From the NCBI GenBank assembly GCA_903926205.1, contig CAIYID010000087.1:1-64000 (forward strand): DNA of 64,000 bases, given 5' to 3'. Numbering within the stretch: position 1 is the first letter of the stretch; each line of letters opens with the position of its first letter. This stretch comes from an uncultured Bdellovibrionales bacterium (GTDB taxonomy: Bacteria; Bdellovibrionota; Bdellovibrionia; Bdellovibrionales; Bdellovibrionaceae). Below are positions 1 through 64,000 of this stretch, in pieces. Below the pieces are notes generated by a model. That model did no database searches. It was given only the letters and a program-made list of their open reading frames with translations, and was not told the origin of the DNA. Both the position numbers and the translations under genes were made by a program.

Positions 1-255
1 AATACGGGCCTTGAAAATGTCAAAGTTCAGAAATTTAGAAACGCTTGGAAATACCTTGGAAATTTGGAGTGAAGAGATCGTCAGAATGTGGAGATTTAGT
101 AAAACCAACTCGATAACAGAGGGTTTACATCGAAGAATGGATGAGATACAGAATAGAGCCTATGGAATGCATAACTTTGGAAATTATAGAATCAGAGTGA
201 AAGCATATTGTAGCTAACAGAAACCGTGACTGCCCCTACCTTTGGTGAAGAACCC
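1..255 (+). mobile_element. 3' end of an ISL3-like insertion sequence
   Basis: This is the right-hand end of an insertion sequence whose left part lies outside the window. It holds the end of a transposase gene (stop at 217), then about 38 bases ending in gaagaaccc at 247-255. Read inward on the minus strand this end begins GGGTTCTTCACC, which resembles the GG-TCTT terminal repeats of ISL3 elements (family knowledge). Directly after 255 the reading frame becomes recombinase sequence, so 255/256 is the likely junction. The left repeat and target duplication cannot be seen, so the exact boundary is inferred. Confidence 0.55.
2..217 (+). CDS. ISL3-family transposase, C-terminal part (cut by window edge)
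   Basis: The frame is open from the window edge to the stop at 217, giving the last 71 residues of a transposase. The stretch EGLHRRMDEIQNRAYGMHNF followed by an NYRIRV sequence is the usual C-terminal signature of the DDE transposase domain of ISL3 elements (EG...K.....R.YG..N..N...R). The catalytic acidic residues other than this final Glu region lie upstream and are not visible, so I cannot say whether the element is active. It is immediately followed by the IS end and a truncated recombinase gene. Confidence 0.7.
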   Translation: MRALKMSKFRNLETLGNTLEIWSEEIVRMWRFSKTNSITEGLHRRMDEIQNRAYGMHNFGNYRIRVKAYCS

Positions 256-777
256 GCCTTTTTCATCTATGAGACAGGCGTCCGTAGGGGTGAGGCGGTG
301 TCGTTGGTGTGGTCTGATTTTGACTTTGATCGGAATGTGGTTCGAGTGGTTTCGATTAAGGGCGGAATACCAGTGGAACGATTTATTCCTATGACGGTTT
401 CAATGCGTGAGTGGTTCCTTCAGAAGAAAAACAAAAATCCATTTCTTTCTAAGCCTGATAAGAACGTGTTTGTTGATAGGACTGGGAAGAAGTTAATTCC
501 CACGAATGTTTCGACAGGCATGAATCGGGTGGTGAGGAAAATGGATGGGAAGGGGCTTGGGCTGCATGGCATGCGCCACACAATTTTGACTGAGCTTGCA
601 CAGAGCAATGTGAGTTTGGAAAAAGTGAAACAGCTGGCGGGGCATTCATCTTTGAAAACAACAGAGCAGTATCTTCACATCAATTTTGAAGACACACGTT
701 CTGTGCTGGAAACGCTGAATGAAAAGCGAGATGTAGTGCGGCCGTTTTCTAAAAAGTTGGGATCGAGTGGTAGCTAG
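226..777 (+). pseudogene. Tyrosine recombinase/integrase, N-terminally truncated by the IS
   Basis: Residues 11 onward are the catalytic domain of a phage-type tyrosine recombinase. The sequence shows the first catalytic Arg (ETGVRRGEA), the HGMRH box (HxxR), the AGHSS histidine and the YLHI nucleophile tyrosine, in the correct order. The usual N-terminal core-binding domain is missing, so about half of a typical 300-400 residue enzyme is absent. The first ten residues (226-255) are encoded by the end of the adjacent insertion sequence, so the apparent GTG start is artificial. The gene ends 55 bases from the 3' end of tRNA-Glu, a classic integration position, so it is probably a remnant of an integrated element. 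Catalytic residues survive, but activity without the DNA-binding arm is unlikely. Confidence 0.8.
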
Positions 778-795
778 TGGTAGCAGAAGTGAGGG

Positions 796-870
796 TGTAT
801 CCTCCGAAAACCTGCTAAGTTATTGAAAACATTGGCGTTCCCAAGGGGATTTGAACCCCTGTATCCTCCG
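796..870. repeat. 11-bp direct repeat shared with tRNA-Glu (possible att remnant)
   Basis: The 11-mer tgtatcctccg occurs at 796-806, just beyond the recombinase stop codon, and again at 860-870 inside tRNA-Glu (anticodon-stem/variable region). Tyrosine recombinases often use tRNA segments as core sites, so this could be a leftover attachment core. The repeat is short and only 64 bases apart, so chance or a local duplication is also possible. Confidence 0.25.
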
Positions 871-908
871 TGAAAGGGAGGTGTCCTAGGCCGCTAGACG
901 ATGGGAAC
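833..908 (-). tRNA. tRNA-Glu(UUC), CCA encoded
   Basis: On the minus strand a 73-base cloverleaf starts GTTCCCATCG and has the acceptor pair GTTCCCA/TGGGAAC, a seven-base anticodon loop CTTTCAC (anticodon TTC, glutamate) closed by a CTCC/GGAG stem, and a GGTTCAAATCC T-arm. A genomic CCA follows at 835-833. It lies 71 bases downstream of tRNA-Lys on the same strand and is probably co-transcribed with it. The truncated recombinase lies just beyond its 3' end. Confidence 0.95.
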
Positions 909-979
909 ACGCGGTTCAGTTCTTTAGGGAAGAATCTGAAAACCTAATCTTCCGCTCCTTGAAAAAGAGGAAGTTAAGT

Positions 980-1055
980 TGGTGGCTCGCGATGGATTCG
1001 AACCATCGACCCCTTCATTAAAAGTGAAGTGCTCTACCAGCTGAGCTAGCGAACC
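980..1055 (-). tRNA. tRNA-Lys(UUU), CCA encoded
   Basis: The minus strand folds as a standard tRNA: acceptor GGTTCGC/GCGAGCC (one G-U pair), D-arm GCTCAGCTGGTAGAGC, anticodon stem CTTCA/TGAAG with loop CTTTTAA (anticodon TTT), T-arm GGTTCGAATCC, discriminator A and encoded CCA. It closely matches bacterial tRNA-Lys. It sits between purA and tRNA-Glu, all on the minus strand. Confidence 0.96.
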
Positions 1056-1078
1056 ACAAAGGTAAAAACGAGCGGTCA

Positions 1079-1106
1079 CTTTTAAAGGATTTCCACTAAA
1101 GGTCAA
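1079..1106 (-). promoter_or_regulatory. Candidate sigma-70 promoter for the tRNA-Lys/tRNA-Glu unit
   Basis: On the minus strand TTGACC (1106-1101) is followed after 16 bases by TAAAAG (1084-1079). The match is 5 of 6 at -35 and 4 of 6 at -10. It lies between the purA stop codon and tRNA-Lys, about 24 bases before the tRNA, and would let the tRNAs be expressed independently of purA. Confidence 0.4.
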
Positions 1107-1127
1107 CCCTTTTTCTTTATCTGCTTA

Positions 1128-2426
1128 TTAAGTAAACAAAGGTTTTACCCAAAGCGTTTGTTCACGATCAGGTCCGAGTGAAATCACATCCACTGGTGTG
1201 CCCAATTGGTTGCCGATAAAATCAATATAATTTGTTGTTAATCTTGGTAACTCTTTGAAATTGTTTATTTTTGTTAAGTCTTCTTTCCAGCCTGGAAGAT
1301 ATTCAAAAACAGGTTCAACTTTTTCGAGGTCAACAGGGTTGGCCGGAAAATCATTTATGACTTCGCCGTTAATTTTGTAGCTAGTACAAACGCCGATTTT
1401 TTCAAATCCAGAAAGAACATCTAATTTCATCAAGGCTAAATTTGTTACACCATTAATTCTGATGGCATACTTCATCGCAACCAAATCCAACCATCCACAA
1501 CGGCGTGGTCGGCCTGTGGTGGAGCCAAATTCATGTCCTACGGTTCGTAAGCGCTCACCAGTCTCATCTTTCAGTTCCGTCGGGAAGGGACCGCTTCCCA
1601 CTCGAGTCGTGTAGGCCTTCATAATGCCAATCACTTTATCAATATTGGTAGGGCCAATGCCGGTACCGATACAGGCCGCGCCTGCCACAGTGGAAGAGCT
1701 CGTTACGAAGGGATAGGTTCCATGTAAAAGATCGAGCAAAGTTCCTTGCGCTCCTTCGAATAAAACTTTTTTCCCGTTCTTAAGCGACTTGTGTACCAAG
1801 GAAGAGGCATCTCGTGAGCGGTAGGGAGCCAACTCTTCAGCCAAAGTCGCAAGTTCTTTCATGAGAGAATCCGTACCAAAAGTTTTTTCTCCGTACACTT
1901 TTTCTAAAAGAACATTTTTTTCTTTGAGATTAAGTTCTAATTTGGCTTGCAAAGTGCTGGGATCAAAAAGATCAGCAAACACAATGGCGTGACGACTGGC
2001 TCGATCTTCATAGGCCGGGCCAATGCCTTTGCCGGTAGTTCCGATTTTGTCTTCGCCCAAGGATTTTTCGCGAGCGGCATCCAGCGCTTTGTGATAAGGT
2101 AAAATCACGGTGGCAGCATCACTGATCAAAAGTTGTTTAGGATTTTTTAAATAACCACTCGTTTTTAATTGGCGAATTTCTTCGACGATACCGGTCACGT
2201 CGATGACAACTCCGGCCGCAATCACGCAAGTGGTTTCTGCATGCAAAATTCCAGAAGGAACCAAATGCAAAACGGTTTTTACTCCATCCACAACGAGTGT
2301 GTGGCCCGCGTTGGCTCCGCCTTGATATCGGACAACCATATCAGCGTGAGATGAAAAAACGTCGATGATTTTACCTTTTCCTTCATCGCCCCATTGCGTT
2401 CCAACAACAACAATTCCGCCTGCCAT
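1128..2426 (-). CDS. purA: Adenylosuccinate synthetase
   Basis: PurA joins IMP and aspartate using GTP to make adenylosuccinate, the first committed step to AMP, in the cytoplasm. The 432 residues match the usual family length of about 430. The N-terminal GTQWGDEGKGK phosphate-binding loop is at residues 9-19 (catalytic Asp14), followed by GANAGHT near 37-43. TTGRPRRCGWLD near residue 300 is the conserved late motif. The start ATG has a clear upstream GGAGG. The gene runs toward the two tRNA genes and is preceded by the serA/serC-like pair on the same strand, with its own candidate promoter in between. Confidence 0.98.
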   Translation of the reverse strand: MAGGIVVVGTQWGDEGKGKIIDVFSSHADMVVRYQGGANAGHTLVVDGVKTVLHLVPSGILHAETTCVIAAGVVIDVTGIVEEIRQLKTSGYLKNPKQLLISDAATVILPYHKALDAAREKSLGEDKIGTTGKGIGPAYEDRASRHAIVFADLFDPSTLQAKLELNLKEKNVLLEKVYGEKTFGTDSLMKELATLAEELAPYRSRDASSLVHKSLKNGKKVLFEGAQGTLLDLLHGTYPFVTSSSTVAGAACIGTGIGPTNIDKVIGIMKAYTTRVGSGPFPTELKDETGERLRTVGHEFGSTTGRPRRCGWLDLVAMKYAIRINGVTNLALMKLDVLSGFEKIGVCTSYKINGEVINDFPANPVDLEKVEPVFEYLPGWKEDLTKINNFKELPRLTTNYIDFIGNQLGTPVDVISLGPDREQTLWVKPLFT

Positions 2427-2464
2427 AGGTCCTCCAAAATAAAGCTTTGTTCATGAACCTAAGC

Positions 2465-2493
2465 AATCTAAAGTTTTTGTCGAGAGTTCTCAA
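2465..2493 (-). promoter_or_regulatory. Candidate sigma-70 promoter for purA
   Basis: On the minus strand TTGAGA (2493-2488) is followed after exactly 17 bases by TAGATT (2470-2465). It is placed 38 bases before the purA start codon and overlaps the stop codon of the upstream dehydrogenase gene. Both boxes are imperfect (4 of 6 each), so this is only a plausible site. Confidence 0.35.
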
Positions 2494-3488
2494 GATTTGT
2501 TATGTTGAAAAGGTGCTGGCACTCCGTACCAAGCGGCTTTTGGCGGTAGGGTGTCTGAAGTTGAGCCATCCATGAAGAAGCGGATGAGCTTCATACTTGC
2601 TATTTCACTGGCTTTTTGAAAAGCCTCGTTGGTGTAGGCACCAATATGCGGAGTGAGAGTCACGTTCGCCAGAGTCAGTAGGCGCGAATTTCTAGACAAA
2701 GGCTCTTTTTCATAAACATCTAGTCCTGCATAGGCAATGTCATTTTTAGCCAAAGCCTCGCAAAGGTCAGCCTCGACGATCACAGAGCCTCTGGAAGTAT
2801 TTACGAGTAATATCCCGCGATTAATGAAGTCTAAGTTTCCTCGATGAATCAGGCCTTGAGTCTCTGCTGTGGCAGGGACATGAAAGCTGAGAATATCCGA
2901 GCGTTTGAGGACTTCTTCAAAAGAAACTCTTTCAGCTTCGGCATTTTTAAATTGTTGATCTTCGATGTAAGGATCATAAGCAATCACATTCATGCCAAAA
3001 ACATTAGCAATCTCTGCGACTCGGGAGCCTATGCGCCCCAAGCCAATGATTCCATAAGTTTTGCGGTGCAATTCCATTCCTGCGGGCAGGGCGTCCCGCC
3101 AGGTTCCAGCTTTTGTTGAGCGATGAGCCGCAATAATCTGATTGGTGCCAGCAAGCACTAGGGCCCAAGTCAGTTGCGCTGCACTTTCAATGTTCGCCTC
3201 AGGAGTAAACATCACAGTCACTCCCCATTTTTCCGCGGCTTTGAGATCGATGTGATCAAAACCGCTAGTGGCAGTGATGATCACTTGCAAGCTTTTGGCT
3301 CGACGAAAAATACTTTCGTCAATGATCGTACGGCTTCGAATAAGGAAACCATGAATATTCTGTAACTCTTCATTCTCCAAGCTGGTTGATGACGTCTGCT
3401 TCACATTCAAATAAGATTGGCTGCTTAAGGTGAGCAGTGATTCTTGCGCAAAGCGATCAGTAATAAGAATATTTTTTTTAACAGACAT
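2490..3488 (-). CDS. D-2-hydroxyacid dehydrogenase, SerA-like (phosphoglycerate dehydrogenase)
   Basis: This NAD-dependent oxidoreductase of the D-isomer 2-hydroxyacid dehydrogenase family probably oxidises 3-phosphoglycerate in serine synthesis. Visible motifs are the Rossmann loop GLGRIGS, the catalytic Arg in NTSRGS, the Glu in DVYEKEP and the His in TPHIGAY. At 332 residues it is a short form with no C-terminal ACT domain, so it should lack classical serine feedback. I start it at the ATG at 3488 (MSVKKNILITD), which overlaps the aminotransferase stop by 11 bases. A longer in-frame start at 3539 would run deep into that gene. The overlap with a class V aminotransferase supports the serine-pathway assignment; another 2-hydroxyacid substrate is possible. 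Confidence 0.82.
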   Translation of the reverse strand: MSVKKNILITDRFAQESLLTLSSQSYLNVKQTSSTSLENEELQNIHGFLIRSRTIIDESIFRRAKSLQVIITATSGFDHIDLKAAEKWGVTVMFTPEANIESAAQLTWALVLAGTNQIIAAHRSTKAGTWRDALPAGMELHRKTYGIIGLGRIGSRVAEIANVFGMNVIAYDPYIEDQQFKNAEAERVSFEEVLKRSDILSFHVPATAETQGLIHRGNLDFINRGILLVNTSRGSVIVEADLCEALAKNDIAYAGLDVYEKEPLSRNSRLLTLANVTLTPHIGAYTNEAFQKASEIASMKLIRFFMDGSTSDTLPPKAAWYGVPAPFQHNKS

Positions 3489-4650
3489 GTTGTATCCAAG
3501 CCTGCATTTCCATTTTAAGTTGTGCCGGAGTTTTTTCAAATTTCAAATCTGGTTTAAGTTCGCTCAAAACATCCTGGAGTTTTAAAATCAAATCCAGCAT
3601 CTGAGGCCAGAGAATATAGCCCATATGACCGATACGAATGATCTTGCCTTTGGCTTGATCTTGGCCGCCCATGATTGTGATCTGATGTTTTTCTTCCAAG
3701 CGCGCACGCAGCTTTTGACCGTCAATGCCCTCAGGTACTTTTAAAGCGGTGATAGAATTTGAAGGGGAGTGAGGGTATAGATCTAACAGTAAATCCTTGG
3801 CAAAATGCCGGGTGAAGTTCGCGCGATTGGCGATTTCGCTCAAATGATTTTCGTAGCCCTTTTCGAAAATTAAATCCAAAACCACGTTGAGTGCGCGGAT
3901 AAGGCTCACGTTGGAACTAAAAAAAGTTTCGCCGTTTTGATTGGCTTTTAATTCCCTTCGAATATCAAAATAATATCGTGGTGATTTATTTTCATTGATC
4001 ACTGTCCAGGCTTTTTTTGAAAATGCGACGAAGCTTAAGCCCGTCGGCAGCATAAAGGCTTTTTGGGAGCCTCCGACGAGGCCATCAATAAACCATTCAT
4101 CCATGGGCAAAGGTGTTGCTCCTAAAGCGGTGATTCCATCAACTAAAAACAAAGTTTGTGGGTATTGATGGATGAGTTCCCCTAATTCACGAATGGGATG
4201 TAAGACTCCAGTGCTTGTTTCACAAGCTTGGCAAAGAACAGCTTTTGTTAGCGGATGCTGCTGCAAATGTTTTGCGACTTCGGAAACTTTAATAGCATCG
4301 CCCCAATTGGTTTTTAAAACAGTGAGTTGAGCGCCGTAAATTTGAGCCATCTCGCACCAGCGTTCGCCAAATTTTCCAGAGTCAATACCTAAAACTTCAT
4401 CGCCAGGAGCTAAAGCATTGACGAGCAAAGATTCCATGCCGCCCGAGCCTGTGGAGGAAATAATAAAAGCGGGCTCTCTTGTTCGAAAAACTTGCTGAAG
4501 TTTCTTTAAACACTGATTGAGGATTTTATCGAACTCAGGCGTTCGGTGGTGAATCATTGGCAAGGACAAAGCTTCTCTGACTTTGGGGTGAAGATTGACC
4601 GGGCCAGGAGCTAGCACATTGTAATCGAAAACAGTTTGCATAGATTCCAC
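3478..4650 (-). CDS. Class V aminotransferase, probably phosphoserine aminotransferase-type
   Basis: This is a PLP-dependent fold-type I aminotransferase. The N-terminal NVLAPGPVNLHP resembles the GPv.lhp start of the alanine-glyoxylate/SerC-like group. STGSGGMESLL binds the cofactor phosphate, LVDGITALGATP holds the Asp over the pyridine nitrogen, and GSQKAFMLP near residue 200 holds the PLP lysine. The length of 390 residues is normal. Overlap with the SerA-like gene downstream suggests that the two catalyse successive steps from 3-phosphoglycerate to phosphoserine. The sequence is closer to the alanine-glyoxylate type than to E. coli SerC, so serine-glyoxylate or alanine-glyoxylate transamination is an alternative. 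The start may be the first ATG or the one three codons later. Confidence 0.8.
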   Translation of the reverse strand: MESMQTVFDYNVLAPGPVNLHPKVREALSLPMIHHRTPEFDKILNQCLKKLQQVFRTREPAFIISSTGSGGMESLLVNALAPGDEVLGIDSGKFGERWCEMAQIYGAQLTVLKTNWGDAIKVSEVAKHLQQHPLTKAVLCQACETSTGVLHPIRELGELIHQYPQTLFLVDGITALGATPLPMDEWFIDGLVGGSQKAFMLPTGLSFVAFSKKAWTVINENKSPRYYFDIRRELKANQNGETFFSSNVSLIRALNVVLDLIFEKGYENHLSEIANRANFTRHFAKDLLLDLYPHSPSNSITALKVPEGIDGQKLRARLEEKHQITIMGGQDQAKGKIIRIGHMGYILWPQMLDLILKLQDVLSELKPDLKFEKTPAQLKMEMQAWIQHVC

Positions 4651-4701
4651 CTTCAGTTTAAGCTGCGGCTAATGCAAGTAATATACAGCTCGAGACCACC
4701 C

Positions 4702-5316
4702 ATGGCCAGGATTTGCACTCAATATTTTTTAAATTTATTGAACGGTTTATTAAAACTTGTATTGAGTCGCTTGTTGGGACTCTTTTTGAGTGCATCGCTT
4801 TTTACAGCTTGTGCTTATCATTGGGGCAATTCTGATCGAACGCTGCCTGGGGGTTATCGTCAAGTTCATATTCCTGTTTTTAAAAATTACACTTCTGAAC
4901 CCGGGATTGAAGTTGATTTTACTGATGCTATTCGGCAGGAATTTGAACGCTCAAGAGTCGCGCGGCTTTCAGAGCCTTCAAGGTCGGAAGTCGTTCTTAT
5001 TGGTGAAATTTTAACCCTCACTTATGTGCCGCAGGCACCGATTCAAGGCGGCACTTTACCTATAGGAACCGTTCTGGCTACCGCCTATGATATTCGCTTG
5101 TCAGCGCGAGTTACCTTAAGGCGAAAATCAGATGGTTCCGTTTTGTGGACCAGCGATTTTGTCAACTCCCGCAGTTATCTGGCTCCGCAGGTGACCATGG
5201 CTGCGATTAACACCGTTAATCCTCTTTACAATTTATCGGCTCGCAGGCAAAACATTCAAATTCTTTCATTAGCAATGATGGCAGAAGCTCATGATCGAAT
5301 GACGGAAAATTTTTAA
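4702..5316 (+). CDS. lptE: LPS-assembly lipoprotein LptE
   Basis: LptE is the outer-membrane lipoprotein that plugs the LptD barrel and helps insert LPS at the cell surface. The 204-residue protein begins with a long hydrophobic signal and a lipobox LFTAC (Cys at about residue 37). Mature sequence starts YHWG and continues with a stretch typical of the family (LPGGYRQVHIPVFKNYT, then T-EPGIEVDFTDAI). It is followed 30 bases later by holA, the same lptE-holA order as in enterobacteria. I chose the ATG at 4702; an upstream start at 4636 would overlap the divergent aminotransferase start. Its partner lptD is at 46838-49258. Confidence 0.88.
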   Translation: MARICTQYFLNLLNGLLKLVLSRLLGLFLSASLFTACAYHWGNSDRTLPGGYRQVHIPVFKNYTSEPGIEVDFTDAIRQEFERSRVARLSEPSRSEVVLIGEILTLTYVPQAPIQGGTLPIGTVLATAYDIRLSARVTLRRKSDGSVLWTSDFVNSRSYLAPQVTMAAINTVNPLYNLSARRQNIQILSLAMMAEAHDRMTENF

Positions 5317-5346
5317 GTGAAAAGACACATCGGGAGAATCAACTAG

Positions 5347-6393
5347 ATGCCACAACTTGAATCCCAACAGCTCTATCAATCCGTAGAAAAAGCATTGAAA
5401 GAGCAAAGTTTTTCACCCATTTACTTTTTTTATGGCGAAGAACCTTATCTCGTTCAGCAAGCGGTTCAGTATTTAAAAGTTTGTGCTCTTCATGGTGGGG
5501 CCGCCGATTTTAATTTTTCCAGCTACTATGCTGCGGATGCGGAAGTTTCTCGCATTCGAGATGAGATTGAAACCTTGCCGATGATGGCGCCACGACGTGT
5601 AGTGGTAGTTAAAGAGATTCAGGATTTTACGGAAAAAGAGTGGGAAGCTTTGGAGCCCGTGCTCCAAAATCCGGTGGATTCCACGGTTTTACTTTTAGTC
5701 GGTGGTAAAATCGATAAACGAAAAAAGTTTTTCAAAATTTTGCTTGAGCAGGCTCACTGTGTGGAGTTCAGGAAGCCTTTCGAGAATCAAATTCCAGGTT
5801 GGATTCGCCAAATATGCCGAGCTCATGAATTAGATATTTCCGATGAGGCTCTTCAATTGCTTCATCGTTTAGTCGGCAATCAGCTTTTAGAGATTGAAAC
5901 TGAAGTGAAGAAATTGGCTGATTTTTTGGATCAAAGAAAAAATGTGTCGCTGGAAGATGTGGCTCAATGTGTTTCAAAACGTCGCGAAGAGAATGTTTTT
6001 TCTCTGGCTGCTAGAATTGCAGAAGGCGACCGTGTGCAAGCTCTTTATCAATTGGCGGATTTACTTCAAGATGGGCAAAGCGAAGTGGGCATTGTGGCGC
6101 TGGTGGCGCGACACTTGCGATTGCTATACGTGCTTAAGCAAGGGCTCGAGCTAGGACTTACAGGGCAAAAACTTGCCCAATTTGCACAAGTGCCGAATTA
6201 CTACTTGCCTGAGTATGTGACTCAGTCGAAATTGTGGAATTATAAAAAAGTTGAATCTGCTTTATTGGTGTTGGCAGAAACCGACAAAGCTTTGAAATCC
6301 TCCCCTCTGTCATCTCACATTTGGCTGGAAAATCTTATTTTAAAGACCTGTGCTTTGACCTCTCAATCGCCAGCCCAAAGTCTTGGGAATTAA
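5347..6393 (+). CDS. holA: DNA polymerase III delta subunit
   Basis: HolA opens the beta sliding clamp as part of the clamp-loader complex in DNA replication. The 348 residues match the usual length of about 340. The start resembles the family (SPIYFFYGEEPYLVQQAV, a degenerate Walker region typical of delta). The middle has VEFRKPF...WIRQICRAHELDISDEAL, and the C-terminal helical collar region has GQSEVGIVALVARHLRLLY. The gene follows lptE closely, so co-transcription is likely. A promoter-like motif for the next gene lies just after its stop codon. Confidence 0.95.
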   Translation: MPQLESQQLYQSVEKALKEQSFSPIYFFYGEEPYLVQQAVQYLKVCALHGGAADFNFSSYYAADAEVSRIRDEIETLPMMAPRRVVVVKEIQDFTEKEWEALEPVLQNPVDSTVLLLVGGKIDKRKKFFKILLEQAHCVEFRKPFENQIPGWIRQICRAHELDISDEALQLLHRLVGNQLLEIETEVKKLADFLDQRKNVSLEDVAQCVSKRREENVFSLAARIAEGDRVQALYQLADLLQDGQSEVGIVALVARHLRLLYVLKQGLELGLTGQKLAQFAQVPNYYLPEYVTQSKLWNYKKVESALLVLAETDKALKSSPLSSHIWLENLILKTCALTSQSPAQSLGN

Positions 6394-6417
6394 GGGCTTT
6401 ATTAATTAGGTTCTGCG

Positions 6418-6425
6418 ACCGATAA
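6418..6425 (+). promoter_or_regulatory. Sigma-28-like -10 element (ACCGATAA) upstream of the PilZ gene
   Basis: ACCGATAA matches the sigma-28 -10 consensus GCCGATAA at 7 of 8 positions and ends 7 bases before the ATG at 6433, which has no clear Shine-Dalgarno. No convincing TAAAG -35 is seen at the expected distance. The same motif recurs at similar positions at five other genes in the window. Confidence 0.4.
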
Positions 6426-6432
6426 GAAGTTC

Positions 6433-6795
6433 ATGAATACTGAAGAAAAGGTCGCTACCAATCATAGTGTTAGAGATACCTTAGCGCGCAGGAAGTATCC
6501 CCGACGTTCTTTTGAGCGAGGGGTGGGTTTTCTTTATCGTGGTGAATACCAAGTGATAAATGCTTATGAAATAGGAGAAGGTGGCGCCGCTATTAATTTA
6601 CCCATGGAAGTACCTAAGGGGGCCATTGTGGTTCTTAGTTTTCAAATACCACACGGGTCTTTTGTGATTTCAATAGCGGAAGTTCGTTCTTGTTCTAAAA
6701 GTAAAGAGGGTATTTACCGAGCGGGCTGTCTTTTTCAAGACATAAAATTTGAACATAAACGGGAAATTAGAACCTTTGTCAGTGCTCGGGTTTAA
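6433..6795 (+). CDS. PilZ-domain protein, probable c-di-GMP effector
   Basis: This 120-residue cytoplasmic protein is a single PilZ domain. The N-terminal RRKYPRRSFER supplies the RxxxR c-di-GMP-binding arginines at about residues 20-28. EIGEGGAAI corresponds to the second (D/N)xSxxG motif, though in a degenerate form. The rest is a short beta-barrel ending in CLFQDIKF. With no attached output domain it probably acts on a partner protein in response to c-di-GMP. The target is not evident from context: it follows holA and converges on rpsT. A sigma-28-like element directly in front suggests co-regulation with motility genes. Confidence 0.75.
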   Translation: MNTEEKVATNHSVRDTLARRKYPRRSFERGVGFLYRGEYQVINAYEIGEGGAAINLPMEVPKGAIVVLSFQIPHGSFVISIAEVRSCSKSKEGIYRAGCLFQDIKFEHKREIRTFVSARV

Positions 6796-6842
6796 AGCGA
6801 AGGCTCACCCAAATTTTCTGAATCAACTGGGTTTATAGAATC

Positions 6843-6869
6843 AACTGGCAAGTCGAAGACTCGCCAGTT
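6843..6869. terminator. Stem-loop between convergent PilZ gene and rpsT
   Basis: The sequence aactggc-a-agtc-gaa-gact-c-gccagtt forms an 11-bp stem with one internal mismatch and a GAA loop. It lies 16 bases before the rpsT stop codon and 47 after the PilZ stop. There is no U-run on either side, so it may be a weak bidirectional terminator or 3'-end protector. The upstream phrase gaatcaactgg is present twice nearby (6820-6830 and 6838-6848). Confidence 0.4.
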
Positions 6870-6885
6870 AATGAAAATCAAAAGC

Positions 6886-7152
6886 TTATTTCGACAGAGT
6901 AGAAACGCGAGTGGAAAGGCGTCCAACTTTACGAGAAGCTGTGGTTTTTTTGATCACACCTTTAGTCACTGCTGCCATCATTTTTGAAGTGAATTCAGAC
7001 AAAGCCAAAGAAGCATCTTTTGCTGATTTGTTTTCGATAGCTTTTAAAACTTTCTTTTCAAAGGTCTTCACTGCGCTTGTCACTGAAGCGTTGCGAGTTT
7101 GACGTTTGCTAGCTTGACGAGCACGTTTTGCTGCTGACTTATGATTTGCCAA
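6886..7152 (-). CDS. rpsT: 30S ribosomal protein S20 (UUG start)
   Basis: S20 is a primary 16S rRNA-binding protein of the small ribosomal subunit. The translated product (ANHKSAAKRARQASKRQTRN...) is a clear S20, lysine-rich and 88 residues long. The homology begins exactly at a TTG at 7152-7150 preceded by a strong GGAGG, so I take UUG as the start instead of the distant upstream codon at 7251. E. coli rpsT also uses UUG, where this weak start is part of translational autoregulation (established knowledge). Conservation here suggests the same control. Confidence 0.95.
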   Translation of the reverse strand: MANHKSAAKRARQASKRQTRNASVTSAVKTFEKKVLKAIENKSAKDASLALSEFTSKMMAAVTKGVIKKTTASRKVGRLSTRVSTLSK

Positions 7153-7355
7153 GGTCCTACCTCCATTGTAAATTACCGTATCGTACGAATCGAAGAGGTA
7201 GGGGATAGCACGGCGCAAGACATTTACGCAACAAGAATTATCGGCAATCATTAGTGTTTTTCATAAATTGTTCATCAATTTTTGATGGAAAAACCCAATC
7301 TTTCTTTGTCTTTAATGTTTGACTCGAACTGGAGTGAAACAGCAAGATTAAACCA

Positions 7356-8747
7356 GTGTCAGAATCATCAAATAAAACCTATAAAAATCAATCACCTAGA
7401 AATGAACAAAACGATGAGCAAAACTCAGATAAGGTGACTGTGTATGCCTTGATGATGGCCTTTGGGACCATGACGAGTCGGGTGCTGGGTTTGGTTCGCG
7501 ATCAGCTTTTTGCCTCCATGTTTTCTCCGACGGTCAGAGATGCTTGGACGGCGGCCTTTCGTTTGCCAAATATGTTTCGCCGACTTTTAGGTGAAGGTTC
7601 CATGTCAGTGAGTTTTATTCCGATTTTTGTGCAAGCCAGGCAAGATGATCCGACAGACGTTCGAGCTCGGAATTTAGTGAATAGCTTTTACACCTTATTG
7701 TTGTTGGTCTTGGCGACCCTCACTGCGGTGGGAACTTTGTGGCCTGAGTTTTTTCTGAACTTGATGTTGGATCCAAGTTATTCCAACATTCCAGGAAAAT
7801 TTGATCTCACTGTGCGCATGGCGCGCATCATGTTTGTGTTTATTTTCTTCATGAGCACCTATGCCTACTTTATGGGAATCATGAATGCTCTTGGTAGGTA
7901 CGGATTGCCCGCAATGGCGCCCACTTTTTTTAATGTGGCCATGATTATTTCTAACTTTGTCCCCCAAAAATTTTTAGATTCTCCCGGAGATGCTATCTCC
8001 TGGGGAGTAGTGGCGGGCGGAGCTTTACAAACCGTGATTCTCATTCCCACACTGTGGAAAATGGGCTATCTGCCACGTTTGCAGTGGGATTTTAGCTCTG
8101 ATGTTTTACGGATTTTACGGAATATGGTTCCTGGAATGTTGGGGCTCGGTCTTTTGCAAATCACCACCATTGTAAATATGAGATTTGCAAGTTCCTTGGG
8201 TGAAGGGCCGATCACTTATATTTATCTCGCAGATCGTTTGTTGGAATTACCGCTTTCATTGGTGAGTGTGAGTCTTGGAACGGCTTTACTTCCGACACTC
8301 GCAGGAATGTGGGCGCGAGGGCAAAAACAAAAAATGTCTGAGACCGCTAATTACTATTTACGATTAAACCTGTATGTGGCGGTGCCAGCGGCAGTGGGGC
8401 TTTATGTTCTTGCGCAGCCGATTGTTGAAGTGCTTTTTCTGAGGGGAAAATTTATTGCTGGCGACGCTGCTATGACGGCTTTAGTGATTCGTGTTTATTC
8501 ATTTATCTTGATATCAACAAGCTGCGTGCGTGTGCTCATTCCTTCTTTTTATGCCATTAAAAATACTTGGTTGCCGGCGATGGCCTCAGGAATATGCTTG
8601 GTGGTGCATGTGGTTTTGGCGCCTATTTTAATGAGGCACTATGGACTTGGTGGCTTAGTCAGTTCTTCTTTTGTGACCGGTACCTTGAATTTAACGATTT
8701 TGCTGATTTCGTACCGTTTCCTCATTGGACCTTTTCAAATGTTATAG
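7356..8747 (+). CDS. murJ: Lipid II flippase MurJ, ends at an in-frame amber codon
   Basis: MurJ flips the peptidoglycan precursor lipid II across the inner membrane and is normally essential. This frame gives 463 residues: a polar 30-residue N-terminus, the family start GTMTSRVLGLVRD, an AFRLPNMFRRLLGEGSMS signature near residues 65-85, and about twelve membrane helices. The family is usually 500-550 residues with 14 helices. The TAG at 8745-8747 stops it after helix 12, while the same frame continues without frameshift through two further helices to 8996. The GTG start at 7356 lacks a strong Shine-Dalgarno. Readthrough, a genuine truncation, or a sequence error are all possible. Confidence 0.85.
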   Translation: MSESSNKTYKNQSPRNEQNDEQNSDKVTVYALMMAFGTMTSRVLGLVRDQLFASMFSPTVRDAWTAAFRLPNMFRRLLGEGSMSVSFIPIFVQARQDDPTDVRARNLVNSFYTLLLLVLATLTAVGTLWPEFFLNLMLDPSYSNIPGKFDLTVRMARIMFVFIFFMSTYAYFMGIMNALGRYGLPAMAPTFFNVAMIISNFVPQKFLDSPGDAISWGVVAGGALQTVILIPTLWKMGYLPRLQWDFSSDVLRILRNMVPGMLGLGLLQITTIVNMRFASSLGEGPITYIYLADRLLELPLSLVSVSLGTALLPTLAGMWARGQKQKMSETANYYLRLNLYVAVPAAVGLYVLAQPIVEVLFLRGKFIAGDAAMTALVIRVYSFILISTSCVRVLIPSFYAIKNTWLPAMASGICLVVHVVLAPILMRHYGLGGLVSSSFVTGTLNLTILLISYRFLIGPFQML

Positions 8748-8996
8748 ATTTTAAAATCACTCGTTCGTTTTGTGATAGCAGGCGCGGCTCTTTTTGCGGT
8801 TTTGCAAATTTATCCAAACTTGTTGCAAGCACTTGGTGAACCACGATTCTTGACGAAACTCATCACCTTGATGAGTTGTGTGTTCGCCGGAGCAGGAGTG
8901 TATTTTGCTTCGAGCTATGTCTTAAAAATCGAAGAATTTCAAATCACAGCGGGCATGATTTTAGGTAAAATCAAACGGAAATTGAAAATTAAGTAA
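8748..8996 (+). pseudogene. C-terminal segment of MurJ after the amber codon
   Basis: Directly after the TAG at 8745-8747 the murJ frame stays open for 82 codons and encodes two hydrophobic segments (around VIAGAALFAVLQIYPNLL and LITLMSCVFAGAGVYFASS), then a basic tail KIKRKLKIK. These match helices 13 and 14 and the cytoplasmic end expected of MurJ. A GTG at 8772 could start a separate 74-residue protein, but no Shine-Dalgarno is evident there. I read this as the missing end of MurJ, expressed by readthrough, as a second polypeptide, or not at all. Confidence 0.6.
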
Positions 8997-9032
8997 AGGG
9001 ATTTTTGCCTTAGTTTCTTTTTTTGCGGAACA

Positions 9033-9056
9033 GGATATTCCCCATTTCCAATATCC
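9033..9056. terminator. Inverted repeat in the convergent murJ/gliding-operon junction
   Basis: GGATATT (9033-9039) and AATATCC (9050-9056) form a perfect 7-bp stem with a 10-base loop. It lies two bases from the stop codon of the last gene of the minus-strand operon and after murJ. A T-rich run precedes it on the plus strand, but there is no U-tract after it on either strand. It is a plausible shared end, but not a typical intrinsic terminator. Confidence 0.35.
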
Positions 9057-9057
9057 A

Positions 9058-9711
9058 TCACTCTTTGTGATTAGCCATGGCTGTGTATTGATCAAATAGC
9101 TTTTGATGTTTATCGGTCTCTTTTTGCCAACGGCCCACTTCGCCTTCATATCCACGTTTTTTATTCGACCAATCTTTTTCTGTTTTCTTTAAAGTCGCTA
9201 AACGATCACTCACATCTTTTTGTTGTTTTGTTAATTGTTCTTGGCGAGTTTTCCATTGGATTTTTTCTTTACTCACCTGATCCATTTGTTGCTTATATTT
9301 AGCCACATTTTGCTGACGTTTTTGTTGGTTGTCTTTGAGTTGGGTGATGACTTTTTCAAGTTCCTTCACCTTTTGCTCCTCATTCTGAGTTTCTTTTTCT
9401 TCCGATTGAATGAGTCGACTAATTTCTTGCTCTTGTTTTTCTACCGTAGAAAGAGATGTTTGGTTGAGCTTAGCTTGTCCATTGACATCGTTGCGCTGAT
9501 TTTCAATCTGAGTTTTAGTCTTTTGTATTTCACCAAGATTTCCGTCAACAATCTTAAGATTTTTTTGATAACCATTCAGGTTTGACTTGGAATTTTCGGT
9601 GTTGGTTTTTAGTCGATCAAGACCTTCTTGTGCTGTCACTTGTGCCAAGACGGGTTGAGCGAAAATGGTAAAAAGTAAGATTCCAAAGTGAGGGATAATT
9701 GTGTTTTTCAT
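9058..9711 (-). CDS. Exported coiled-coil protein, last gene of the gliding-type operon
   Basis: I do not recognise a family. From the ATG at 9711 the 217-residue product has a signal peptide (MKNTIIPHFG... with a likely cleavage after QPVLA). The mature part is almost all coiled coil, rich in Gln, Lys, Glu and Thr, from about residue 30 to 200. It is probably periplasmic. It follows the 708-residue TPR gene by about 30 bases and is the promoter-distal gene of the minus-strand operon beginning at 20645. A structural spacer or scaffold for the envelope machine is an inference from position. Confidence 0.6.
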   Translation of the reverse strand: MKNTIIPHFGILLFTIFAQPVLAQVTAQEGLDRLKTNTENSKSNLNGYQKNLKIVDGNLGEIQKTKTQIENQRNDVNGQAKLNQTSLSTVEKQEQEISRLIQSEEKETQNEEQKVKELEKVITQLKDNQQKRQQNVAKYKQQMDQVSKEKIQWKTRQEQLTKQQKDVSDRLATLKKTEKDWSNKKRGYEGEVGRWQKETDKHQKLFDQYTAMANHKE

Positions 9712-9742
9712 AAGAGGTCCTTTCAATAAATTCTATAAAAAA

Positions 9743-11869
9743 TTAATTCTGTGTTACTTTATCATCTTTGGGGCAGACATTTTTAAGACTACTTCGGTAG
9801 TGACCCAATTCGTCTTCCCAAACTTCGCCTTTAAAGTCCCATTTCAAAGCTTTGTGATCTTGCACTTTGAGTGCCTCACGGTCTTTGTCATTGATTTCCC
9901 CGCCACCTAACTGAAAGCGCAGATGTTCTCCCGCGCCGGAATAAAGTTCATAGCGTAAGACTTCTGCTTGATCGAGAGACTTAGTTAATGCGGCCAGCAT
10001 TTCTTCAAAATGAAGTTTGAGAGTATGAGCTGCTCGATTTTTGAATTCAATTTTTTCGGCTTCGAGTCTTTGTAGCCCTGTTGTTCGAACTTCTTTAATG
10101 GAGTTCCGAGCTCTTTTTGCAATTTGGTGCTGAGCTTTAAAGTTGACGATGGCGGCTTTTAATTGTTTGATATTTTCATCAATTTTTGTATCTGCTTTTT
10201 TATCAGCTTGTTTTTGCAAGCTGGCGATTTTTGTTTCTGCTTCATTTTGTTTTTGTAAAAGCTGTCGTTCTTGTTGAATCAATTCTAATGAAATATTGTT
10301 ATAACGCGAAATTTGATCTTCCATGGAGTTGATTTGCTTTTGCTCTTCGACAAACTCTGGATGACGAGCGATTTCATAAATGAAATTTCTGTGCAAGCCA
10401 TCGATGATTTTAAGTTGTGGGTTTTTGAAAAATGTCTTAACAGTTTCATAATATGAAAGTTCGGTTTTATTTTTTTCTTTGAATTGCTCTAGCATATCTT
10501 TCATAGGTAGATATCGATTATTCAAAGAAACAACCACCTTCGCCCCGTCGCCGAATTGACAAAGGTTCAAGTATCCAACGGCGCGGGCAACATAGGATTC
10601 AGGAGCAAAAGCATTTTTGAAAAAGTCAGTGTGTAGGGTGTACATATTTCCGGCCGCACCTTCGTAATCTTCGGTCAGGATTTGCGCCCAAGCTTGTTCC
10701 ACCATTGCTTGCATCCAAAGAGGTGTGCTTTTGCTGACAAGAAGGTAAGATTGGAAAGCTTCCTTGTATTGTCCTTTTTGGAATTGTAATCGAGCCAGTG
10801 TTAATGCCGCCACTGATTTTAATTCAGTGTCTGGTGCTGTTTTTTCTAAACTCTGAACGGCTTCGTTCATCAGAACTTCAGCTTCGTTTAATTTGCCGGA
10901 ACGATAAAGAATTAAACCTCGTAAAAATTTTCCAGAACTAAGAAGCGGTGAACCGTCTTTGATTTCCTCTGCTGCCGCCATGGCTTCGGTGAGATTTCCT
11001 TTATTAATGTAGTAACGAGCCCGATTGATCTGAAATTGATCAGCCCCTGATAACTCGAAATTTAATTCATCTATTTTTGCATCAAGAGCTGGAATAATAG
11101 CAAATTCACCTTCTCGGGAGTTTCTCGCTAAACTTTCTAAAGCGCGTTTTTTCCACTCTTTAGAACCTTCTTTAAGAATTTTCAGCATATAAGTTTTGTG
11201 ATCATTTAAAAGTCCCAAAGCTAATGCTGCACGGCCAAAATGATAAAGTCCCTCGAATTTCAGTTCTTTTCCTTCGGTCATTACTTCCGCTAAAAGTCCT
11301 ATCGACAATTGATAGGATTTTTGAAAATCTAATAGAATAATAGCTTGCAATAATTTTTCTTCGGGAGAGGATAATGTGGCGATTTTAATTTCTTTAGTTT
11401 CTGGCTCAATCAAAGCTGGGTCAGCTATTTCTTTTAAAGTTTTAACTTCGGGAGTTTTAAAATTTGGATCAATTTTTACTATGTCTTTAACAACAGCAAA
11501 AGCCGCGAATTGAGGTTTTATAAAATTTTTAATATCGACAATTTTAGGAGAAACTTCGGGATGAAACGGGGCGAGCTGAACAGCTTTCGGAATTTCTTCA
11601 CGGTTCACTTTTAAATTCGTGGCTTCGAGTTGAGGTTCTTCTCCAATATTTAACTTAGGAACTTCCTTTTTTTTAGAACCTTTTGAAACCATATTGTAAC
11701 TGGGAATACCAGATTTTTTAACGGACATTTCTTTTCCCGGAGAACTTCCTGGGGATTTAATATTCAGATCCCCTGCTAGAGCGGGGAGTGTAAAAAGTCC
11801 TGCTGCGATAAGAAGAGCGACACCCAGCGAAGCTGGTTCTTTAATTGTAAGTCTTGGTTGCTTTAACAT
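9743..11869 (-). CDS. Exported TPR protein of the gliding-type cluster (GltE/AglT-like)
   Basis: This 708-residue protein has an N-terminal signal segment (residues about 15-32, ending ALAGD) and a long helical body. Repeated A...L...G....A patterns between about 190 and 450 are typical of tetratricopeptide repeats, for example LTLARLQFQKGQYKEAFQSY. A coiled-coil region follows at about 520-640. It is likely periplasmic or outer-membrane-associated. In Myxococcus the Glt complex contains TPR proteins next to an FHA/TonB-like protein and a beta-barrel; the same neighbours are present here. The specific equivalence to GltE/AglT is an inference from order and architecture, not from a sequence comparison. 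Confidence 0.6.
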   Translation of the reverse strand: MLKQPRLTIKEPASLGVALLIAAGLFTLPALAGDLNIKSPGSSPGKEMSVKKSGIPSYNMVSKGSKKKEVPKLNIGEEPQLEATNLKVNREEIPKAVQLAPFHPEVSPKIVDIKNFIKPQFAAFAVVKDIVKIDPNFKTPEVKTLKEIADPALIEPETKEIKIATLSSPEEKLLQAIILLDFQKSYQLSIGLLAEVMTEGKELKFEGLYHFGRAALALGLLNDHKTYMLKILKEGSKEWKKRALESLARNSREGEFAIIPALDAKIDELNFELSGADQFQINRARYYINKGNLTEAMAAAEEIKDGSPLLSSGKFLRGLILYRSGKLNEAEVLMNEAVQSLEKTAPDTELKSVAALTLARLQFQKGQYKEAFQSYLLVSKSTPLWMQAMVEQAWAQILTEDYEGAAGNMYTLHTDFFKNAFAPESYVARAVGYLNLCQFGDGAKVVVSLNNRYLPMKDMLEQFKEKNKTELSYYETVKTFFKNPQLKIIDGLHRNFIYEIARHPEFVEEQKQINSMEDQISRYNNISLELIQQERQLLQKQNEAETKIASLQKQADKKADTKIDENIKQLKAAIVNFKAQHQIAKRARNSIKEVRTTGLQRLEAEKIEFKNRAAHTLKLHFEEMLAALTKSLDQAEVLRYELYSGAGEHLRFQLGGGEINDKDREALKVQDHKALKWDFKGEVWEDELGHYRSSLKNVCPKDDKVTQN

Positions 11870-11908
11870 AAAATCCTCCGCAAGGGTTTTTTAAACCTCT
11901 AGCGCTGT

Positions 11909-12691
11909 TTAGTGAAAGTAAGTAAATCCTAATAAGAAAGTGGTGTCCTGTTGCGATTGGTTCCCAATATCGCTTGAGGGGTGTCCTGCTGGGTTATAGT
12001 AAACTAAATCTTCAGTGCTGAATTTATTTTTGATATCCAGACGAAAGGCCCAGTTTCTGTGGAAAAAAACATTCGCAGTCACATCGACGTTAAATCCCAC
12101 GACTCCGCGACTAACAGCTCCTGTCGTGATTTGATTTTGATAATTGAGACTTCCTAAGCCTGCCGCAAATTGTAAGTCAAAATACCAAATGGCTTTTTCC
12201 ATCACGCTCATTTTAGCGTACATCGGAACCCACATAAAATTCACCGAAGTGTAGTTTAAAAATTTATTATAGTTCGGTGTTACACCATTTCCAGATTTCA
12301 GTTGATTCACAGTCGGACCATCGGATAGAGCTCCAGTTTCACGAGCCATTTCGACTCCCCAGCGTTCACTGAAATAATATCCTGCTGCAAAATTATTCAT
12401 TTGTCCCATGCTTGCTGTTGAAAAGGAGTCATTGATTAAATTTCCAAAACTGCCACTTAAAAACCAACGATTGGCTTTTGTATAAGTTCGATTTTGAACC
12501 ACCGAGAAATCACTATCCTTTGCCGCCCAATATTTATCTTCGAGTTGTTTGAGGTCTAGTTTATCCGAGTCACCGCCACCAGACTCTTTACTAACTGTAG
12601 CACCAGATTTTGTGTTGCTGGATTTTGCTTCTTCAGCAACGGCCCTCATTCCAAAATAGCAGAGTGCAAAGATGACAAATATTTTACTCAT
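11909..12691 (-). CDS. Outer-membrane beta-barrel protein of the gliding-type cluster
   Basis: The 260-residue product starts with a signal peptide (MSKIFVIFALCYFGMRAVA), then a Ser/Gly-rich linker. From about residue 80 come alternating hydrophobic strands such as WFLSGSFGNLI, NFAAGYYFSERWGVEMARE, AIWYFDLQFAAGLGS and TTFLLGFTYFH. The last residue class and the overall pattern fit a small 8-strand outer-membrane barrel (OmpA/OMP_b-brl type). The start has a GGGGGA ribosome site. It sits between the FHA/TonB-like gene and the TPR gene, as a GltH-like barrel would in a gliding complex. The cargo or adhesin role is unknown. Confidence 0.65.
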   Translation of the reverse strand: MSKIFVIFALCYFGMRAVAEEAKSSNTKSGATVSKESGGGDSDKLDLKQLEDKYWAAKDSDFSVVQNRTYTKANRWFLSGSFGNLINDSFSTASMGQMNNFAAGYYFSERWGVEMARETGALSDGPTVNQLKSGNGVTPNYNKFLNYTSVNFMWVPMYAKMSVMEKAIWYFDLQFAAGLGSLNYQNQITTGAVSRGVVGFNVDVTANVFFHRNWAFRLDIKNKFSTEDLVYYNPAGHPSSDIGNQSQQDTTFLLGFTYFH

Positions 12692-12717
12692 AGAATCCCC
12701 CTAGCAGTTGTTGTTAA

Positions 12718-14169
12718 TCAGTTGGTGCTCTTAAAGAGGAACGGGTAGGTCACGTTGACCTTTGTTCCGCCTTCGGGAGCGGGAAATTTCCAGCGGGCGA
12801 CCTTTTGCAAGATACATCCCTCAACCGTTGCATTTCTTAATGTCGAGTCCCCGATGCGTTGTGTTTCAACTTCACCTTTTGGACCAATTGTAAAGCGCAC
12901 CGCAACTTTTCCGTAGAGATCTCGGCTTGAAGATAACTGACGTTCGTAGCAATAAAGAATTTGTCCAAGTTGGCTGCGAATGACTCCGGCGATAATTTCT
13001 CGATCAAGACCACCCACTATTTCGCTCTCGTCTTCAAGTAATTCTGCACCACCAGTGCCGGTTTTGCCTGTGGTTAAATTGCCCATGCCATTAACACCTT
13101 TTCCACCAGCAATTCCATTGGTAGAAACTTTGATACTGGTGCCTTGGCTTTCGGAGCCCCAATCTTTCCCGCTCTTGTCACTGCTGCCAAGTGCGGCTAA
13201 TGCTCTGCCAGAGGGAGCAGTGCCAGCCTCTATGCCACTGGTTACAATGATATGAGAGGATTTTGCTACAGAGTTAGAAACTTTGCCAAGTAATTGGCTC
13301 AAACGACTAGTTCCGCCCAAAGATCGAATAGCAGAAAAAGCACTATTTTGTTGCTTGCCACCAGCTGCTGCGGACGGTTCTGGTGAAATTTCAACAACTT
13401 TATGAGTCGTACTCACATGTTTTTTCTTCGGAGGCGCTAATTTCATTTGTCGGTATTCCGCCGGAGGCAAAGTGGAAACAGCCACCTCTCCTGCGTTTTG
13501 GGAGTTAGGTGAAAGTAAAAAAAGTGTCGACAAGAACATGGCTCCAATAAGAGTCGCAATCAGTGGAGCTTTTTCTTCTTTAGTTAAGTGCAAATTACCG
13601 TTAAATTTTTTTAATTGCAAATCAGAGGCCAGATAAATAGTACGCTGACTGATCTGTAATAGGCCGACTTCGGCATTGACCCACCCTTGCGAATTTTGGG
13701 CGCGCAATTTATTTCGACCTACATCATAGGAAGAGACGAAATCATGTCCAAGTGGAACCAAGCGAGTTTCTAAAAGCTGAGCTCCCTTTGTGACTGTAAA
13801 AAGTTGGTAAGGGACTTGATTCTCGAGAGTTTTTTCCATTGAAAACTGTTCCAACGAATTCACAATATTTTTGCGATCATCAAATGGTTTGGCAGTTACG
13901 ATAGTGGATCCAATTTTTAATTCGGTGGATTCTGTAAGAGAGATGATGATCGGGTCATTTTGGTTTTCATGATTCAAATTGAGGCTAACAAATTTCCACT
14001 GGCCCTCTTGATATTCAAAATAGCCGTGAATGCCTCGAACGGAAGTGTCAGGAGACCGTAAATCGGCATGTTTGGATGAGCCAAAAGTCAGTGCTCGACC
14101 TTCAGCACGAAGGCGCCAGGTTTTCAGTTGGCCTTGGGGGCCTCGCTGTTCCAGTAGCAGATTTTTCAT
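12718..14169 (-). CDS. FHA-domain, single-TM, TonB-like protein (GltG/PglI/AgmX type)
   Basis: This 483-residue protein joins three modules. Residues about 15-100 are an FHA phosphothreonine-binding domain (LTFGSSKHADLRS, TSVRGIHGYFEY). A membrane helix lies near 205-225 (LIGAMFLSTLFLLSP), and a Pro/Ser/Gly-rich periplasmic linker spans roughly 230-385. The end (EIIAGVIRSQLGQILYCYER through CILQKVARWKFPAP) is the TonB-like C-terminal domain of AgmX/PglI proteins. It would couple a cytoplasmic signal and the inner-membrane motor to the outer membrane. I use the ATG at 14169 because GGAGA lies five bases upstream. This domain order is the strongest evidence that the operon is a Glt-type machine. 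Confidence 0.82.
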   Translation of the reverse strand: MKNLLLEQRGPQGQLKTWRLRAEGRALTFGSSKHADLRSPDTSVRGIHGYFEYQEGQWKFVSLNLNHENQNDPIIISLTESTELKIGSTIVTAKPFDDRKNIVNSLEQFSMEKTLENQVPYQLFTVTKGAQLLETRLVPLGHDFVSSYDVGRNKLRAQNSQGWVNAEVGLLQISQRTIYLASDLQLKKFNGNLHLTKEEKAPLIATLIGAMFLSTLFLLSPNSQNAGEVAVSTLPPAEYRQMKLAPPKKKHVSTTHKVVEISPEPSAAAGGKQQNSAFSAIRSLGGTSRLSQLLGKVSNSVAKSSHIIVTSGIEAGTAPSGRALAALGSSDKSGKDWGSESQGTSIKVSTNGIAGGKGVNGMGNLTTGKTGTGGAELLEDESEIVGGLDREIIAGVIRSQLGQILYCYERQLSSSRDLYGKVAVRFTIGPKGEVETQRIGDSTLRNATVEGCILQKVARWKFPAPEGGTKVNVTYPFLFKSTN

Positions 14170-14216
14170 GATAGTCTCCAACTCGTTGTGTGCAATTATC
14201 TTAATACTTAATCAAC

Positions 14217-14477
14217 TCAGTGAACATAGTTCGCTGAGTTGCGGATTTTCCTGTCCATGTCTTTTTGCAAATCATGCAAAGGCATGAACTTGATTCCGCG
14301 TTTTTGCACAAGGTAAGCTCCATCGGGGTTACGTATTGTTCCTTTGAGGCTAGTTTCATTGAAATTAACCTCTTGGACTTTACGTACCACTTTGTTGGTC
14401 TTTGCCTGCACCTCGGGGCTAAAAAACGAGACGCTGAGACAAACAACAAAGATCCACGAAAACTTTTTAGTTTTCAT
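14217..14477 (-). CDS. Small exported protein of the gliding-type cluster
   Basis: The product is 86 residues from the ATG at 14477, which overlaps the stop of the large TPR gene by 11 bases. It has a clear signal peptide (MKTKKFSWIFVVCLSVSFF, cleavage after VQA) and a short mature part with NFNETSLKGTIRNPDGAYLV and MPLHDLQKDMDRKI. No family is recognised. The tight overlap indicates translational coupling. In Myxococcus a small periplasmic protein (GltF) is encoded in the same kind of cluster; equivalence is only a positional guess. Confidence 0.6.
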   Translation of the reverse strand: MKTKKFSWIFVVCLSVSFFSPEVQAKTNKVVRKVQEVNFNETSLKGTIRNPDGAYLVQKRGIKFMPLHDLQKDMDRKIRNSANYVH

Positions 14478-17400
14478 TAGAACCTCCCATTGTGCCCGAA
14501 TCTCTGTCTTTTGTGCCAACGTGCTGAGTGTTCAAGACAGTTACGGATACTTTGCCATTTAAATAATCAATTTTACGTTTAACCCAATTTTTTAGATCTT
14601 CATCATTTGAATATTGAGAAGCACTTTGATAAGCCGTTTGAGCTTCTTGTTTATCAAATTTAAAAATTTCTTGCAAGCGGGCTAGTTCCAGCCACAACTC
14701 TGGCTGTTGAACTTTTTCTTTGAGATCTTTTTTCAAAATTTGAATAGCTTGGTCTGGCTCACCTTTGATGCTCGTGCATTCTGCAAGAATGGGAATTATT
14801 TTGAATATTTTTTGTTTTTTATTATCTAACTGATTCAAAAGTTCTCCCGCTGTGAGGCAATCGCCTTTGTCATAATCATTAAGTGCTTCAATGACCTGAA
14901 TTTCCTCTGCCACAAATCTTTTGTCGTTAATCTCAACAAACTCATTCAGCGCGACAGTGGGTTGATCATTCTGTAATAGCTCGCGGGCTTTATTAAAGTG
15001 CAGCACCGGATTTGAAGAATCTTTTTTGAGTGCTAAGTCATAAAGCCAAATGGCTTTAGCTGATTCATTATTTCCTGACGCTGCCAACGCCATATAAAAT
15101 AATCCCTGTGGATCTTTCACTGATACTTTAACCATTTGTTCTGCTACTTTTTGTAAATTATGCCAAGATTTTTTTACAGCACAACTATGCGCGAGCTTAA
15201 CCAGAGCAGAGAATTCTTTGGATAAATCGGAAGCATTGATGACGCAAGTCTCTTGTTTAGAACCTTCGTAGCGTTGCCATTTTTCATTTGAACCGACCGT
15301 GAGTGCATCTGGAATATAGATAGAGAATTGAATATTGGAAGAAAGTTTTGCTCTTGGCTTGATAGTTTCAGAGCTTGGAGTACTTAAATATTCATTCTCT
15401 TGTTGGCCATGCACATTTGTTGCTAATGATGATACGCTTGAAATTCTTTTTTGAATTTCATCGAAACGCTCAGTGACTGGCTTTAAAATTTTTGTTAATT
15501 CGACATGAAGAGCTTTAGATTCTTCGGGTTTTAGCTCAGTTTTCAAAGTAGGACTAGAGACAGACGAAATAAAGTTTTGATATATTCGTGACAAACCCAT
15601 CAAGGCTTGCAATTGAGTTTCCGGTTTCTCCGCCAATTTTTCTCCTAAAGAATAGGCTTGCTGAGCTTTATCAAGTTTTTCAGCTTTAAGAGACAGAACC
15701 AGTGAAAGATGCTCTAGATTAGTTTTTAGGCTTTGTGTAACAAGCTCCTGTTCAAGAACACGACCCCGAACCACGTGAGCTCTTGCGCGGGCATCTTTTG
15801 AACCACTGGTGTTATTTATGATGGATTTTGTCGAATTAAAGGCCTCAACCCATTTGCGTTGAGCAATTAAGCTTTCGGATAACTTGACTTGCATAAGTGA
15901 GTGGTAGGGTTCCACACCAGTGTTCAAGATTTTATTTTCTATGCTCTTATATTCAGAAGAGTTTTCTTTTCCTTTAAAGGTGGCCAAAATTTGAGTGTAC
16001 ACCCGGGATTGATTTTCTTTTGAATTGTCCGTTAGCAAACGATTTAATTCTTTTCGAGCCAATTCTTCTTTACCCATCAACGTAAATAAATCCACAGTGG
16101 CTTCAATGTACTGAATTTTTTCTTTGCCTTCACTCATTTGACTCAGAGTTTGGAGTGTGGTCGCGGCCTCGGGCAGAAAGCCATTGTCAGCATAGGTTTT
16201 AGCCGCTTCTTTCAAGGTTTCTTTATTTTTGGCTTCTTTTGGATATTGATGAACATACTGTAAGCTCATATCCGCAGCTTCTACAGAATGTCCGGTGGCA
16301 AAGGCGATGGATAAAGACTGCCATAGAGCATCTTTTGCCAGAGAAGAGTTGCTATGATCAGAGGAAAATTGAGATAATTTTTTTGAGATTTGCCATTTTT
16401 GCTCTTCATTTTTTGCTGTACTAAGATCGGCTTGTACATTTGCAAACTTGGCTTCTTCTAATATTCTTTCTAGCTCCGCAATTCTTGCGGGGTCTTGTTT
16501 TGATTTCAAAAGCTCACTGGCTAGAGAAAAAATCTGCGAATAATCCTTGCGCGAATTTAAAATGTCCATTTCTAAATCTTCGGCTTTACGTTTGAACTCA
16601 AGAGAGGTTTTATCTGTTGTCGTCGTCATAGCGAGCGGCTTCAGCCAAGCTTCGGCCTCATTAAATTTTGTCATTTCATAGTAAGTAAAACCAATTTTAA
16701 ATTTTACTTGTGCCGCATTCATGCCATGAGGATTTTTAGCTAAATATTTTTCTGATAATCGAATAATGTTCTGTTTGTCTTTCCCACTGTCTTTAGCGGC
16801 AGATTTTTCAGCAGAAACCAGTGCTGCATAACTTGAATCATGCAAGATGACAGTGTCCAGGGTACTATTACTTACAAGTTCGTATTGTTCGGAAGCGTGG
16901 GAGTAATCGCCCAGTTGATAAAGCAGTTCAGCGTAAGCAAATCTTGATTTTGCATCAGGCTTTTTGGGATCATCATGTTGCAATCGAATTTCAAAAGCTT
17001 TAACGGTGTAAGCAACAATGTCTTTGTTCTGTTTGTTTTTTTGCCAAATATCCCACCATTTTTTTGTTAACTCCATATTGGTTTTTGGAAAATCAATATC
17101 ACAAGTTTGAGCAACAGATTTTTGATTAATGGCTCTATATTTAGAACTTGGTTCACAGAGACGAGAAACTTCTTCTAAATGTTCGATCACTTTAGTTCGT
17201 GTTTTTGTGGCTTCGTAAGACTCGCAAAGGGCTAATTCTACCGAAATGCGGGCAGGGTGCTCAGAATGATGAGCGATAAATTCTGGTAAAAATATAGCAA
17301 CTTCTTTATCGCGGCTGTGACTTTGATAGAGATGGGTCAAGTTCAACATTACGTCGCCCATTTCTTCTGTGGTGCAAAGTCCAGAAAAGAATGAGTAAGC

Positions 17401-18258
17401 TTTGTCAGCCGTGTAAGCATCTCCGAAAAATAGCCCTAAATCGCGAACAGCTTCCATTCGCAGGTTATGATTTATTCTCGAGTCTGTTAAATTTCCAGGC
17501 TCAAAATATCGTACGACTTTGATCAGTTTTTCAATCGCTTTTTCATTTTGTTTCAAATTATAGAGTGTCCAGGCTGCTTTATATAAGCCATAAGAGTAGA
17601 CTCGAGCTTTTGGATATTTTTCGACAGCTTTGAAATGTTCCAGAGCAGGGTTTAAGCGATGAGCATCGTAATTCATTTCTCCCAAAGCAAGTTCCGCATC
17701 CGGGAGAAGCGGGGAGTTCGGAAATTGGTTAACTAGTTTGTTGTACTTGTTTTCTGCTTTGCTAATTTCATTTAATTGTTGATGAGCAAAGGCGCAGTTA
17801 AATAAAACCGAATCCATTTCTTCGAATTTTGGCCACTGTTTTTCTATACGCTCATAAATAGCAATAGCATCTCGTAAGTATTGAGATGCTGACTGGCTAC
17901 GAATAAGTGGTGCAACAAACCTGGCTGCGGAATCTGAATCGCGGTACAAGTCAAAAAAACGACCAGACTTCGCACGACGCATGTAAAGTTCTGCCAATCG
18001 ATTCCAGAGGGAAGTTTCTTCTGGCTGGCCCTTGCGTTTTTCAATGATCTTTTTTAAAGAGGTCAGGGCTTCATTTTCTGTTTTACTGATCATCACTTCA
18101 GTTTGTACTGCTTTGACTTGATTTTGATCTTCGTTGGAACCATTCAGGCGAATTTCCGGTAACGCACCCTTTGGTGAATCGCTATCGCGAGCATCCACCG
18201 CTTGAGCTTCTGGAAGAAAGAGTAAAGCTAAAATTAAAAGGACCAAAGGGGTTTTCAA
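14467..18258 (-). CDS. Giant exported TPR protein of the gliding-type cluster (GltD/AgmU-like)
   Basis: I start this gene at a TTG (18258-18256) because AGGAG lies just upstream and translation from there gives a perfect signal peptide, MKTPLVLLILALLFLPEAQA. The 1263-residue protein is then mostly tetratricopeptide-like repeats from about residue 90 to 720 and again from about 1070 to 1250 (for example GLFYMALAASGNNESAKAIW). The Myxococcus gliding protein AgmU/GltD is a TPR protein of similar size located in the periplasm. Here the gene follows the second TolR gene directly, consistent with a scaffold linking motor and envelope. The assignment to GltD is inferred from size, repeats and gene order. 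Confidence 0.68.
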   Translation of the reverse strand: MKTPLVLLILALLFLPEAQAVDARDSDSPKGALPEIRLNGSNEDQNQVKAVQTEVMISKTENEALTSLKKIIEKRKGQPEETSLWNRLAELYMRRAKSGRFFDLYRDSDSAARFVAPLIRSQSASQYLRDAIAIYERIEKQWPKFEEMDSVLFNCAFAHQQLNEISKAENKYNKLVNQFPNSPLLPDAELALGEMNYDAHRLNPALEHFKAVEKYPKARVYSYGLYKAAWTLYNLKQNEKAIEKLIKVVRYFEPGNLTDSRINHNLRMEAVRDLGLFFGDAYTADKAYSFFSGLCTTEEMGDVMLNLTHLYQSHSRDKEVAIFLPEFIAHHSEHPARISVELALCESYEATKTRTKVIEHLEEVSRLCEPSSKYRAINQKSVAQTCDIDFPKTNMELTKKWWDIWQKNKQNKDIVAYTVKAFEIRLQHDDPKKPDAKSRFAYAELLYQLGDYSHASEQYELVSNSTLDTVILHDSSYAALVSAEKSAAKDSGKDKQNIIRLSEKYLAKNPHGMNAAQVKFKIGFTYYEMTKFNEAEAWLKPLAMTTTTDKTSLEFKRKAEDLEMDILNSRKDYSQIFSLASELLKSKQDPARIAELERILEEAKFANVQADLSTAKNEEQKWQISKKLSQFSSDHSNSSLAKDALWQSLSIAFATGHSVEAADMSLQYVHQYPKEAKNKETLKEAAKTYADNGFLPEAATTLQTLSQMSEGKEKIQYIEATVDLFTLMGKEELARKELNRLLTDNSKENQSRVYTQILATFKGKENSSEYKSIENKILNTGVEPYHSLMQVKLSESLIAQRKWVEAFNSTKSIINNTSGSKDARARAHVVRGRVLEQELVTQSLKTNLEHLSLVLSLKAEKLDKAQQAYSLGEKLAEKPETQLQALMGLSRIYQNFISSVSSPTLKTELKPEESKALHVELTKILKPVTERFDEIQKRISSVSSLATNVHGQQENEYLSTPSSETIKPRAKLSSNIQFSIYIPDALTVGSNEKWQRYEGSKQETCVINASDLSKEFSALVKLAHSCAVKKSWHNLQKVAEQMVKVSVKDPQGLFYMALAASGNNESAKAIWLYDLALKKDSSNPVLHFNKARELLQNDQPTVALNEFVEINDKRFVAEEIQVIEALNDYDKGDCLTAGELLNQLDNKKQKIFKIIPILAECTSIKGEPDQAIQILKKDLKEKVQQPELWLELARLQEIFKFDKQEAQTAYQSASQYSNDEDLKNWVKRKIDYLNGKVSVTVLNTQHVGTKDRDSGTMGGSNEN

Positions 18259-18259
18259 G

Positions 18260-18748
18260 TTATTCTCCTGCAACCGTTGCCATTTTGAGTTTAGGAAAGC
18301 CAGCCATACTCGCGGTGTACATCACTTTGCGAATAACCTGGTATGAGAGTGAAGAGTCTGCTTGCATAAGGATATTGCCTTCTTTTGCTCCTACAGTGGT
18401 CTCGGCCTTTTCTAATTTAGAAAGTTCGTTAAACAGAGGTTTAATAAAATTCATATCGTGGGAATCAATGTCCAGTTTAGAGAAATCACCGTCGTCAAGA
18501 CTGGCAATGGTTCGACCATCGAGTTTCAACTCTTTTCGTGACAATGAAACACTCATTGTTTTTGGTGGAGTGATTTCGATATTTGAAACTGGCAAATTGA
18601 TATCTTTTTCTGGAATGACTTGCATATCAGAGGTTGAATAAGTTTGGAGTAAGAAGACCAACATGATCGTAAACATATCTGTCATCGAAGTGATATTTAA
18701 GGCGAAGGTCGAATTCTGAGCTTTGAGTTTAAATCTTGAACGTCTCAT
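18260..18748 (-). CDS. ExbD/TolR-family motor subunit with membrane Asp
   Basis: This 162-residue protein has a short basic N-terminus, one membrane helix (about residues 15-38) and a periplasmic domain, as in ExbD/TolR/AglS. The helix reads NITSMTDMFTIMLVFLL and keeps the proton-channel aspartate (Asp24) that is essential in TolR-type motors. It lies 10 bases downstream of a second TolR-like gene and two genes after TolQ, the usual composition of the Myxococcus AglRQS gliding motor. It would convert proton flow into work on the periplasmic partners. Confidence 0.85.
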   Translation of the reverse strand: MRRSRFKLKAQNSTFALNITSMTDMFTIMLVFLLQTYSTSDMQVIPEKDINLPVSNIEITPPKTMSVSLSRKELKLDGRTIASLDDGDFSKLDIDSHDMNFIKPLFNELSKLEKAETTVGAKEGNILMQADSSLSYQVIRKVMYTASMAGFPKLKMATVAGE

Positions 18749-18758
18749 ATATTCATCC

Positions 18759-19307
18759 TCAACCTTCCATCACGTTAACAAACACCACATCTGGAAACAT
18801 GTAGTCAGTTTCAACTTCTTTACCAGCCTTTGAATCATAAACCGGGAAGTGAGTGTTTTTGTCTCTCGCTTTTCGAGCCTCATCCATGATTTTCACAATT
18901 TCTTTGTAAGGAATATTGCCTTCGGGATTAAGTTCTACACGAAAGACTTCTGGGTTTTGAATTTTGATTTCGACAAGTTTTTGTTGTAATTGACCGTAGT
19001 TAAAAGAGCCATCAGCTTTTAAGCCAATCACTTCGATGTTTTGATTGCCGGCTTTTTCAACGATCACTCGAATCCCTGATTTTCCATTGATATCGAGCTG
19101 CACACTAGCTGAGGGCTTTTTTTCTTCTTTTTGAATGGCTTCTTTTACAACTTGAGGCAGGTCGGTTTCAATCATCATCACTTGCACAAAGGCCGATGAC
19201 ACCAAAAGCACCGGAACCAACTTGACCATGACCGCAAGAAGTGGTGCTAAATCAAGTTCGAACTCTTGGCTGAGATGATTATTTAATTTAAATCCTCTTC
19301 GTCGCAT
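18759..19307 (-). CDS. ExbD/TolR-family subunit lacking the membrane Asp
   Basis: The 182-residue protein has the ExbD/TolR layout: basic N-terminus (MRRRGFKLNN), one helix at about residues 21-42 and a periplasmic domain ending near VFVNVMEG. The helix region ELDLAPLLAVMVKLVPVLLV aligns with the family pattern I-P-L-L-D but has Ala25 where the proton-carrying Asp should be, and a Lys29 four residues later. The protein is otherwise intact and its gene is tightly packed between TolQ and the second TolR genes. It probably assembles with them as a non-protonating or differently charged subunit. This loss is directly visible in the sequence. Confidence 0.82.
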   Translation of the reverse strand: MRRRGFKLNNHLSQEFELDLAPLLAVMVKLVPVLLVSSAFVQVMMIETDLPQVVKEAIQKEEKKPSASVQLDINGKSGIRVIVEKAGNQNIEVIGLKADGSFNYGQLQQKLVEIKIQNPEVFRVELNPEGNIPYKEIVKIMDEARKARDKNTHFPVYDSKAGKEVETDYMFPDVVFVNVMEG

Positions 19308-19335
19308 TTTATACCTCTTTTATTTATCTTCTAAA

Positions 19336-20058
19336 TCATGAACTTTTTGCAGTTGGAGGCGGCGGAGTATTTGGTGTGCGGAAAGAATCTTGAGCTAAAG
19401 AATTAGGAAAAACCGCATTCTTTGTGAGCGAAGGGATATGACTCGTCGTTAAAAGTTCTGTGAGTTTACCCGTTTTCTCTGTTAATTGTTCAAGTAACTG
19501 ATTTTGACGAGACACTAAGAACGAATAGGCGACCATTGCCGGAATTGCAACCACGAGACCAAGTGCGGTCGTGTACATTGAAACGGAGATACCATGAGCA
19601 AGCATGGCTTGCTTTTGCGACGGATCTGCTTGCGATACCGCAGCGAAAGATAAGATCAGTCCATGAATTGTACCTAACAATCCTAATAAAGTAGAAACAT
19701 TGGCAAACATCGACAAATAGTGAATGCGTCGAGTGAGCAGTGGAGCGTTTTCGGCCATGGCGTTGTCGTGTGCTTGAAAAATAGTTTCATCATCACGATC
19801 CGATTTTTCCAGAATCGTTTTGAAAGCATTGGCTAAAGGTTTATCTTGAAGCTGATTGCAAAAGATCAAAGCTTCTTCTGATTTTTTTGCAAGTACTGAG
19901 GTCTGGATTCTGGTCATAAATTCTTCTACGTCCAAACTGTATCTGAAATACAGCACTCGAGATCGCTCGAATACGAGGGCGGAAGCGGCCAGTCCAACAA
20001 GTATAATGCACCAACCAACAAATCCTGCGTCATTGATAAATTGCAGAATTGAATTCAT
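19336..20058 (-). CDS. MotA/TolQ/ExbB-family motor protein (AglR-like)
   Basis: This 240-residue inner-membrane protein has three hydrophobic segments, at about 13-32, 115-138 and 155-180, with a cytoplasmic loop between the first two, as in TolQ/ExbB. The family stretch YLSMFANVSTLLGLLGTIHGLILSF and the SMYTTALGLVVAIPAM region contain the conserved small and hydroxylated residues lining the proton path. Its start overlaps the preceding stop by four bases (ATGA). With two TolR-like genes next it should form the proton-driven motor of the cluster. A general Tol-Pal or Exb role is less likely because no TolA, TolB or Pal genes are nearby. Confidence 0.88.
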   Translation of the reverse strand: MNSILQFINDAGFVGWCIILVGLAASALVFERSRVLYFRYSLDVEEFMTRIQTSVLAKKSEEALIFCNQLQDKPLANAFKTILEKSDRDDETIFQAHDNAMAENAPLLTRRIHYLSMFANVSTLLGLLGTIHGLILSFAAVSQADPSQKQAMLAHGISVSMYTTALGLVVAIPAMVAYSFLVSRQNQLLEQLTEKTGKLTELLTTSHIPSLTKNAVFPNSLAQDSFRTPNTPPPPTAKSS

Positions 20059-20645
20059 GGTTTGTCTCCTTTTGTAATAGATTCTATGTGTTTTGTAATT
20101 TGAGTTTCGCCAAACGGCTGAACTTGACTAAATTTAATGGCGTAATAAATCTGAGTGTCATGAGTTACGCGCTCTTTGACTAAACGTTTCGAAAGAACTT
20201 CACCTTTTGCATTGAAAGGTGTTTTCATATTTGTTGAACTCGGAATATGGATGGTGAGAACATCGCCGGGTAGGAGCAAAGGGTTTTCCATTAAGATGAG
20301 AGCTCCGCCAATGGAGATACTTTCTATTTTTCCCTTCCAAAATTTTTGATCATTGTGAATGTAGGCTCTCCAGTCACAAACTGCTCTTTCATGGGATCGA
20401 TGAATAAAAACTTTGGAGTTTTCATTTTTTTTCGCGAGGCTTGCAATTCGATCGGGAGAATATTCGGAAAGTTCAGCGAGAGCTCCCCAAGTTGTCATAT
20501 GTGGCGACCACACATAATCAAAACCGAATAAAGTTTTTTCTTGAAGCATGGATATCATTTGTTCGTAACTGTAAGGTCCGTACTGTGAAGAACCCTTCAG
20601 TACATGCCATTCGTTCGAAGTAGAAATTTCTAATTGTAGTCCCAT
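20055..20645 (-). CDS. GYF-PilZ two-domain protein at the head of the gliding-type operon
   Basis: The 196-residue cytoplasmic protein combines two modules. Residues about 10-60 look like a GYF_2 domain (WHVLKGSSQYGPYSYEQM, then a conserved W at the WSPHMTTWGAL segment). Residues about 80-190 look like a PilZ domain, with RSHERAVCDWRAYI and SIGGALIL as the c-di-GMP-binding motifs. It is the first gene of the operon and overlaps tolQ by four bases. In Myxococcus, GltJ/AgmX uses a cytoplasmic GYF domain for regulation of gliding. A GYF-PilZ protein here may pass c-di-GMP status to the motor (inference). A sigma-28-like promoter lies ten bases upstream. Confidence 0.7.
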   Translation of the reverse strand: MGLQLEISTSNEWHVLKGSSQYGPYSYEQMISMLQEKTLFGFDYVWSPHMTTWGALAELSEYSPDRIASLAKKNENSKVFIHRSHERAVCDWRAYIHNDQKFWKGKIESISIGGALILMENPLLLPGDVLTIHIPSSTNMKTPFNAKGEVLSKRLVKERVTHDTQIYYAIKFSQVQPFGETQITKHIESITKGDKP

Positions 20646-20655
20646 AGTGGTGAGT

Positions 20656-20682
20656 CTATCGGAATGATGTGCATATTCTTAA
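20656..20682 (-). promoter_or_regulatory. Sigma-28-like promoter of the gliding-type operon
   Basis: On the minus strand TTAAG (20682-20678) is followed after exactly 14 bases by TCCGATAG (20663-20656). The sigma-28 consensus is TAAAG-N14-GCCGATAA. The match is 4 of 5 and 6 of 8 with ideal spacing. Only ten bases separate the -10 element from the ATG, and no Shine-Dalgarno is present, so the transcript would be nearly leaderless. Confidence 0.5.
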
Positions 20683-20887
20683 CTGCCACTTAACCGCTTG
20701 TTACTTGTTGATTTTTTGAGAACCTGTCTTGAAATGAGACCTATAACTTATTAATTTTTCAGGTTATTCTCATTTTGAGTACTGTCAAAAATATTTCAAA
20801 AAGAAAAAACTTTGACAAGTTCATGTGAAAATATTTGTCAGTTCCTATGAATTTTATCTTTTCTGATAAAACATAATTGTTATTTGA

Positions 20888-20925
20888 CTGGAAAAAGCCA
20901 GATGTTGCGAGACTTTAGTCTCTCG
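20888..20925 (-). terminator. Two adjacent small hairpins downstream of a minus-strand gene
   Basis: CTGG-aaaaag-CCAG (20888-20901) and GAGAC-ttta-GTCTC (20909-20922) lie just beyond the stop of the exported coiled-coil gene. They are plausible 3'-end structures, without a proper U-tract. The rest of the 289-base gap at 20646-20934 is AT-rich and, apart from the promoter near 20656-20682, shows nothing I can assign. Confidence 0.3.
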
Positions 20926-20934
20926 AAGGAAAGG

Positions 20935-21351
20935 CTATTTTGAAATTTCCTCTTTAGCATCTTTGTAGGATTTTTCTAGTTTTTTTACGGCCGACACGAG
21001 GCCTTCATGCAAATGATTCCAGGCTTTTCCTGAAGTTTTTTTGAGTTTAGATATTTTTTGATCGATTTCACTTTGCTCTGATTTTAGATGATCTACTTTT
21101 TTAGCGATTTGACTTTGCGTTTCGGCGCTTGTTTGGCGTGCCTTTTCTCCAAGGTCATTAATTTTTTCTTTAAGTGCATTGAAGGAAGATTCAAGGTCTT
21201 CAACGACCACATCTTTTTGTTCTTTGGAATATTTTTTTACGGCCATGATAGTTTCTTTTGCTTTCTCTTTCACTTCTTCACCAGACTCAGTTGCTAGAGC
21301 CAAGCGAGGAGCTAAAATGTCTGTAAAGAAAACAAAGAGTACTAACTTCAT
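20935..21351 (-). CDS. Small exported amphipathic-helix protein
   Basis: From the ATG at 21351 the 138-residue product has a signal-like hydrophobic start (MKLVLFVFFTDILAPRLALA) and a mature part made of long amphipathic or coiled-coil helices. It is very rich in Lys, Glu, Ser and Gln (for example KAKETIMAVKKYSKEQKD and QSQIAKKVDHLKSEQSEI). The pattern is like apolipoprotein or stress-type helical proteins, but I recognise no family. It is a single gene upstream of the gliding-type operon on the same strand, separated by 289 bases. Function unknown. Confidence 0.55.
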   Translation of the reverse strand: MKLVLFVFFTDILAPRLALATESGEEVKEKAKETIMAVKKYSKEQKDVVVEDLESSFNALKEKINDLGEKARQTSAETQSQIAKKVDHLKSEQSEIDQKISKLKKTSGKAWNHLHEGLVSAVKKLEKSYKDAKEEISK

Positions 21352-21620
21352 GAGAGCGATCATAAGGCCGCCTTTTTAAAAAGACTGTAAAAACATAAAA
21401 AAATGAAGTCAAGATTCATTTAAGATTCTAGTCGGTTAGGCTTATGAGTTAGACTGAGTTAGACGGGGGTTTTATTCCCTTTGCATTGAAATAACTGAGA
21501 ATTAATGTCTCGTAAAGCTTTCTTCCTTTACCTAAAGAGTCGCTCTCGCTGGCTAAATAATTGCAAAGATCTTTGTTGGAAATTGGTAGAGAAGGTTGGT
21601 CTTTTATAAAGGAGGATGTA

Positions 21621-22091
21621 ATGAAGGCGCTATTGATAGGTGCGGCATTTTGTGTTGGCCTGTTCACAGTTGGTTGTGCAGAGAAAGCGACAGAGAGGAA
21701 ATTGGCTGGTGATGTTGCTCAAGAAGCACCAGTGGCTAATACTGCGCAATTGCAAAATGAGGCAGAAAATTTGATTAATCAATCAAATTTAAAAGTTCAA
21801 CAGAAGGAAGAGCTGAAGGAGCTGCAAGTATCGACAAGTCATAAACTGATGGGCTTTCGTGATGAGTCTTTAAAACTCCGATCTCTGTTGATAAAAAGAG
21901 TGCTCTCGCCAAAATATGATAAGGCAGAAGTGGCATTGATTCAGAAGAAAATGAAAAAAATAGAAGGCGAACGCTTAGCGCTGATTTTTAAAACTATAGA
22001 TAAAGCCAATGGTATTTTAGGTCGAGAAACTCAGGCCGAAGAGAGTGAGCGAATGGTTAATCAAATGATGCTTTACCGGGACAATCATTAA
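21621..22091 (+). CDS. Putative small lipoprotein, unknown function
   Basis: Translation from the ATG at 21621, which has a GGAGG five bases upstream, gives 156 residues. A hydrophobic signal ends in FTVGC, a weak lipobox (Thr instead of an aliphatic residue at -3), so lipidation is likely but not certain. The mature part is helical and charged (ENLINQSNLKVQQKEELKEL; ALIQKKMKKIEGERL). No domain is recognised. It stands alone between a minus-strand exported protein and the minus-strand haemoglobin gene. Confidence 0.6.
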   Translation: MKALLIGAAFCVGLFTVGCAEKATERKLAGDVAQEAPVANTAQLQNEAENLINQSNLKVQQKEELKELQVSTSHKLMGFRDESLKLRSLLIKRVLSPKYDKAEVALIQKKMKKIEGERLALIFKTIDKANGILGRETQAEESERMVNQMMLYRDNH

Positions 22092-22118
22092 CGAGTGAAT
22101 GTCTTTTTGTCATTCAGG

Positions 22119-22520
22119 TTATTCTATTTTGTCCGTTTGGTTTCTCATGTGATCGGCAAGATTTAGAATTTGATGCAGAATTTCTGAGCGAGCGGGATCT
22201 TCGATTCCGGTTTCCTCGAAAGCTTGAACCATGCAGAGCATCCATTGATCTCGTTCCGGTTTACCAATTTTGAATGGCAGATGACGGGCTCTTAATTTGG
22301 GGTGTCCATATTTTTCAAAATACAAATTCGGTCCTCCCAGCCAACCTGATAGGAAGAAAAATAGTTTTTCTTCGGCTGCAGTGAGATCCGAGTGCATGCT
22401 CAGGAGATCTTTCGCCTCTGGTCGTTCGAGCATGATTTCATAGAAACGATGCACAACATCTCTGAGAGGTGTTTCGCCCCCTATAAGGAGGTAAGCACTT
22501 ATTTTATTTTCTTCTGACAT
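22119..22520 (-). CDS. Group II truncated haemoglobin
   Basis: The 133-residue protein matches the trHbO (GlbO/YjbI) family, haem proteins used for oxygen or nitric-oxide chemistry or redox sensing. Visible hallmarks are the B-helix VVHRFYEIM (Tyr at B10), GWLGGPNLYFEKYGHP in the E-region, RARHLPFKIG carrying the proximal histidine, and the group II signature ERDQWMLCM with Trp G8. The ATG at 22520 follows a GGAA sequence; the upstream TTG in frame is less likely. It may protect against nitrosative or oxidative stress met inside or near prey (inference). Confidence 0.9.
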   Translation of the reverse strand: MSEENKISAYLLIGGETPLRDVVHRFYEIMLERPEAKDLLSMHSDLTAAEEKLFFFLSGWLGGPNLYFEKYGHPKLRARHLPFKIGKPERDQWMLCMVQAFEETGIEDPARSEILHQILNLADHMRNQTDKIE

Positions 22521-22700
22521 AAATTCCAATATATTAAAGAGTTAAGAAAATATAAATATGTTTTAAATCAGTTTGTATCTGACTAGCAACCATGACGAAA
22601 GTATTGCTCGATTTTGGCAGGGTGAGTAAAGCAAGAGGTGCTTGTCATTTTATTTAACGGATAGTTATCATCATTTTCGATAATTAACAAAGGAGCTAAA

Positions 22701-23300
22701 ATGAAATTGTATTACGTACCAGGAGCTTGTTCTCGCGTACCTCACATTGTTCTTAATGAATTAGGGATTGCGTTTGAAAGTGAAAAAGTAGATCCCAAGA
22801 ACAAAATTGTTGCTGAAGGGGATTATGTTCAAAAGGTTAATGCCAAAGGACAAGTGCCAGCTTTGAAGTTAGATAATGGGGAAGTTCTAACTGAGACAGC
22901 TGTGATTGCTCAATACTTGGCGGATCTGAAACCGGAATTAAAATTAGCACCAGCACAGGGTACTTTTGAGCGCTATCGCTTGATGGAGTGGATGAATTTT
23001 ATTGCGACAGAACTACATAAAGGTGTCGGTCCTCTATGGAATCCAAAAACTCCCGATGAAATTAAAGAGGCGACAAAAGTAAATTTGGCCAAAAGGTTTG
23101 ATTATATCACGGCACGTTTGCAAGGAAATCAATATTTAATGGGAAACCACTACACCGTTGCAGACACTTACTTTTATGTTGTGATGAGCTGGACAAAAAA
23201 TTTAGGTTTGGATATGTCAAAATGGCCGCAGCTGTTGGCATTGTGTGAGCGGGTTGGGCAACGTCCTGCCGTGCAAGCCACTCTTAAAAAAGAACAATAA
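22701..23300 (+). CDS. Glutathione S-transferase, beta-class-like
   Basis: This 199-residue cytoplasmic enzyme conjugates glutathione to electrophiles or reduces mixed disulfides. The N-terminal thioredoxin-like domain starts MKLYYVPGACSRVPHI with Cys10, the catalytic cysteine of bacterial beta-class GSTs. GQVPALKLDNGEVLTETAVI contains the cis-Pro and the Glu-Thr glutathione-binding pair. The all-helical C-domain follows, with YTVADTYFYVV. A GGAG site precedes the ATG, and a strong stem-loop lies just after the stop. It is monocistronic. Confidence 0.93.
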   Translation: MKLYYVPGACSRVPHIVLNELGIAFESEKVDPKNKIVAEGDYVQKVNAKGQVPALKLDNGEVLTETAVIAQYLADLKPELKLAPAQGTFERYRLMEWMNFIATELHKGVGPLWNPKTPDEIKEATKVNLAKRFDYITARLQGNQYLMGNHYTVADTYFYVVMSWTKNLGLDMSKWPQLLALCERVGQRPAVQATLKKEQ

Positions 23301-23312
23301 TTTATAAGATTT

Positions 23313-23349
23313 CGCTTGCCGATGAGAAAAACTTCTTCATTGGCAAGCG
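23313..23349. terminator. Strong stem-loop between convergent GST and GreA-like genes
   Basis: CGCTTGCC (23313-23320) pairs perfectly with GGCAAGCG (23342-23349). The stem extends inward by a G-T and ATGA/TCAT. It lies 12 bases after the GST stop and 23 from the convergent gene's stop. There is no long U-tract on either side, so it probably serves as a two-way transcript end or RNA stabiliser. Confidence 0.55.
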
Positions 23350-23372
23350 CTAATAAAAAATCAGAGCCTTGT

Positions 23373-23852
23373 TTAGGATATTTTGATTACTTTATATTCA
23401 CGTAGACTTTGCTTATCCTCAACCACGGCGATATCGTCAATATGTAGACCCATGAGAGCTTCACCCAGTTGAGAGGCCGGAGTGACGGTCTGAATCGCTT
23501 TGCCCTCAAAAATAATTTTGAGACCCCCACCCTTGGCCATAAGAAAAACTTGGCTTCGTTTGCCTTTGAAATCAAGCTCAATCAGTGACGTAAGATCAAT
23601 TGAATCCTCCGCACTAAAGTTTCTCATGTCGGAGGATCGATACAAATAGATGAGCTCTTCTATTTCGTTCACGCGTTGTGCTTGGGCTCCGGCTAAATAT
23701 GAGGCTTCTAAAGCTCGAGTGTCATATTGATTTTCTGGCTTACTTTCTTCATTAGTGGCTGCGTCGTAGGTCGCAAGAGTGGCTTCTTTTAATAAAACGA
23801 GGTCAGCCTCTAATTGTTCTAAAATAAGAGCAACAATTTTTTGTTTTTCCAT
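23373..23852 (-). CDS. GreA/GreB-like transcription-factor domain protein
   Basis: The 159-residue protein ends like GreA: TPASQLGEALMGLHIDDIAVVE, then YKVIKI, corresponding to the GreA sequence (I.P.SPLG.ALLG...GD.V.V, Y.VL.I). The N-terminal half is helical (MEKQKIVALILEQLEADLVLLKEATLATY) and could form the coiled-coil finger that enters the RNA-polymerase secondary channel. The acidic tip residues of real GreA are not obvious. It may be a Gre-like anti-pausing factor or a polymerase-binding regulator. It lies 20 bases after rsmG on the same strand, so co-transcription is likely. Confidence 0.6.
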   Translation of the reverse strand: MEKQKIVALILEQLEADLVLLKEATLATYDAATNEESKPENQYDTRALEASYLAGAQAQRVNEIEELIYLYRSSDMRNFSAEDSIDLTSLIELDFKGKRSQVFLMAKGGGLKIIFEGKAIQTVTPASQLGEALMGLHIDDIAVVEDKQSLREYKVIKIS

Positions 23853-23872
23853 GGAAAGTCTTTCTGTCCTTC

Positions 23873-24496
23873 TTAGTTAATAAGGACCAAGTGTCGTTGG
23901 ACATCAAGAATTGGGGAAAGTAGAGGTACGATTTTCAGCTGATGATTTTCTAAACTTTTAAATTTTTTCTGAGCTAATTGAATTTCTTCCTCAATTTTTT
24001 CTCGACGACCTTTGAGCAAAAAATATTTTCCGCCGGAGTTAAAATATTTTCTACTGAGTTCTAAGGTAACATCAATTGGTTTAAAAGCACGAGCGGTGAC
24101 TAAGTCATATCCTGAAAAATTGGCAGGAATTTCAGAGTGAATTTGAATATTAGGAGCCATTTCTTGACACTTTTTTAAAAAATCCTGTTTTTTGGGACTT
24201 TTTTCAAAAAGATGAAATTCCACACGAGGAAACTGAAGAGCGAAGATCACTCCGGGTAAACCTCCGCCAGAGCCAAAATCCGCAACTTTCCGTAGTTCGG
24301 AGGGGAACTGCGGCAAGGGTAAAAGTGAATCAATAACATGATTATCTATTAGATCTGAAAAGTTCATTTTTCGACTGATTAAATTGAGCTCTTCATTGGA
24401 TTTCCAGAGTAAATCAATATAAGACCGAAGTGCGGGTAGGGATTTTTCGTCAAAACCCAATTTTAAAATAAGAGAGATTCTTTGTTCTAAATCCAT
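23873..24496 (-). CDS. rsmG: 16S rRNA (guanine-527-N7) methyltransferase
   Basis: RsmG (GidB) methylates G527 of 16S rRNA using S-adenosylmethionine. From the ATG at 24496 (AGGA upstream) the protein is 207 residues, the same as E. coli RsmG. Family motifs are NLISRK near the N-terminus, HVIDSLLPLPQFP, the SAM loop DFGSGGGLPGVIFA, and VTARAFKPI followed by YFLLKGRR. A longer TTG start at 24532 is possible but has no site. The GreA-like gene follows. Loss of RsmG is known to give low-level streptomycin resistance in other bacteria. Confidence 0.95.
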   Translation of the reverse strand: MDLEQRISLILKLGFDEKSLPALRSYIDLLWKSNEELNLISRKMNFSDLIDNHVIDSLLPLPQFPSELRKVADFGSGGGLPGVIFALQFPRVEFHLFEKSPKKQDFLKKCQEMAPNIQIHSEIPANFSGYDLVTARAFKPIDVTLELSRKYFNSGGKYFLLKGRREKIEEEIQLAQKKFKSLENHQLKIVPLLSPILDVQRHLVLIN

Positions 24497-24549
24497 AAAT
24501 CCTAGTATGTCAGATTTATTTATTTCGAACAACTAGGTTTAATTTTCTA

Positions 24550-25671
24550 TTACTTCTTTAGAGGAAGCTGAAAGAATGTTCCAAACTCTTCAGCGTACTT
24601 TTGAGTTATGGCGCCATAGCCTGGATAAGGATGACCGTTAAGTTTGAAATTCACTCCAAAACTGGAAGCTCCCCAAGAATTTTTAAAATATAAAACACCT
24701 TTGTATGTAAACTCTTTGGTGCTGCCATCTTCCATTAACTGAGAAGTTTTCATTTCAGCATTGTCATCGTATCCAACAAGAACAACAGAATGTCCTTCAG
24801 GGTGAGCTTCTGACATTTTTCGATCAACAGAGCCTATTTCTGGATAACCAACCATTCCTTCAGCCCAAGGTTCTTGAGCTCTCGGTATGCCGAAATTAGG
24901 GCCTTCGCGATGGTTCCAGGCGCCGTAGTAAAAATCTAAATCGATTTGGAGTGGAATTCCTCGATTAAGAAGGGCTTTTACCTCATCAATGCTTAAGACC
25001 TGATATTCAGAATTGATATGGTTGGTAAAGACTTCATCTCGAAATTGAAAGGCTTCGTTGCGGACTTTAAGGAAATCCAAATTAAAAAGACGGCTGGAGG
25101 GATTCGAAAGCTGATTGTCGTGGGCCGTTAGTAAACGAGGGCTGTAATGAGAAACTAAACAAGCTTTTTTTAAAGATTTAGCAACCTTGCCACAACGCTC
25201 TTTGGAAAGTTTTGATTTTACATCTGTCCAATCCACACCAATATAAGGCATCGAAGACTCATTAATAGCTCCATATTTAACAAGTGCTGAGAAATTTGAT
25301 GGGGCATCAGAACCTTCTTCGCCGTGGCGATGGAATTCAACAATGTACTCCAGCCACTCCTCCGAAAGGTCAATAGACTCTTGTGCTTTACCGCGAATGA
25401 TCATCATCGATTCTAACACGGCAGTTGATGCAAATATTGAACAAGTTCCACGCGCAAGTTGACTGCGAATGGGTGTCTGTCGCGCAATCAAAGCCTCGGT
25501 GTTGCTCGCTTCTGGCAACGGCGCCCTAAATTGTGGAGATATCAAAAAGGGGGAAGCTGATTTTTTTTGATGAAGAGAAGGCGGATCAAGGGGAGCCTCT
25601 TCTTGCGCAAAAATTTGCTGAGACGAACTAACGGATACAAATAAAAAAAGTAAAAGTATTTTTAAATTCAT
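24550..25671 (-). CDS. Exported papain-like (C1 family) cysteine protease
   Basis: The 373-residue product has a signal peptide (MNLKILLLFLFVSVSSS, cleavage near FAQ) and a papain-type catalytic domain from about residue 70. Oxyanion Gln and nucleophile appear in RSQLARGTCSIFAS, the catalytic His in EGHSVVLVGYDDN, and the Asn in YFKNSWG, all in the right order. It is active by residue content. No obvious long inhibitory propeptide is seen, only a Pro-rich segment before the domain. It is probably secreted or periplasmic and, in a predator, could digest prey protein (inference). It follows other exported-hydrolase genes on the same strand. Confidence 0.87.
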   Translation of the reverse strand: MNLKILLLFLFVSVSSSQQIFAQEEAPLDPPSLHQKKSASPFLISPQFRAPLPEASNTEALIARQTPIRSQLARGTCSIFASTAVLESMMIIRGKAQESIDLSEEWLEYIVEFHRHGEEGSDAPSNFSALVKYGAINESSMPYIGVDWTDVKSKLSKERCGKVAKSLKKACLVSHYSPRLLTAHDNQLSNPSSRLFNLDFLKVRNEAFQFRDEVFTNHINSEYQVLSIDEVKALLNRGIPLQIDLDFYYGAWNHREGPNFGIPRAQEPWAEGMVGYPEIGSVDRKMSEAHPEGHSVVLVGYDDNAEMKTSQLMEDGSTKEFTYKGVLYFKNSWGASSFGVNFKLNGHPYPGYGAITQKYAEEFGTFFQLPLKK

Positions 25672-25797
25672 AATATCGACTCCAAGCCATGAGCGAAGTA
25701 TTGATTCTGCTAATAGCAAGGTGCTAGCATTGATGTCGCGGCCTGAACACTTTTATCAATTTGTTTTTTAGGCATAACATCATATCGATGTGGGTAT

Positions 25798-25848
25798 GGT
25801 TTTTTCTGTAAAAAGTTCAAAAATTCAATAGAATTTTCAGAAAAAACC
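25798..25848. repeat. Nested inverted repeat between two exported-hydrolase genes
   Basis: Outer arms GGTTTTTTCTG (25798-25808) and CAGAAAAAACC (25838-25848) are perfectly complementary over 11 bp. Between them an inner hairpin, AAAATTC-aata-GAATTTT (25820-25837), abuts the right arm, leaving an 11-base bulge on the left. It sits after the HExxH peptidase gene and before the C1 protease gene. It could end the upstream transcript or separate the two messages; no tail of U residues follows. Confidence 0.6.
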
Positions 25849-25887
25849 CACTGAATTTAATCGTTTTTTTAAATGAGAATTAAAGGA

Positions 25888-26580
25888 TTAATGAGAAGCT
25901 AGCGTTTTTAGTTTGAGCCATTTTTTAAAAGACTCATTTAAATCTTTAATTCCACAGTAGGTGTCTAAATAGGATTCCATTTTCATTCCGACGCTCAGTC
26001 GGAGGAGATTTCGCAAGTCGCATTTAGCCGCAATCATCTCAATCAAAGCCTGTGAAGCAAAATAGTGATAACGAATATGGTCGAATGAACCATTGAAGGG
26101 GTGAGTTAATTCATGAACATCTGCTGGCAAGGGTTGAGTGTTCATCCATTTGTAATCAACAACACCAGCTTTGGCTAATTCGTTCGCTAAGCCTTCTTCT
26201 AGCCATTTGGGAATAGCTTCATTGTATTTTTGATAAGAAATCACATGCACGAGTTCATGCCCAAAAATAGCATCAAAATTGACGTCAGTGACTTTTGGGC
26301 CGATGTGAATTGTATTGTCACCTTTTTTAGAGACTGCCAAAACGGTCGGACCTAGATTGTGAACTTTTTCAAAAGTGGACTGGTCTGAATAGAAGTAAAC
26401 CTCAACTCGGTGAATGTCCCATTCGAGCAAATTTTGAATTTTTTCTGCGATGGCATCGATGCGATGTTTTGTCACCCAGGTCGGTGCGTTTTCCATATGA
26501 GCGGCATTCGCTAAGAGTTCTTTTCCATATAAATTATGACAAAAACACACGCATAAAAATAATATCACTATTTTGAACAT
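25888..26580 (-). CDS. Exported HExxH (gluzincin-type) metallopeptidase
   Basis: The 230-residue protein has a signal peptide (MFKIVILFLCVCFCHNLYG) and a peptidase MA-like zinc site: FGHELVHVISYQ (HExxH, about residues 109-113) followed about 20 residues later by WLEEGLANELA, whose Glu is the third zinc ligand in this clan. A conserved aromatic-rich tail follows. It is probably a periplasmic or secreted zinc peptidase. It starts 26 bases after the phospholipase-like gene on the same strand, forming an exported-hydrolase operon. Confidence 0.8.
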   Translation of the reverse strand: MFKIVILFLCVCFCHNLYGKELLANAAHMENAPTWVTKHRIDAIAEKIQNLLEWDIHRVEVYFYSDQSTFEKVHNLGPTVLAVSKKGDNTIHIGPKVTDVNFDAIFGHELVHVISYQKYNEAIPKWLEEGLANELAKAGVVDYKWMNTQPLPADVHELTHPFNGSFDHIRYHYFASQALIEMIAAKCDLRNLLRLSVGMKMESYLDTYCGIKDLNESFKKWLKLKTLASH

Positions 26581-26605
26581 AATTAACTTTTGCAGACAAG
26601 GGAGC

Positions 26606-27439
26606 TCATTGCAAATAAAAAAAGCTGAGTGCTTTAAGGGTGCTTTGAACTGCTAAACGAAGCTGGCTTTGTTTAAAATTTTGATAATATTCCGTCGGGA
26701 TCGAATAATTCGTTTGATTGATCGTGATATCTGGATCACCAAAATGATTCCCAAAATATCCGTATTTGCCAAAATTATCAGTGAGCGCGGGAAGCCAAAA
26801 ATTGATTGAGGAGAGCTGTGACTTCACGTTTTCTTGCCCTGACTTGTGAATAGTTACTGGAACTGGAGTTTTTCTAACTAAGGCTAAAGTGACCAAGGCT
26901 GTGCTGCGATGAATTTCTTGGTAATTTTCGGTTATAGAAAAGTTTCTAATCTCATCACAAGATAATCCGGAACGAATATCTTCCGTCGAAGCTGCGTATT
27001 TTTCAAAGCCATCAGTAAAAAAATGATTGACCGGAACAACATGAGGAGGTGCTGCCATGTCTTGAATGTGGTGAACAAGATGTCCCAAATCAACTAAAAT
27101 GACAGGATTAAATTTTCCAAACAATTGAGAGTTATTTTGTATTTTTTCACTTAAACGTAGGACTCTCACAGAAGAATCGTAGCGGATAAGATCATTGAGT
27201 TTTTTTTCTGGATTGAAAAAATGAGAATACAGCAAATCTTTACGAAGAAGGTTGGTGTCCTCCTCTAAATCAGCCATCCAGAGAGCTTGTGTCGAGAAAC
27301 TATTAATCTTATCTGGAAAACAGGTATTGAAATCGGCAATCGCGGTTGTCATGACGATTTTGTGATCTCCTAAGCTAAGGCCAAAAGATTGAGTGGAGAG
27401 AAGAATGACAAATGCGATGCTGTTGAGTTTTATTCTCAT
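26606..27439 (-). CDS. Exported zinc-dependent phospholipase C / S1-P1-nuclease-like protein
   Basis: The 277-residue protein has a signal peptide (MRIKLNSIAFVILLSTQSFG) and begins LGDHKIVMTTAI, as in zinc phospholipase C, whose N-terminal residue and a nearby His bind zinc. The central motif LVHHIQDMAAPPHVVP matches the H-x-QD...P.H zinc-binding helix of that clan. Further ligands are not certain from eye alignment. The likely role is cleavage of phospholipids or nucleic acids outside the cytoplasm. AAGGAAA precedes the ATG. It shares an operon with the HExxH peptidase. Confidence 0.6.
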   Translation of the reverse strand: MRIKLNSIAFVILLSTQSFGLSLGDHKIVMTTAIADFNTCFPDKINSFSTQALWMADLEEDTNLLRKDLLYSHFFNPEKKLNDLIRYDSSVRVLRLSEKIQNNSQLFGKFNPVILVDLGHLVHHIQDMAAPPHVVPVNHFFTDGFEKYAASTEDIRSGLSCDEIRNFSITENYQEIHRSTALVTLALVRKTPVPVTIHKSGQENVKSQLSSINFWLPALTDNFGKYGYFGNHFGDPDITINQTNYSIPTEYYQNFKQSQLRLAVQSTLKALSFFYLQ

Positions 27440-27652
27440 TTCTATTTCCTTAAATCTATAGCCTCAAAAAAGTTGAACTTAATATAAAGGAAAAAGAAAA
27501 AAGGATCTTCTGTTATGTTTGTAACACCATGAAAAATATATCTGACAATTTTTTCGACGGGCGTTGCTTCTTATTTTTGTAGAGGAGATAGATTCTGTTT
27601 ATTACAACAGAAATGAAGGAATAATTTTCATTCAAATGCTAAGATCGGTCGA

Positions 27653-28414
27653 CTAAAAACAGAGGCCTGTCCCTAGACTTGTGTATTGAGCTTCCGTGTT
27701 GTTCGAACTCATATATGAATAAAACGGATGATTGGTGAGCAGAGTGTTATTGTGAGTCGTGATATAGTTATTGGGATTGGCAAGGAAAGAAGGCACTAAA
27801 GCTTTCAAATATCGATCCGGTGAGACGGGCGCCGCGGCCGTGCCAACACCATTGGTATAAATTCCTGCGCTTAAAATCGTTGCGGCAGGGGCATAACTGA
27901 AATCAACCACGAAGGTAATGTTTTGTAAAGCCGTTGCGGCTGATGAATTGCTCACGCCATAGGAGGTCGCCGTCGACGACAAGTTCTGCCAAGTCAACGC
28001 GTAGATTTCACTCGAAATCGAAGTGAAAGTACTGCTGCCAGTGTAATGTTCAAGATAAAAGGGCAATTGAACCGCGCTCGTATAACCGCCGGAAGAATTT
28101 GTTCCATAGGCCCAAAAAGTGAGAGTCGAACTATTATTTATAAAAGTCGAGGGAAAGGAATTAAAACGAACTCGAATAAGATTTTCGTTAAGCACTCCAT
28201 TGGAGGAATAGACTTCTAAATTCATTGATAAGTCCGAGATGCCGGCCACATCGCGGCTGCAATGAGTGATGGACTGACCCGCGGAATTGGTCGTGGAAGG
28301 AATTGTGCCGTTCACAATTGAGGCCGTTCCAGAATTACTCGACTGTGAACTACAATTGGAATAAGCCACAATAAATACCGAAAAACACACTAATAAGTAA
28401 AAATAATTTTTCAT
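27653..28414 (-). CDS. Exported Ser/Thr-rich protein, possible lipoprotein
   Basis: The 253-residue product starts with a hydrophobic signal (MKNYFYLLVCFSVFIVAYS) followed by NCSSQSS. The Cys could be lipidated, although Asn at -1 is atypical. The mature part is low in charge and rich in Ser, Thr, Asn and Ala, with beta-type stretches (NLIRVRFNSFPSTFINNSS; LTFWAYGTNSSGGY). No family is recognised. It may be a surface protein. It has a near-isolated position, with about 150-210 bases free on either side; those gaps show only AT-rich sequence and no clear element. Confidence 0.55.
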   Translation of the reverse strand: MKNYFYLLVCFSVFIVAYSNCSSQSSNSGTASIVNGTIPSTTNSAGQSITHCSRDVAGISDLSMNLEVYSSNGVLNENLIRVRFNSFPSTFINNSSTLTFWAYGTNSSGGYTSAVQLPFYLEHYTGSSTFTSISSEIYALTWQNLSSTATSYGVSNSSAATALQNITFVVDFSYAPAATILSAGIYTNGVGTAAAPVSPDRYLKALVPSFLANPNNYITTHNNTLLTNHPFYSYMSSNNTEAQYTSLGTGLCF

Positions 28415-28567
28415 CTCAACCGCCCCCTCAAAAATATCATTTTTTGGCGCAAATTTATTAGCTCATTGTCTCGTCGGCATAATATGAGATTTTCTAAAGA
28501 TTTTTGAAGAAAATTTATACAAAAACGAGAAGCAACCTTCAATGAGGTGTCAATAAGTTCGACAATT

Positions 28568-30316
28568 TTATGAGGCTATTGCAGGTCTTTTTGTTCTTGC
28601 TTGTTTGTTCTCAGAAACAACAGGAAGTTCGATGATAAATCGTGTATTGGGACTTGTGGAGTCGTAGCGCAGATTTCCACCGTGGGCCTCAATGATTTCT
28701 TTTGATAGACTTAAACCCAAACCTGTTCCCTTGCCAACTCCCTTGGTTGTGAAAAAGGGCACCATGATTCGGTCGGCGATTTCTCGCGAAAGTCCTAATC
28801 CGCAGTCGGTCACAGCAATTTTGACTCGATTTTTTTCCACTGAGGTCTCAATTTTTACCCAGCGATCTTGAAATTTCGAGATTTCATCAAAAGAATTATT
28901 TAGTAAATTTATCAGTACTTGCATAATTTGTGTTTCATTGATGTTGACGTGGACCCAGGTGGTTTTTAAGTCGGTTTGGACGGTGACCCCGACCGATTTA
29001 AAACGTTCTGCGGATAGAGCTAAAGCTTCGTCGATGATTGTATCAAGAGCTATTTTTTCAAGATGGAGGTCCGAGTGATTGGAAAATTTTCTTAAGCCAG
29101 AAACGATTTTCGATATTCGATCAACATTGTTTTCAATTTTTTTAAGACTTTCTTCTGTCTTTGATTCATTGAGTTCTCCTTGAGAAAGTCGGCGTCGCAT
29201 TTTTTCAATGTGTCCAGAAATGATCATCAAAGGGTTGTTGATTTCATGGGCAATTGAGCCTGACATCTCCCCTAAGGCGACAAACTTTGCAGAATTAGCA
29301 AGCTGCATTTGGTATTTTCTGAACTTTCGGTGACTGCTGAGAAAATAGCTAGAAAGGGCGATGCTCATCATAATACCAAATATAATGAGGCCAACGGAAC
29401 TTAAGCTTTGAATTTGCCAGGCAGAGAGTATGGGATTGAGATCTTTTCCAACGACAATGAGAATTGGATATGAAGAAATCCAAGAGTAAGTGTAAATTCT
29501 TTTAACCTGATCCACGGGGCTGACGGCTTGGAAAACTTCGCTGTGAACTTTTTGATTGATCACGGAAGTGGCTTCGGTGGGAGCGGTAAAAGCTTTGCCG
29601 GCCAGTTCTTTCTCTTCTGGAAAACGATAGAGAAATCGCAGTGGATTTCCGGTAGCCACTGTAAAAACAGTTTGTCCTTTGGCGTTAATTTTTTCTTGAA
29701 TACCTTTAAAAAAATCAGAAGAAAGTGAACACGTGGCGACTCCAAGAAATTGGCCATTTTTATCACTTAATCGCTTGGCAATAATAAGAACCCATTGGGT
29801 TTGATTTTTCTCAAAAATAGGCACAGTCACGCTGAAGAAATCAGTCGGAGCATTTTTTAAAGTTTTAAAGTAATCACTATCTGCTAAATTTGCATTGGAA
29901 TCAGCAAGAAGACCTTTGTCCGAGCTGTGCCACTGAGGGTCGCCATTTTCATCAATCAAAGACATTTTTGCTGTTTTAAATTTTTCTATGCTTTTTGTGT
30001 GGTGATTGAGATTTTCAATTTTAATGGCTTTGATTGAATGGGCTGTGAGTACGTCATAGGCGAGTTCATCAAGAACAATTTCTATGCCCTTCATTGAGGC
30101 GAGGACAGCTTCCTCTGTGATCATGGACATATTTTTCACTTGAATTTCTGCGTCGCGGATAACTTGCTCCCGATTCCCGAAAATTTGAAAAAGGACTGTA
30201 AAAAGAATAAGTCCGGCCAACATGAAGTTGCCGATGATGAAATAGGTGGTCGTCTGTGTTTGTTCTTGATGCTGATCTTTCACGAGAGTTTCTTCGGAAT
30301 GGAGACGCGACTTCAA
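28568..30316 (-). CDS. Orphan sensor histidine kinase with extracytoplasmic Cache-like domain
   Basis: The protein has a membrane helix at about residues 24-45, a roughly 240-residue extracytoplasmic sensor (Cache-like, with WHSSDKGLLADS and FFSVTVPIFEK), a second helix near 300-325, then the kinase core. The H-box is GEMSGSIAHEINNPL, the N-box INLLNNSFDEI, and the ATP lid DCGLGLS and GKGTGLGLSLSKEI, so it should be active. The apparent start is a TTG; a GTG twelve codons in is an alternative. No response regulator is adjacent. The same kinase subtype (HEINNPL) is found in the PAS kinase at 33872. Confidence 0.88.
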   Translation of the reverse strand: MKSRLHSEETLVKDQHQEQTQTTTYFIIGNFMLAGLILFTVLFQIFGNREQVIRDAEIQVKNMSMITEEAVLASMKGIEIVLDELAYDVLTAHSIKAIKIENLNHHTKSIEKFKTAKMSLIDENGDPQWHSSDKGLLADSNANLADSDYFKTLKNAPTDFFSVTVPIFEKNQTQWVLIIAKRLSDKNGQFLGVATCSLSSDFFKGIQEKINAKGQTVFTVATGNPLRFLYRFPEEKELAGKAFTAPTEATSVINQKVHSEVFQAVSPVDQVKRIYTYSWISSYPILIVVGKDLNPILSAWQIQSLSSVGLIIFGIMMSIALSSYFLSSHRKFRKYQMQLANSAKFVALGEMSGSIAHEINNPLMIISGHIEKMRRRLSQGELNESKTEESLKKIENNVDRISKIVSGLRKFSNHSDLHLEKIALDTIIDEALALSAERFKSVGVTVQTDLKTTWVHVNINETQIMQVLINLLNNSFDEISKFQDRWVKIETSVEKNRVKIAVTDCGLGLSREIADRIMVPFFTTKGVGKGTGLGLSLSKEIIEAHGGNLRYDSTSPNTRFIIELPVVSENKQARTKRPAIAS

Positions 30317-30382
30317 CAGGGGCTAAAGGTCGAGTAAACACCAATATTTGGTCAATATTTCATAAAAAATGAAGTTTTAGTT

Positions 30383-31381
30383 TTACTGTTTAACAATAAT
30401 TTTGAGTGTTTCGGCGACGAAGTGATCTAGCCACCGATAAAGCTCACCGGTCTTTTGGTCTATACCTAAGTACCCAACATGACCGCCGGTGGCTTCAATA
30501 TGCGTTTGAATAAATGGCGATTTCGCTGAGTTCAAGTAGTCCGATACATCAACAAAGGGATCGTCCTCAGCGGAGAGCATGAAACAAGGGCGATCGACTT
30601 TTTCCAAATGAGTTTTCATGGAACAAGTCGCGTAGTAATTTTCACGTGTTTTAAATTCTGTTGCGGGACCAGTGAAAATCCGATCGAAGTCATAGACCGT
30701 TGACCAAAAGGGAATCGGGTATTTTTTAGAAATTAAGCCAGATTCGTATTTGGTTTTTAAGCCTCGCCCCAGGCGGCTGACGAAGCGTAAATCGTAAATT
30801 CGATTAAGTCTCTGTCTTAATTTCAGAGCCCCTTTTTCTAAATCGAGGGGGGCATTGATGGTGATGGCGGCATCTGGCTTGATGTGACCGGCTCTTCCGG
30901 TGAGAAGATTTAATAGAATGCTACCACTCATGGAGAAGCCGATTCCAATATGAAAGTGATCTGGATATTTATTATGCAGCCATTCAAAGACATCGGAAGC
31001 ATCTTCGCCTCGTCCAGAATGATAAGGGTTTTTTGCTAGGCTTATTTCGGAAGAAGTTTCACTAGAGACACCTCGGTGATTCACCAGTGCTAAGCTGTAG
31101 CCAAGGTTTTCGACGACCAAAGCGGTTCTTTGCATATAATCAGAATTAATATTTCCTGATAACCCATGAAAAAGACTTACCATCACCGGAAGAGGTCCCT
31201 TGTGAGTATGAATTTTTAAATGATCTCCATCCTTCAAGGGGACAGAGAATTCTTCTAAAGAGAAATGGACTGTCGGGGAAGGAATTAAATGAGCCATGAT
31301 TGTTTGAGAATGTCCTCCACTTGCCCAAAAGGGAGGATTTAATTTTTTAATTATTTTCAATCGGGGAAGCTCTAATTCCAT
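30383..31381 (-). CDS. Alpha/beta hydrolase, YheT-like
   Basis: The 332-residue cytoplasmic protein belongs to the YheT group of alpha/beta hydrolases. Family marks are PFWASGGHSQTIMA near the N-terminus, LFHGLSGN, and the nucleophile elbow GFSMSGSILL with the serine. Asp appears in LSAEDDPFVD and the final His in ATGGHVGYLG, so the triad is complete. I start it at the ATG at 31381 (AGGAA upstream); longer starts at 31414 and 31513 are open. The substrate is unknown, and related proteins act as carboxylesterases or lipases. It lies downstream of nothing obvious and before the histidine kinase on the same strand. Confidence 0.85.
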   Translation of the reverse strand: MELELPRLKIIKKLNPPFWASGGHSQTIMAHLIPSPTVHFSLEEFSVPLKDGDHLKIHTHKGPLPVMVSLFHGLSGNINSDYMQRTALVVENLGYSLALVNHRGVSSETSSEISLAKNPYHSGRGEDASDVFEWLHNKYPDHFHIGIGFSMSGSILLNLLTGRAGHIKPDAAITINAPLDLEKGALKLRQRLNRIYDLRFVSRLGRGLKTKYESGLISKKYPIPFWSTVYDFDRIFTGPATEFKTRENYYATCSMKTHLEKVDRPCFMLSAEDDPFVDVSDYLNSAKSPFIQTHIEATGGHVGYLGIDQKTGELYRWLDHFVAETLKIIVKQ

Positions 31382-31533
31382 GATTGGGTTCCTGTCTGAT
31401 TCTATGTTTGCCATAACTTGAAAAAAAGCACAATGACGCGACTGCATATCAAGGGTCTTGATTGAAACACAGATGATCTCTGGCATCCTAAATTGAATAA
31501 TCATCAATAGCAAAATGGAAGGGCTTAAAATAA

Positions 31534-32118
31534 ATGATAAAATTTAAGAATAATTTTTTCCATCTAAAATTTTATATCTTTGTATTAGTTTGTATTTTTT
31601 CAGTTTTATCCTGCAAGCCGGTCGCATCAACATTAAAGTCTAATGGTAACACGGGCAATGGGCCAACTTATCAATCTGGAGTTTGCAGTCCAGGAATTGA
31701 GTGTAAAACCACCTCTTTGGATCAAACCAATTACACTCTTTGTAATCATCAACCAGCAGTGGCTCCGGCCATTACGAGTCCTTGGAAACATCAAAGAAAT
31801 TATACCGGAAAAACTGTTGTGACCACTTATCAGGTTTCAATCACTCCGAACTTAACTTTTACGGTGACAAACACCTGCTCTCAAGAAGGAGCGACTCTTG
31901 TTACAACCGCTACTTCCTATATTTTTTTGGCAACAGGTGCTATTGATGTGCGTAATCACTCGAGTAATACCCAACAGACCACCTTGCCAAGTGGAAAAAC
32001 TCTCACTTGTTCAACTGAAATTTTAACAGGAAATTTTACTTATTCATTCAATGGAAGTTGTCTTGTCTTTTTAGGAATGGGACCTCAAGCTTCAAAACTC
32101 ACTTTGGTTCCTAATTGA
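31534..32118 (+). CDS. Putative lipoprotein upstream of the GMC oxidoreductase
   Basis: The 194-residue protein has a basic start, a hydrophobic helix and a lipobox VLSC (Cys at about residue 27). The mature part is Thr- and Ser-rich with several cysteines (GVCSPGIECKT, YTLCNHQP, NTCSQEG, LTCSTE, GSCLVF), suggesting disulfides in a beta-rich periplasmic or surface domain. It ends nine bases before the GMC oxidoreductase start, so the two are likely co-transcribed. No family is recognised. Confidence 0.6.
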   Translation: MIKFKNNFFHLKFYIFVLVCIFSVLSCKPVASTLKSNGNTGNGPTYQSGVCSPGIECKTTSLDQTNYTLCNHQPAVAPAITSPWKHQRNYTGKTVVTTYQVSITPNLTFTVTNTCSQEGATLVTTATSYIFLATGAIDVRNHSSNTQQTTLPSGKTLTCSTEILTGNFTYSFNGSCLVFLGMGPQASKLTLVPN

Positions 32119-32127
32119 GGAAAAATC

Positions 32128-33693
32128 ATGAATACTGAAGTCTATGATTATGTGGTGATTGGCTCTGGTTTTGGTGGAGCTGTATCGGCTTTTAGATTGT
32201 CGCAAAAAGGTTACCGAGTGCTTATTCTTGAGCAGGGTAAAAAATGGCGCGCCGAGGATTTTCCTAAATCAAACTGGAATATAAAAAAATATTTATGGGC
32301 ACCGCTGCTTCGAAGTTTTGGTATCCAACGAATCAGTATTTTTAATGAAGCTTTTATTTTAAGTGGCGTGGGTTATGGCGGTGGAAGTCTTGTTTACGGA
32401 AACACCCATATGACACCGTCAAAAGAATTTTTTCAAAATCCTATTTGGGCTAAATTAGGAGCTTGGGAAGAAATTTTAGCGCCTCACTATCAAATGGCAA
32501 AAAAGATGCTTGGAACCACTCAAAATCCACATCTTGAAATTGAAGACGAAGCTCTCAAAACGGTGGCAGAGAAATGGGGTCGAGGTGCTAGTTTTTCTCC
32601 TTTGGATGTGGGAGTGTATTTCGGGGATCCGCTTCAAGAAAAAGATCCCTATTTCTCGGGTGAAGGACCATTAAGAAAGGGCTGTAATTTTTGTTCTGGC
32701 TGCATGGTTGGCTGTCCGAATGGCGCGAAAAATACGCTAGATAAAAACTATCTTTATTTTGCAGAAAAATCAGGAGCCGAAGTACGTACCGGAGTACGGG
32801 TCGAAAAAATTGAGTTCGAAAACGACGAATACATCTTGTCCTGTCATCCCACTGAGGATTTATTTAAATCTTTCAAAATTAAAATTCGCACCCGTGGGGT
32901 GGTCTTAGCAGCGGGTGTGTTAGGTAGTTTAGAAATACTTTTTAAACAAAAATGGAAATACAAAACCCTCACTAAACTTTCAGATAAATTAGGGGAAAAT
33001 TTTCGCACTAATTCGGAGTCCCTTTGCGGAGTCGCTGGAGCACAAAAAAAATTAAATAACGGAGTTGCCATCAGCTCCGTGATTCATCCAGATAATAATA
33101 CTCATATTCAGATTTGTAAGTATCCAGATGGCTCAGGATTGATGGGACGAATGGCCGTCATGTCCGCAGAGGATGGCGGAATTTTAAAACGAATCCTTCA
33201 ATCCACATTAAAAATATTTACCCAGCCAATCTCTTTCTTGAGAGTCTTTTTCGATTTTGAGTTTGCCTCTCGTTCTGTATTTTTATTAGTTATGCAAAAT
33301 CTAGATAACTCCATGAAAATGATTTTTAAGAAGAATTTATTTGGCTGGAGTATGAAAATGCAAAATGACTCTGGCCACGCAAGGGTCCCATCCTATGTGA
33401 GCACCGGGCAGCGTGTGATGAATGATTACGCGAAGGTTGTTGGCGGAGTGCCGCTCAATGCTTTCACCGAAGTCTTCTTTAACCTGAGTTCCACGGCTCA
33501 TGCCTTGGGTGGTTGTCCGATGGGTGCAAGTGTCGAAGAAGGTGTTGTTGATTCCCAATTTAACGTTTTTGGGTACCCGCGATTTTTTATTACGGATGGA
33601 TCCATCATTCCATGTAATCTAGGAGTAAATCCTAGCCTTACGATCACAGCTCTTAGTGAATACGCCATGAGTCTAGTCCAGGAGAAAAAATAG
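32128..33693 (+). CDS. GMC-family FAD oxidoreductase (cholesterol-oxidase-like)
   Basis: The 521-residue protein opens with the FAD-binding loop VIGSGFGGAVSAFRL and GMC motif GVGYGGGSLVYGNTH, and ends with the catalytic-His region AHALGGCPMGAS and GSIIPCNLGVNPSLTITA. It is closest in type to bacterial cholesterol-oxidase-like members. Near residues 190-205 it has KGCNFCSGCMVGCPNGAKNT, four cysteines spaced like a ferredoxin cluster. This is found in some GMC relatives, but its role is unclear. No signal peptide is visible, so it is probably cytoplasmic. The substrate (alcohol, sterol or lipid) is unknown. It follows a putative lipoprotein gene. Confidence 0.85.
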   Translation: MNTEVYDYVVIGSGFGGAVSAFRLSQKGYRVLILEQGKKWRAEDFPKSNWNIKKYLWAPLLRSFGIQRISIFNEAFILSGVGYGGGSLVYGNTHMTPSKEFFQNPIWAKLGAWEEILAPHYQMAKKMLGTTQNPHLEIEDEALKTVAEKWGRGASFSPLDVGVYFGDPLQEKDPYFSGEGPLRKGCNFCSGCMVGCPNGAKNTLDKNYLYFAEKSGAEVRTGVRVEKIEFENDEYILSCHPTEDLFKSFKIKIRTRGVVLAAGVLGSLEILFKQKWKYKTLTKLSDKLGENFRTNSESLCGVAGAQKKLNNGVAISSVIHPDNNTHIQICKYPDGSGLMGRMAVMSAEDGGILKRILQSTLKIFTQPISFLRVFFDFEFASRSVFLLVMQNLDNSMKMIFKKNLFGWSMKMQNDSGHARVPSYVSTGQRVMNDYAKVVGGVPLNAFTEVFFNLSSTAHALGGCPMGASVEEGVVDSQFNVFGYPRFFITDGSIIPCNLGVNPSLTITALSEYAMSLVQEKK

Positions 33694-33795
33694 AATAGAA
33701 CACGATCTTCTGCTCTAGCGTAACAGATGATTTCATTAGTTTTTTAGATTCGTTTTGATTTGAGAAAGTCCGTCCGGGCTGTCAATTCTCTAAGC

Positions 33796-33807
33796 AGACC
33801 TAGGTCT
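33796..33807. promoter_or_regulatory. 12-bp perfect palindrome AGACCTAGGTCT
   Basis: AGACCTAGGTCT is followed by a TATTTTTTT run and lies 50 bases before a sigma-28-like -10 element. It could be a regulator-binding site or a short-stem terminator for the GMC gene. The 8-mer CCTAGGTC inside it recurs upstream of the STAS gene (52148-52155), and GACCTAG occurs upstream of the 53957 gene. Confidence 0.35.
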
Positions 33808-33836
33808 TATTTTTTTGAGGGGTGGAGAAATAGACG

Positions 33837-33864
33837 TAAAGATTTCAATTATATTGGTCGATAA
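33837..33864 (+). promoter_or_regulatory. Sigma-28-like promoter of the PAS histidine kinase
   Basis: TAAAG (33837-33841) matches the sigma-28 -35 exactly and is followed, after 15 bases, by GTCGATAA (33857-33864; 7 of 8 match to GCCGATAA). The ATG at 33872 begins only seven bases after the -10 element, where transcription itself should start. A leaderless mRNA is therefore predicted. Confidence 0.5.
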
Positions 33865-33871
33865 CCAAGAT

Positions 33872-35041
33872 ATGAGTGATCGTCATGCCCTTTCAATTTT
33901 AAATAGCGCTCGTTATGCCATTATAGCGACAGATATGAATGGATTAATTACTTTTTTTAATCCGGCGGCTCATCGTTTATTAGGGTATGAATCTCAGGAA
34001 ATTATTCAGGTTTATAATTTTAGTATTTTTCTGGATCCATTTGAAGTCTTTGAACGGGCTCAAATTCTTTGTGAAGAGCTGAAAAAAAATGTTGAAATCG
34101 GTTTTCCCGTAATTGTAGAAAAAACGACTCTCTTTGGGGGCGAAGAATCAGAGTGGACTTTTGTGGACCAAAGACGTAATCGGCTTTCAATGAGTTTATC
34201 TGTCAGTCCAATGCTCGATGCACAAAATAAGCAAGAAGGGTATCTGTTTATCGCCCGTGATATTTCCAATCAGAAAGAGTTGGAAAAAAGGCTTGAAGAA
34301 AATCGAGCTTCTTTAGTGAGTTCGTCGAAATTAGCCTCTTTGGGTGAGATGGCGGGTGGCATTGCTCACGAGATTAACAATCCACTAGCGATCATTATGG
34401 GTAAAGTAGATCGGTTATTGATGTTATTGGATAACAATAAATATGATTTTGATATTTTTAAAAAAGACATGAACAAAGTCAAAGACACGGTCACGCGAAT
34501 TTCTAAAATTATAACAGGACTTCGTAGTTATGCGCGCTCTGGAGAAAAAGATCCTTTCGAAAAGACGTCTTGCGAAAAAATCATTCAAGATACTTTGGGT
34601 TTGTGTGCAGAAAAATTAAAATTCAGTTCAATTCCCGTGGAAATTATCATGCCTCACGACTTTGAGATCGAATGTCGGCCGATTCAGATATCGCAAGTGC
34701 TACTGAATCTCGTCACTAATTCTGCCGATGCCATTCAAAAGCTGGAAGATCGATGGATTAAAATCATTGTTTCAGACCTGGATCATCGTATTCAAATTCA
34801 GATCGTGGATTCAGGAGCCGGGATTCCTGATAATGTGGCTAAACGACTGATGGAGCCCTTCTTTACCACCAAAGAAATTGGTAAAGGAACAGGTTTGGGT
34901 TTAAGTGTTTCTCTCGGTATTCTTAAAGCTCATGAGGGGACTCTTATTCTTGATAGGGAATGTGAGAACACAAAATTTGTCATAGAAATCCCTAAAGTTC
35001 ATATATATAAAAAAGTAGAAACTACACGCTTAGCAAGCTAG
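33872..35041 (+). CDS. Cytoplasmic PAS-domain histidine kinase (orphan)
   Basis: From the ATG at 33872 the protein is 389 residues: a PAS domain (about 5-130, with IIATDMNGLITFFNPAAHRL and IARDISNQKELEKR) followed by a HisKA/HATPase core. The phosphorylated His lies in GEMAGGIAHEINNPL, the N-box is LNLVTNSADAI, and the G-boxes are DSGAGIPDN and GKGTGLGLSVSLG. There is no membrane segment. An upstream in-frame start at 33815 exists, but it would begin inside the promoter region. Convergent with it is a gene for a receiver-like protein lacking its Asp. The real partner is not identifiable here. Confidence 0.88.
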   Translation: MSDRHALSILNSARYAIIATDMNGLITFFNPAAHRLLGYESQEIIQVYNFSIFLDPFEVFERAQILCEELKKNVEIGFPVIVEKTTLFGGEESEWTFVDQRRNRLSMSLSVSPMLDAQNKQEGYLFIARDISNQKELEKRLEENRASLVSSSKLASLGEMAGGIAHEINNPLAIIMGKVDRLLMLLDNNKYDFDIFKKDMNKVKDTVTRISKIITGLRSYARSGEKDPFEKTSCEKIIQDTLGLCAEKLKFSSIPVEIIMPHDFEIECRPIQISQVLLNLVTNSADAIQKLEDRWIKIIVSDLDHRIQIQIVDSGAGIPDNVAKRLMEPFFTTKEIGKGTGLGLSVSLGILKAHEGTLILDRECENTKFVIEIPKVHIYKKVETTRLAS

Positions 35042-35062
35042 TGAAGTCTGTCGCGTTTCTCT

Positions 35063-36148
35063 TTAAAGTCCTGCCAGTGAAGCAATTTCGGACATTTGTT
35101 GGAAGGCATGAAAATCATTTCCATTGATTAAGAATTGTTGGTGTTTGACAACAAAACGAGCAAGGTTTTCTTGTGGGAAGTAGTCTCCGCGATGAATATA
35201 GAGAATTTTCTTATTGTTTTCACGGAACCAAATATGAGCATTAAAAGTGAGTGGAACTTGACTCCACCAATTTTCGACAGGCACTAAGTAGCCGTTTTCG
35301 GTAACGGTGATTTCATCTTGGTGACTCGCCTCTTTGACGTCAATATAATACAAAACCGACACCGGCAAGTCACCCCAGAAGCCATTGAGAACTCTGTCTG
35401 AATTATTTTTCAATTTTCTAAAGATTTTTTGACTGATTTCACCTTCAACAGGTTCAAGAATAATTTCCTGATTCTCAGAAAGTTGTAAATCCAACAGGAG
35501 TGATTTTTTAAAATCACTCAGCACTTTTCCTTTGGGCAGTTCTGTGAAGAATAAAAAAGCCCCGTGCCCGTTAGGATCGGTCACTTTAATACTTAAAAGC
35601 TGGAGTTGCTCTTTATTATCTAAAACAGGAAGCCCTTTTTGGATTTTTTCATCCAACTGCTTCATAAGATCCTCTTGTTGTTGGATCCGCTGATCACGAA
35701 GCTTTTTAATTGAAGGTGGTGACTTTGAGTTTGAAAATCGCTGCAGATTTTCATTATAATTTTCACGAAAGCGTTCAATTTCTCGGTGAATGAGTTCTGG
35801 TGCATTTTGAGAAAGAGAGCGGATGGATGAGAAAGATTGAGTGGAAGCCTTTAAAGAAGTATTTTCTTTTTTGGGTTGTAGCTCGTGAAAAAGTAAAACC
35901 GGAATATTGAATTTTTTCTGAATAAAAAGTGGAAATAATTTTCCCATAAAATCGTTCATTTCATGAGAAATCATTACAAATCCAGGTTTAAGATTATTTA
36001 TGGATTGAAAAAATGATCCAGGTACCTTTTCGAAGTGCACATCAAACTTTTTCGATTGCAGAAATTGAACAAGCCCCTGAATGGATTCAGGATGCTTGCA
36101 AAGGATAGATACTTTCCTTTGATCAATTTTATCGAAATCAATCAACAT
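35063..36148 (-). CDS. Pseudo-receiver protein with unknown C-terminal domain
   Basis: The 361-residue cytoplasmic protein begins like a response-regulator receiver: VSILCKHPESIQGLVQFLQ, then GFVMISHEMNDFMGKLFPLF, then FNIPVLLFHEL. At the position of the phosphorylated Asp in D.M....G the sequence has Ser (MISHEM), and the acidic pocket at the N-terminus is missing, so it cannot be a normal phosphoreceiver. A charged linker at about 85-170 leads to a C-terminal domain of about 180 residues (ending QQMSEIASLAGL) that I do not recognise. It converges with the PAS kinase gene, 21 bases apart. Confidence 0.5.
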   Translation of the reverse strand: MLIDFDKIDQRKVSILCKHPESIQGLVQFLQSKKFDVHFEKVPGSFFQSINNLKPGFVMISHEMNDFMGKLFPLFIQKKFNIPVLLFHELQPKKENTSLKASTQSFSSIRSLSQNAPELIHREIERFRENYNENLQRFSNSKSPPSIKKLRDQRIQQQEDLMKQLDEKIQKGLPVLDNKEQLQLLSIKVTDPNGHGAFLFFTELPKGKVLSDFKKSLLLDLQLSENQEIILEPVEGEISQKIFRKLKNNSDRVLNGFWGDLPVSVLYYIDVKEASHQDEITVTENGYLVPVENWWSQVPLTFNAHIWFRENNKKILYIHRGDYFPQENLARFVVKHQQFLINGNDFHAFQQMSEIASLAGL

Positions 36149-36318
36149 TTATTCATTCTCCAGTCAACGTACCGCTATAAAGTGCTTAGTCAGTTTACCA
36201 AAAGTTAACCAAATTTTGTTGAATTGAATGATAAATATTGAGAGGCCTCAATCTATTCCTACTGGGAGGTTCATTCTGAAGCAAACCCGAAATGGAGAAA
36301 ATAAATGGACAAAGAAAG

Positions 36319-37287
36319 TCATTTTGAGACGTTGGTTTTGGATTCGCTAGTTTTGGACAGAGGCTCCATGTGTTCGGCTTTTGCACTGAACTTTGACTGA
36401 AGATCTGATTCTTGAGGTTTGATTTGAAATTCTCGAATGATGGGCTCGGAGTCCGCAAATCCCTTGAGCGTACTTCTAAAGCTAATTCGATAGCGACCGG
36501 GTTTCGAGAAATGAGTGGCCGCATAGCTGGGTTCGATTTTTTCATCAATCAACGGATCCCAGGAATCTCCAAGAAATGGTGAATATTCAACTTTAGCTTT
36601 GATCAAAATTTGAGGGTCGACTTTTAATCGGAAATGTTTGTGCTGTTCCTCGGATGCACTGCTAATAAGCTGAGGTGGGTCGATTTTGCGTTCGCTGATA
36701 AGTAGACTGGGTTGAAAATCTGAAGGGTCGCTCTCAATATTACCGCTATAGACTGCCGTGACATTGTATTGGTAACGACCAGGAGGAGTTTTAAAGGCGA
36801 CAGTGGGCTGAGTTGAATCGTGAATGGCTAAAATTTTGCCCTTATCGTCTTTAAAGTAAAAACGATATTTTTTGACTCCAACAATGGGCTTCCATTCAAT
36901 TTTTACCCAAGAGGAATATTTATCAATTTTGATGATTGGTTGGCTAGCCTCTGAAGAAGTCTTCAAATCTATTTTTTGAGGAACGGCGGAGAATAAAACA
37001 AATTCCGACCATTCTCCATAGACACCGCGATAATCTTGGGAACGTCCGCGAACTTTGTGTTCGCCGAGTGGAATTTGCACGCTAAAAAATGAAGATTTTG
37101 ATTGAAAATTTTTTTGAAAATGAGCACTTAGAATTTCTATTTCATAGGCCTTCGCATCAGGAACGCTTTCCCATTCGAGTCCAACGGTGACAAATGACAT
37201 GTTCGTGGATTTTTGAGTTTGAGCCAACCCTGGCGCTAAAAAAAATCCCACCGCAATCATAATCAAAGCTGTAAAACGAGGCTTCAT
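36319..37287 (-). CDS. Exported protein with fibronectin-III-like repeats
   Basis: The 322-residue product has a signal peptide (MKPRFTALIMIAVGFFLAP, cleavage near LAQ). Its mature part carries two or three beta-sandwich-like units with the pattern VGLEWESVPDAKAYEIEILS and VKIEWKPIVGVKKYRFYFKD, each followed by a Y-x-V or YRG segment. This is the fibronectin-III pattern (LxW....gA..Y.i). It is probably periplasmic or a surface adhesin-type scaffold. Its ATG overlaps the stop of the upstream gene by four bases, so it is third in a coupled operon with the genes at 37284 and 38234. Confidence 0.6.
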   Translation of the reverse strand: MKPRFTALIMIAVGFFLAPGLAQTQKSTNMSFVTVGLEWESVPDAKAYEIEILSAHFQKNFQSKSSFFSVQIPLGEHKVRGRSQDYRGVYGEWSEFVLFSAVPQKIDLKTSSEASQPIIKIDKYSSWVKIEWKPIVGVKKYRFYFKDDKGKILAIHDSTQPTVAFKTPPGRYQYNVTAVYSGNIESDPSDFQPSLLISERKIDPPQLISSASEEQHKHFRLKVDPQILIKAKVEYSPFLGDSWDPLIDEKIEPSYAATHFSKPGRYRISFRSTLKGFADSEPIIREFQIKPQESDLQSKFSAKAEHMEPLSKTSESKTNVSK

Positions 37288-38246
37288 TTCAAATCTCGTC
37301 CAATCGTGTTTTCTGCCACTTTAACAGCTAATTCTAAAGCTATTTTTTGATTGAGCTTCATTGCGTCGGAGACTCCGTAGGCGTACTGTTCTTCAAAGTT
37401 TTTTACCGCCTTTGGGCCGTGACGTAAAATTCGTCCTGCAAATTTAAGATGTATCGCAATCGTGTAATCGGCCTCTTTTTGCAGAGAAAAGAATTCCATC
37501 AAGCTTTTAAAAGAATCGGCCAAGCCTTTTGTGTCATACAAATAGGAATGCATGGAGAGCTCCAAGGCGTAAGGAGCGCAAATTTTAAATGGAAGATCGG
37601 TTCCTTTGTGTTCAACGCAAAAATCCAAAATACTGCGAAAATCACGAGCCAGAACTTCAGGATTTCCACGAGCTTCAAGAGCAAGTTTAAAGCTCGTCGC
37701 TAGGGCGGTCTTAAAATCCAAGTCGTAGTACTTCTCTAGAAAAGTGCCTTTAAAAATAAGTACAAAGGCGGTGGTCTGTTCATCAGAACGTTTGGAGAAG
37801 TGAAGCCCGAATTCCACCGATTTCTTTTTGTCGACTCCGGACGCAATGAGCAAGTTAAGAATTGTTTTAAATCTCTCGGCGGCTCCGTCGCAGCCTTTAG
37901 TGACTTCGTAGGCAATTTTGACAACGTCTCGATCTGGAAAATCTAAAAGCTGATGAGAAATCAATTCTCCGTGGGTTTGACGAAATTCTTTGGCCGTATC
38001 GCAAGAGGGAGGCAGCTCTTCGAGTTTAGCCTCTTTCTTTTTTTGCTGTCGTGCTTCTGAAACGTCATTGCGTGTGAGTTCCTGGGTTTTTTTTTGGTCC
38101 TTTTTGCGATCTCGCTCAAAGACAACATAAGGATCTTCTTCTTTAATACTGAGGCCTGCAAAACAAACGGGACTGTAATTTATTACACTACTTAATAAGC
38201 TGACTGTAAAAAAAATATAAATCAGTTTTTGAATTACCATGTCCAC
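37284..38246 (-). CDS. Exported helical protein of the 36319-38986 operon
   Basis: I do not recognise a family. The 320-residue product has a signal-like start (IQKLIYIFFTVSLLSSVINY, cleavage near CFA). A charged Lys/Glu/Gln-rich segment follows (about 40-70), then an all-helical body with repeated K....F..AL.L....A units (for example TALATSFKLALEARGNPEVL), which may be a divergent helical-repeat fold. It overlaps both neighbours (13 bases with the upstream gene, four with the downstream one), indicating translational coupling. It probably works together with the FN3-like protein in the envelope. Confidence 0.55.
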   Translation of the reverse strand: MDMVIQKLIYIFFTVSLLSSVINYSPVCFAGLSIKEEDPYVVFERDRKKDQKKTQELTRNDVSEARQQKKKEAKLEELPPSCDTAKEFRQTHGELISHQLLDFPDRDVVKIAYEVTKGCDGAAERFKTILNLLIASGVDKKKSVEFGLHFSKRSDEQTTAFVLIFKGTFLEKYYDLDFKTALATSFKLALEARGNPEVLARDFRSILDFCVEHKGTDLPFKICAPYALELSMHSYLYDTKGLADSFKSLMEFFSLQKEADYTIAIHLKFAGRILRHGPKAVKNFEEQYAYGVSDAMKLNQKIALELAVKVAENTIGRDLK

Positions 38247-38986
38247 ATCAGTCCTGCGTATTGTTTACTTTCACCCGTGTAAGGATCAATTCCAAAACTT
38301 GTTTGCGGGAGGGGAGAATAAATTTTATGTTTGTACTCTTTTTGTTTTTCCCAATTGGTGACATAGGAATTAGGAAATATGAGCGGTAGAGTGGCAATGA
38401 TCATCGCCGTCACGGAGTATTGCCGAGAGCTTCCATAAGAAGAGAGAATCGCATTTGAAACAAAATTTGAAAGTACCGCGATGGAAGAAAGACTGCTTAT
38501 TTGATTGGCGGGTTTTTCAAGAGCTTCTTCCGCTAAACGTTCACGCATCAAAGCCAAGCGTTTCGAAGGGCCACGTGATTTTTTAATTTTTTCGTAGCCA
38601 GAGGTGTAGGGTTGAGCAAGGGCGTAATAGATTCCGACCCCTAAAGTGGCGGCTCCGACTAATTGTCCGAAGGCCACATAGGTTTGTTGATCTGGAGTGA
38701 TTCCCGAACCTAGAGCGTTTCCGGTAAGAGTTCCTGCAGCGAGAGAGGAGGCTCCGGACAAAAGAAAAGTCCATTGATTGAGCCAAGAGCCGCCTTCTTT
38801 TTCGAATTGAGCTTCAGTCTCTAAGCGCTCCGAGGCACGTGGCACCACTTGCAATTCGGGATAATCGATATTGTCTAAAAAATCGAGGTTGTCTTTTTCT
38901 GGTTTTTCTTCTGCGGCGAAGACGGGTAAATAAAATGCCAAAAGAGCCACGAACAAGATGGTTTGAATCCGGCGGTATCCACTCAT
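38234..38986 (-). CDS. Exported/membrane protein, first gene of a three-gene envelope operon
   Basis: From the ATG at 38986 (GGAGG eight bases upstream) the 250-residue protein has a signal segment (LFVALLAFYLPVFA) and then an acidic stretch. Several hydrophobic helices follow: FLLSGASSLAAGTLTGNAL, AFGQLVGAATLGVGIYYALA, and ISSLSSIAVLSNFVSNAILS with a final AMIIATLPLIFPN. It looks like a membrane-inserted protein of unknown family. It overlaps the next gene by 13 bases. Confidence 0.55.
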   Translation of the reverse strand: MSGYRRIQTILFVALLAFYLPVFAAEEKPEKDNLDFLDNIDYPELQVVPRASERLETEAQFEKEGGSWLNQWTFLLSGASSLAAGTLTGNALGSGITPDQQTYVAFGQLVGAATLGVGIYYALAQPYTSGYEKIKKSRGPSKRLALMRERLAEEALEKPANQISSLSSIAVLSNFVSNAILSSYGSSRQYSVTAMIIATLPLIFPNSYVTNWEKQKEYKHKIYSPLPQTSFGIDPYTGESKQYAGLMWTW

Positions 38987-39149
38987 ATCAAAATCCTCCA
39001 ATGATTATTACAACTTGAGGAGGTCTCTAACGACAATTTGAAACTCACTCTCAGGCAAGGTTTCGACAAAGGTCAGATTGAGCAAACTCTATTAAGTCTG
39101 GACATTTCCTAAAGAATCTGACAAATTTTTCCTCTTTCAAGGATATATC

Positions 39150-40754
39150 ATGCTTTTACCTGGACCAGAGGCTTTAGAAGTTCAACGTCGTCGCACCTTT
39201 GCGATCATTTCTCATCCGGATGCGGGCAAAACCACTTTGACCGAAAAATTACTGTATCACGGAGGTGTGATTCATCAAACTGGAGAGGTCAAAGGTAAAT
39301 CTGGTACTAAAGCCGTGACTTCTGATTGGATGGAACTCGAGCGGCAAAAAGGGATCTCGATCACAAGCTCGGTGATGACCTTTGATTATGAAGGTCTCAA
39401 AATAAATCTGCTGGATACTCCCGGACATAAAGATTTTTCTGAAGACACTTATCGCGTTTTGATGGCGGTTGATTCGGCTTGTATGTTGATCGATGTGGCC
39501 AAAGGAGTGGAAGAGCGAACTCGCAAACTTTACGATGTCTGTCGTTTACGCAATATTCCTATTTTTACTTTTGTGAACAAGCTTGATCGTGAAGGGAAAG
39601 CTCCACTGGATTTGATTGATGAAGTGGAGACCACCCTCAAGATGCAATGCTTTCCTTTGACCTGGCCTGTGGGCATTGGTGATCGTTTTCGTGGTATTTA
39701 CAACCGACTGACGAAGGAAATTATGATCTATGATCAACGACGGGAAAATGTCGGTGATGTGATGATCATGAAATTAGACGCTTACAATTCTTCGGCTTGG
39801 AAGGATCTCGTTCGTGAAGATATTTACCAACAAACACTGGAAGAGTTGGATCTAGTCGAAGGAGTTCTGCCAAAATTTGATGTGGGTGAATTTTTAGCAG
39901 GAAAAATTTCTCCAGTGACATTTGGCTCCGCCAAGCAAAACTTTGGAGTGGATGTTTTCTTGAATTTTTTCTGTCAGTTTTCACCAGGTCCACAAGGAAG
40001 AAAAACAAAAACGGGCCTGGATATTGATCCTTGTGAGGACAATATGACGGGTTTTGTTTTTAAAATCCAAGCCAATATGGATCGCCGTCATCGTGATCGA
40101 GTGGCCTTTATTCGACTTTGCTCCGGTAAATTTGAGCGAGGTATGAAAATTAAGCATTCACGTCTGGATAAAGAAATTCGACTTGCGTACTCCAATCAAT
40201 TTGTAGCTGCTGATCGAGAAACCGTGGATATTGCCTATGCCGGAGACATTGTTGGAGTCAATGACACCGGAAATTTTGCGATTGGCGACTCCGTTTCTTC
40301 GCAAAGCCGAATACAATTTGAGGATATTCCAAAATTTGCACCGGAGCTTTTTGCTCGCATGACTGTGCCTGATGCCATGAAAAGAAGAAAAATGCAGGAG
40401 GCCTTGCTGCATCTTTCAGAAGAGGGCGCGATTCAGCTTTTCGTAGATCCTAATATTGGTATGCAAGACCCTATTATCGGAGTGGTCGGCGAACTTCAAT
40501 TTGAAGTGCTCGTTCATCGAATGAATGATGAATATAATTTGGAAGTGAAATTAGTGAGATTGCCTTACACGGTTGCCCGTTGGCCAAGATCCAAAGAAGG
40601 AAAGCCTGTCGACAATCTTAAAGGGAATTTCACGATTTATCGAGATCTGATTGATCAGCCTGTGATTTTACTTAATCAAGAGTGGGATCTTCATTGGGCG
40701 GTAAAAGAAAACACAGAGGTGGATTTTGCGACTTCGATCAGTCGAGCAAGATAG
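39150..40754 (+). CDS. prfC: Peptide chain release factor 3
   Basis: RF3 is a translational GTPase that recycles RF1/RF2 from the ribosome. The 534-residue length fits the family (about 527). The P-loop is ISHPDAGKTTLTEKLLYHGG, the G2-region is GTKAVTSDWMELERQKGISI, DTPGHKDFSEDT is G3 and NKLDR is G4. C-terminal domain III is complete (VHRMNDEYNLEVKL). It stands alone with a single ATG start and no visible terminator before ffh, 61 bases away, so readthrough into ffh is possible. Confidence 0.97.
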   Translation: MLLPGPEALEVQRRRTFAIISHPDAGKTTLTEKLLYHGGVIHQTGEVKGKSGTKAVTSDWMELERQKGISITSSVMTFDYEGLKINLLDTPGHKDFSEDTYRVLMAVDSACMLIDVAKGVEERTRKLYDVCRLRNIPIFTFVNKLDREGKAPLDLIDEVETTLKMQCFPLTWPVGIGDRFRGIYNRLTKEIMIYDQRRENVGDVMIMKLDAYNSSAWKDLVREDIYQQTLEELDLVEGVLPKFDVGEFLAGKISPVTFGSAKQNFGVDVFLNFFCQFSPGPQGRKTKTGLDIDPCEDNMTGFVFKIQANMDRRHRDRVAFIRLCSGKFERGMKIKHSRLDKEIRLAYSNQFVAADRETVDIAYAGDIVGVNDTGNFAIGDSVSSQSRIQFEDIPKFAPELFARMTVPDAMKRRKMQEALLHLSEEGAIQLFVDPNIGMQDPIIGVVGELQFEVLVHRMNDEYNLEVKLVRLPYTVARWPRSKEGKPVDNLKGNFTIYRDLIDQPVILLNQEWDLHWAVKENTEVDFATSISRAR

Positions 40755-40815
40755 TCAGTCAAGGTAAGTACGGTTAGAAAAAACGTTAAATTAAGTCAGA
40801 TAGAAAAGGTTTATT

Positions 40816-42141
40816 ATGTTTGATTCACTCTCAGAAAAAGTTCTAGGAAGTATTAAAAAAATCCGCGGACAAAGTAAGATCACGGAAAGTAATGTTGAAG
40901 ATACTTTGAAAGAAATTCGTTTTAGTTTGCTTGAAGCAGATGTGAATTTCAAAGTGGTTAAAAGTTTTATTGATCGGGTGAAACAAAAAGCCTTAGGCCA
41001 AGAAGTTTTGCAGGCTCTGAATCCAGGACAACAATTTGTCAAAATCGTTCATGATGAGCTAAAAACTATTTTAGGCGGCGAGGCGGTTGATCTCAATTTG
41101 CGTGAAAAACCCAGTGTGATATTCTTAGTGGGTTTGCAAGGGGCTGGAAAGACGACCAGTGCAGCAAAACTAGCGCTTTTTGCGAGGCAAAAATTTGGAA
41201 AAAAAGCAGGCCTTGTACCGGCCGATGTCTATCGACCAGCCGCGATCGATCAGCTCGCAACTCTCGGAAGACAGAATAATTTTCCTGTTTATCCAACGCA
41301 GGTCGGGGATAAACCTGAACAAATTTTAGAGGCAGCAAAAAGATGGGCTCGCGAAGAAATGCTCGATGTCGTGATTGTGGACACGGCCGGACGTTTGCAG
41401 ATCGACGAAGAGTTGATGAGTGAGCTTTCGCGAATAAAAAATATTTGGAACCCGCATGAGATTTTATTGGTGGCTGATGCAATGTTGGGACAGCAATCGG
41501 TGGCTGTCGCTGAGGGCTTTCATCAGCGTTTAGCGCTCACGGGTTTGATTCTTACAAAAATTGATGGCGATGCCAGGGGTGGGGCGGCGCTCAGTATTCG
41601 TGAAGTAACAGGAATTCCTATTAAATTTTTAGGAGTCAGTGAAAAAGTGGCTGGCCTTGAAGTTTTTCATCCTGATCGGTTAGCGAGTCGAATTCTTGAT
41701 ATGGGTGATGTCCTCACTCTGGTGGAACGTGCGCAAGAGATGATGGATGAAACCACAGCAAAAGAGTCGGCAAAAAAACTCATGAAGAAGGGTTTTACGC
41801 TGGAAGATTTTTTAAGCCAGATTCAAATGATGAAAAAAATGGGCGGTATTGAGAGCATCATGAAATTATTACCTGGTATGGGGCAACTGCAGAAACAAAT
41901 GTCGGCCATGGCTCCACCGGATAAGGAATTGAAGAAAATTGAGGCAATTATTCGCTCAATGACATTCTTAGAGCGCAAAGATCCTCGAATACTAAACGCA
42001 TCGCGGCGCGAGCGCATTGCTAAGGGCTCTGGAACTCAAGTGCAGGATGTGAATAAACTCGTTCGTCAATTCGAAGAAGCTCAAAAAATGATGAGCGGAA
42101 TGATGAAAATGGCTAAGGGTGGATTTAAACTTCCATTTTAG
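40816..42141 (+). CDS. ffh: Signal recognition particle protein Ffh
   Basis: Ffh binds 4.5S RNA and signal sequences and docks with FtsY for membrane insertion. The 441 residues have the N domain, the GTPase with GLQGAGKTTSAAKLA, DTAGRLQIDEEL and TKIDGDARGGAAL, then a Met-rich M domain (FLSQIQMMKKMGGIESIMKL, ending MMSGMMKMAKGGFKLPF). It leads the ffh-rpsP-khpA group, though a possible weak terminator lies before rpsP. Confidence 0.98.
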   Translation: MFDSLSEKVLGSIKKIRGQSKITESNVEDTLKEIRFSLLEADVNFKVVKSFIDRVKQKALGQEVLQALNPGQQFVKIVHDELKTILGGEAVDLNLREKPSVIFLVGLQGAGKTTSAAKLALFARQKFGKKAGLVPADVYRPAAIDQLATLGRQNNFPVYPTQVGDKPEQILEAAKRWAREEMLDVVIVDTAGRLQIDEELMSELSRIKNIWNPHEILLVADAMLGQQSVAVAEGFHQRLALTGLILTKIDGDARGGAALSIREVTGIPIKFLGVSEKVAGLEVFHPDRLASRILDMGDVLTLVERAQEMMDETTAKESAKKLMKKGFTLEDFLSQIQMMKKMGGIESIMKLLPGMGQLQKQMSAMAPPDKELKKIEAIIRSMTFLERKDPRILNASRRERIAKGSGTQVQDVNKLVRQFEEAQKMMSGMMKMAKGGFKLPF

Positions 42142-42180
42142 CTCTTGAATTTGAGCGTCAATGTCGGTAAACATTCAGAT

Positions 42181-42205
42181 TCGAAATTTTTGTTTCGGAT
42201 TTTTA
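42181..42205 (+). terminator. Weak intrinsic-terminator-like hairpin after ffh
   Basis: TCGAAA-ttttg-TTTCGG (one T-G pair) is followed by ATTTTT. It lies between ffh and rpsP and could be an attenuator that lowers readthrough into rpsP. The six-base AT-rich stem is weak. Confidence 0.35.
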
Positions 42206-42242
42206 ATTCGAAACAGGTCAGTTATTGAAAGGGAAAAAAGAC

Positions 42243-42485
42243 ATGGCAGTTGTAATTCGCTTATCTCGCCAAGGAGCTAAACACCAACCAAGGTACCGTA
42301 TCACAGTGGCGGATCAACGCAGATCTGTGAAAGGAAAATATCTTGAGATACTAGGTTACTATCATCCTCAAGAAACAAAAAAAGTTGAGATGGATTTGGT
42401 TAAAGCTCAAGATTGGATAAAGAAGGGCGCGCAAGTTTCTGAACGTGTTAAGCACGTTATGAAATTGGCAGAGAAATCAAAGTAA
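42243..42485 (+). CDS. rpsP: 30S ribosomal protein S16
   Basis: S16 is an early small-subunit assembly protein. The 80-residue product starts MAVVIRLSRQGAKHQPRYRI and contains SVKGKYLEILGYYHPQ, both diagnostic. I use the ATG at 42243, 18 bases inside the longest open frame, because homology starts there. It is followed by khpA, with a gap of 93 bases that holds a possible RNA switch. Confidence 0.97.
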   Translation: MAVVIRLSRQGAKHQPRYRITVADQRRSVKGKYLEILGYYHPQETKKVEMDLVKAQDWIKKGAQVSERVKHVMKLAEKSK

Positions 42486-42515
42486 TTTACTTAAAATGTT
42501 CTTGGCAAAGCAATA

Positions 42516-42575
42516 CTACTCACCTAAGATTTTTGAGTAGGAAATAAAAATTTAATGAGCTTTGGAAGGTGAGTA
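42516..42575 (+). promoter_or_regulatory. Possible two-state RNA element over the khpA ribosome-binding site
   Basis: Three segments can pair in two exclusive ways. CTACTCA (42516-42522) with TGAGTAG (42534-42540) makes a 7-bp hairpin. Alternatively TACTCACCT (42517-42525) pairs with AGGTGAGTA (42567-42575), a perfect 9 bp that would cover the khpA Shine-Dalgarno GGAAGGTG, four to ten bases before the ATG. The first hairpin would expose the site, and the second would mask it. No ligand or protein is identified. Confidence 0.45.
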
Positions 42576-42578
42576 ATA

Positions 42579-42824
42579 ATGGATAATGCAAGCCTAAAAG
42601 ATTTAGTAGAATTTATGGCTAAATCTCTTGTTGATGAGCCTGATCAAGTCGAAGTCAACGAAGTTGTTGGTGAACAAACTACTGTTGTTGAATTGAAAGT
42701 TGCAAAGACAGATCTTGGTAAAGTGATTGGTAAGCAAGGTCGTACTGCACGTTCAATGCGAACAATTTTGAATGCCGCTTCAACGAAATTAAACAAACGC
42801 AGTGTTTTAGAAATAGTTGAATAA
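42579..42824 (+). CDS. khpA: KH-domain RNA-binding protein KhpA
   Basis: KhpA is a small KH-domain RNA-binding protein (formerly YlqC) that often partners KhpB/Jag. The 81-residue product has the KH core [18 protein letters not shown] with an intact GxxG loop (GKQG). It lies between rpsP and rimM, its usual neighbourhood. The message just upstream of the start can fold in two alternative ways, suggesting translational control, perhaps autogenous. A strong terminator follows 62 bases after the stop. Confidence 0.9.
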
Positions 42825-42859
42825 ACTCTATAAGACTTCTCAAAAGGACTTGTAGAGTT
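42824..42859 (+). terminator. Long stem-loop immediately after khpA
   Basis: AACTCTATAAG (42824-42834) pairs with CTTGTAGAGTT (42849-42859), 11 bp with one U-G, overlapping the khpA stop codon. No U-tract follows. It may protect the 3' end or act with the terminator at 42887. Confidence 0.5.
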
Positions 42860-42886
42860 CAGTTAGTAATTAAAACAGAAGATATT

Positions 42887-42917
42887 AAAAGGGTTGCCGA
42901 TGGCAGCCCTTTTGTTT
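42887..42917 (+). terminator. Rho-independent terminator after khpA
   Basis: AAAAGGGTTGCC-gat-GGCAGCCCTTTT (one G-U pair) has a GC-rich 12-bp stem with a 3-base loop, and its U-rich arm continues into TTTGTTT. This is the best intrinsic terminator in the window. It separates the rpsP-khpA message from rimM-trmD-rplS, which therefore needs its own promoter. Confidence 0.85.
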
Positions 42918-42950
42918 AACAGGTCATCAGTATTTAAGCTATTTTCAATT

Positions 42951-42983
42951 GGTGAAAAAATTGAGGTTGAATTTTTTTTCACC
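42951..42983 (+). other. AT-rich hairpin in the rimM leader
   Basis: GGTGAAAAAATT (42951-42962) pairs with AATTTTTTTTCACC (42970-42983), leaving a two-base bulge and a seven-base loop. It lies 28 bases before the rimM start. It could be part of a leader controlling the rimM-trmD-rplS operon. I see no convincing sigma-70 promoter between it and the preceding terminator. Confidence 0.4.
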
Positions 42984-43010
42984 GACTCGCTAATTAAATA
43001 AAGGAAAAAC

Positions 43011-43562
43011 GTGAATCAAGATCTGAAGAAAGATTTGCAACTCATTGGAAAAATTAAGGATGCTCATGGCCTTAAGGGTGAGGTTCTTATTATTATTTTT
43101 TCAAAAGATTACTCCCCTTGGTTAAAACTCGAGCAGATTTATATCTCACCCGACGAGAATATCCCGGCGCGAAATATGAAAGTCTTGGGTATTCGCCACG
43201 CAGCAGTGGGGCTGATCGTAAGATTAGATCAGCTCACTGATCGCACACCTGCTGAAAAATTAAAAGGTGAGTTGGTTTTTGTTTCTAAAGAATTACTCAA
43301 GGCGAAAGAGGGGGAACGAATTTTTTTGCGTGAAATTCTGAACTTTAAAGTTTTTGATAAGAAAAATTTAATTGGGGAGATCTCCGGTTTTTCTAGTAAT
43401 GGCCCTCAGGACTTGCTCTTAGTGACCAGAACCGAAAAGGAAAATCCAATTCAAATTCCTTTTGTTGAAGCCTTTATCGTTAATCTCGATTTTAAAGCTA
43501 AGATTTTAAAAATGGATTTGCCAGAGGGCTTGCTTGAAGTTAATGAGGGGCGAGAGGATTGA
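43011..43562 (+). CDS. rimM: Ribosome maturation factor RimM
   Basis: RimM binds S19 and helps assemble the 30S head domain. The 183 residues show the N-terminal barrel (LIGKIKDAHGLKGEVLI) and the C-terminal PRC-like barrel (GEISGFSSNGPQDLLLV, ending QIPFVEAFIVNLDFKAKILKM). The start is a GTG with AGGAAAA upstream. It is followed three bases later by trmD, the conserved order. Confidence 0.96.
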   Translation: MNQDLKKDLQLIGKIKDAHGLKGEVLIIIFSKDYSPWLKLEQIYISPDENIPARNMKVLGIRHAAVGLIVRLDQLTDRTPAEKLKGELVFVSKELLKAKEGERIFLREILNFKVFDKKNLIGEISGFSSNGPQDLLLVTRTEKENPIQIPFVEAFIVNLDFKAKILKMDLPEGLLEVNEGRED

Positions 43563-43565
43563 CTC

Positions 43566-44354
43566 ATGCGTTTTTCAGTGATCACTCTTTTTCCAGAATT
43601 GATTGAATATATTTTTTCTAAAGGTGTGGTCGGCCAGGCTCATCAAGCTCAGTTGATTCAGGTCGAATGTGTGAATCCTCGAACCTTTACTGAGGATGTG
43701 CATAAAACAGTCGATGATCGCCCTTTTGGCGGCGGCGATGGTATGATTATGTTGGTCGAACCCTTGGTTCAAAGTTTGAATTCTCTTATTAGTCCTCAGG
43801 CTAAAGTGATTTATATGTCACCGCAGGGGGTGCCCCTGACCGATCAAAAAGTGACCGAGTTGTCTTCGGAAAAACAGTTGATTCTTATTTGCGGACGGTA
43901 TGGGGGAATTGATCAAAGATTTATTAATGAATTTGTCGATGAAGAGATTTCGATTGGTGACTATGTGCTGTCGGGGGGCGAGCTCGCGGCAGCAGTATTA
44001 ATTGAAGCGGTTTCTCGGAAATTGCCAGGGGTTTTAGGTAACCAACAATCTTCCGAAATGGATAGCTTTTCAAATCAGCGTTTGGAGGAGCCTTGTTTCA
44101 CTCGTCCTCGTGAATGTTTAGGGCAAAGTGTTCCTGAAGTGCTGCTTTCTGGGAATCATAAAAAAATTCAAGATTGGCGCTCGAAATTGCGTGATTTGGT
44201 GACCTTAAAAAAACGCCCAGATTTACTGAAAATGAATTCGCTACAGATATCTTCCTTGAAGCGTTTTTGGTCAGCAATGCCGGATTCTGAAAAAAAAGCG
44301 CTCGGACTTGATCATTTCCCAACGTCGAGTTTGGCAGACCAAACCGACCCATAA
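43566..44354 (+). CDS. trmD: tRNA (guanine-37-N1)-methyltransferase
   Basis: TrmD methylates G37 next to the anticodon and prevents +1 frameshifting. The 262 residues carry the family motifs RPFGGGDGMIMLVEP, MSPQG, ICGRYGGIDQRF and the SPOUT knot DYVLSGGELAAAVLIEAVSR, with conserved catalytic Asp and Arg. It is translationally coupled to rimM and followed by another SPOUT-type gene. Confidence 0.97.
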   Translation: MRFSVITLFPELIEYIFSKGVVGQAHQAQLIQVECVNPRTFTEDVHKTVDDRPFGGGDGMIMLVEPLVQSLNSLISPQAKVIYMSPQGVPLTDQKVTELSSEKQLILICGRYGGIDQRFINEFVDEEISIGDYVLSGGELAAAVLIEAVSRKLPGVLGNQQSSEMDSFSNQRLEEPCFTRPRECLGQSVPEVLLSGNHKKIQDWRSKLRDLVTLKKRPDLLKMNSLQISSLKRFWSAMPDSEKKALGLDHFPTSSLADQTDP

Positions 44355-44400
44355 ACAGAAGCTTGGCAGGTAAAGCTGACTAATATACAGAGAGGTTTTC

Positions 44401-44985
44401 GTGAGTGAAATTTTTGCGCCAAAAGTGGCTGTAGCGCTGGTTCATTATCCGATTTTTGATCGAGAAAAGAAGGTGGTTGCCACCAATATCACGAACTTTG
44501 ATATTCATGATATAGCTCGTGCCAGCACGGTTTATGGAGTCGAAAAGTATTACTTGGTTCATCCGATTCAAGAACAGCAAATGTTTGTTGATCGAGTGCT
44601 GGATCACTGGAGAACTGGGCAAGGCTCCAAGTTTAATCCCTATCGAAAAACGGCGCTAAACCAGGTAAAACCAGTTAAGACTCTTGAAGAAGCGATGCTG
44701 GATTGGGGACGTCCTCGGGAAAAGACCTTGTTTATAGGAACTCATGCTCGTCCCTTGGAGGGGGCTCGGACTTATTCCACCAAAGAGATCCGGGAATGTA
44801 TTACTGACCCTGAAATGGGCCTTTTTTTGATATTTGGGACAGGGTTTGGCATGACTGATGAGTTTATGCGATCCATGGACGGGGTTTTGGAGTCCATTCG
44901 GGGGGCTCCGCCTAAGGATTATAGACATTTATCAGTTCGTTCGGCAGTAAGTATCTATCTTGACCGAATACTAGGACCATGGTAA
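44401..44985 (+). CDS. SPOUT-fold RNA methyltransferase, companion of TrmD
   Basis: The 194-residue protein belongs to the SPOUT group often encoded beside trmD (pfam RNA_Me_trans type). It begins AVALVHYPIFDREKKVVATN and contains DIARASTVYGVEKYYLVHP. It ends with the knot-like region MGLFLIFGTGFGMTDEFM and HLSVRSAVSIYLDRILG. Target RNA and position are unknown. It lies between trmD and rplS, where enterobacteria have nothing, suggesting an early insertion or fission. The start GTG follows GAGAGG. Confidence 0.8.
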   Translation: MSEIFAPKVAVALVHYPIFDREKKVVATNITNFDIHDIARASTVYGVEKYYLVHPIQEQQMFVDRVLDHWRTGQGSKFNPYRKTALNQVKPVKTLEEAMLDWGRPREKTLFIGTHARPLEGARTYSTKEIRECITDPEMGLFLIFGTGFGMTDEFMRSMDGVLESIRGAPPKDYRHLSVRSAVSIYLDRILGPW

Positions 44986-45068
44986 CTCTTCCGGTTCGAA
45001 AAGGACGTTAATCGAATTAATATCCGTATTTTTGGTAATATTTTGGAAATATTGGTAAGGGAATTAAA

Positions 45069-45494
45069 ATGGCAAAAAAAACAAAGCAAACATCAACCCA
45101 AGCATCAACAAAACACTCAGTTACTAATCTAGTTAGAAGAGTGACTTTGAAAGCGAAAAATCCAAAAATTGGTAAATTCGGTCCCGGTGATACTGTGAAT
45201 GTATTTGTTAAAGTTAAAGAGGGCGAAAAAGAACGAACTCAAGTTTACAAAGGAATCGTGACTAAAATTCAAGGTTCTGGAAATGGTCAATCATTCACCG
45301 TTCGAAAAATTTCTGCAGGCGTTGGTGTAGAAAGAACTTTCCCATTCGTGAGCCCAGCTGTTGAATCAGTGGAAGTTTTGACAAAAGGTAAAGTCCGTCG
45401 TTCTAAATTGTATTACCTCCGATCTTTGGAAGGTAAAGCTGCAAAAATTGAATCCGAATTAGTGAGCGCTCGAAAAGCGACTCCTGCAGAGTAG
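45069..45494 (+). CDS. rplS: 50S ribosomal protein L19
   Basis: L19 sits at the 30S-50S interface. The 141-residue product has the family core [40 protein letters not shown] and [21 protein letters not shown] Lys/Thr/Ser-rich N-terminal tail of about 18 residues and a C-terminal extension make it longer than the E. coli protein (115). Its stop overlaps the rnhB GTG by one base (TAGTG). Confidence 0.97.
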
Positions 45495-46120
45495 TGATCG
45501 AAGTTATCGAGAAAGTGGATCACCGCCAATTCATGCCAGCTCCCGTTGTTGGAGTGGATGAGGTTGGGCGGGGATGTCTAGCTGGCCCCGTTTATGCCGG
45601 GGCCGTTTCTTTAAAATCAACCGAAATTCTAAAGGACCTGACTGATAGTAAACTTCTATCCGAAAAACGAAGAGAAGAACTCTCTCCGCTCATACAAGCT
45701 CATCATTGGTTTGGGCTTGGCTTTGCAACCATCGAAGAAATAGATGAGCTCAATATTTTGCAAGCAAGCCTGCTCGCCATGCATCGAGCGATTCTCGACT
45801 TAGAGAAAAAAATGGGAGAGCCTGCTGGTCATTTCTTGGTGGATGGGAATCAAAAAATTCCCTATCTAAAAACGCCTCAGACAACTTTGATCAAAGGAGA
45901 TCTTCGTTGTTTACCTATCTCAGCGGCCTCGATTGTCGCCAAGGTAGCAAGAGATCAGCTAATGAAACAATTGGCGCAGGAGTTTCCGGTCTATGGATTT
46001 GAAAAACACAAAGGCTATGGAAGTGAGTTCCACCGAAAAGCAATTGCCTCGCACGGAGCCACTCCACACCATCGTAAAAGTTTCCGCGGGGTTAAAGAGT
46101 TCTTATCAATCCGGCCTTGA
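45494..46120 (+). CDS. rnhB: Ribonuclease HII
   Basis: RNase HII removes ribonucleotides from DNA duplexes. The 208-residue protein shows [19 protein letters not shown] (catalytic Asp-Glu), [14 protein letters not shown], the Asp in [10 protein letters not shown], and [12 protein letters not shown]. Start is a GTG coupled to rplS by a one-base overlap. The following yraN gene overlaps its last part in another frame. Confidence 0.96.
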
Positions 46121-46430
46121 AGCTGAGACTTTCGTAGCTCTGTATTATCAAAAAAAGGGATTTCGATTATTAAGACAGCGCTGGCAGACACCTTTTGCTG
46201 AAGTTGATCTGATCTTTGAAAGAAGTCATCAACCGAATAAGCTTTTGCTGGTGGAAGTGAAAAAGCGAAAATCAGAGGCCTTTCGTCATGTGGCACTTTC
46301 TGCGAGCCAAAGATTAAGGCTCATTCGCGTTGTGATTTGGCTTTCTGAGTTGGGATATCAAGTCGAGAGTCACTTGGTTTTTGTTGGAAAAAGTAATGAA
46401 ATCGAAATTCACACTGAGATCTTTGGTTGA
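45993..46430 (+). CDS. yraN: UPF0102/YraN-family nuclease-like protein
   Basis: The product has the UPF0102 core: [30 protein letters not shown] and [14 protein letters not shown], equivalent to the E-x..-D-x..-E-x-K signature of Holliday-junction-resolvase-like nucleases. The longest open frame gives 145 residues but overlaps rnhB by 128 bases, unusual for this pair. Internal starts at 46017 (ATG) or 46044 (TTG) would give a more typical 115-130 residue protein, so the start is uncertain. It is the last gene of the rimM-rnhB operon. Confidence 0.85.
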
Positions 46431-46461
46431 CGAGCCTCGCCTAGTTCGTAATCATTAAACA

Positions 46462-46815
46462 ATGAAAACCTTCAAAATTATATTTAGTGCGATTCTTTTC
46501 ATGGCTAGTTTTCATGTGCGAGCTGATAATAACGATAAATTAAAAGTTTTTCTTACCTCCTGCGCCTACGGCACAGCGGCGGGCGCACTCATCGGTGTTG
46601 CGAGCTTAGCTTTTGCCTCGGATCCTACTCAAAGTATCAATAACGTGGCTCGAGGAGCTTCCTTAGGGCTCTATGCAGGTATCGGTTTGGGTTTTTATCT
46701 TGCTAATGAGAATTCAATAAAAAAACAAGATATCGGAGGAGCTGTTTTGACTCCTCAATGGTATCAAGGAAAAATTGAAGGTGGCCAGGTTCATTTTTTT
46801 GCTCTTCAATTTTAG
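46462..46815 (+). CDS. Small exported protein with glycine-rich membrane segments
   Basis: The 117-residue product has a signal peptide (MKTFKIIFSAILFMASFHV, cleavage after RAD). Two Gly/Ala-rich hydrophobic stretches follow (YGTAAGALIGVASLAFA and ARGASLGLYAGIGLGFYLA), similar to glycine-zipper proteins of the Gram-negative envelope. A polar tail ends HFFALQF, and the terminal Phe suggests outer-membrane contact. It converges with lptD, 22 bases apart. No family name is justified. Confidence 0.6.
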   Translation: MKTFKIIFSAILFMASFHVRADNNDKLKVFLTSCAYGTAAGALIGVASLAFASDPTQSINNVARGASLGLYAGIGLGFYLANENSIKKQDIGGAVLTPQWYQGKIEGGQVHFFALQF

Positions 46816-46837
46816 TATTGTTGAGATTCAGTGAAGA

Positions 46838-49258
46838 TCAAAAACTGAAAGTATCTAAGAGTGTCTCAGGTAATCCAGCTTTTTTCTTACCATCAAATGA
46901 AAAATCGAAGGCAAAGTTATAAGTGTCAGAGCCCCCAGTCGGTCGATAATAAATGAATTTGATAAACCAGCAATCCCCAGGCAAACGGAACTGCGCACCG
47001 GCTCCATAAGAGTTGATATATTGGTTGGGAGTCGTGATCGGCGGGTTGATATCGAAAATAATTTTACCTAGTAGATCTATATATTTTAAAGATTTTTTTA
47101 CAGCGACAGAATATTGCTCAGTTCTTGTGGAGGCATTGACCGGCTGGCCAGGGACGATATTGTACGAAAGGTCATATCCTAATTGAAAAAAATCACCACG
47201 ATCATCAATGAATCTAATTTTACTGGAACTATTTGAGACTTCTTCATAGGGAAAATTATCAATACGTTGACTGATGATAAGATTTTTTAAGTTCAGAGTG
47301 AGCTCGCTTAAAATATCAGAATAGGGTTGATAGGGAGGATGGCCAGTCGCTTGGTAAAAATCATAAGACTGCGCGATTTTCCAACTAAAAAATTGAAGGT
47401 ATACAGGGTGACCATTTTCAAAAGTTTTACGAATCAAGCGATTCGTGATACCAAAAGTAACGATATCCATATCATAAGTTCGATCAAAGTAATCAAATTG
47501 AATTCCGTAAGGAGAGTTCAAATTAGAATCTGAAATATTGTCTTGAATTGAAAAGGGTGCTGTTTTCGCGGAGGCACCAAAAAAGGAATGATCAGGTTGC
47601 GAAAGCCAGGGAATAGCACTCGCCGTAATTTCAGGCTGAATTTCGTGTTTGATTCTTTCATCACTATCTTTAGAGGAAAAAATTCGACTGAACTGCGCCC
47701 GACTAGTGAGCTCTGTTCTGATGTATTTTCGAGTCGCACTGGGTTCTGTGCTTGTCATAAAAGTATAGTCGGTTTCTCGATAGGAAATTTTTGGAACAAA
47801 GTCGATCTGCCCTAATTGAAAAGGCCTTTCTAATTTTATTTGCCCATCCATGCGCTGACCTGTGCGGATCAAATCTTTTCCGGGAACGAAGAGGGCGTCA
47901 TGGTATTCATGACAGAGAGGCGAGGTTTCCCATTGAATATTTCCGCAAGGGCCTGTGGTTCCAGTGGCGTCGACGGCACTGAGGTAACGATTTGCTCCAG
48001 GAGTATAGCCTTGATTCAATGAATCGAATCCATAATTTGAGGTGCGAGAAAAGTTGACTAAATCCAAATCCCAAGAAAAAAGGGCATCGGAGTCTCCTAT
48101 TTTTGTTAAGCCTTGATTGGCTCGTAGCTCTGGAAGTCTTTGTACGGAATCGCTATTGGTGCCTGAGGGATTAGACTGTAAAAGATTGATATAATAAGAG
48201 GAATCGACCATCCAAAAAAAATTATCCGTCGCCTGACTGATGGACATTCGGTTTTCCATGGCAGAATCTCCATTGTTCATGGTTTCTAGTGGAAAATCTT
48301 TTGGATACTGCAAGTCTGCGGAATTGTTAAATTGGGCTCGATGGACAAACCCATTCGGAAGATCTTGGTAGTGATTGTATTTCAAAAACCAACGGTTGAC
48401 GAGAGTGGTATCATCTCCGTTTTTGAGGAAGGTTTGAAATCGTTTATCTGAAGCAAAAGCTCGATCCTGGAGAATGCCTAAATTGAGAGAACCTTCGCTC
48501 TTTTCAGAAAGGGCGTAACGATAATCCATCAAACCTTTTAAACCTCGATTTTCGTAGTTTTTTAAAGTGAGGGTCGCATCTTCACTCCGATTGATGACCC
48601 AAAAATAACTTTCACCGAAGGTGAGTCCCCCGGTATCGGAATGCTCAAAATCAGGAGTTAATAAGCCACTTTGTCGATCAGATTTAAGAGGAACGAGCAA
48701 ATAAGGCATTGGAAAAATTGGAAAGGTTCCAATTCTTAAAACGGCATTTTTTATATAGGCATAGCCACCGAGCTGGGCGCGAATTTTAGTTCCAGTGAAG
48801 CTCCAAGTTTCAGGGCAATTATTGCAAGTGGTGTATTTAGCATCGTCAGCAATAAATTCGTTGTCAGACAATTTAAAAAGAGTTTTCCCTTCAAAAGACA
48901 CGGAAGCGGCTTGCACATAACCGTGATAGATAATTCCGGTGTTGGTTTCTAAATCCATCACGACTCGGTCACCGCCAATGGTGGCTTTGGGATTGATAAT
49001 AGTGACGGAGCCAGAGGCATCCACAGATTTTGAACGAAAGTTAACTAAAGCGCGCTCGGCAGACAGGTGTTGTTCGCCATAAATAATTTGCACATGACCC
49101 ACAAGATCCACAGTGTCGCGCTCTGTGTCTCGAGTGCTAGAATCGGCATCAATGACTACACCTTGAATCTTTGCTTGACTCGGTTCTCGAAGCGAAGATG
49201 TTTGCGCTTTTGCCGTAAAGCCAATGATGACGATTGAAATAAAAAAGAATATTTTCAT
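46838..49258 (-). CDS. lptD: LPS-assembly outer-membrane protein LptD
   Basis: LptD is the barrel that places LPS on the cell surface together with LptE. The 806-residue protein begins at the ATG at 49258 with a signal peptide (MKIFFFISIVIIGFTAKA). The N-terminal jelly-roll (OstA) follows: QGVVIDADSSTRDTERDTVD and HVQIIYGEQHLSAERALVN. The barrel starts near residue 180 with SDRQSGLLTPDFEHSDTGG and SYFWVINRSEDATLTLKNYE, and ends in GLPETLLDTFSF. The start overlaps the stop of the upstream cyclase gene by one base (TAATG), so the two are translationally coupled. Confidence 0.95.
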   Translation of the reverse strand: MKIFFFISIVIIGFTAKAQTSSLREPSQAKIQGVVIDADSSTRDTERDTVDLVGHVQIIYGEQHLSAERALVNFRSKSVDASGSVTIINPKATIGGDRVVMDLETNTGIIYHGYVQAASVSFEGKTLFKLSDNEFIADDAKYTTCNNCPETWSFTGTKIRAQLGGYAYIKNAVLRIGTFPIFPMPYLLVPLKSDRQSGLLTPDFEHSDTGGLTFGESYFWVINRSEDATLTLKNYENRGLKGLMDYRYALSEKSEGSLNLGILQDRAFASDKRFQTFLKNGDDTTLVNRWFLKYNHYQDLPNGFVHRAQFNNSADLQYPKDFPLETMNNGDSAMENRMSISQATDNFFWMVDSSYYINLLQSNPSGTNSDSVQRLPELRANQGLTKIGDSDALFSWDLDLVNFSRTSNYGFDSLNQGYTPGANRYLSAVDATGTTGPCGNIQWETSPLCHEYHDALFVPGKDLIRTGQRMDGQIKLERPFQLGQIDFVPKISYRETDYTFMTSTEPSATRKYIRTELTSRAQFSRIFSSKDSDERIKHEIQPEITASAIPWLSQPDHSFFGASAKTAPFSIQDNISDSNLNSPYGIQFDYFDRTYDMDIVTFGITNRLIRKTFENGHPVYLQFFSWKIAQSYDFYQATGHPPYQPYSDILSELTLNLKNLIISQRIDNFPYEEVSNSSSKIRFIDDRGDFFQLGYDLSYNIVPGQPVNASTRTEQYSVAVKKSLKYIDLLGKIIFDINPPITTPNQYINSYGAGAQFRLPGDCWFIKFIYYRPTGGSDTYNFAFDFSFDGKKKAGLPETLLDTFSF

Positions 49259-52095
49259 TACTTCGTTTTCATTTTGTAAACTCCATCCCAATTTTCAGAA
49301 GGAGGATTCGTCAGGTAATTTTCACAGCGTTCCACATAAACGCGTGAACATTGATCGTCTGGATTAATAGTGAGAACTTTTTTTAATTCTTCGAGAGCTT
49401 GTTCGAATTTCTGTTGATGAAAAAGGATGAAAGCACGATTAAAATGAGGTAACAATTCTTTCCAACTGCCAGTGGGAGCTCCTTCGCAAATCAACTGAAA
49501 AATTTTAACTGGCTGAGCTTTGCCTTTGACAAGCACCCAGTCGATTTCTCGTGTGGTAAAACTATTTTGGATATCTTTTTGGGTGAATTCAGAAATTAAA
49601 ATTTGAGTCCCATATTGCTTATTTGCAGATTCTAAACGGCTTCCTAAATTCACGGCATCACCCATGACGGTATAGCTTCGGACGATGTCCGAGCCCATGT
49701 TTCCGACGCTCATTTCTCCAGAATTAATACCTATGCCGATATCAATTCGTGGAAGCCCTCGTTTTGAAAATTCATGTTGAATTTCAGATAACCGAGAAAT
49801 ACTTTGCAAAGCACAGCGACAGGCACAAGCGGCATGGTCTTCATAAAATACGGGGGCACCAAAAAAAGCCATGACGGCATCGCCCATGTATTTATCCAAG
49901 GTGCCTTTGTTGGCAAAAACAATTTGAGTCATTGGTGTTAAATATTCATTGAGAATCTCAGAGAGTACTTGGGGATCGAGTTTTTCTGAAAAACTGGTGA
50001 AGTTTCTCACATCAGAAAAGAAAACGGACATTCTAATTTTTTTGCCACCTAATTGAACATTATCAGGGTGTTTAAGGATTTCATCCACGATAGAGGGGGA
50101 GACGTATTGTGAAAAGGTCTCACGCAAATAATGTTTTTTTCGTTCTTCTGAAAAGTACTTGTAGACAGTAAGAATTATAAAAAGATTTAAGGTCATGAAA
50201 AAAGGAATGACGACCGAGACCACTAATCCGTGTTTAAACATCCAAAAATCCAGAACAAGAAGACCAATAAGAACTGCTGAAGTGAGCCCAAATCCCATGA
50301 GGGCACCAGATCTAGCGACAATCAAAGTCATCATTAAGCCTAAGAATGCCATCGCCCAAGGCATCCAGATTGGTTCCGAATTACTGACTTTGAGAAAATG
50401 ACGATTCATCAAGTTAGATAAGATATTGGTTTGAATTTCAAGCCCAGGAAAGTTTTTTTCAAAAGGTGTGACGCGAAGATCGTAGACACCGATAGCAGTG
50501 GAGCCAAAGACTAAAACTTTATCTTTTAAAAAGGTGGCTTTATCTACCTCTATGTCAGCTGGCAGCCATTTTTTTTGTTCGGCATCAAATTTCAATTGTG
50601 AAATAAGCATTTTTGGACTGTTGGTAAAAAGCTCCTTGGCAGGCACATAAGGAAAGGAATTGGTTCCTCCAATATAATTGATACGAAGGCGAGCTTGTTT
50701 GTCGACGGGGATGGCTCCAATAAAAAGTTCAGGGTCTTTTGACTGATCAAAAACATCAAAATGACTGATGATTTTTTGCTTGGCATTTCTGGGATCATTA
50801 CCAAAGTTAATACGCAATTGATATCCGGTGGCGATCAAATAAGTTTGTAGGGCAAGACCAGGAATAAAGCTTGTGCCAATTTTATTTCCAGTACGAAAAA
50901 ACAAGGGGCTCTTCCGAATACTGCCATCCCGATCTTGCTCGACGATAAAGGAGCCTGTGTAATCTGAACTTTTTTGAATAATATCTGTATTTTGGGTCCA
51001 GAAAGAGCCATCAGGAAGAGGGTGAGATGGAACTAGAGTTTTAAATTTATTGATGGCTGAAGTTATATCCAATCCTGCTAGCGTTTTGGACTTTTTGAAA
51101 ATTTCTAAATAAGCGTCCTGTATCTCAGGAATTTTGAGGAAATCATCTGAATCTGTGAGCCAACGATTACAGTAATTTAATATCCGATTGTTGAGTCTAT
51201 TTTGGAATTGGTGAGCTCTGGCTACTTCGACATCCGAAAGGCCCACATAAGAAATTTTTTCCTTAGCCATGTCCTCTTGGATATTTGTTCTAAGCATATC
51301 AAAAATCGGTTTTAGAGCTTGATCAAATTGAAGAATGATCAGTTCATCACTGTGTTCGCTGTCATCATTAACAATAAAAGAGGAATTTAAGCGATTGATG
51401 ATTTTTGTTCCACCTGAATACTCAAAATAAAAATTTCGACAATGATCCTGGTAGGGCCTAATACTAGGAGATGAAGATTCTGAAAAAGAACCAAGGATGA
51501 TTTTATCACGATATTTTTCAATGGTCGAAGCTAAGATTTGGTCAGGTTGAAAATGTTTTTTTTCCTGAGCCAGATTTTCCATCAGAGCCCTTGGTAAAGG
51601 GAAATTATTCTTTTCAATGCGGTCAATCGTTTCGACGGCATCAGAAATTTGCGGTTCGGAAAAAACCATATCCATACCTAAGGCTTTAATCCCATAGGAA
51701 AAAGCCTTATCAATAAAAAAAGCAATTTTTTCGCGTGACCAGGGCCAACGACCCAGTTCTTCAATTGATTGATCGTCCACCGTTAAGACAACGACGGAAG
51801 AATTGACTTCTTCTTGGCCGCGGAATTTAAACTTAAGATCGGTGCTTTTTAAATCAGCAATTTCCATGAGCTCATAAAGCCAGTTGGTGTTCAGATTTTT
51901 TTCGGAGTCATTTTGATCGCGGGTTGTATAAAAAACATTAGCTGCATAAATACAAAAAAGTGTTATGACAAGCCCAAAAAACGTAGCGGATTTTAAAAGT
52001 TCAAAAATTTTTTTCAACGAACTATCATTTTTGGATTTAGTGTTTTTTGAAATATTTTTCTTAGTTTTTGTCTCTGAGTCTGCGTTCAAAGGCAT
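49258..52095 (-). CDS. CHASE2-domain adenylate/guanylate cyclase
   Basis: The 945-residue protein has a basic N-terminus, a membrane helix at about 35-55, an extracytoplasmic CHASE2 sensor to about 545 (RGQEEVNSSVVVLTVDDQSI, RWPWSREKIAFFIDKA, IRINYIGG-type segments), and three membrane helices near 580-650. A class III cyclase follows with VFFSDVRNFTSFSEKL (metal Asp), LDKYMGDAVMAFFGAP and VMGDAVNLGSRLESAN. The catalytic Asp, Lys and Asn/Arg positions look intact, so it should make cAMP. A TPR-like tail follows. It is coupled to lptD, which is unusual. A CNB-domain protein at 62776 could read the signal. Confidence 0.9.
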   Translation of the reverse strand: MPLNADSETKTKKNISKNTKSKNDSSLKKIFELLKSATFFGLVITLFCIYAANVFYTTRDQNDSEKNLNTNWLYELMEIADLKSTDLKFKFRGQEEVNSSVVVLTVDDQSIEELGRWPWSREKIAFFIDKAFSYGIKALGMDMVFSEPQISDAVETIDRIEKNNFPLPRALMENLAQEKKHFQPDQILASTIEKYRDKIILGSFSESSSPSIRPYQDHCRNFYFEYSGGTKIINRLNSSFIVNDDSEHSDELIILQFDQALKPIFDMLRTNIQEDMAKEKISYVGLSDVEVARAHQFQNRLNNRILNYCNRWLTDSDDFLKIPEIQDAYLEIFKKSKTLAGLDITSAINKFKTLVPSHPLPDGSFWTQNTDIIQKSSDYTGSFIVEQDRDGSIRKSPLFFRTGNKIGTSFIPGLALQTYLIATGYQLRINFGNDPRNAKQKIISHFDVFDQSKDPELFIGAIPVDKQARLRINYIGGTNSFPYVPAKELFTNSPKMLISQLKFDAEQKKWLPADIEVDKATFLKDKVLVFGSTAIGVYDLRVTPFEKNFPGLEIQTNILSNLMNRHFLKVSNSEPIWMPWAMAFLGLMMTLIVARSGALMGFGLTSAVLIGLLVLDFWMFKHGLVVSVVIPFFMTLNLFIILTVYKYFSEERKKHYLRETFSQYVSPSIVDEILKHPDNVQLGGKKIRMSVFFSDVRNFTSFSEKLDPQVLSEILNEYLTPMTQIVFANKGTLDKYMGDAVMAFFGAPVFYEDHAACACRCALQSISRLSEIQHEFSKRGLPRIDIGIGINSGEMSVGNMGSDIVRSYTVMGDAVNLGSRLESANKQYGTQILISEFTQKDIQNSFTTREIDWVLVKGKAQPVKIFQLICEGAPTGSWKELLPHFNRAFILFHQQKFEQALEELKKVLTINPDDQCSRVYVERCENYLTNPPSENWDGVYKMKTK

Positions 52096-52226
52096 ATGAG
52101 TAAAAATCCTCTGCTGTTAACCACTTGATGTCATGAAATTATCAAGCCCTAGGTCGAGTTTAGTCAAACTAAAGACTTGCGTCAGAAGCTATTCTTTTCA
52201 TTTAAAAAACTGGTCGTCGGTTCATC

Positions 52227-52253
52227 TTGAGACATTTCAAAATTGGCCGATAG
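52227..52253 (+). promoter_or_regulatory. Sigma-28-like promoter upstream of the STAS gene
   Basis: TTGAG (52227-52231), 14 bases, then GCCGATAG (52246-52253; 7 of 8 match to the sigma-28 -10). Spacing is ideal, though the -35 matches TAAAG only at 3 of 5. Unlike the other examples, a normal leader with GGGGGA before the ATG at 52285 follows. A GACCTAGG-type site is at 52148-52155. Confidence 0.45.
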
Positions 52254-52284
52254 GTAAGACTGAATCACTCTTATGGGGGACATA

Positions 52285-52668
52285 ATGGAAGCAAAATTGA
52301 GGCAGTGTGGTGGAATCTCCATCATTTGTATTCATGGACCACTGGATATTGAAAAAACACAACCTTTTCGCGATGCTTGTCATCGTCATTTTTTAGGCGA
52401 TAAGGTGATTTTTAATTTAGAAAATGCTAATTTTGTGGGATCTACAGGAATTAATTCCTTTGTTGAAGCCTTGCGAATCGTGTCTTCAAAAACTTCATCA
52501 GGGCTTAAATTAGTTGGTTTAAAAACAGAATTCCGACGGATATTTTCTAATATCGAAATTCAAGGGTTGGAAATTTGTGAGACAGAGTCTGGGGCGATTG
52601 AAAGTTACAATCGACCAGTAATTATAATTGAGCCTGGCCAGTTCGGAAGTTCATCAATTTCTGGCTGA
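52285..52668 (+). CDS. STAS-domain (anti-anti-sigma-type) protein
   Basis: The 127-residue cytoplasmic product is a single STAS domain: ISIICIHGPLDIEKTQPFRD, then VIFNLENANFVGSTGINSFVEAL. The phosphorylatable Ser of anti-sigma antagonists is present in VGSTGI. Such proteins bind an anti-sigma kinase when unphosphorylated. No such kinase is adjacent. I start it at the ATG at 52285, five bases after GGGGGA, instead of 52273. Its 3' end overlaps the convergent coiled-coil gene by 47 bases. The sigma-28-like promoter suggests it belongs to a motility/attack-type regulon (inference). Confidence 0.8.
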   Translation: MEAKLRQCGGISIICIHGPLDIEKTQPFRDACHRHFLGDKVIFNLENANFVGSTGINSFVEALRIVSSKTSSGLKLVGLKTEFRRIFSNIEIQGLEICETESGAIESYNRPVIIIEPGQFGSSSISG

Positions 52669-53737
52669 GTTCGCGATTGATTTTTTCCAAAGCCTCAAGC
52701 GAAGCTTTAAGTTGCTCTACTTCTGAGGTTTTTTCGGTCCAAAGATATCTCAATGAGGTCATCTGGTCATTGAGATTCTGGATTTCAGTTCGTAATTGCA
52801 TTGTTTCCGCTTCGGTTTTCTGCGTTTTCTCTCCGAAATCCTCAATCATCAGATTTTTTTTCCTTAAGTCATTTCGTGCGATTTGTAGGCTTTGACGAAG
52901 TCCTTCGGTGTCTTGAGCAAATTTAGCTTCAATGTCTTGCAGTCTTCGCTTGTGTTCAATGACGATGTTATTCAATTCATCTTGGCGAGCGAGAGTTTGA
53001 TCCAGGCGCTGTGATTTATTCTCAAGTATAATATTATTTTCTTTAAGACCTTGAATCTGCGATTGTAAAAAATTAATTTCATTGCGGTGAGAGGCTTGAG
53101 TTTCTTGTGCGGATGAATCGTGAGCCTTCATTTGAAGTTTTAATTCAGAAGCTAGCTCCGCGCCGCGTTTTTCAGCGCGATTGAGTTTCAGTTCTTGATT
53201 GCTGAGCTCGCGATGAAGTTCCCGGATTTCACTAACAAGCCCTTTGGAATATTCTTTTAATTGTTGGATGTAAGGTTTCACTTGGGTCTTTACTTTTTCA
53301 TGATATTTTTTATAACGTTGCAGGTCGGTTTGTAATTGTAAATATTCAGGGAAACGCTCTTCGAGAGCTTGAGTCCTTTGCTCTGCAATTTCTAGTTTTT
53401 CCAACCAGAGTCTTTCTTTCTCTTTCCAAACCAATAGTTGATCCTGATGATTGCTTTGCAATGAAACTAAATTTTTATTTTTTTCAGTTTCTGTTTGAAG
53501 AGAGGATTCAAACTGAATCAATCTCTGTGTAGTTATTTTAAGTCTGGCCGAGAGATCTTCATTTTGCCTCAAGAGAGAATCAACACTACTTGAAAAAGAA
53601 GAAGGAATGGGGGGAAGTTGAAAAGCTTCCTGGTTTATTTTATCTATGGGCTTTATCTGAGTGTTTTGTTGAAGTGAAAAATCATCAGCTTCAAAATCAA
53701 TAGCACCTAACTTCGTGTGGAAAGATCCATTTTCCAT
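52622..53737 (-). CDS. Cytoplasmic long coiled-coil protein
   Basis: From the ATG at 53737, with AGGAGG six bases upstream, the 371-residue product has a non-helical start (residues 1-55), then an almost continuous coiled coil from about 60 to 365. It is rich in Gln, Glu, Leu, Lys and Arg (for example RQNEDLSARLKITTQRLIQF). There is no signal or membrane segment. It could be a structural filament-forming protein, like the coiled-coil Ccrp cytoskeletal proteins known in Bdellovibrio, or a DivIVA/SMC-like scaffold. No specific family is visible. It converges with the STAS gene, with a 47-base overlap of coding regions. Confidence 0.65.
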   Translation of the reverse strand: MENGSFHTKLGAIDFEADDFSLQQNTQIKPIDKINQEAFQLPPIPSSFSSSVDSLLRQNEDLSARLKITTQRLIQFESSLQTETEKNKNLVSLQSNHQDQLLVWKEKERLWLEKLEIAEQRTQALEERFPEYLQLQTDLQRYKKYHEKVKTQVKPYIQQLKEYSKGLVSEIRELHRELSNQELKLNRAEKRGAELASELKLQMKAHDSSAQETQASHRNEINFLQSQIQGLKENNIILENKSQRLDQTLARQDELNNIVIEHKRRLQDIEAKFAQDTEGLRQSLQIARNDLRKKNLMIEDFGEKTQKTEAETMQLRTEIQNLNDQMTSLRYLWTEKTSEVEQLKASLEALEKINRELSQKLMNFRTGQAQL

Positions 53738-53919
53738 CAGAGACCTCCTGGTCATCAAGACGACTGCAATACACAGTCCTAAGTCTTAGTCTAATTGTCT
53801 CTTTTTCAAGCAAATAAAGTCAAAAGTCCAAGTCATTTTGAAGAAGACCTAGACTAAAGTCGAAAATAATTTACAAAAATAACGACTAAAATATAGGCAT
53901 TTTTTTCTAGACAAAGAAC

Positions 53920-53947
53920 TTGAGGACTTAATTGAATTTACCGATAG
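53920..53947 (+). promoter_or_regulatory. Sigma-28-like element directly before the 53957 gene
   Basis: TTGAG (53920-53924), 15 bases, then ACCGATAG (53940-53947), ending 9 bases before the ATG; there is no Shine-Dalgarno. It is similar in layout to the STAS promoter. GACCTAGAC occurs at 53846-53854, upstream. The rest of this 219-base intergenic stretch repeats short AAGTC-type words and is otherwise unassigned. Confidence 0.45.
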
Positions 53948-53956
53948 GACTATTGT

Positions 53957-54505
53957 ATGGGTACTGCAAATAAAGTCAGCGAATTTAACAAGTTGATCAT
54001 TGATCGAAAAGAGATCGGACGAGCGGACACTCTTCGCTACAATGTTGTGGTTTTTGTTGTTGAAGAAAATTATGACCGTGCCATCAGTGAATTGAAAAGG
54101 TTTTTAGAGAAAGATTCAGAGTACCCACGTTTTAAGGCTAAAGTGAATCGTTATGTCAATCACGCGGTGGACTTAGTTAATGCTATTCGTGCTAAACGGC
54201 GATTTCCGGGGGTTCATTCTCTCACAATGGCGAAACAACAAGAGATCATTGATCGTTTTCATGAACATTTTAATGAACTCCAAGCCGTTTTAAAGCGAGT
54301 TGAAAAAATTCAGGACAATCTGAAAATCGAAGATTTGCGTTCAACGGTGCTTGTGGTTCGCGCCGTTGTGAACGCGGCAATTGCGATTGTTATTTTAGCT
54401 TTTATTCTTGAGGGCGCGCGCGGATTGATGTCGACGGTCTATTTAGCGAGTGACGACTATCTTGCCGCCATCGCCGATTTTATTTTTACAAAACTGGGTA
54501 TTTAA
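53957..54505 (+). CDS. Tail-anchored membrane protein of unknown function
   Basis: The 182-residue product begins with a charged helical domain (VSEFNKLIIDRKEIGRADTL, YDRAISELKRFLEKDSEYPR, YVNHAVDLVNAIRAKRRFPG), followed by a coiled-coil-like part (EHFNELQAVLKRVEKIQDNL). One hydrophobic segment is near residues 137-160 (VVNAAIAIVILAFILEGARG). Most of the protein would be cytoplasmic, anchored near its C-terminus. No family is recognised. Its start has a sigma-28-like element nine bases upstream and no ribosome site. Confidence 0.6.
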   Translation: MGTANKVSEFNKLIIDRKEIGRADTLRYNVVVFVVEENYDRAISELKRFLEKDSEYPRFKAKVNRYVNHAVDLVNAIRAKRRFPGVHSLTMAKQQEIIDRFHEHFNELQAVLKRVEKIQDNLKIEDLRSTVLVVRAVVNAAIAIVILAFILEGARGLMSTVYLASDDYLAAIADFIFTKLGI

Positions 54506-54518
54506 TATTAAAGACTTC

Positions 54519-55736
54519 TTAGTGAATTAGGCTCAGGATAGCGGCTTCCAAAACGGGAAGAACATTACCGTGAGGAAGTTCTCTTCCATTGACAAAAATG
54601 GTGGGTGTCCCTTTGATTTCACGACCTTCGCTCGCGAGATCCAAAGTGGCTTGGTGAATCTCGGTTTTTTTCATACATTCCTTCAAAGCCTCTAAATTCA
54701 ATGAGAGTTCTGTCGACATTTGAATGAGGTGTTTATCTATGCGAACGATGTCCCATTCAGATTGGTGAGCGAAGATGTATTCATGGGCTTCCCAGCCTTT
54801 GTGAAATAAATTTTCAGCGCACAACGTGGCGTAAACGAGCTCGCATCGAAGGCCATCGCGCTTGGGAATATCAGCATTGTTGCAAATTCCATCAAAAGAG
54901 AAAGGCTTGTAAATTAAACGCACACCTGGATGAGCTAAGACAAAATTGTGAATAGGACCGGAAAGAACTTTACAGTGCGGGCATAGGAAATCGGCGAATT
55001 CCACGATGGTTGCTTGAGGCACTCCTTGATCGGCTTGTAGCGAAAGCCCTGCTGATTCGCTGAAGGTTTTAGCTGGACTGACTTGCCAAGCATTGAGGGA
55101 TTCTTGAATGATGAGTTGCAGGTGTTCCCCTTGAGGGCCAAGTAATTCATCTTTAATAATATTTCCGGAAAAAATCGTTCCAAGAGGAATGATGAGGAAA
55201 GAGATCAGCATCCATTTATGATCTGAAAATAAAGATTTGAAATCTGGGCTCAGATTTTTAAAAAGAGAGGCTTTTTGTGAGGAACTATTGCTGACGATCA
55301 AGCTTCCAGCAATCACAAAGGATAATACAAAAGTAAAAAGACAAAACAGACAATAAATTCCCAAAATAAAGCTCGAGATGGAACCCATCACCAAAGAGGT
55401 CGCGGCTATAAATAGCGAAAGCCAGGTGGTCACTCTTAAAACTCGAGAGGTATTGTTGAGTAATCCTAAAAACCAGAGGCTTAAGAATAAACTGAGAACG
55501 ATATGAGTCATCGCACCCCAAAGTGCGATGGGGTAATTAAAGAGGCTAGCGTATTTGGTGAGAGCCACCACGTCGCAGTTCAAGTGGCTATTGATGTTAC
55601 ATAAGCTTTTTCCTTCGGAGACGCCGAGTTTTTGCTGATAGTGAGTTAATGTCAAATAAGTATGAAAACCTATCGACAAAAGAGAGGCAATCAGGGCAGT
55701 TCCGACAAGAGTCTTGTTTTTCTTATTTTTATTCAT
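54519..55736 (-). CDS. VKOR-DsbA fusion, disulfide-forming enzyme
   Basis: This 405-residue inner-membrane protein joins a vitamin K epoxide reductase domain to a DsbA-like thioredoxin domain. The VKOR part has four or five helices, the outer Cys pair in SLCNINSHLNCDVV and the active CxxC as IYCLFCLF. The DsbA part (about 215-400) has the active site FADFLCPHCKVLSG and the conserved cis-Pro in GTPTIFVNGREL. Together they oxidise periplasmic cysteines and pass electrons to quinone, replacing separate DsbA and DsbB. The ATG at 55736 gives a basic N-terminus before helix 1. It may serve LptD-like and other exported proteins (inference). Confidence 0.9.
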   Translation of the reverse strand: MNKNKKNKTLVGTALIASLLSIGFHTYLTLTHYQQKLGVSEGKSLCNINSHLNCDVVALTKYASLFNYPIALWGAMTHIVLSLFLSLWFLGLLNNTSRVLRVTTWLSLFIAATSLVMGSISSFILGIYCLFCLFTFVLSFVIAGSLIVSNSSSQKASLFKNLSPDFKSLFSDHKWMLISFLIIPLGTIFSGNIIKDELLGPQGEHLQLIIQESLNAWQVSPAKTFSESAGLSLQADQGVPQATIVEFADFLCPHCKVLSGPIHNFVLAHPGVRLIYKPFSFDGICNNADIPKRDGLRCELVYATLCAENLFHKGWEAHEYIFAHQSEWDIVRIDKHLIQMSTELSLNLEALKECMKKTEIHQATLDLASEGREIKGTPTIFVNGRELPHGNVLPVLEAAILSLIH

Positions 55737-55813
55737 GGGAACTATCTCAGCAGGGAAGTGAATTGAAATCAATCATTTATGATGAGAGGATAAATGCTTA
55801 TGCAGGGTAGGCT

Positions 55814-57421
55814 ATGCAAGGTTGGTTAGAGCAGAGAAAAGAATTGTACCGACAGCTAAAAGTTCAAGTTGGTCATTTACTTGGGCCTGAGTCAGCAGGC
55901 TTAAAAAAATATCGTCAAGAGTACGATAAAAATTTTAACCAGAAATGGTTTCCAATTCAGCGAAAAGATTTTTTGCACAGCATCGAGCTAGCATCTGTGG
56001 TGTTATTAGCTGATTTTCACGCTCTTCAACAGTCACAAAAAGCTCAATTGAGAATTTTGAAGTCGACAAATCCAAAGAAAAAAAGAATTCTTTGCGTTGA
56101 ATGCGTAGAGGCACGTCATCAGAAGCAAATCGACGCTTATTTATGTGGCAAAATTTCAGAATTTGAATTTTTGCGAAGTATTGCGTGGCAGCATTCATGG
56201 GGTTTTCCTTGGGAGTTTTACAAACCGCTCTTTGTTTGGGCGAGAAAAAATAAAGTTGCTATTCATGGTGTTAATTACCTCACGAAAGCCAAATCGGCTT
56301 CAAGTTTAGCGCAGAGGGATCAGTTTGCGGCAAAAAGGATTGCCGAATTAATGAAAATCCATCCCGATCATCAGATGATCGTGGTTTATGGTGATTTGCA
56401 TTTAGCAGAGTCTCATCTTCCGAAGGCGCTTTTTAAAAAAGTGCCTGGCTTGCAGCGTAAGGATATTAGTACAGTTTTTCAAAACTCTGAAAAAATATAT
56501 TTCGACATTTTGGCTGGCGATCGGGAAACGGATATTGAAATTGTGCGTTTAAAATCCAATCAATATTGTCTGTTGAGCATTCCTCCTTGGGTGAAATGGC
56601 AGAGTTATTTACTTTACATTGAAAGTCAGTTTGACTCGGCTTTGGAGCAGGAGGGATTGGATTTTACAGATCATTTGGAAAGCTATTGTCAGTTATTAAA
56701 AAAAGATTTGGGGTTGGAGTTTGCAAGCGGAAATTTCTCGGTATATTCCGCCGCCGATGATTTGATTTTTGAAAAACTCAATGAAATCTTTGGCGGCTAT
56801 CAAAAAAAATGGTTTGAATATTTGATAGAAGCTTCAAAAAGTTTTTATGTTCCGGAATTAAAAGTGGCTTTCTTAGGGCGACCTTCCGTCAATTCTGCAG
56901 CTTCTTTGGCGATGGCGATTTTACATTCACAATCTGCCAAATTAGAAACCAGCTTTTATCGTATGCCAGAAGATTTCACACGTCTCATTTTCTCTGAAGC
57001 TATTCAATATTTTGGCTCTAAATTGATCAATCCAAAGAGAAAAACGGATACGGTAGCAGATATCCGGGCTTCTTTTGCGGCGAGAGGTTCAGTGCGTGAA
57101 GGGCGTGAATCATTGGCATTGGCTTTAGCACAGAAGATGAAAGAACTTTTGCATGTGAAGTCCCCTGGGTCCCGTGTGAATTTTGAAATGCCTTCCGTGA
57201 AACGAAAATCCAGTTACTACGAGGCAGCACGTATCCTCGGTGGCATGATGGGCGAAAAACTCTTCAACGGTTACCGGCAGAAGCTAATCAGTGAAGCCAC
57301 GATGAGAAAAATCCTGAAACAAAGTTTGCATTCAGAGCACTTTAAAGAGTTTTACGCTGAAATGCTTGAGCTTGTTGATGCTCTCCCTGAGCCATTTCAG
57401 TCAAAAGCAGAGCGAGTTTAG
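55814..57421 (+). CDS. ChaN/haem-binding-uptake domain protein with large C-terminal extension
   Basis: The N-terminal part (residues about 60-240) resembles the ChaN/Tiki haem-binding or peptidase-like fold: VVLLADFHALQQSQKAQL, KKRILCVECVEARHQKQIDA, WQHSWGFPWEFYKPLFVWAR and VVYGDLHLAESHLPK, with conserved acidic and His residues. About 290 further residues have no recognised domain. There is no signal peptide, unlike the usual lipoprotein ChaN, so it seems cytoplasmic. Function (iron, haem or a TraB/Tiki-like metalloprotease) is uncertain. It converges with the HU gene. Confidence 0.65.
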   Translation: MQGWLEQRKELYRQLKVQVGHLLGPESAGLKKYRQEYDKNFNQKWFPIQRKDFLHSIELASVVLLADFHALQQSQKAQLRILKSTNPKKKRILCVECVEARHQKQIDAYLCGKISEFEFLRSIAWQHSWGFPWEFYKPLFVWARKNKVAIHGVNYLTKAKSASSLAQRDQFAAKRIAELMKIHPDHQMIVVYGDLHLAESHLPKALFKKVPGLQRKDISTVFQNSEKIYFDILAGDRETDIEIVRLKSNQYCLLSIPPWVKWQSYLLYIESQFDSALEQEGLDFTDHLESYCQLLKKDLGLEFASGNFSVYSAADDLIFEKLNEIFGGYQKKWFEYLIEASKSFYVPELKVAFLGRPSVNSAASLAMAILHSQSAKLETSFYRMPEDFTRLIFSEAIQYFGSKLINPKRKTDTVADIRASFAARGSVREGRESLALALAQKMKELLHVKSPGSRVNFEMPSVKRKSSYYEAARILGGMMGEKLFNGYRQKLISEATMRKILKQSLHSEHFKEFYAEMLELVDALPEPFQSKAERV

Positions 57422-57444
57422 TCGTTTCCTTGATAACCTACGTG

Positions 57445-57717
57445 TTAGCTGAGAAGACTCTTAAAATCTTTGCCGGGCTTAAAGCGAGGCGCTTTAGAAC
57501 GAGGAATATCTACGATTTCTCCGGTTTTTGGATTGCGTCCTTTGCGAGCACAGCGCTGAACTGAAGAGAAGGTGCCAAAACCAACAATCTTTACGTCCTC
57601 ACCCTTTGAAACTGTTTTTTGAATAATATCAATCACAGCATCCATTAGCGCCTCTGATTGAGTTTTAGTCGTTTTTGTTTTTTGAGCGAGTCTGTCGATC
57701 AATTGGGCTTTATTCAT
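57445..57717 (-). CDS. hup: HU-family DNA-binding protein
   Basis: The 90-residue product is a standard HU nucleoid protein: MNKAQLIDRLAQKTKTTKTQ, the body VKIVGFGTFSSVQRCARKGR, NPKTGEIVDIPRSKAPRFKP and the final GKDFKSLL. The Pro-tipped beta arms (RNPKTG) are intact. GAGGAA precedes the ATG. A sigma-70-type promoter is seen upstream. It converges with the ChaN-like gene, 23 bases apart. Confidence 0.97.
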   Translation of the reverse strand: MNKAQLIDRLAQKTKTTKTQSEALMDAVIDIIQKTVSKGEDVKIVGFGTFSSVQRCARKGRNPKTGEIVDIPRSKAPRFKPGKDFKSLLS

Positions 57718-57768
57718 TCTAGAGATTCCTCAGTTAAACCCTGCGTAGTGGTGGCAGATGGGACGTGG

Positions 57769-57797
57769 AAAGTAAAAATAAACATCAAAAAGGTCAA
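57769..57797 (-). promoter_or_regulatory. Candidate sigma-70 promoter for the HU gene
   Basis: On the minus strand TTGACC (57797-57792) is followed after 17 bases by TACTTT (57774-57769). The -35 matches 5 of 6 and the -10 only 3 of 6. It lies 51 bases before the ATG. Confidence 0.4.
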
Positions 57798-57896
57798 GGG
57801 ATTTTGAGTGTTGTCTCATATTGATAATGGTTTGATATTGGTATTGAAAATAAATGAAAAATTGGTTGGCAAGATGGGGTAAAAATGACCGAAAAG

Positions 57897-57925
57897 TTAA
57901 GACTTTTGACTAGAGTAATTATACT
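57897..57925 (+). promoter_or_regulatory. Candidate sigma-70 promoter for the 57980 gene
   Basis: TTAAGA (57897-57902), 17 bases, TATACT (57920-57925), matching 4 of 6 and 5 of 6. It lies 54 bases before the start and is a possible alternative to the sigma-28-like element at 57963. Confidence 0.4.
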
Positions 57926-57962
57926 TATAACCATAGAGAGTTCTTCATTTATTTAAATAAAA

Positions 57963-57970
57963 ACCGATAA
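57963..57970 (+). promoter_or_regulatory. Sigma-28-like -10 element (ACCGATAA) before the 57980 gene
   Basis: ACCGATAA (7 of 8 match) ends 9 bases before the ATG; no Shine-Dalgarno is present. No clear TAAAG lies 14 bases upstream. It is the same layout as at 6433 and 53957. Confidence 0.35.
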
Positions 57971-57979
57971 GTTCCCTGT

Positions 57980-58663
57980 ATGAGATCAAAAATAAATTTT
58001 ATATTTCTAATTTTTATTCTTTGTTTGCTTGTTGGTTTCTTGCAAATGAATGCTTTCTTTCGCGAATACTACAGTGATTCTAAAGAGCTGATCGCTGAAG
58101 CTCATGGTTTTCAAGAGCAAATTGAAAGAGAAAAACTACACACAGCAATAGCTCAGAATCAGCTTCTGGATCTTCGTGAAGAAGTGGCTAAGAGTTTACC
58201 TGCAGGTTCTGTAAAAATAAAAAATACTGCGGATTACCGACTCAAAGAGTTGACTCAGGTTTTGCGCGAGCCGACCTCGGACGCTGCGATTGATTTATCT
58301 TCCGTACTGATGGAGCGGGGTCGAACTGAATTTAAAAAACAAGACTATGAGAAAGCAGCCAAAGTCTTTCGTGAAATGATTGAAAAGTATCCGGCGTCTT
58401 CGCAAGTTATCGATGCCCATTTTTTATTGGGAGAAAGCTTATTTCAAACTGGAAATTATGATGCTTGTTTGGATGTAGTCTATGAAATGGTTAATCAGTT
58501 TCCAGAGAATGAAATGACCGGGTACCTGATGTTGCGAAATGCCCAAATTTTAACTTTTCGAAAACGCAGTGGCGAAGCCGGAGAAATTTATAATCTAGTT
58601 CGACAAAAATTTTCCAATCCAGGTTTGAAAGAGCAAGCAAGGAGATTGGCGAGTGAAATCTAA
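57980..58663 (+). CDS. Membrane-anchored TPR protein
   Basis: The 227-residue product has an N-terminal membrane anchor (IFLIFILCLLVGFLQMNAF, about residues 7-27), a coiled-coil stretch (about 35-65), and at least three TPR-like repeats after residue 110: RTEFKKQDYEKAAKVFREMI, AHFLLGESLFQTGNYDACLD, and a third with NAQILTFRKRSGEAGEIYNL. The end resembles CpoB/YbgF-like envelope proteins. It should lie in the periplasm, tethered to the inner membrane. Its stop overlaps the next gene by 11 bases, so the two are coupled. Confidence 0.65.
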   Translation: MRSKINFIFLIFILCLLVGFLQMNAFFREYYSDSKELIAEAHGFQEQIEREKLHTAIAQNQLLDLREEVAKSLPAGSVKIKNTADYRLKELTQVLREPTSDAAIDLSSVLMERGRTEFKKQDYEKAAKVFREMIEKYPASSQVIDAHFLLGESLFQTGNYDACLDVVYEMVNQFPENEMTGYLMLRNAQILTFRKRSGEAGEIYNLVRQKFSNPGLKEQARRLASEI

Positions 58664-59417
58664 TCACCGACTTATTTTTGCTATGAATCTTTTGCTCGCA
58701 GTCGCGGGGGCACTCCTCTTGCCGAATCAATCTTATGCTCAGTCAAAATTAATTGATGAGCCGAGATTTTGTCTTGCAAGGCAAATCTATCCCTGTGCGT
58801 TCCGTGCGCAGTCATTGGCTCAAGTGTTGCTATTGAATGATTTTGAAGTGCATCTGAGTCAAGGTGCTTCTTTGCTTTTATATGATGCTAAGCATATGCG
58901 TTTGCTCGGTGGACAAATCTGGATTCGTCGCTCCAAAGAGCTAACGCTGACCACGGGATTTGTTGATTTTAGCTTGAATGGAGATACTTGGGTGGATCGT
59001 GTTTCGAGTAAAAAAATTCTTATTAGAAATTTAAATGGGAGTGTTAGAGTGTCGAGTTCTTTATCAACACTTCAAGAGGTAATCCCTGTTGGTTTTGAAA
59101 ATTGGTATTCGTTGATCAATTCGAAAGTCCATTTAGAGCAAGGGGTTTTGCGTTCGATAGATCCATTGCATTTTTTGCCTGAGTGGTCTGCTATCGCTCA
59201 ATTACCCAAAACACAGTCTTTGGATTTATTGAAAACATATAAAGAATACTGGAGTGGAAATGTGGAAGCCTCCTCTCATCTTTATCAGGATGTCGTGAAT
59301 CGGCATATGGCCTCTTTTCAACATGAAGAAATATCCAAGAATTTAAAAGAAGAAAGAAAACAGGCTGATGAGGTTAAAATGCGACAGATGTTTCGAGCTC
59401 GATTCGAAGATCGATAG
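58653..59417 (+). CDS. Exported FecR-like protein
   Basis: The 254-residue product starts with GTG and has a signal peptide (MNLLLAVAGALLLPNQSYA). The core looks like a FecR-type beta domain: VHLSQGASLLLYDAKHMRLL, then ELTLTTGFVDFSLNGDTWVD and NLNGSVRVSSSLSTLQEVIP. The tail is helical and charged (about 200-254, NLKEERKQADEVKMRQMF). It has no cytoplasmic FecR helix, so it is likely a periplasmic structural or ligand-binding version. Coupled by overlap to the TPR protein, it probably acts in the same envelope complex (inference). Confidence 0.55.
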   Translation: MKSNHRLIFAMNLLLAVAGALLLPNQSYAQSKLIDEPRFCLARQIYPCAFRAQSLAQVLLLNDFEVHLSQGASLLLYDAKHMRLLGGQIWIRRSKELTLTTGFVDFSLNGDTWVDRVSSKKILIRNLNGSVRVSSSLSTLQEVIPVGFENWYSLINSKVHLEQGVLRSIDPLHFLPEWSAIAQLPKTQSLDLLKTYKEYWSGNVEASSHLYQDVVNRHMASFQHEEISKNLKEERKQADEVKMRQMFRARFEDR

Positions 59418-59543
59418 AAAATTGATAAGGAATAGCGTTAGGACAAGAGTCTTGCTTTTAGAAGAAAATCTCCTCATCTAAAGTCTTGAAAAATTATCCA
59501 TTGAGTAACTCTGATACAGAAGACCGAAAGGCCTGTGTTAACC

Positions 59544-59549
59544 TATAAT
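59544..59549 (+). promoter_or_regulatory. Perfect TATAAT box before the long coiled-coil gene
   Basis: TATAAT lies 16 bases before the ATG at 59566, with GGGAGG in between. I find no convincing -35 box 17 bases upstream. It could be an activator-dependent promoter or a chance match. The 148-base intergenic stretch shows nothing else clear. Confidence 0.3.
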
Positions 59550-59565
59550 CAATAGGGAGGACAGG

Positions 59566-61245
59566 ATGTCTTCAATTTCACCTTTCGATCGTAGTAATCA
59601 AACGGATGAGGTTCGCCGTGCCCGCGAAGATTATGAAAACAAAGAAGCTGAAAATACGAAAAAGAAAAACAAGGAAATAAAATCCTTGAATGAGAAGAAA
59701 GATCAAGAACTTGATAAAGTCCGTGATCAATACAATGAACAACTTGAAACTCTTAGAAATCGGCACAATGAACAAATTGATGAACGTGATAAACGTCATG
59801 CCGAAGATATTTCTAAAATGCGTGATTTGTACGCAGATTCTTTACGAAAAAAATCGACCGATGAGGTTCGGGAGCGCGAGGCTAGTCGGTCGGCTTATGA
59901 AGGTGAAATAAAAAAAGAAAAGGAAATCTCAGAAGAACAGAAATCCGAACAAGAACGGGGATTTAAAAAATCATTATCTGACTTCGACCGAGCCCTTGGA
60001 GATAATCAAAATCGCTCCATTCGGGTTCAACAGCAGGGTTTGCAGGAACGCTCTGACCATTTGAATAATAAACATGCCGGCGAAATGAAAAGCGTGACTG
60101 AAGATCGGGATCGCCGTGTGGCGGAACTTCGGCACACTTTGGATGATACTAAAATGACTTATGAAGATCTTTTAGTGAAAGAAGCCCGCGATCATCGGGC
60201 AGAGTCAGATCGTCGAACTTCAGCTTTTGAAACAATCTATACTAATCAGGAACATAATAATTCAGAGATGATTTCTAGTCGTGATGCAATTTTGGCTGAA
60301 TCAAGATTAAGTAATAATCGAAAAATTGGGGAAAAAATCCAAAACGAAACTGATAAGATGACAGCCTTGCGTGAAAAGTATGCAGATCAAATGGATAATC
60401 GAACAGGGGCCATGGTGAGAGAAGCGCGGGCAGAAGTCTCGCGTGCCAAAAATGATCAAGCCTTAGAATCAGTGACCGGAAAGCGAATGCGAGATCTTGA
60501 TCATGAGCACTTAGTGAGTGCTTATCAGGCTCGCGAAGAGGATTTACAGCGCCAAAAAAATGAAGTCTTTGATAAGGCCAATGAAGTAGCCAGAGATCGT
60601 ATTAGTACTGTTTTAGGGAAAAATGAAAAGATAATGAATGAAGCCAATCGACGAAATCGTTTGGATCAAAATACTCAAGAAATGAAGTCGCGCGAAGCGT
60701 TTGCTCAGCAAGAAAATGTTCATAAAGATCAAATTCTTTTGACTAATAATCGAGCAGATCAGCGCGTGCACAAAGTTTTAACAGCAACAAATGCGGTTCA
60801 GAAGAATATCACTGAGCAAAATCAGGAAAACTTAGAAAACGTGAAACATAACTATTCTGATAGTTTGCAAAATCAGAGAGAAGCGCAGTTGGAATCAATG
60901 AAAACAATTTACTCTCGTATGGATCAAAAGTTGCGAGATCTTGAGGCACATCTTCTGAAAAAACATGATGATGCTGTCGAATACTATGAAACAAAGATTG
61001 ACGAAACTGAAAATCAGCATAAAAAAGATACCCAGAGAATGAATCAACTCTTTGAGACGAAATTCAATCAAAGAGAAAAAGCTTTTAAAATGGAAGAAGA
61101 TTCATTAGAAAAAAAATACGAACAAAAAATGGCAATCCAGGACGATGTTCATCAGAAAGATCTGAATCGAATGGAGAAGCGACATCAGGAGCAAGTGCAG
61201 TCGATCATCTCTCGAGCGACGGCGGCACAGTCCAAGAAAGTGTAG
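59566..61245 (+). CDS. 559-residue proline-free cytoplasmic coiled-coil protein
   Basis: After a ten-residue head (SSISPFDRSN), the rest is one uninterrupted charged helix, rich in Glu, Lys, Arg, Asp, Gln and Asn. It has no Cys or Trp and only one Pro (residue 6). Repeated heptad-like units such as LEIKSLNEKKDQELDKV-type and LRNRHNEQIDERDKRHAEDI are seen throughout. There is no signal or membrane segment. A single helix this long would reach about 80 nm, so a filament or cell-length scaffold is possible; coiled-coil cytoskeletal (Ccrp) proteins are known in Bdellovibrio. It ends five bases before the pyruvate kinase start, suggesting a shared message. No family is assigned. Confidence 0.65.
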   Translation: MSSISPFDRSNQTDEVRRAREDYENKEAENTKKKNKEIKSLNEKKDQELDKVRDQYNEQLETLRNRHNEQIDERDKRHAEDISKMRDLYADSLRKKSTDEVREREASRSAYEGEIKKEKEISEEQKSEQERGFKKSLSDFDRALGDNQNRSIRVQQQGLQERSDHLNNKHAGEMKSVTEDRDRRVAELRHTLDDTKMTYEDLLVKEARDHRAESDRRTSAFETIYTNQEHNNSEMISSRDAILAESRLSNNRKIGEKIQNETDKMTALREKYADQMDNRTGAMVREARAEVSRAKNDQALESVTGKRMRDLDHEHLVSAYQAREEDLQRQKNEVFDKANEVARDRISTVLGKNEKIMNEANRRNRLDQNTQEMKSREAFAQQENVHKDQILLTNNRADQRVHKVLTATNAVQKNITEQNQENLENVKHNYSDSLQNQREAQLESMKTIYSRMDQKLRDLEAHLLKKHDDAVEYYETKIDETENQHKKDTQRMNQLFETKFNQREKAFKMEEDSLEKKYEQKMAIQDDVHQKDLNRMEKRHQEQVQSIISRATAAQSKKV

Positions 61246-61249
61246 AAAA

Positions 61250-62734
61250 ATGTTAGTTGACCGCCGTGTGAAAATTGTTGCGACCATTGGACCTGCTACT
61301 AAAAATGAAAAAAACCTCGCAAAGGCCATCCAGGCCGGAATGAATGTGGCGCGGTTGAATTTTAGTCATGGGTCTCATGAAGATCATCTCAGTTCAATTC
61401 AGATCATTCGTCGGTTATCTAAGGACATGCAAGCTCCTGTAACTATTTTGCAGGATCTTCAGGGTCCTAAAATTCGAGTTGGAAAATTTGAGAACGGTTT
61501 TATAGAACTCACTGAAGGTGAAAAAGTTGTTATAACAATGAAACCTGTTTTAGGAAAACCGGGCTTAATTCCCAGCGATTTTCCTGAGTTGGCTCAAAGT
61601 GTGCAGCCTGGTACAAAAATTCTTTTAGATGATGGTTTGCTTGAGTTAAAAGTGCTCGCTTTGCGTAAAGATGAACTTGAGTGTGAAGTGATTTACGGTG
61701 GCATTCTGAAAGACCGCAAAGGCATGAATTGTCCTGGCGTGACCTTGCAGGTAGATGCTTTGACTAAAAAGGACCTTGAAGATTTAGAATTTGGTTTGCA
61801 GAACGGTGTCGATTATGTGGCCTTGAGCTTTGTTCGTTACGGAAAAGACATTCGTCGCTTAAGAGAAATCATTGATGCTAAAAATCCGAACACACGCATT
61901 TGTGCAAAGATTGAGATGGTTGAAGCGATTGATAATTTGGAAGAAATTGTGCGACTTTCAGACGCGGTGATGGTGGCGCGTGGAGATTTAGCCGTAGAAA
62001 TCGGACAAAGTCGTCTTCCTGGCGTGCAAAAACAAATTATTCGTTTAGCTAATCAATTAAACAAACCTGTGATAACAGCGACGCAAATGCTTGATTCAAT
62101 GGTTGAAAATCCACGACCAACTCGAGCTGAAATTACAGATGTAGCTAATGCCGTTTTGGATGGTTCAGATGCTTTGATGCTGTCTGCAGAGACGGCGAGT
62201 GGAAAATACCCATTTAAATGCATTCGTACGATGCATGAGATTATTCGAGAAGTTGAACTGAATAACGAACATTATTATAAAATCTCTTTGGATAATGAAT
62301 TTTTGGGAGTGGCCGGTGCTGTAGGCGCTAGTGCGAGTTTAAGCGCACTGAAGCTGGATGCCAAAGTGATCGTGTGTTTAACGACTTCGGGGAAAACAGC
62401 GAATATTATTTCTGGATTCCGTCCGAAAGCACGAATCATTGCGGTGACTGATAATTTTTCTACTTTGAATCGTCTTGAAATTCTTTGGGGACTTCAAACG
62501 TTGAATATTAAGCCTTATCAAAAAATTGAAGATGTTGTGAGTCAGGTGGAAGAACGTCTGATTCAGTACGGTTTAGCAAAAACAGGGGATAAAATTGTTT
62601 TGACTCTTGGACAACCTATTTTGGATGGAGCTAAGACAAACACTCTTTATATATTCACTCTTGGTGGTGAGGGGTTAACAAGGCTCTCTGAGGCCGAGAT
62701 TCCGCTTCGTTGTCGTCAAGAGATGGAATTCTAG
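61250..62734 (+). CDS. pyk: Pyruvate kinase
   Basis: Pyk makes pyruvate and ATP from phosphoenolpyruvate in glycolysis. The 494 residues show RVKIVATIGPAT, ARLNFSHGSHEDH, LQDLQGPKIRVGKF, the signature ICAKIEMVEAIDNLEEI, VMVARGDLAVEIG, and ITATQMLDSMVENPRPTRAE. The C-terminal allosteric domain follows. It is probably the second gene of a unit with the coiled-coil gene, only four bases apart. It converges with the CNB-domain gene. Confidence 0.98.
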   Translation: MLVDRRVKIVATIGPATKNEKNLAKAIQAGMNVARLNFSHGSHEDHLSSIQIIRRLSKDMQAPVTILQDLQGPKIRVGKFENGFIELTEGEKVVITMKPVLGKPGLIPSDFPELAQSVQPGTKILLDDGLLELKVLALRKDELECEVIYGGILKDRKGMNCPGVTLQVDALTKKDLEDLEFGLQNGVDYVALSFVRYGKDIRRLREIIDAKNPNTRICAKIEMVEAIDNLEEIVRLSDAVMVARGDLAVEIGQSRLPGVQKQIIRLANQLNKPVITATQMLDSMVENPRPTRAEITDVANAVLDGSDALMLSAETASGKYPFKCIRTMHEIIREVELNNEHYYKISLDNEFLGVAGAVGASASLSALKLDAKVIVCLTTSGKTANIISGFRPKARIIAVTDNFSTLNRLEILWGLQTLNIKPYQKIEDVVSQVEERLIQYGLAKTGDKIVLTLGQPILDGAKTNTLYIFTLGGEGLTRLSEAEIPLRCRQEMEF

Positions 62735-62775
62735 GATATTAATTCAAGGCCGCCGAAGGCTTTACAGTCACAGAT

Positions 62776-63771
62776 TTAATTTTCACCGGCAGTTTCTTTT
62801 GATGCTTTTTTGAGAGCATAAATGAGCTGCCAAAAAGAAATTGTTTTTTTCAATTCTGCGACATTAGTCATCGCAGTAAGGATTTCTCCTTCAGAGGTTT
62901 TTTCGCTGAGAATTCCTAAAACGACCAAAGCTTCCAGTCCTTCCGTTTTCACTGTGAAGCCGGTTTCGGCGGTAGAGTCGGCTTGGATTTGGGTGAGATT
63001 AAGCTTAACCTCCCCTTTTCCGCTAACGGGTAATTTTTTTGCAAAGTGAAGCACGGAAGAAAGAATCGGAATTTGTTCTTCCCTGAGAGTGATTCGGTCT
63101 CGTTCATTTTTTGAAAGCCAGTCATTGTACCATTCTGTGAATTGAAATAAAAAATCGATATTCTTTACAAAAATTTGCTGTGTGCCTTCTCCAAGTTCTT
63201 CCGTTTTCATGTGACCAAGTTCAGCTAAAATGCTGATTAATTTTTGCATTTTATTTGGAGCTTCAAGAAACACTTGAATAGTGAAATTGCGCAAAGTGCT
63301 AAACGGAACTAGAAGCTCATCACCAGATTTTTCACCGTAACGAAGGGAAATGAAACTTAAAATAGCCATCAGTTTTGAAATGGTGTGAGGAGGGAAAGTC
63401 TCTTCATCGTCACCGGTTTTTTCTAAGGCCTTAATCCTCATGTTCGCTGTGCGTAAGTGATCATTCACGGTTCTCATGATCGCCTTCACCCATTCAGGAA
63501 ATTGTGAAAACTGGGCATGCAATGCTTTGTAAGGGAGAGCTATAACTTCAGTGTCTTTTAAGGCTTTAACGCTAGCACTTCGCGCTTTTTGATCGAAGAA
63601 GGCCATTTCACCCACCATAGAGCCTGGTCCAATTTCGGCGAGCACTATTTCAGAATTCTGTTTGGTTTTAGTGACCGCTAACTTTCCACTTTTAACCACA
63701 TACATCGCATCAGGAGCGTCACCGTCCCTAAATAGGTATTGTCCTTGAGGAATTTTTTTTGTTCCTGACAT
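62776..63771 (-). CDS. Cyclic-nucleotide-binding-domain protein without a Crp-type HTH
   Basis: The 331-residue cytoplasmic protein has an N-terminal cNMP-binding domain (about 5-125): YLFRDGDAPDAMYVVKSGKL, then the phosphate-binding cassette IGPGSMVGEMAFFDQKARSA with Gly, Glu and Arg in the ligand-contacting positions. About 200 residues follow, with mixed alpha/beta content, including IQVFLEAPNKMQKLISILAE. I see no clear C-terminal winged-helix match to Crp, though a divergent one (about 165-210) is possible. It could respond to cAMP made by the CHASE2 cyclase. It stands alone, convergent with pyk. Confidence 0.75.
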   Translation of the reverse strand: MSGTKKIPQGQYLFRDGDAPDAMYVVKSGKLAVTKTKQNSEIVLAEIGPGSMVGEMAFFDQKARSASVKALKDTEVIALPYKALHAQFSQFPEWVKAIMRTVNDHLRTANMRIKALEKTGDDEETFPPHTISKLMAILSFISLRYGEKSGDELLVPFSTLRNFTIQVFLEAPNKMQKLISILAELGHMKTEELGEGTQQIFVKNIDFLFQFTEWYNDWLSKNERDRITLREEQIPILSSVLHFAKKLPVSGKGEVKLNLTQIQADSTAETGFTVKTEGLEALVVLGILSEKTSEGEILTAMTNVAELKKTISFWQLIYALKKASKETAGEN

Positions 63772-63831
63772 TCAACGACATTATAACGAAACTTGAGCCT
63801 CGAAGTCTAATGTCGTCGAATGATGGTCTAG

Positions 63832-64000
<169 letters not shown>

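Follow-up and report, generated by a model that had tools for sequence, protein, structure and literature searches.

A conserved Bdellovibrionaceae operon for a putative Agl/Glt-type trans-envelope machine whose first TolR subunit lacks the canonical transmembrane aspartate

The ten-gene block at positions 9058-20645 of the stretch analysed here (the window, 64,000 nucleotides of contig CAIYID010000087.1 from an uncultured Bdellovibrionales bacterium) is, judged by its sequence, the ortholog of Bd1482-Bd1473 of Bdellovibrio bacteriovorus HD100, and the operon as such is already known. We consider it probable, at roughly 70%, that this block encodes a proton-driven trans-envelope machine of the Agl/Glt type whose likeliest output is a slow gliding movement over surfaces and within biofilms, by which the cell would reach or leave its prey. 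What appears to be new is a detail of the motor, namely that the first of its two TolR subunits is without the aspartate in the transmembrane helix and the second keeps it; the operon itself is on record in Bdellovibrio.

All ten open reading frames are tightly packed on the minus strand and are listed here in gene order, the GYF-PilZ gene being the first and the coiled-coil gene the last.

20055-20645 (-): GYF-PilZ cytoplasmic head protein, ortholog of Bd1482 (Pfam GYF_2 2.9e-10, PilZ 4.6e-8)
19336-20058 (-): TolQ/AglR-type motor subunit, ortholog of Bd1481 (MotA_ExbB 2.4e-26)
18759-19307 (-): TolRa, subunit in the AglQ position, ortholog of Bd1480 (ExbD 3.1e-18), without the canonical transmembrane Asp
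18260-18748 (-): TolRb, subunit in the AglS position, judged by gene order probably the ortholog of Bd1479 (ExbD 5.7e-13), with the canonical Asp24
14467-18273 (-): exported TPR protein of 1268 aa, GltD/GltE-like (TPR families of Pfam)
14217-14519 (-): small exported protein, GltF/CglF homolog (NF033764 CglF 3.1e-5)
12718-14181 (-): GltG (NF033760 1e-36; NF033768, AgmX/PglI tail, 6.9e-32, above cutoff)
11909-12691 (-): outer-membrane beta-barrel of the GltA/GltB type (TIGR04565 OMP_myx_plus 9.9e-17, above cutoff)
9743-11869 (-): GltC-like periplasmic TPR protein with a coiled coil (NF033756 GltC 1.8e-35)
9058-9726 (-): exported periplasmic coiled-coil protein with a signal-like N-terminus, orthologs at the same position

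The gaps within the block range from -53 to +39 nt, and gaps as short as these make it likely that the ten genes form one transcription unit. The first-pass annotation had described a one-strand operon with overlapping genes, and all ten reading frames were indeed found where it had placed them; its parts list of a TolQ, two TolR, TPR proteins, a small exported protein, an FHA-TM-TonB-like protein, a barrel and a coiled-coil protein was confirmed. The reading frames of GltF, GltG and the coiled-coil gene begin with TTG, which is followed within a few codons by an ATG in the same frame, and their starts have probably been called too long. With the ATG start GltF would be about 86 aa, and its relatives are 78-110 aa long.

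In HD100 the same ten genes lie in the same order on the same strand with the PilZ gene at the 5' end. The exact ten-gene order was also read in 32 of 60 related loci and is not a product of chance; many of the remaining loci are truncated, either at the end of a contig or by the ORF picker, and in a few the genes are genuinely rearranged or the motor stands alone. The GltG of the window scored 375 bits at the orthologous HD100 locus and 104.5, 94.9 and 56 bits at three others, with a further weak match of 27 bits. Since aglR is Bd1481 (PMC2277423), aglQ is Bd1480 (PMC9140294) and the PilZ gene at the 5' end is Bd1482, the block corresponds to the run from Bd1482 to Bd1473. The four main GltG-matching loci of HD100, at about 0.39, 0.79, 1.40 and 2.28 Mb, probably correspond to the published Bd0412-0420, Bd0828-0838, Bd1473-1483 and Bd2368-2377, the gene numbers being placed by proportion. 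Four tonB-like/agl operons have been published for B. bacteriovorus and Bd1473-Bd1483 is one of them (PMC2797640, PMC3169522). Thus the one-block layout that the annotation had stressed is present but it is not new, and the proposal that the operon is novel for uniting motor and scaffold in a single block was rejected on the strength of the HD100 ortholog and its three published paralogs. In the class to which the window genome belongs, a TolRa match was found in 135 of 144 genomes and was strong in 118 by our own count. Some families of the order have the motor trio alone, or the trio with PilZ and GltG only, with no other scaffold gene nearby (L163, L164, L165, L170, L172, L175).

In TolR/ExbD proteins the proton is carried by one aspartate in the membrane helix. 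In TolRa of the window this canonical site is Ala25 (codon GCG) and an aspartate, Asp19, is found six residues earlier, whereas in TolRb the canonical site is Asp24. When 57 orthologs of TolRa were compared, the canonical site was Ala, Ser or Gly in 40 and Asp in 17, and in TolRb the Asp was kept in 56 of 56 orthologs. All 24 copies of TolRa read from the Bdellovibrionaceae are Asp-less, that of HD100 (Bd1480) included, and Asp-less copies also occur in three further families of the class; the loss is therefore not an artefact of sequencing or of one genome. In three further TolQ-TolR-TolR motors of the same genome, on contigs C20, C66 and C52, both TolR proteins have Asp. Of 80 TolR-like sequences encoded near TolQ genes, at loci from many phyla, 72 have the canonical Asp; of the eight that do not, seven come from orthologs of the window operon and one, an Omnitrophica sequence, has Asn. 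The TolQ pore residues Thr130 and Thr164 are invariant in 59 sequences. We found no published report of natural Asp loss in the first TolR in a literature search that covered few subscription journals.

Both AglQ and AglS of Myxococcus have a proton-binding Asp (PMC9389320), and the D28N substitution in AglQ abolished proton conductance, paralysed the gliding machine and blocked sporulation (PMC3858216). Given this effect of D28N, an Asp-less subunit in the AglQ position might mean an altered or lost drive. Since TolRa is Asp-less, TolRb keeps its Asp and the matching AglQ substitution paralyses Myxococcus, the operon may encode an asymmetric motor with a single proton site. This is read most simply as a mixed axle that has a single proton site, the alternative being a displaced site. 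We propose tentatively, rating it somewhat below even odds, that much of the class has an asymmetric stator in which a TolQ pentamer surrounds one proton-carrying and one Asp-less TolR, which would be a natural single-site 5:2 rotary motor. It is rather unlikely, in our judgement, that the proton site of TolRa has moved and not been lost, with Asp19 doing the same job and the motor keeping two proton sites. This alternative draws on a pattern with no exception in the 57 orthologs: the 40 sequences without the canonical Asp always have Asp at -6 and the 17 with it always have Asn or Ser there, the states having changed at least three times on a phylogeny (FastTree) in which the deepest branches are weak. 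However, the combination of Asp at -6 with the canonical Asp is frequent elsewhere, in 16 of the 80 TolR-like sequences; Asp at -6 is therefore not necessarily a substitute, and because of this Asp19/Ala25 was not accepted as a proven relocated proton site. Moreover, numbering on E. coli ExbD (N19 versus D25) would put D19 at the cytoplasmic edge of the helix. When TolQ columns were compared with the Asp state of TolRa no clear pore partner emerged, and the top columns look confounded by phylogeny. Our structure models are of single chains.

The homology of GltC, GltG, GltF and the barrel of the block to the Myxococcus Glt scaffold is supported by curated models. The matches of GltC, GltF and GltG to NCBIfam are all under the equivalog cutoffs and these proteins are therefore homologs, not certified equivalents; GltF is the same protein as CglF (PMC4488436). 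The FHA domain of GltG was missed by Pfam on the single sequence, and a profile of 39 GltG sequences matched FHA structures (5e-6) and, weakly, TonB. The AlphaFold model of GltG has an FHA-like domain, a helix at 201-223 (transmembrane), a disordered linker and a C-terminal domain; Foldseek with this model retrieved FHA domains and TonB C-terminal domains, and Pfam TonB_C is also found in the block. The 1268-aa TPR protein matches the TPR protein of the C20 operon of the same genome (2e-48), and in other families it is represented by two proteins of about 1000 and 300 aa. Best matches to an unrelated system would have spoken against the annotation's Agl/Glt assignment, and GltC, GltG, GltF and the barrel pointed to Glt families instead. 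The assignment, with motor and scaffold together in one likely operon headed by GYF-PilZ, was thus borne out.

The window operon has in common with the Agl-Glt system of Myxococcus xanthus a TolQ and two TolR, homologs of GltC, GltG and GltF, TPR protein(s) and an OMP_myx_plus barrel, but it differs in several respects. The genes form one block whereas in Myxococcus they lie in three loci, there is one barrel in place of several, the TolR in the AglQ position is without the Asp that is essential in Myxococcus, and a fused 1268-aa TPR protein and an extra coiled-coil protein are present. Pfam and NCBIfam searches of the ten-gene block did not find the full set of GltA, GltB and GltH-K; there was no GltJ-like TonB protein besides GltG, the GYF domain of GltJ being here fused to PilZ, and no CglB/CglD-type adhesin. 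The description of the machine as complete-looking was thus overstated. The Nfs sporulation machine of Myxococcus is comparable in having a reduced Glt-like scaffold in one cluster with no counterparts of GltI, GltJ and GltK (PMC3169522); it uses a borrowed AglRQS motor (PMC3858216), whereas the window operon encodes its own. The C20 operon shares the barrel, GltC, TPR, GltF, GltG and TolQ-TolR-TolR genes with the window operon but has two barrels, a GltE-like lipoprotein, Asp in both TolR and the motor genes last. Scores against the Myxococcus models were higher for C20 than for the window, 222 versus 127 bits for GltG and 179 versus 123 for GltC, and on these sequence scores C20 is the closer of the two to the Myxococcus machine. 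C20 is likely the counterpart of Bd0828-0838, which was considered the best gliding candidate among the four expanded core complexes of Bdellovibrio described by Luciano in 2011 (PMC3169522). A third operon of this kind is on C66 of the same genome; contig C79 (L025, 5.5 kb) carries a further glt-like operon fragment with GltC-like and TPR genes that ends at the contig edge, and C85 (L024:5931-7919) encodes a 662-aa GltG-like protein with an AgmX/PglI tail, its gene standing alone with no motor gene as a neighbour.

The top PDB match in a profile search with the GYF-PilZ protein was the GYF structure of GltJ (7z3c, 7e-7); solved structures of further GYF domains from bacteria may be scarce. 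In its AF2 model (pLDDT 90.5) the best fold match was the PilZ domain of YcgR, and the GYF domain of GltJ was matched more weakly. By Pfam, profile and fold, the zinc ribbon-GYF-transmembrane-TonB architecture of GltJ (AgmX) is not that of GYF-PilZ; the GYF domain is all they have in common, and the head protein was rejected as a GltJ. Among its orthologs RxxxR (R83, R87) and G114 are invariant, and of the PilZ motif [DN]xSxxG the Ser and the last Gly are kept and the [DN] position, which is Ser in the window protein, is not. In several other families the head protein has two GYF domains followed by PilZ. The PilZ gene Bd1482 was noted in 2012 at the 5' end of one of the four gliding operons and was proposed to receive a gliding signal from DgcA (Bd0367), which controls gliding (PMC3271064). 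A second small PilZ-domain protein (Pfam 1.2e-7) is encoded at 6433-6795 on the plus strand, about 13 kb from the operon and on the opposite strand.

In 33 of the 60 loci a lipoprotein with a vWA domain, a lipobox and a motif of the DxSxS type is encoded at or beside the operon; some families have its gene between those for PilZ and TolQ. In HD100 such a vWA/MIDAS lipoprotein gene lies directly upstream, in a place corresponding to Bd1483, for which a MIDAS motif and a lipobox have been described (PMC11003981). NCBIfam matched this lipoprotein to CglD, a lipoprotein of gliding, and to a family of MIDAS adhesins, in each case below cutoff. No vWA lipoprotein gene adjoins the operon in the window; the upstream gene, in the position that the vWA gene has in more than half of the relatives compared, is a different one (20935-21363, minus strand) for a 142-aa exported helical protein with weak apolipoprotein/YtxH-like matches only. 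The best copy in the same genome is far from the operon, on contig C46 (L180:1489-2682, 397 aa), and it too matches CglD and the MIDAS adhesins below cutoff. A vWA lipoprotein may be the grip of the window machine.

By homology, TolQ and the two TolR are a MotAB-type motor, and GltG, GltC, GltF, the TPR protein and the one barrel are relatives of the scaffold proteins through which motor force reaches the outer membrane. TolRb, with its Asp kept inside a TolQ pore with intact threonines, would do the proton-coupled work and TolRa would be its Asp-less partner in a mixed axle. The barrel may couple to a surface lipoprotein of the Bd1483 type, which would grip the substrate, and GYF-PilZ may link the motor, on its cytoplasmic side, to a signal given by a cyclic dinucleotide. 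The most likely output is slow gliding, on surfaces as well as in biofilms, which would serve in reaching or leaving prey, and gliding under PilZ-based control is the likeliest role of the window operon. Transposon insertions in Bd1481 and the neighbouring Bd1483 weaken predation on biofilms (PMC2277423), bd1480 is induced on surfaces (PMC9140294), and the same genome has a gene for an MglA-like GTPase (L190; assigned by eye), which also counts for gliding. Against it, prey invasion is normal when bd1483 is deleted (PMC11003981), and it is aglS of another operon (Bd0838, in Bd0828-0838) that has been shown to be needed for prey attachment. The preference of Luciano for Bd0828-0838, the greater likeness of C20 to the Myxococcus machine and the paralysis caused by AglQ D28N also count against it.

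As an alternative, the window machine, still of the Agl/Glt type, might move or anchor a surface polymer or an adhesin, as Nfs does in spore-coat assembly in Myxococcus, and C20, of the Bd0828-0838 type, would be the operon for gliding. There is precedent in the specialised Glt-like paralogous machines of Myxococcus (PMC3169522, PMC3858216), the four operons of HD100 differ in expression, and the Glt models fit C20 better. We nevertheless hold this to be rather unlikely, because surface induction of bd1480 and the weakened biofilm predation of the Bd1481 and Bd1483 insertion mutants speak against it and the PilZ gene at the head of the operon fits control by DgcA. That the ten genes are unrelated units which happen to be neighbours has next to no probability, for the synteny with HD100 and with 32 of the 60 loci, together with the short gaps, refutes it.

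The targets that this analysis provides are the wide conservation of the gliding-type operon, the vWA/MIDAS lipoprotein that is linked to it and is a distant relative of CglD, and the Asp-less TolR; this TolR and the linked lipoprotein are the most worth the attention of specialists. The loss of the Asp bears on the 5:2 rotary model of these motors, since it asks whether the second subunit of the axle must have a proton site, and on whether AglQ- and AglS-type subunits form a mixed dimer (PMC9389320).
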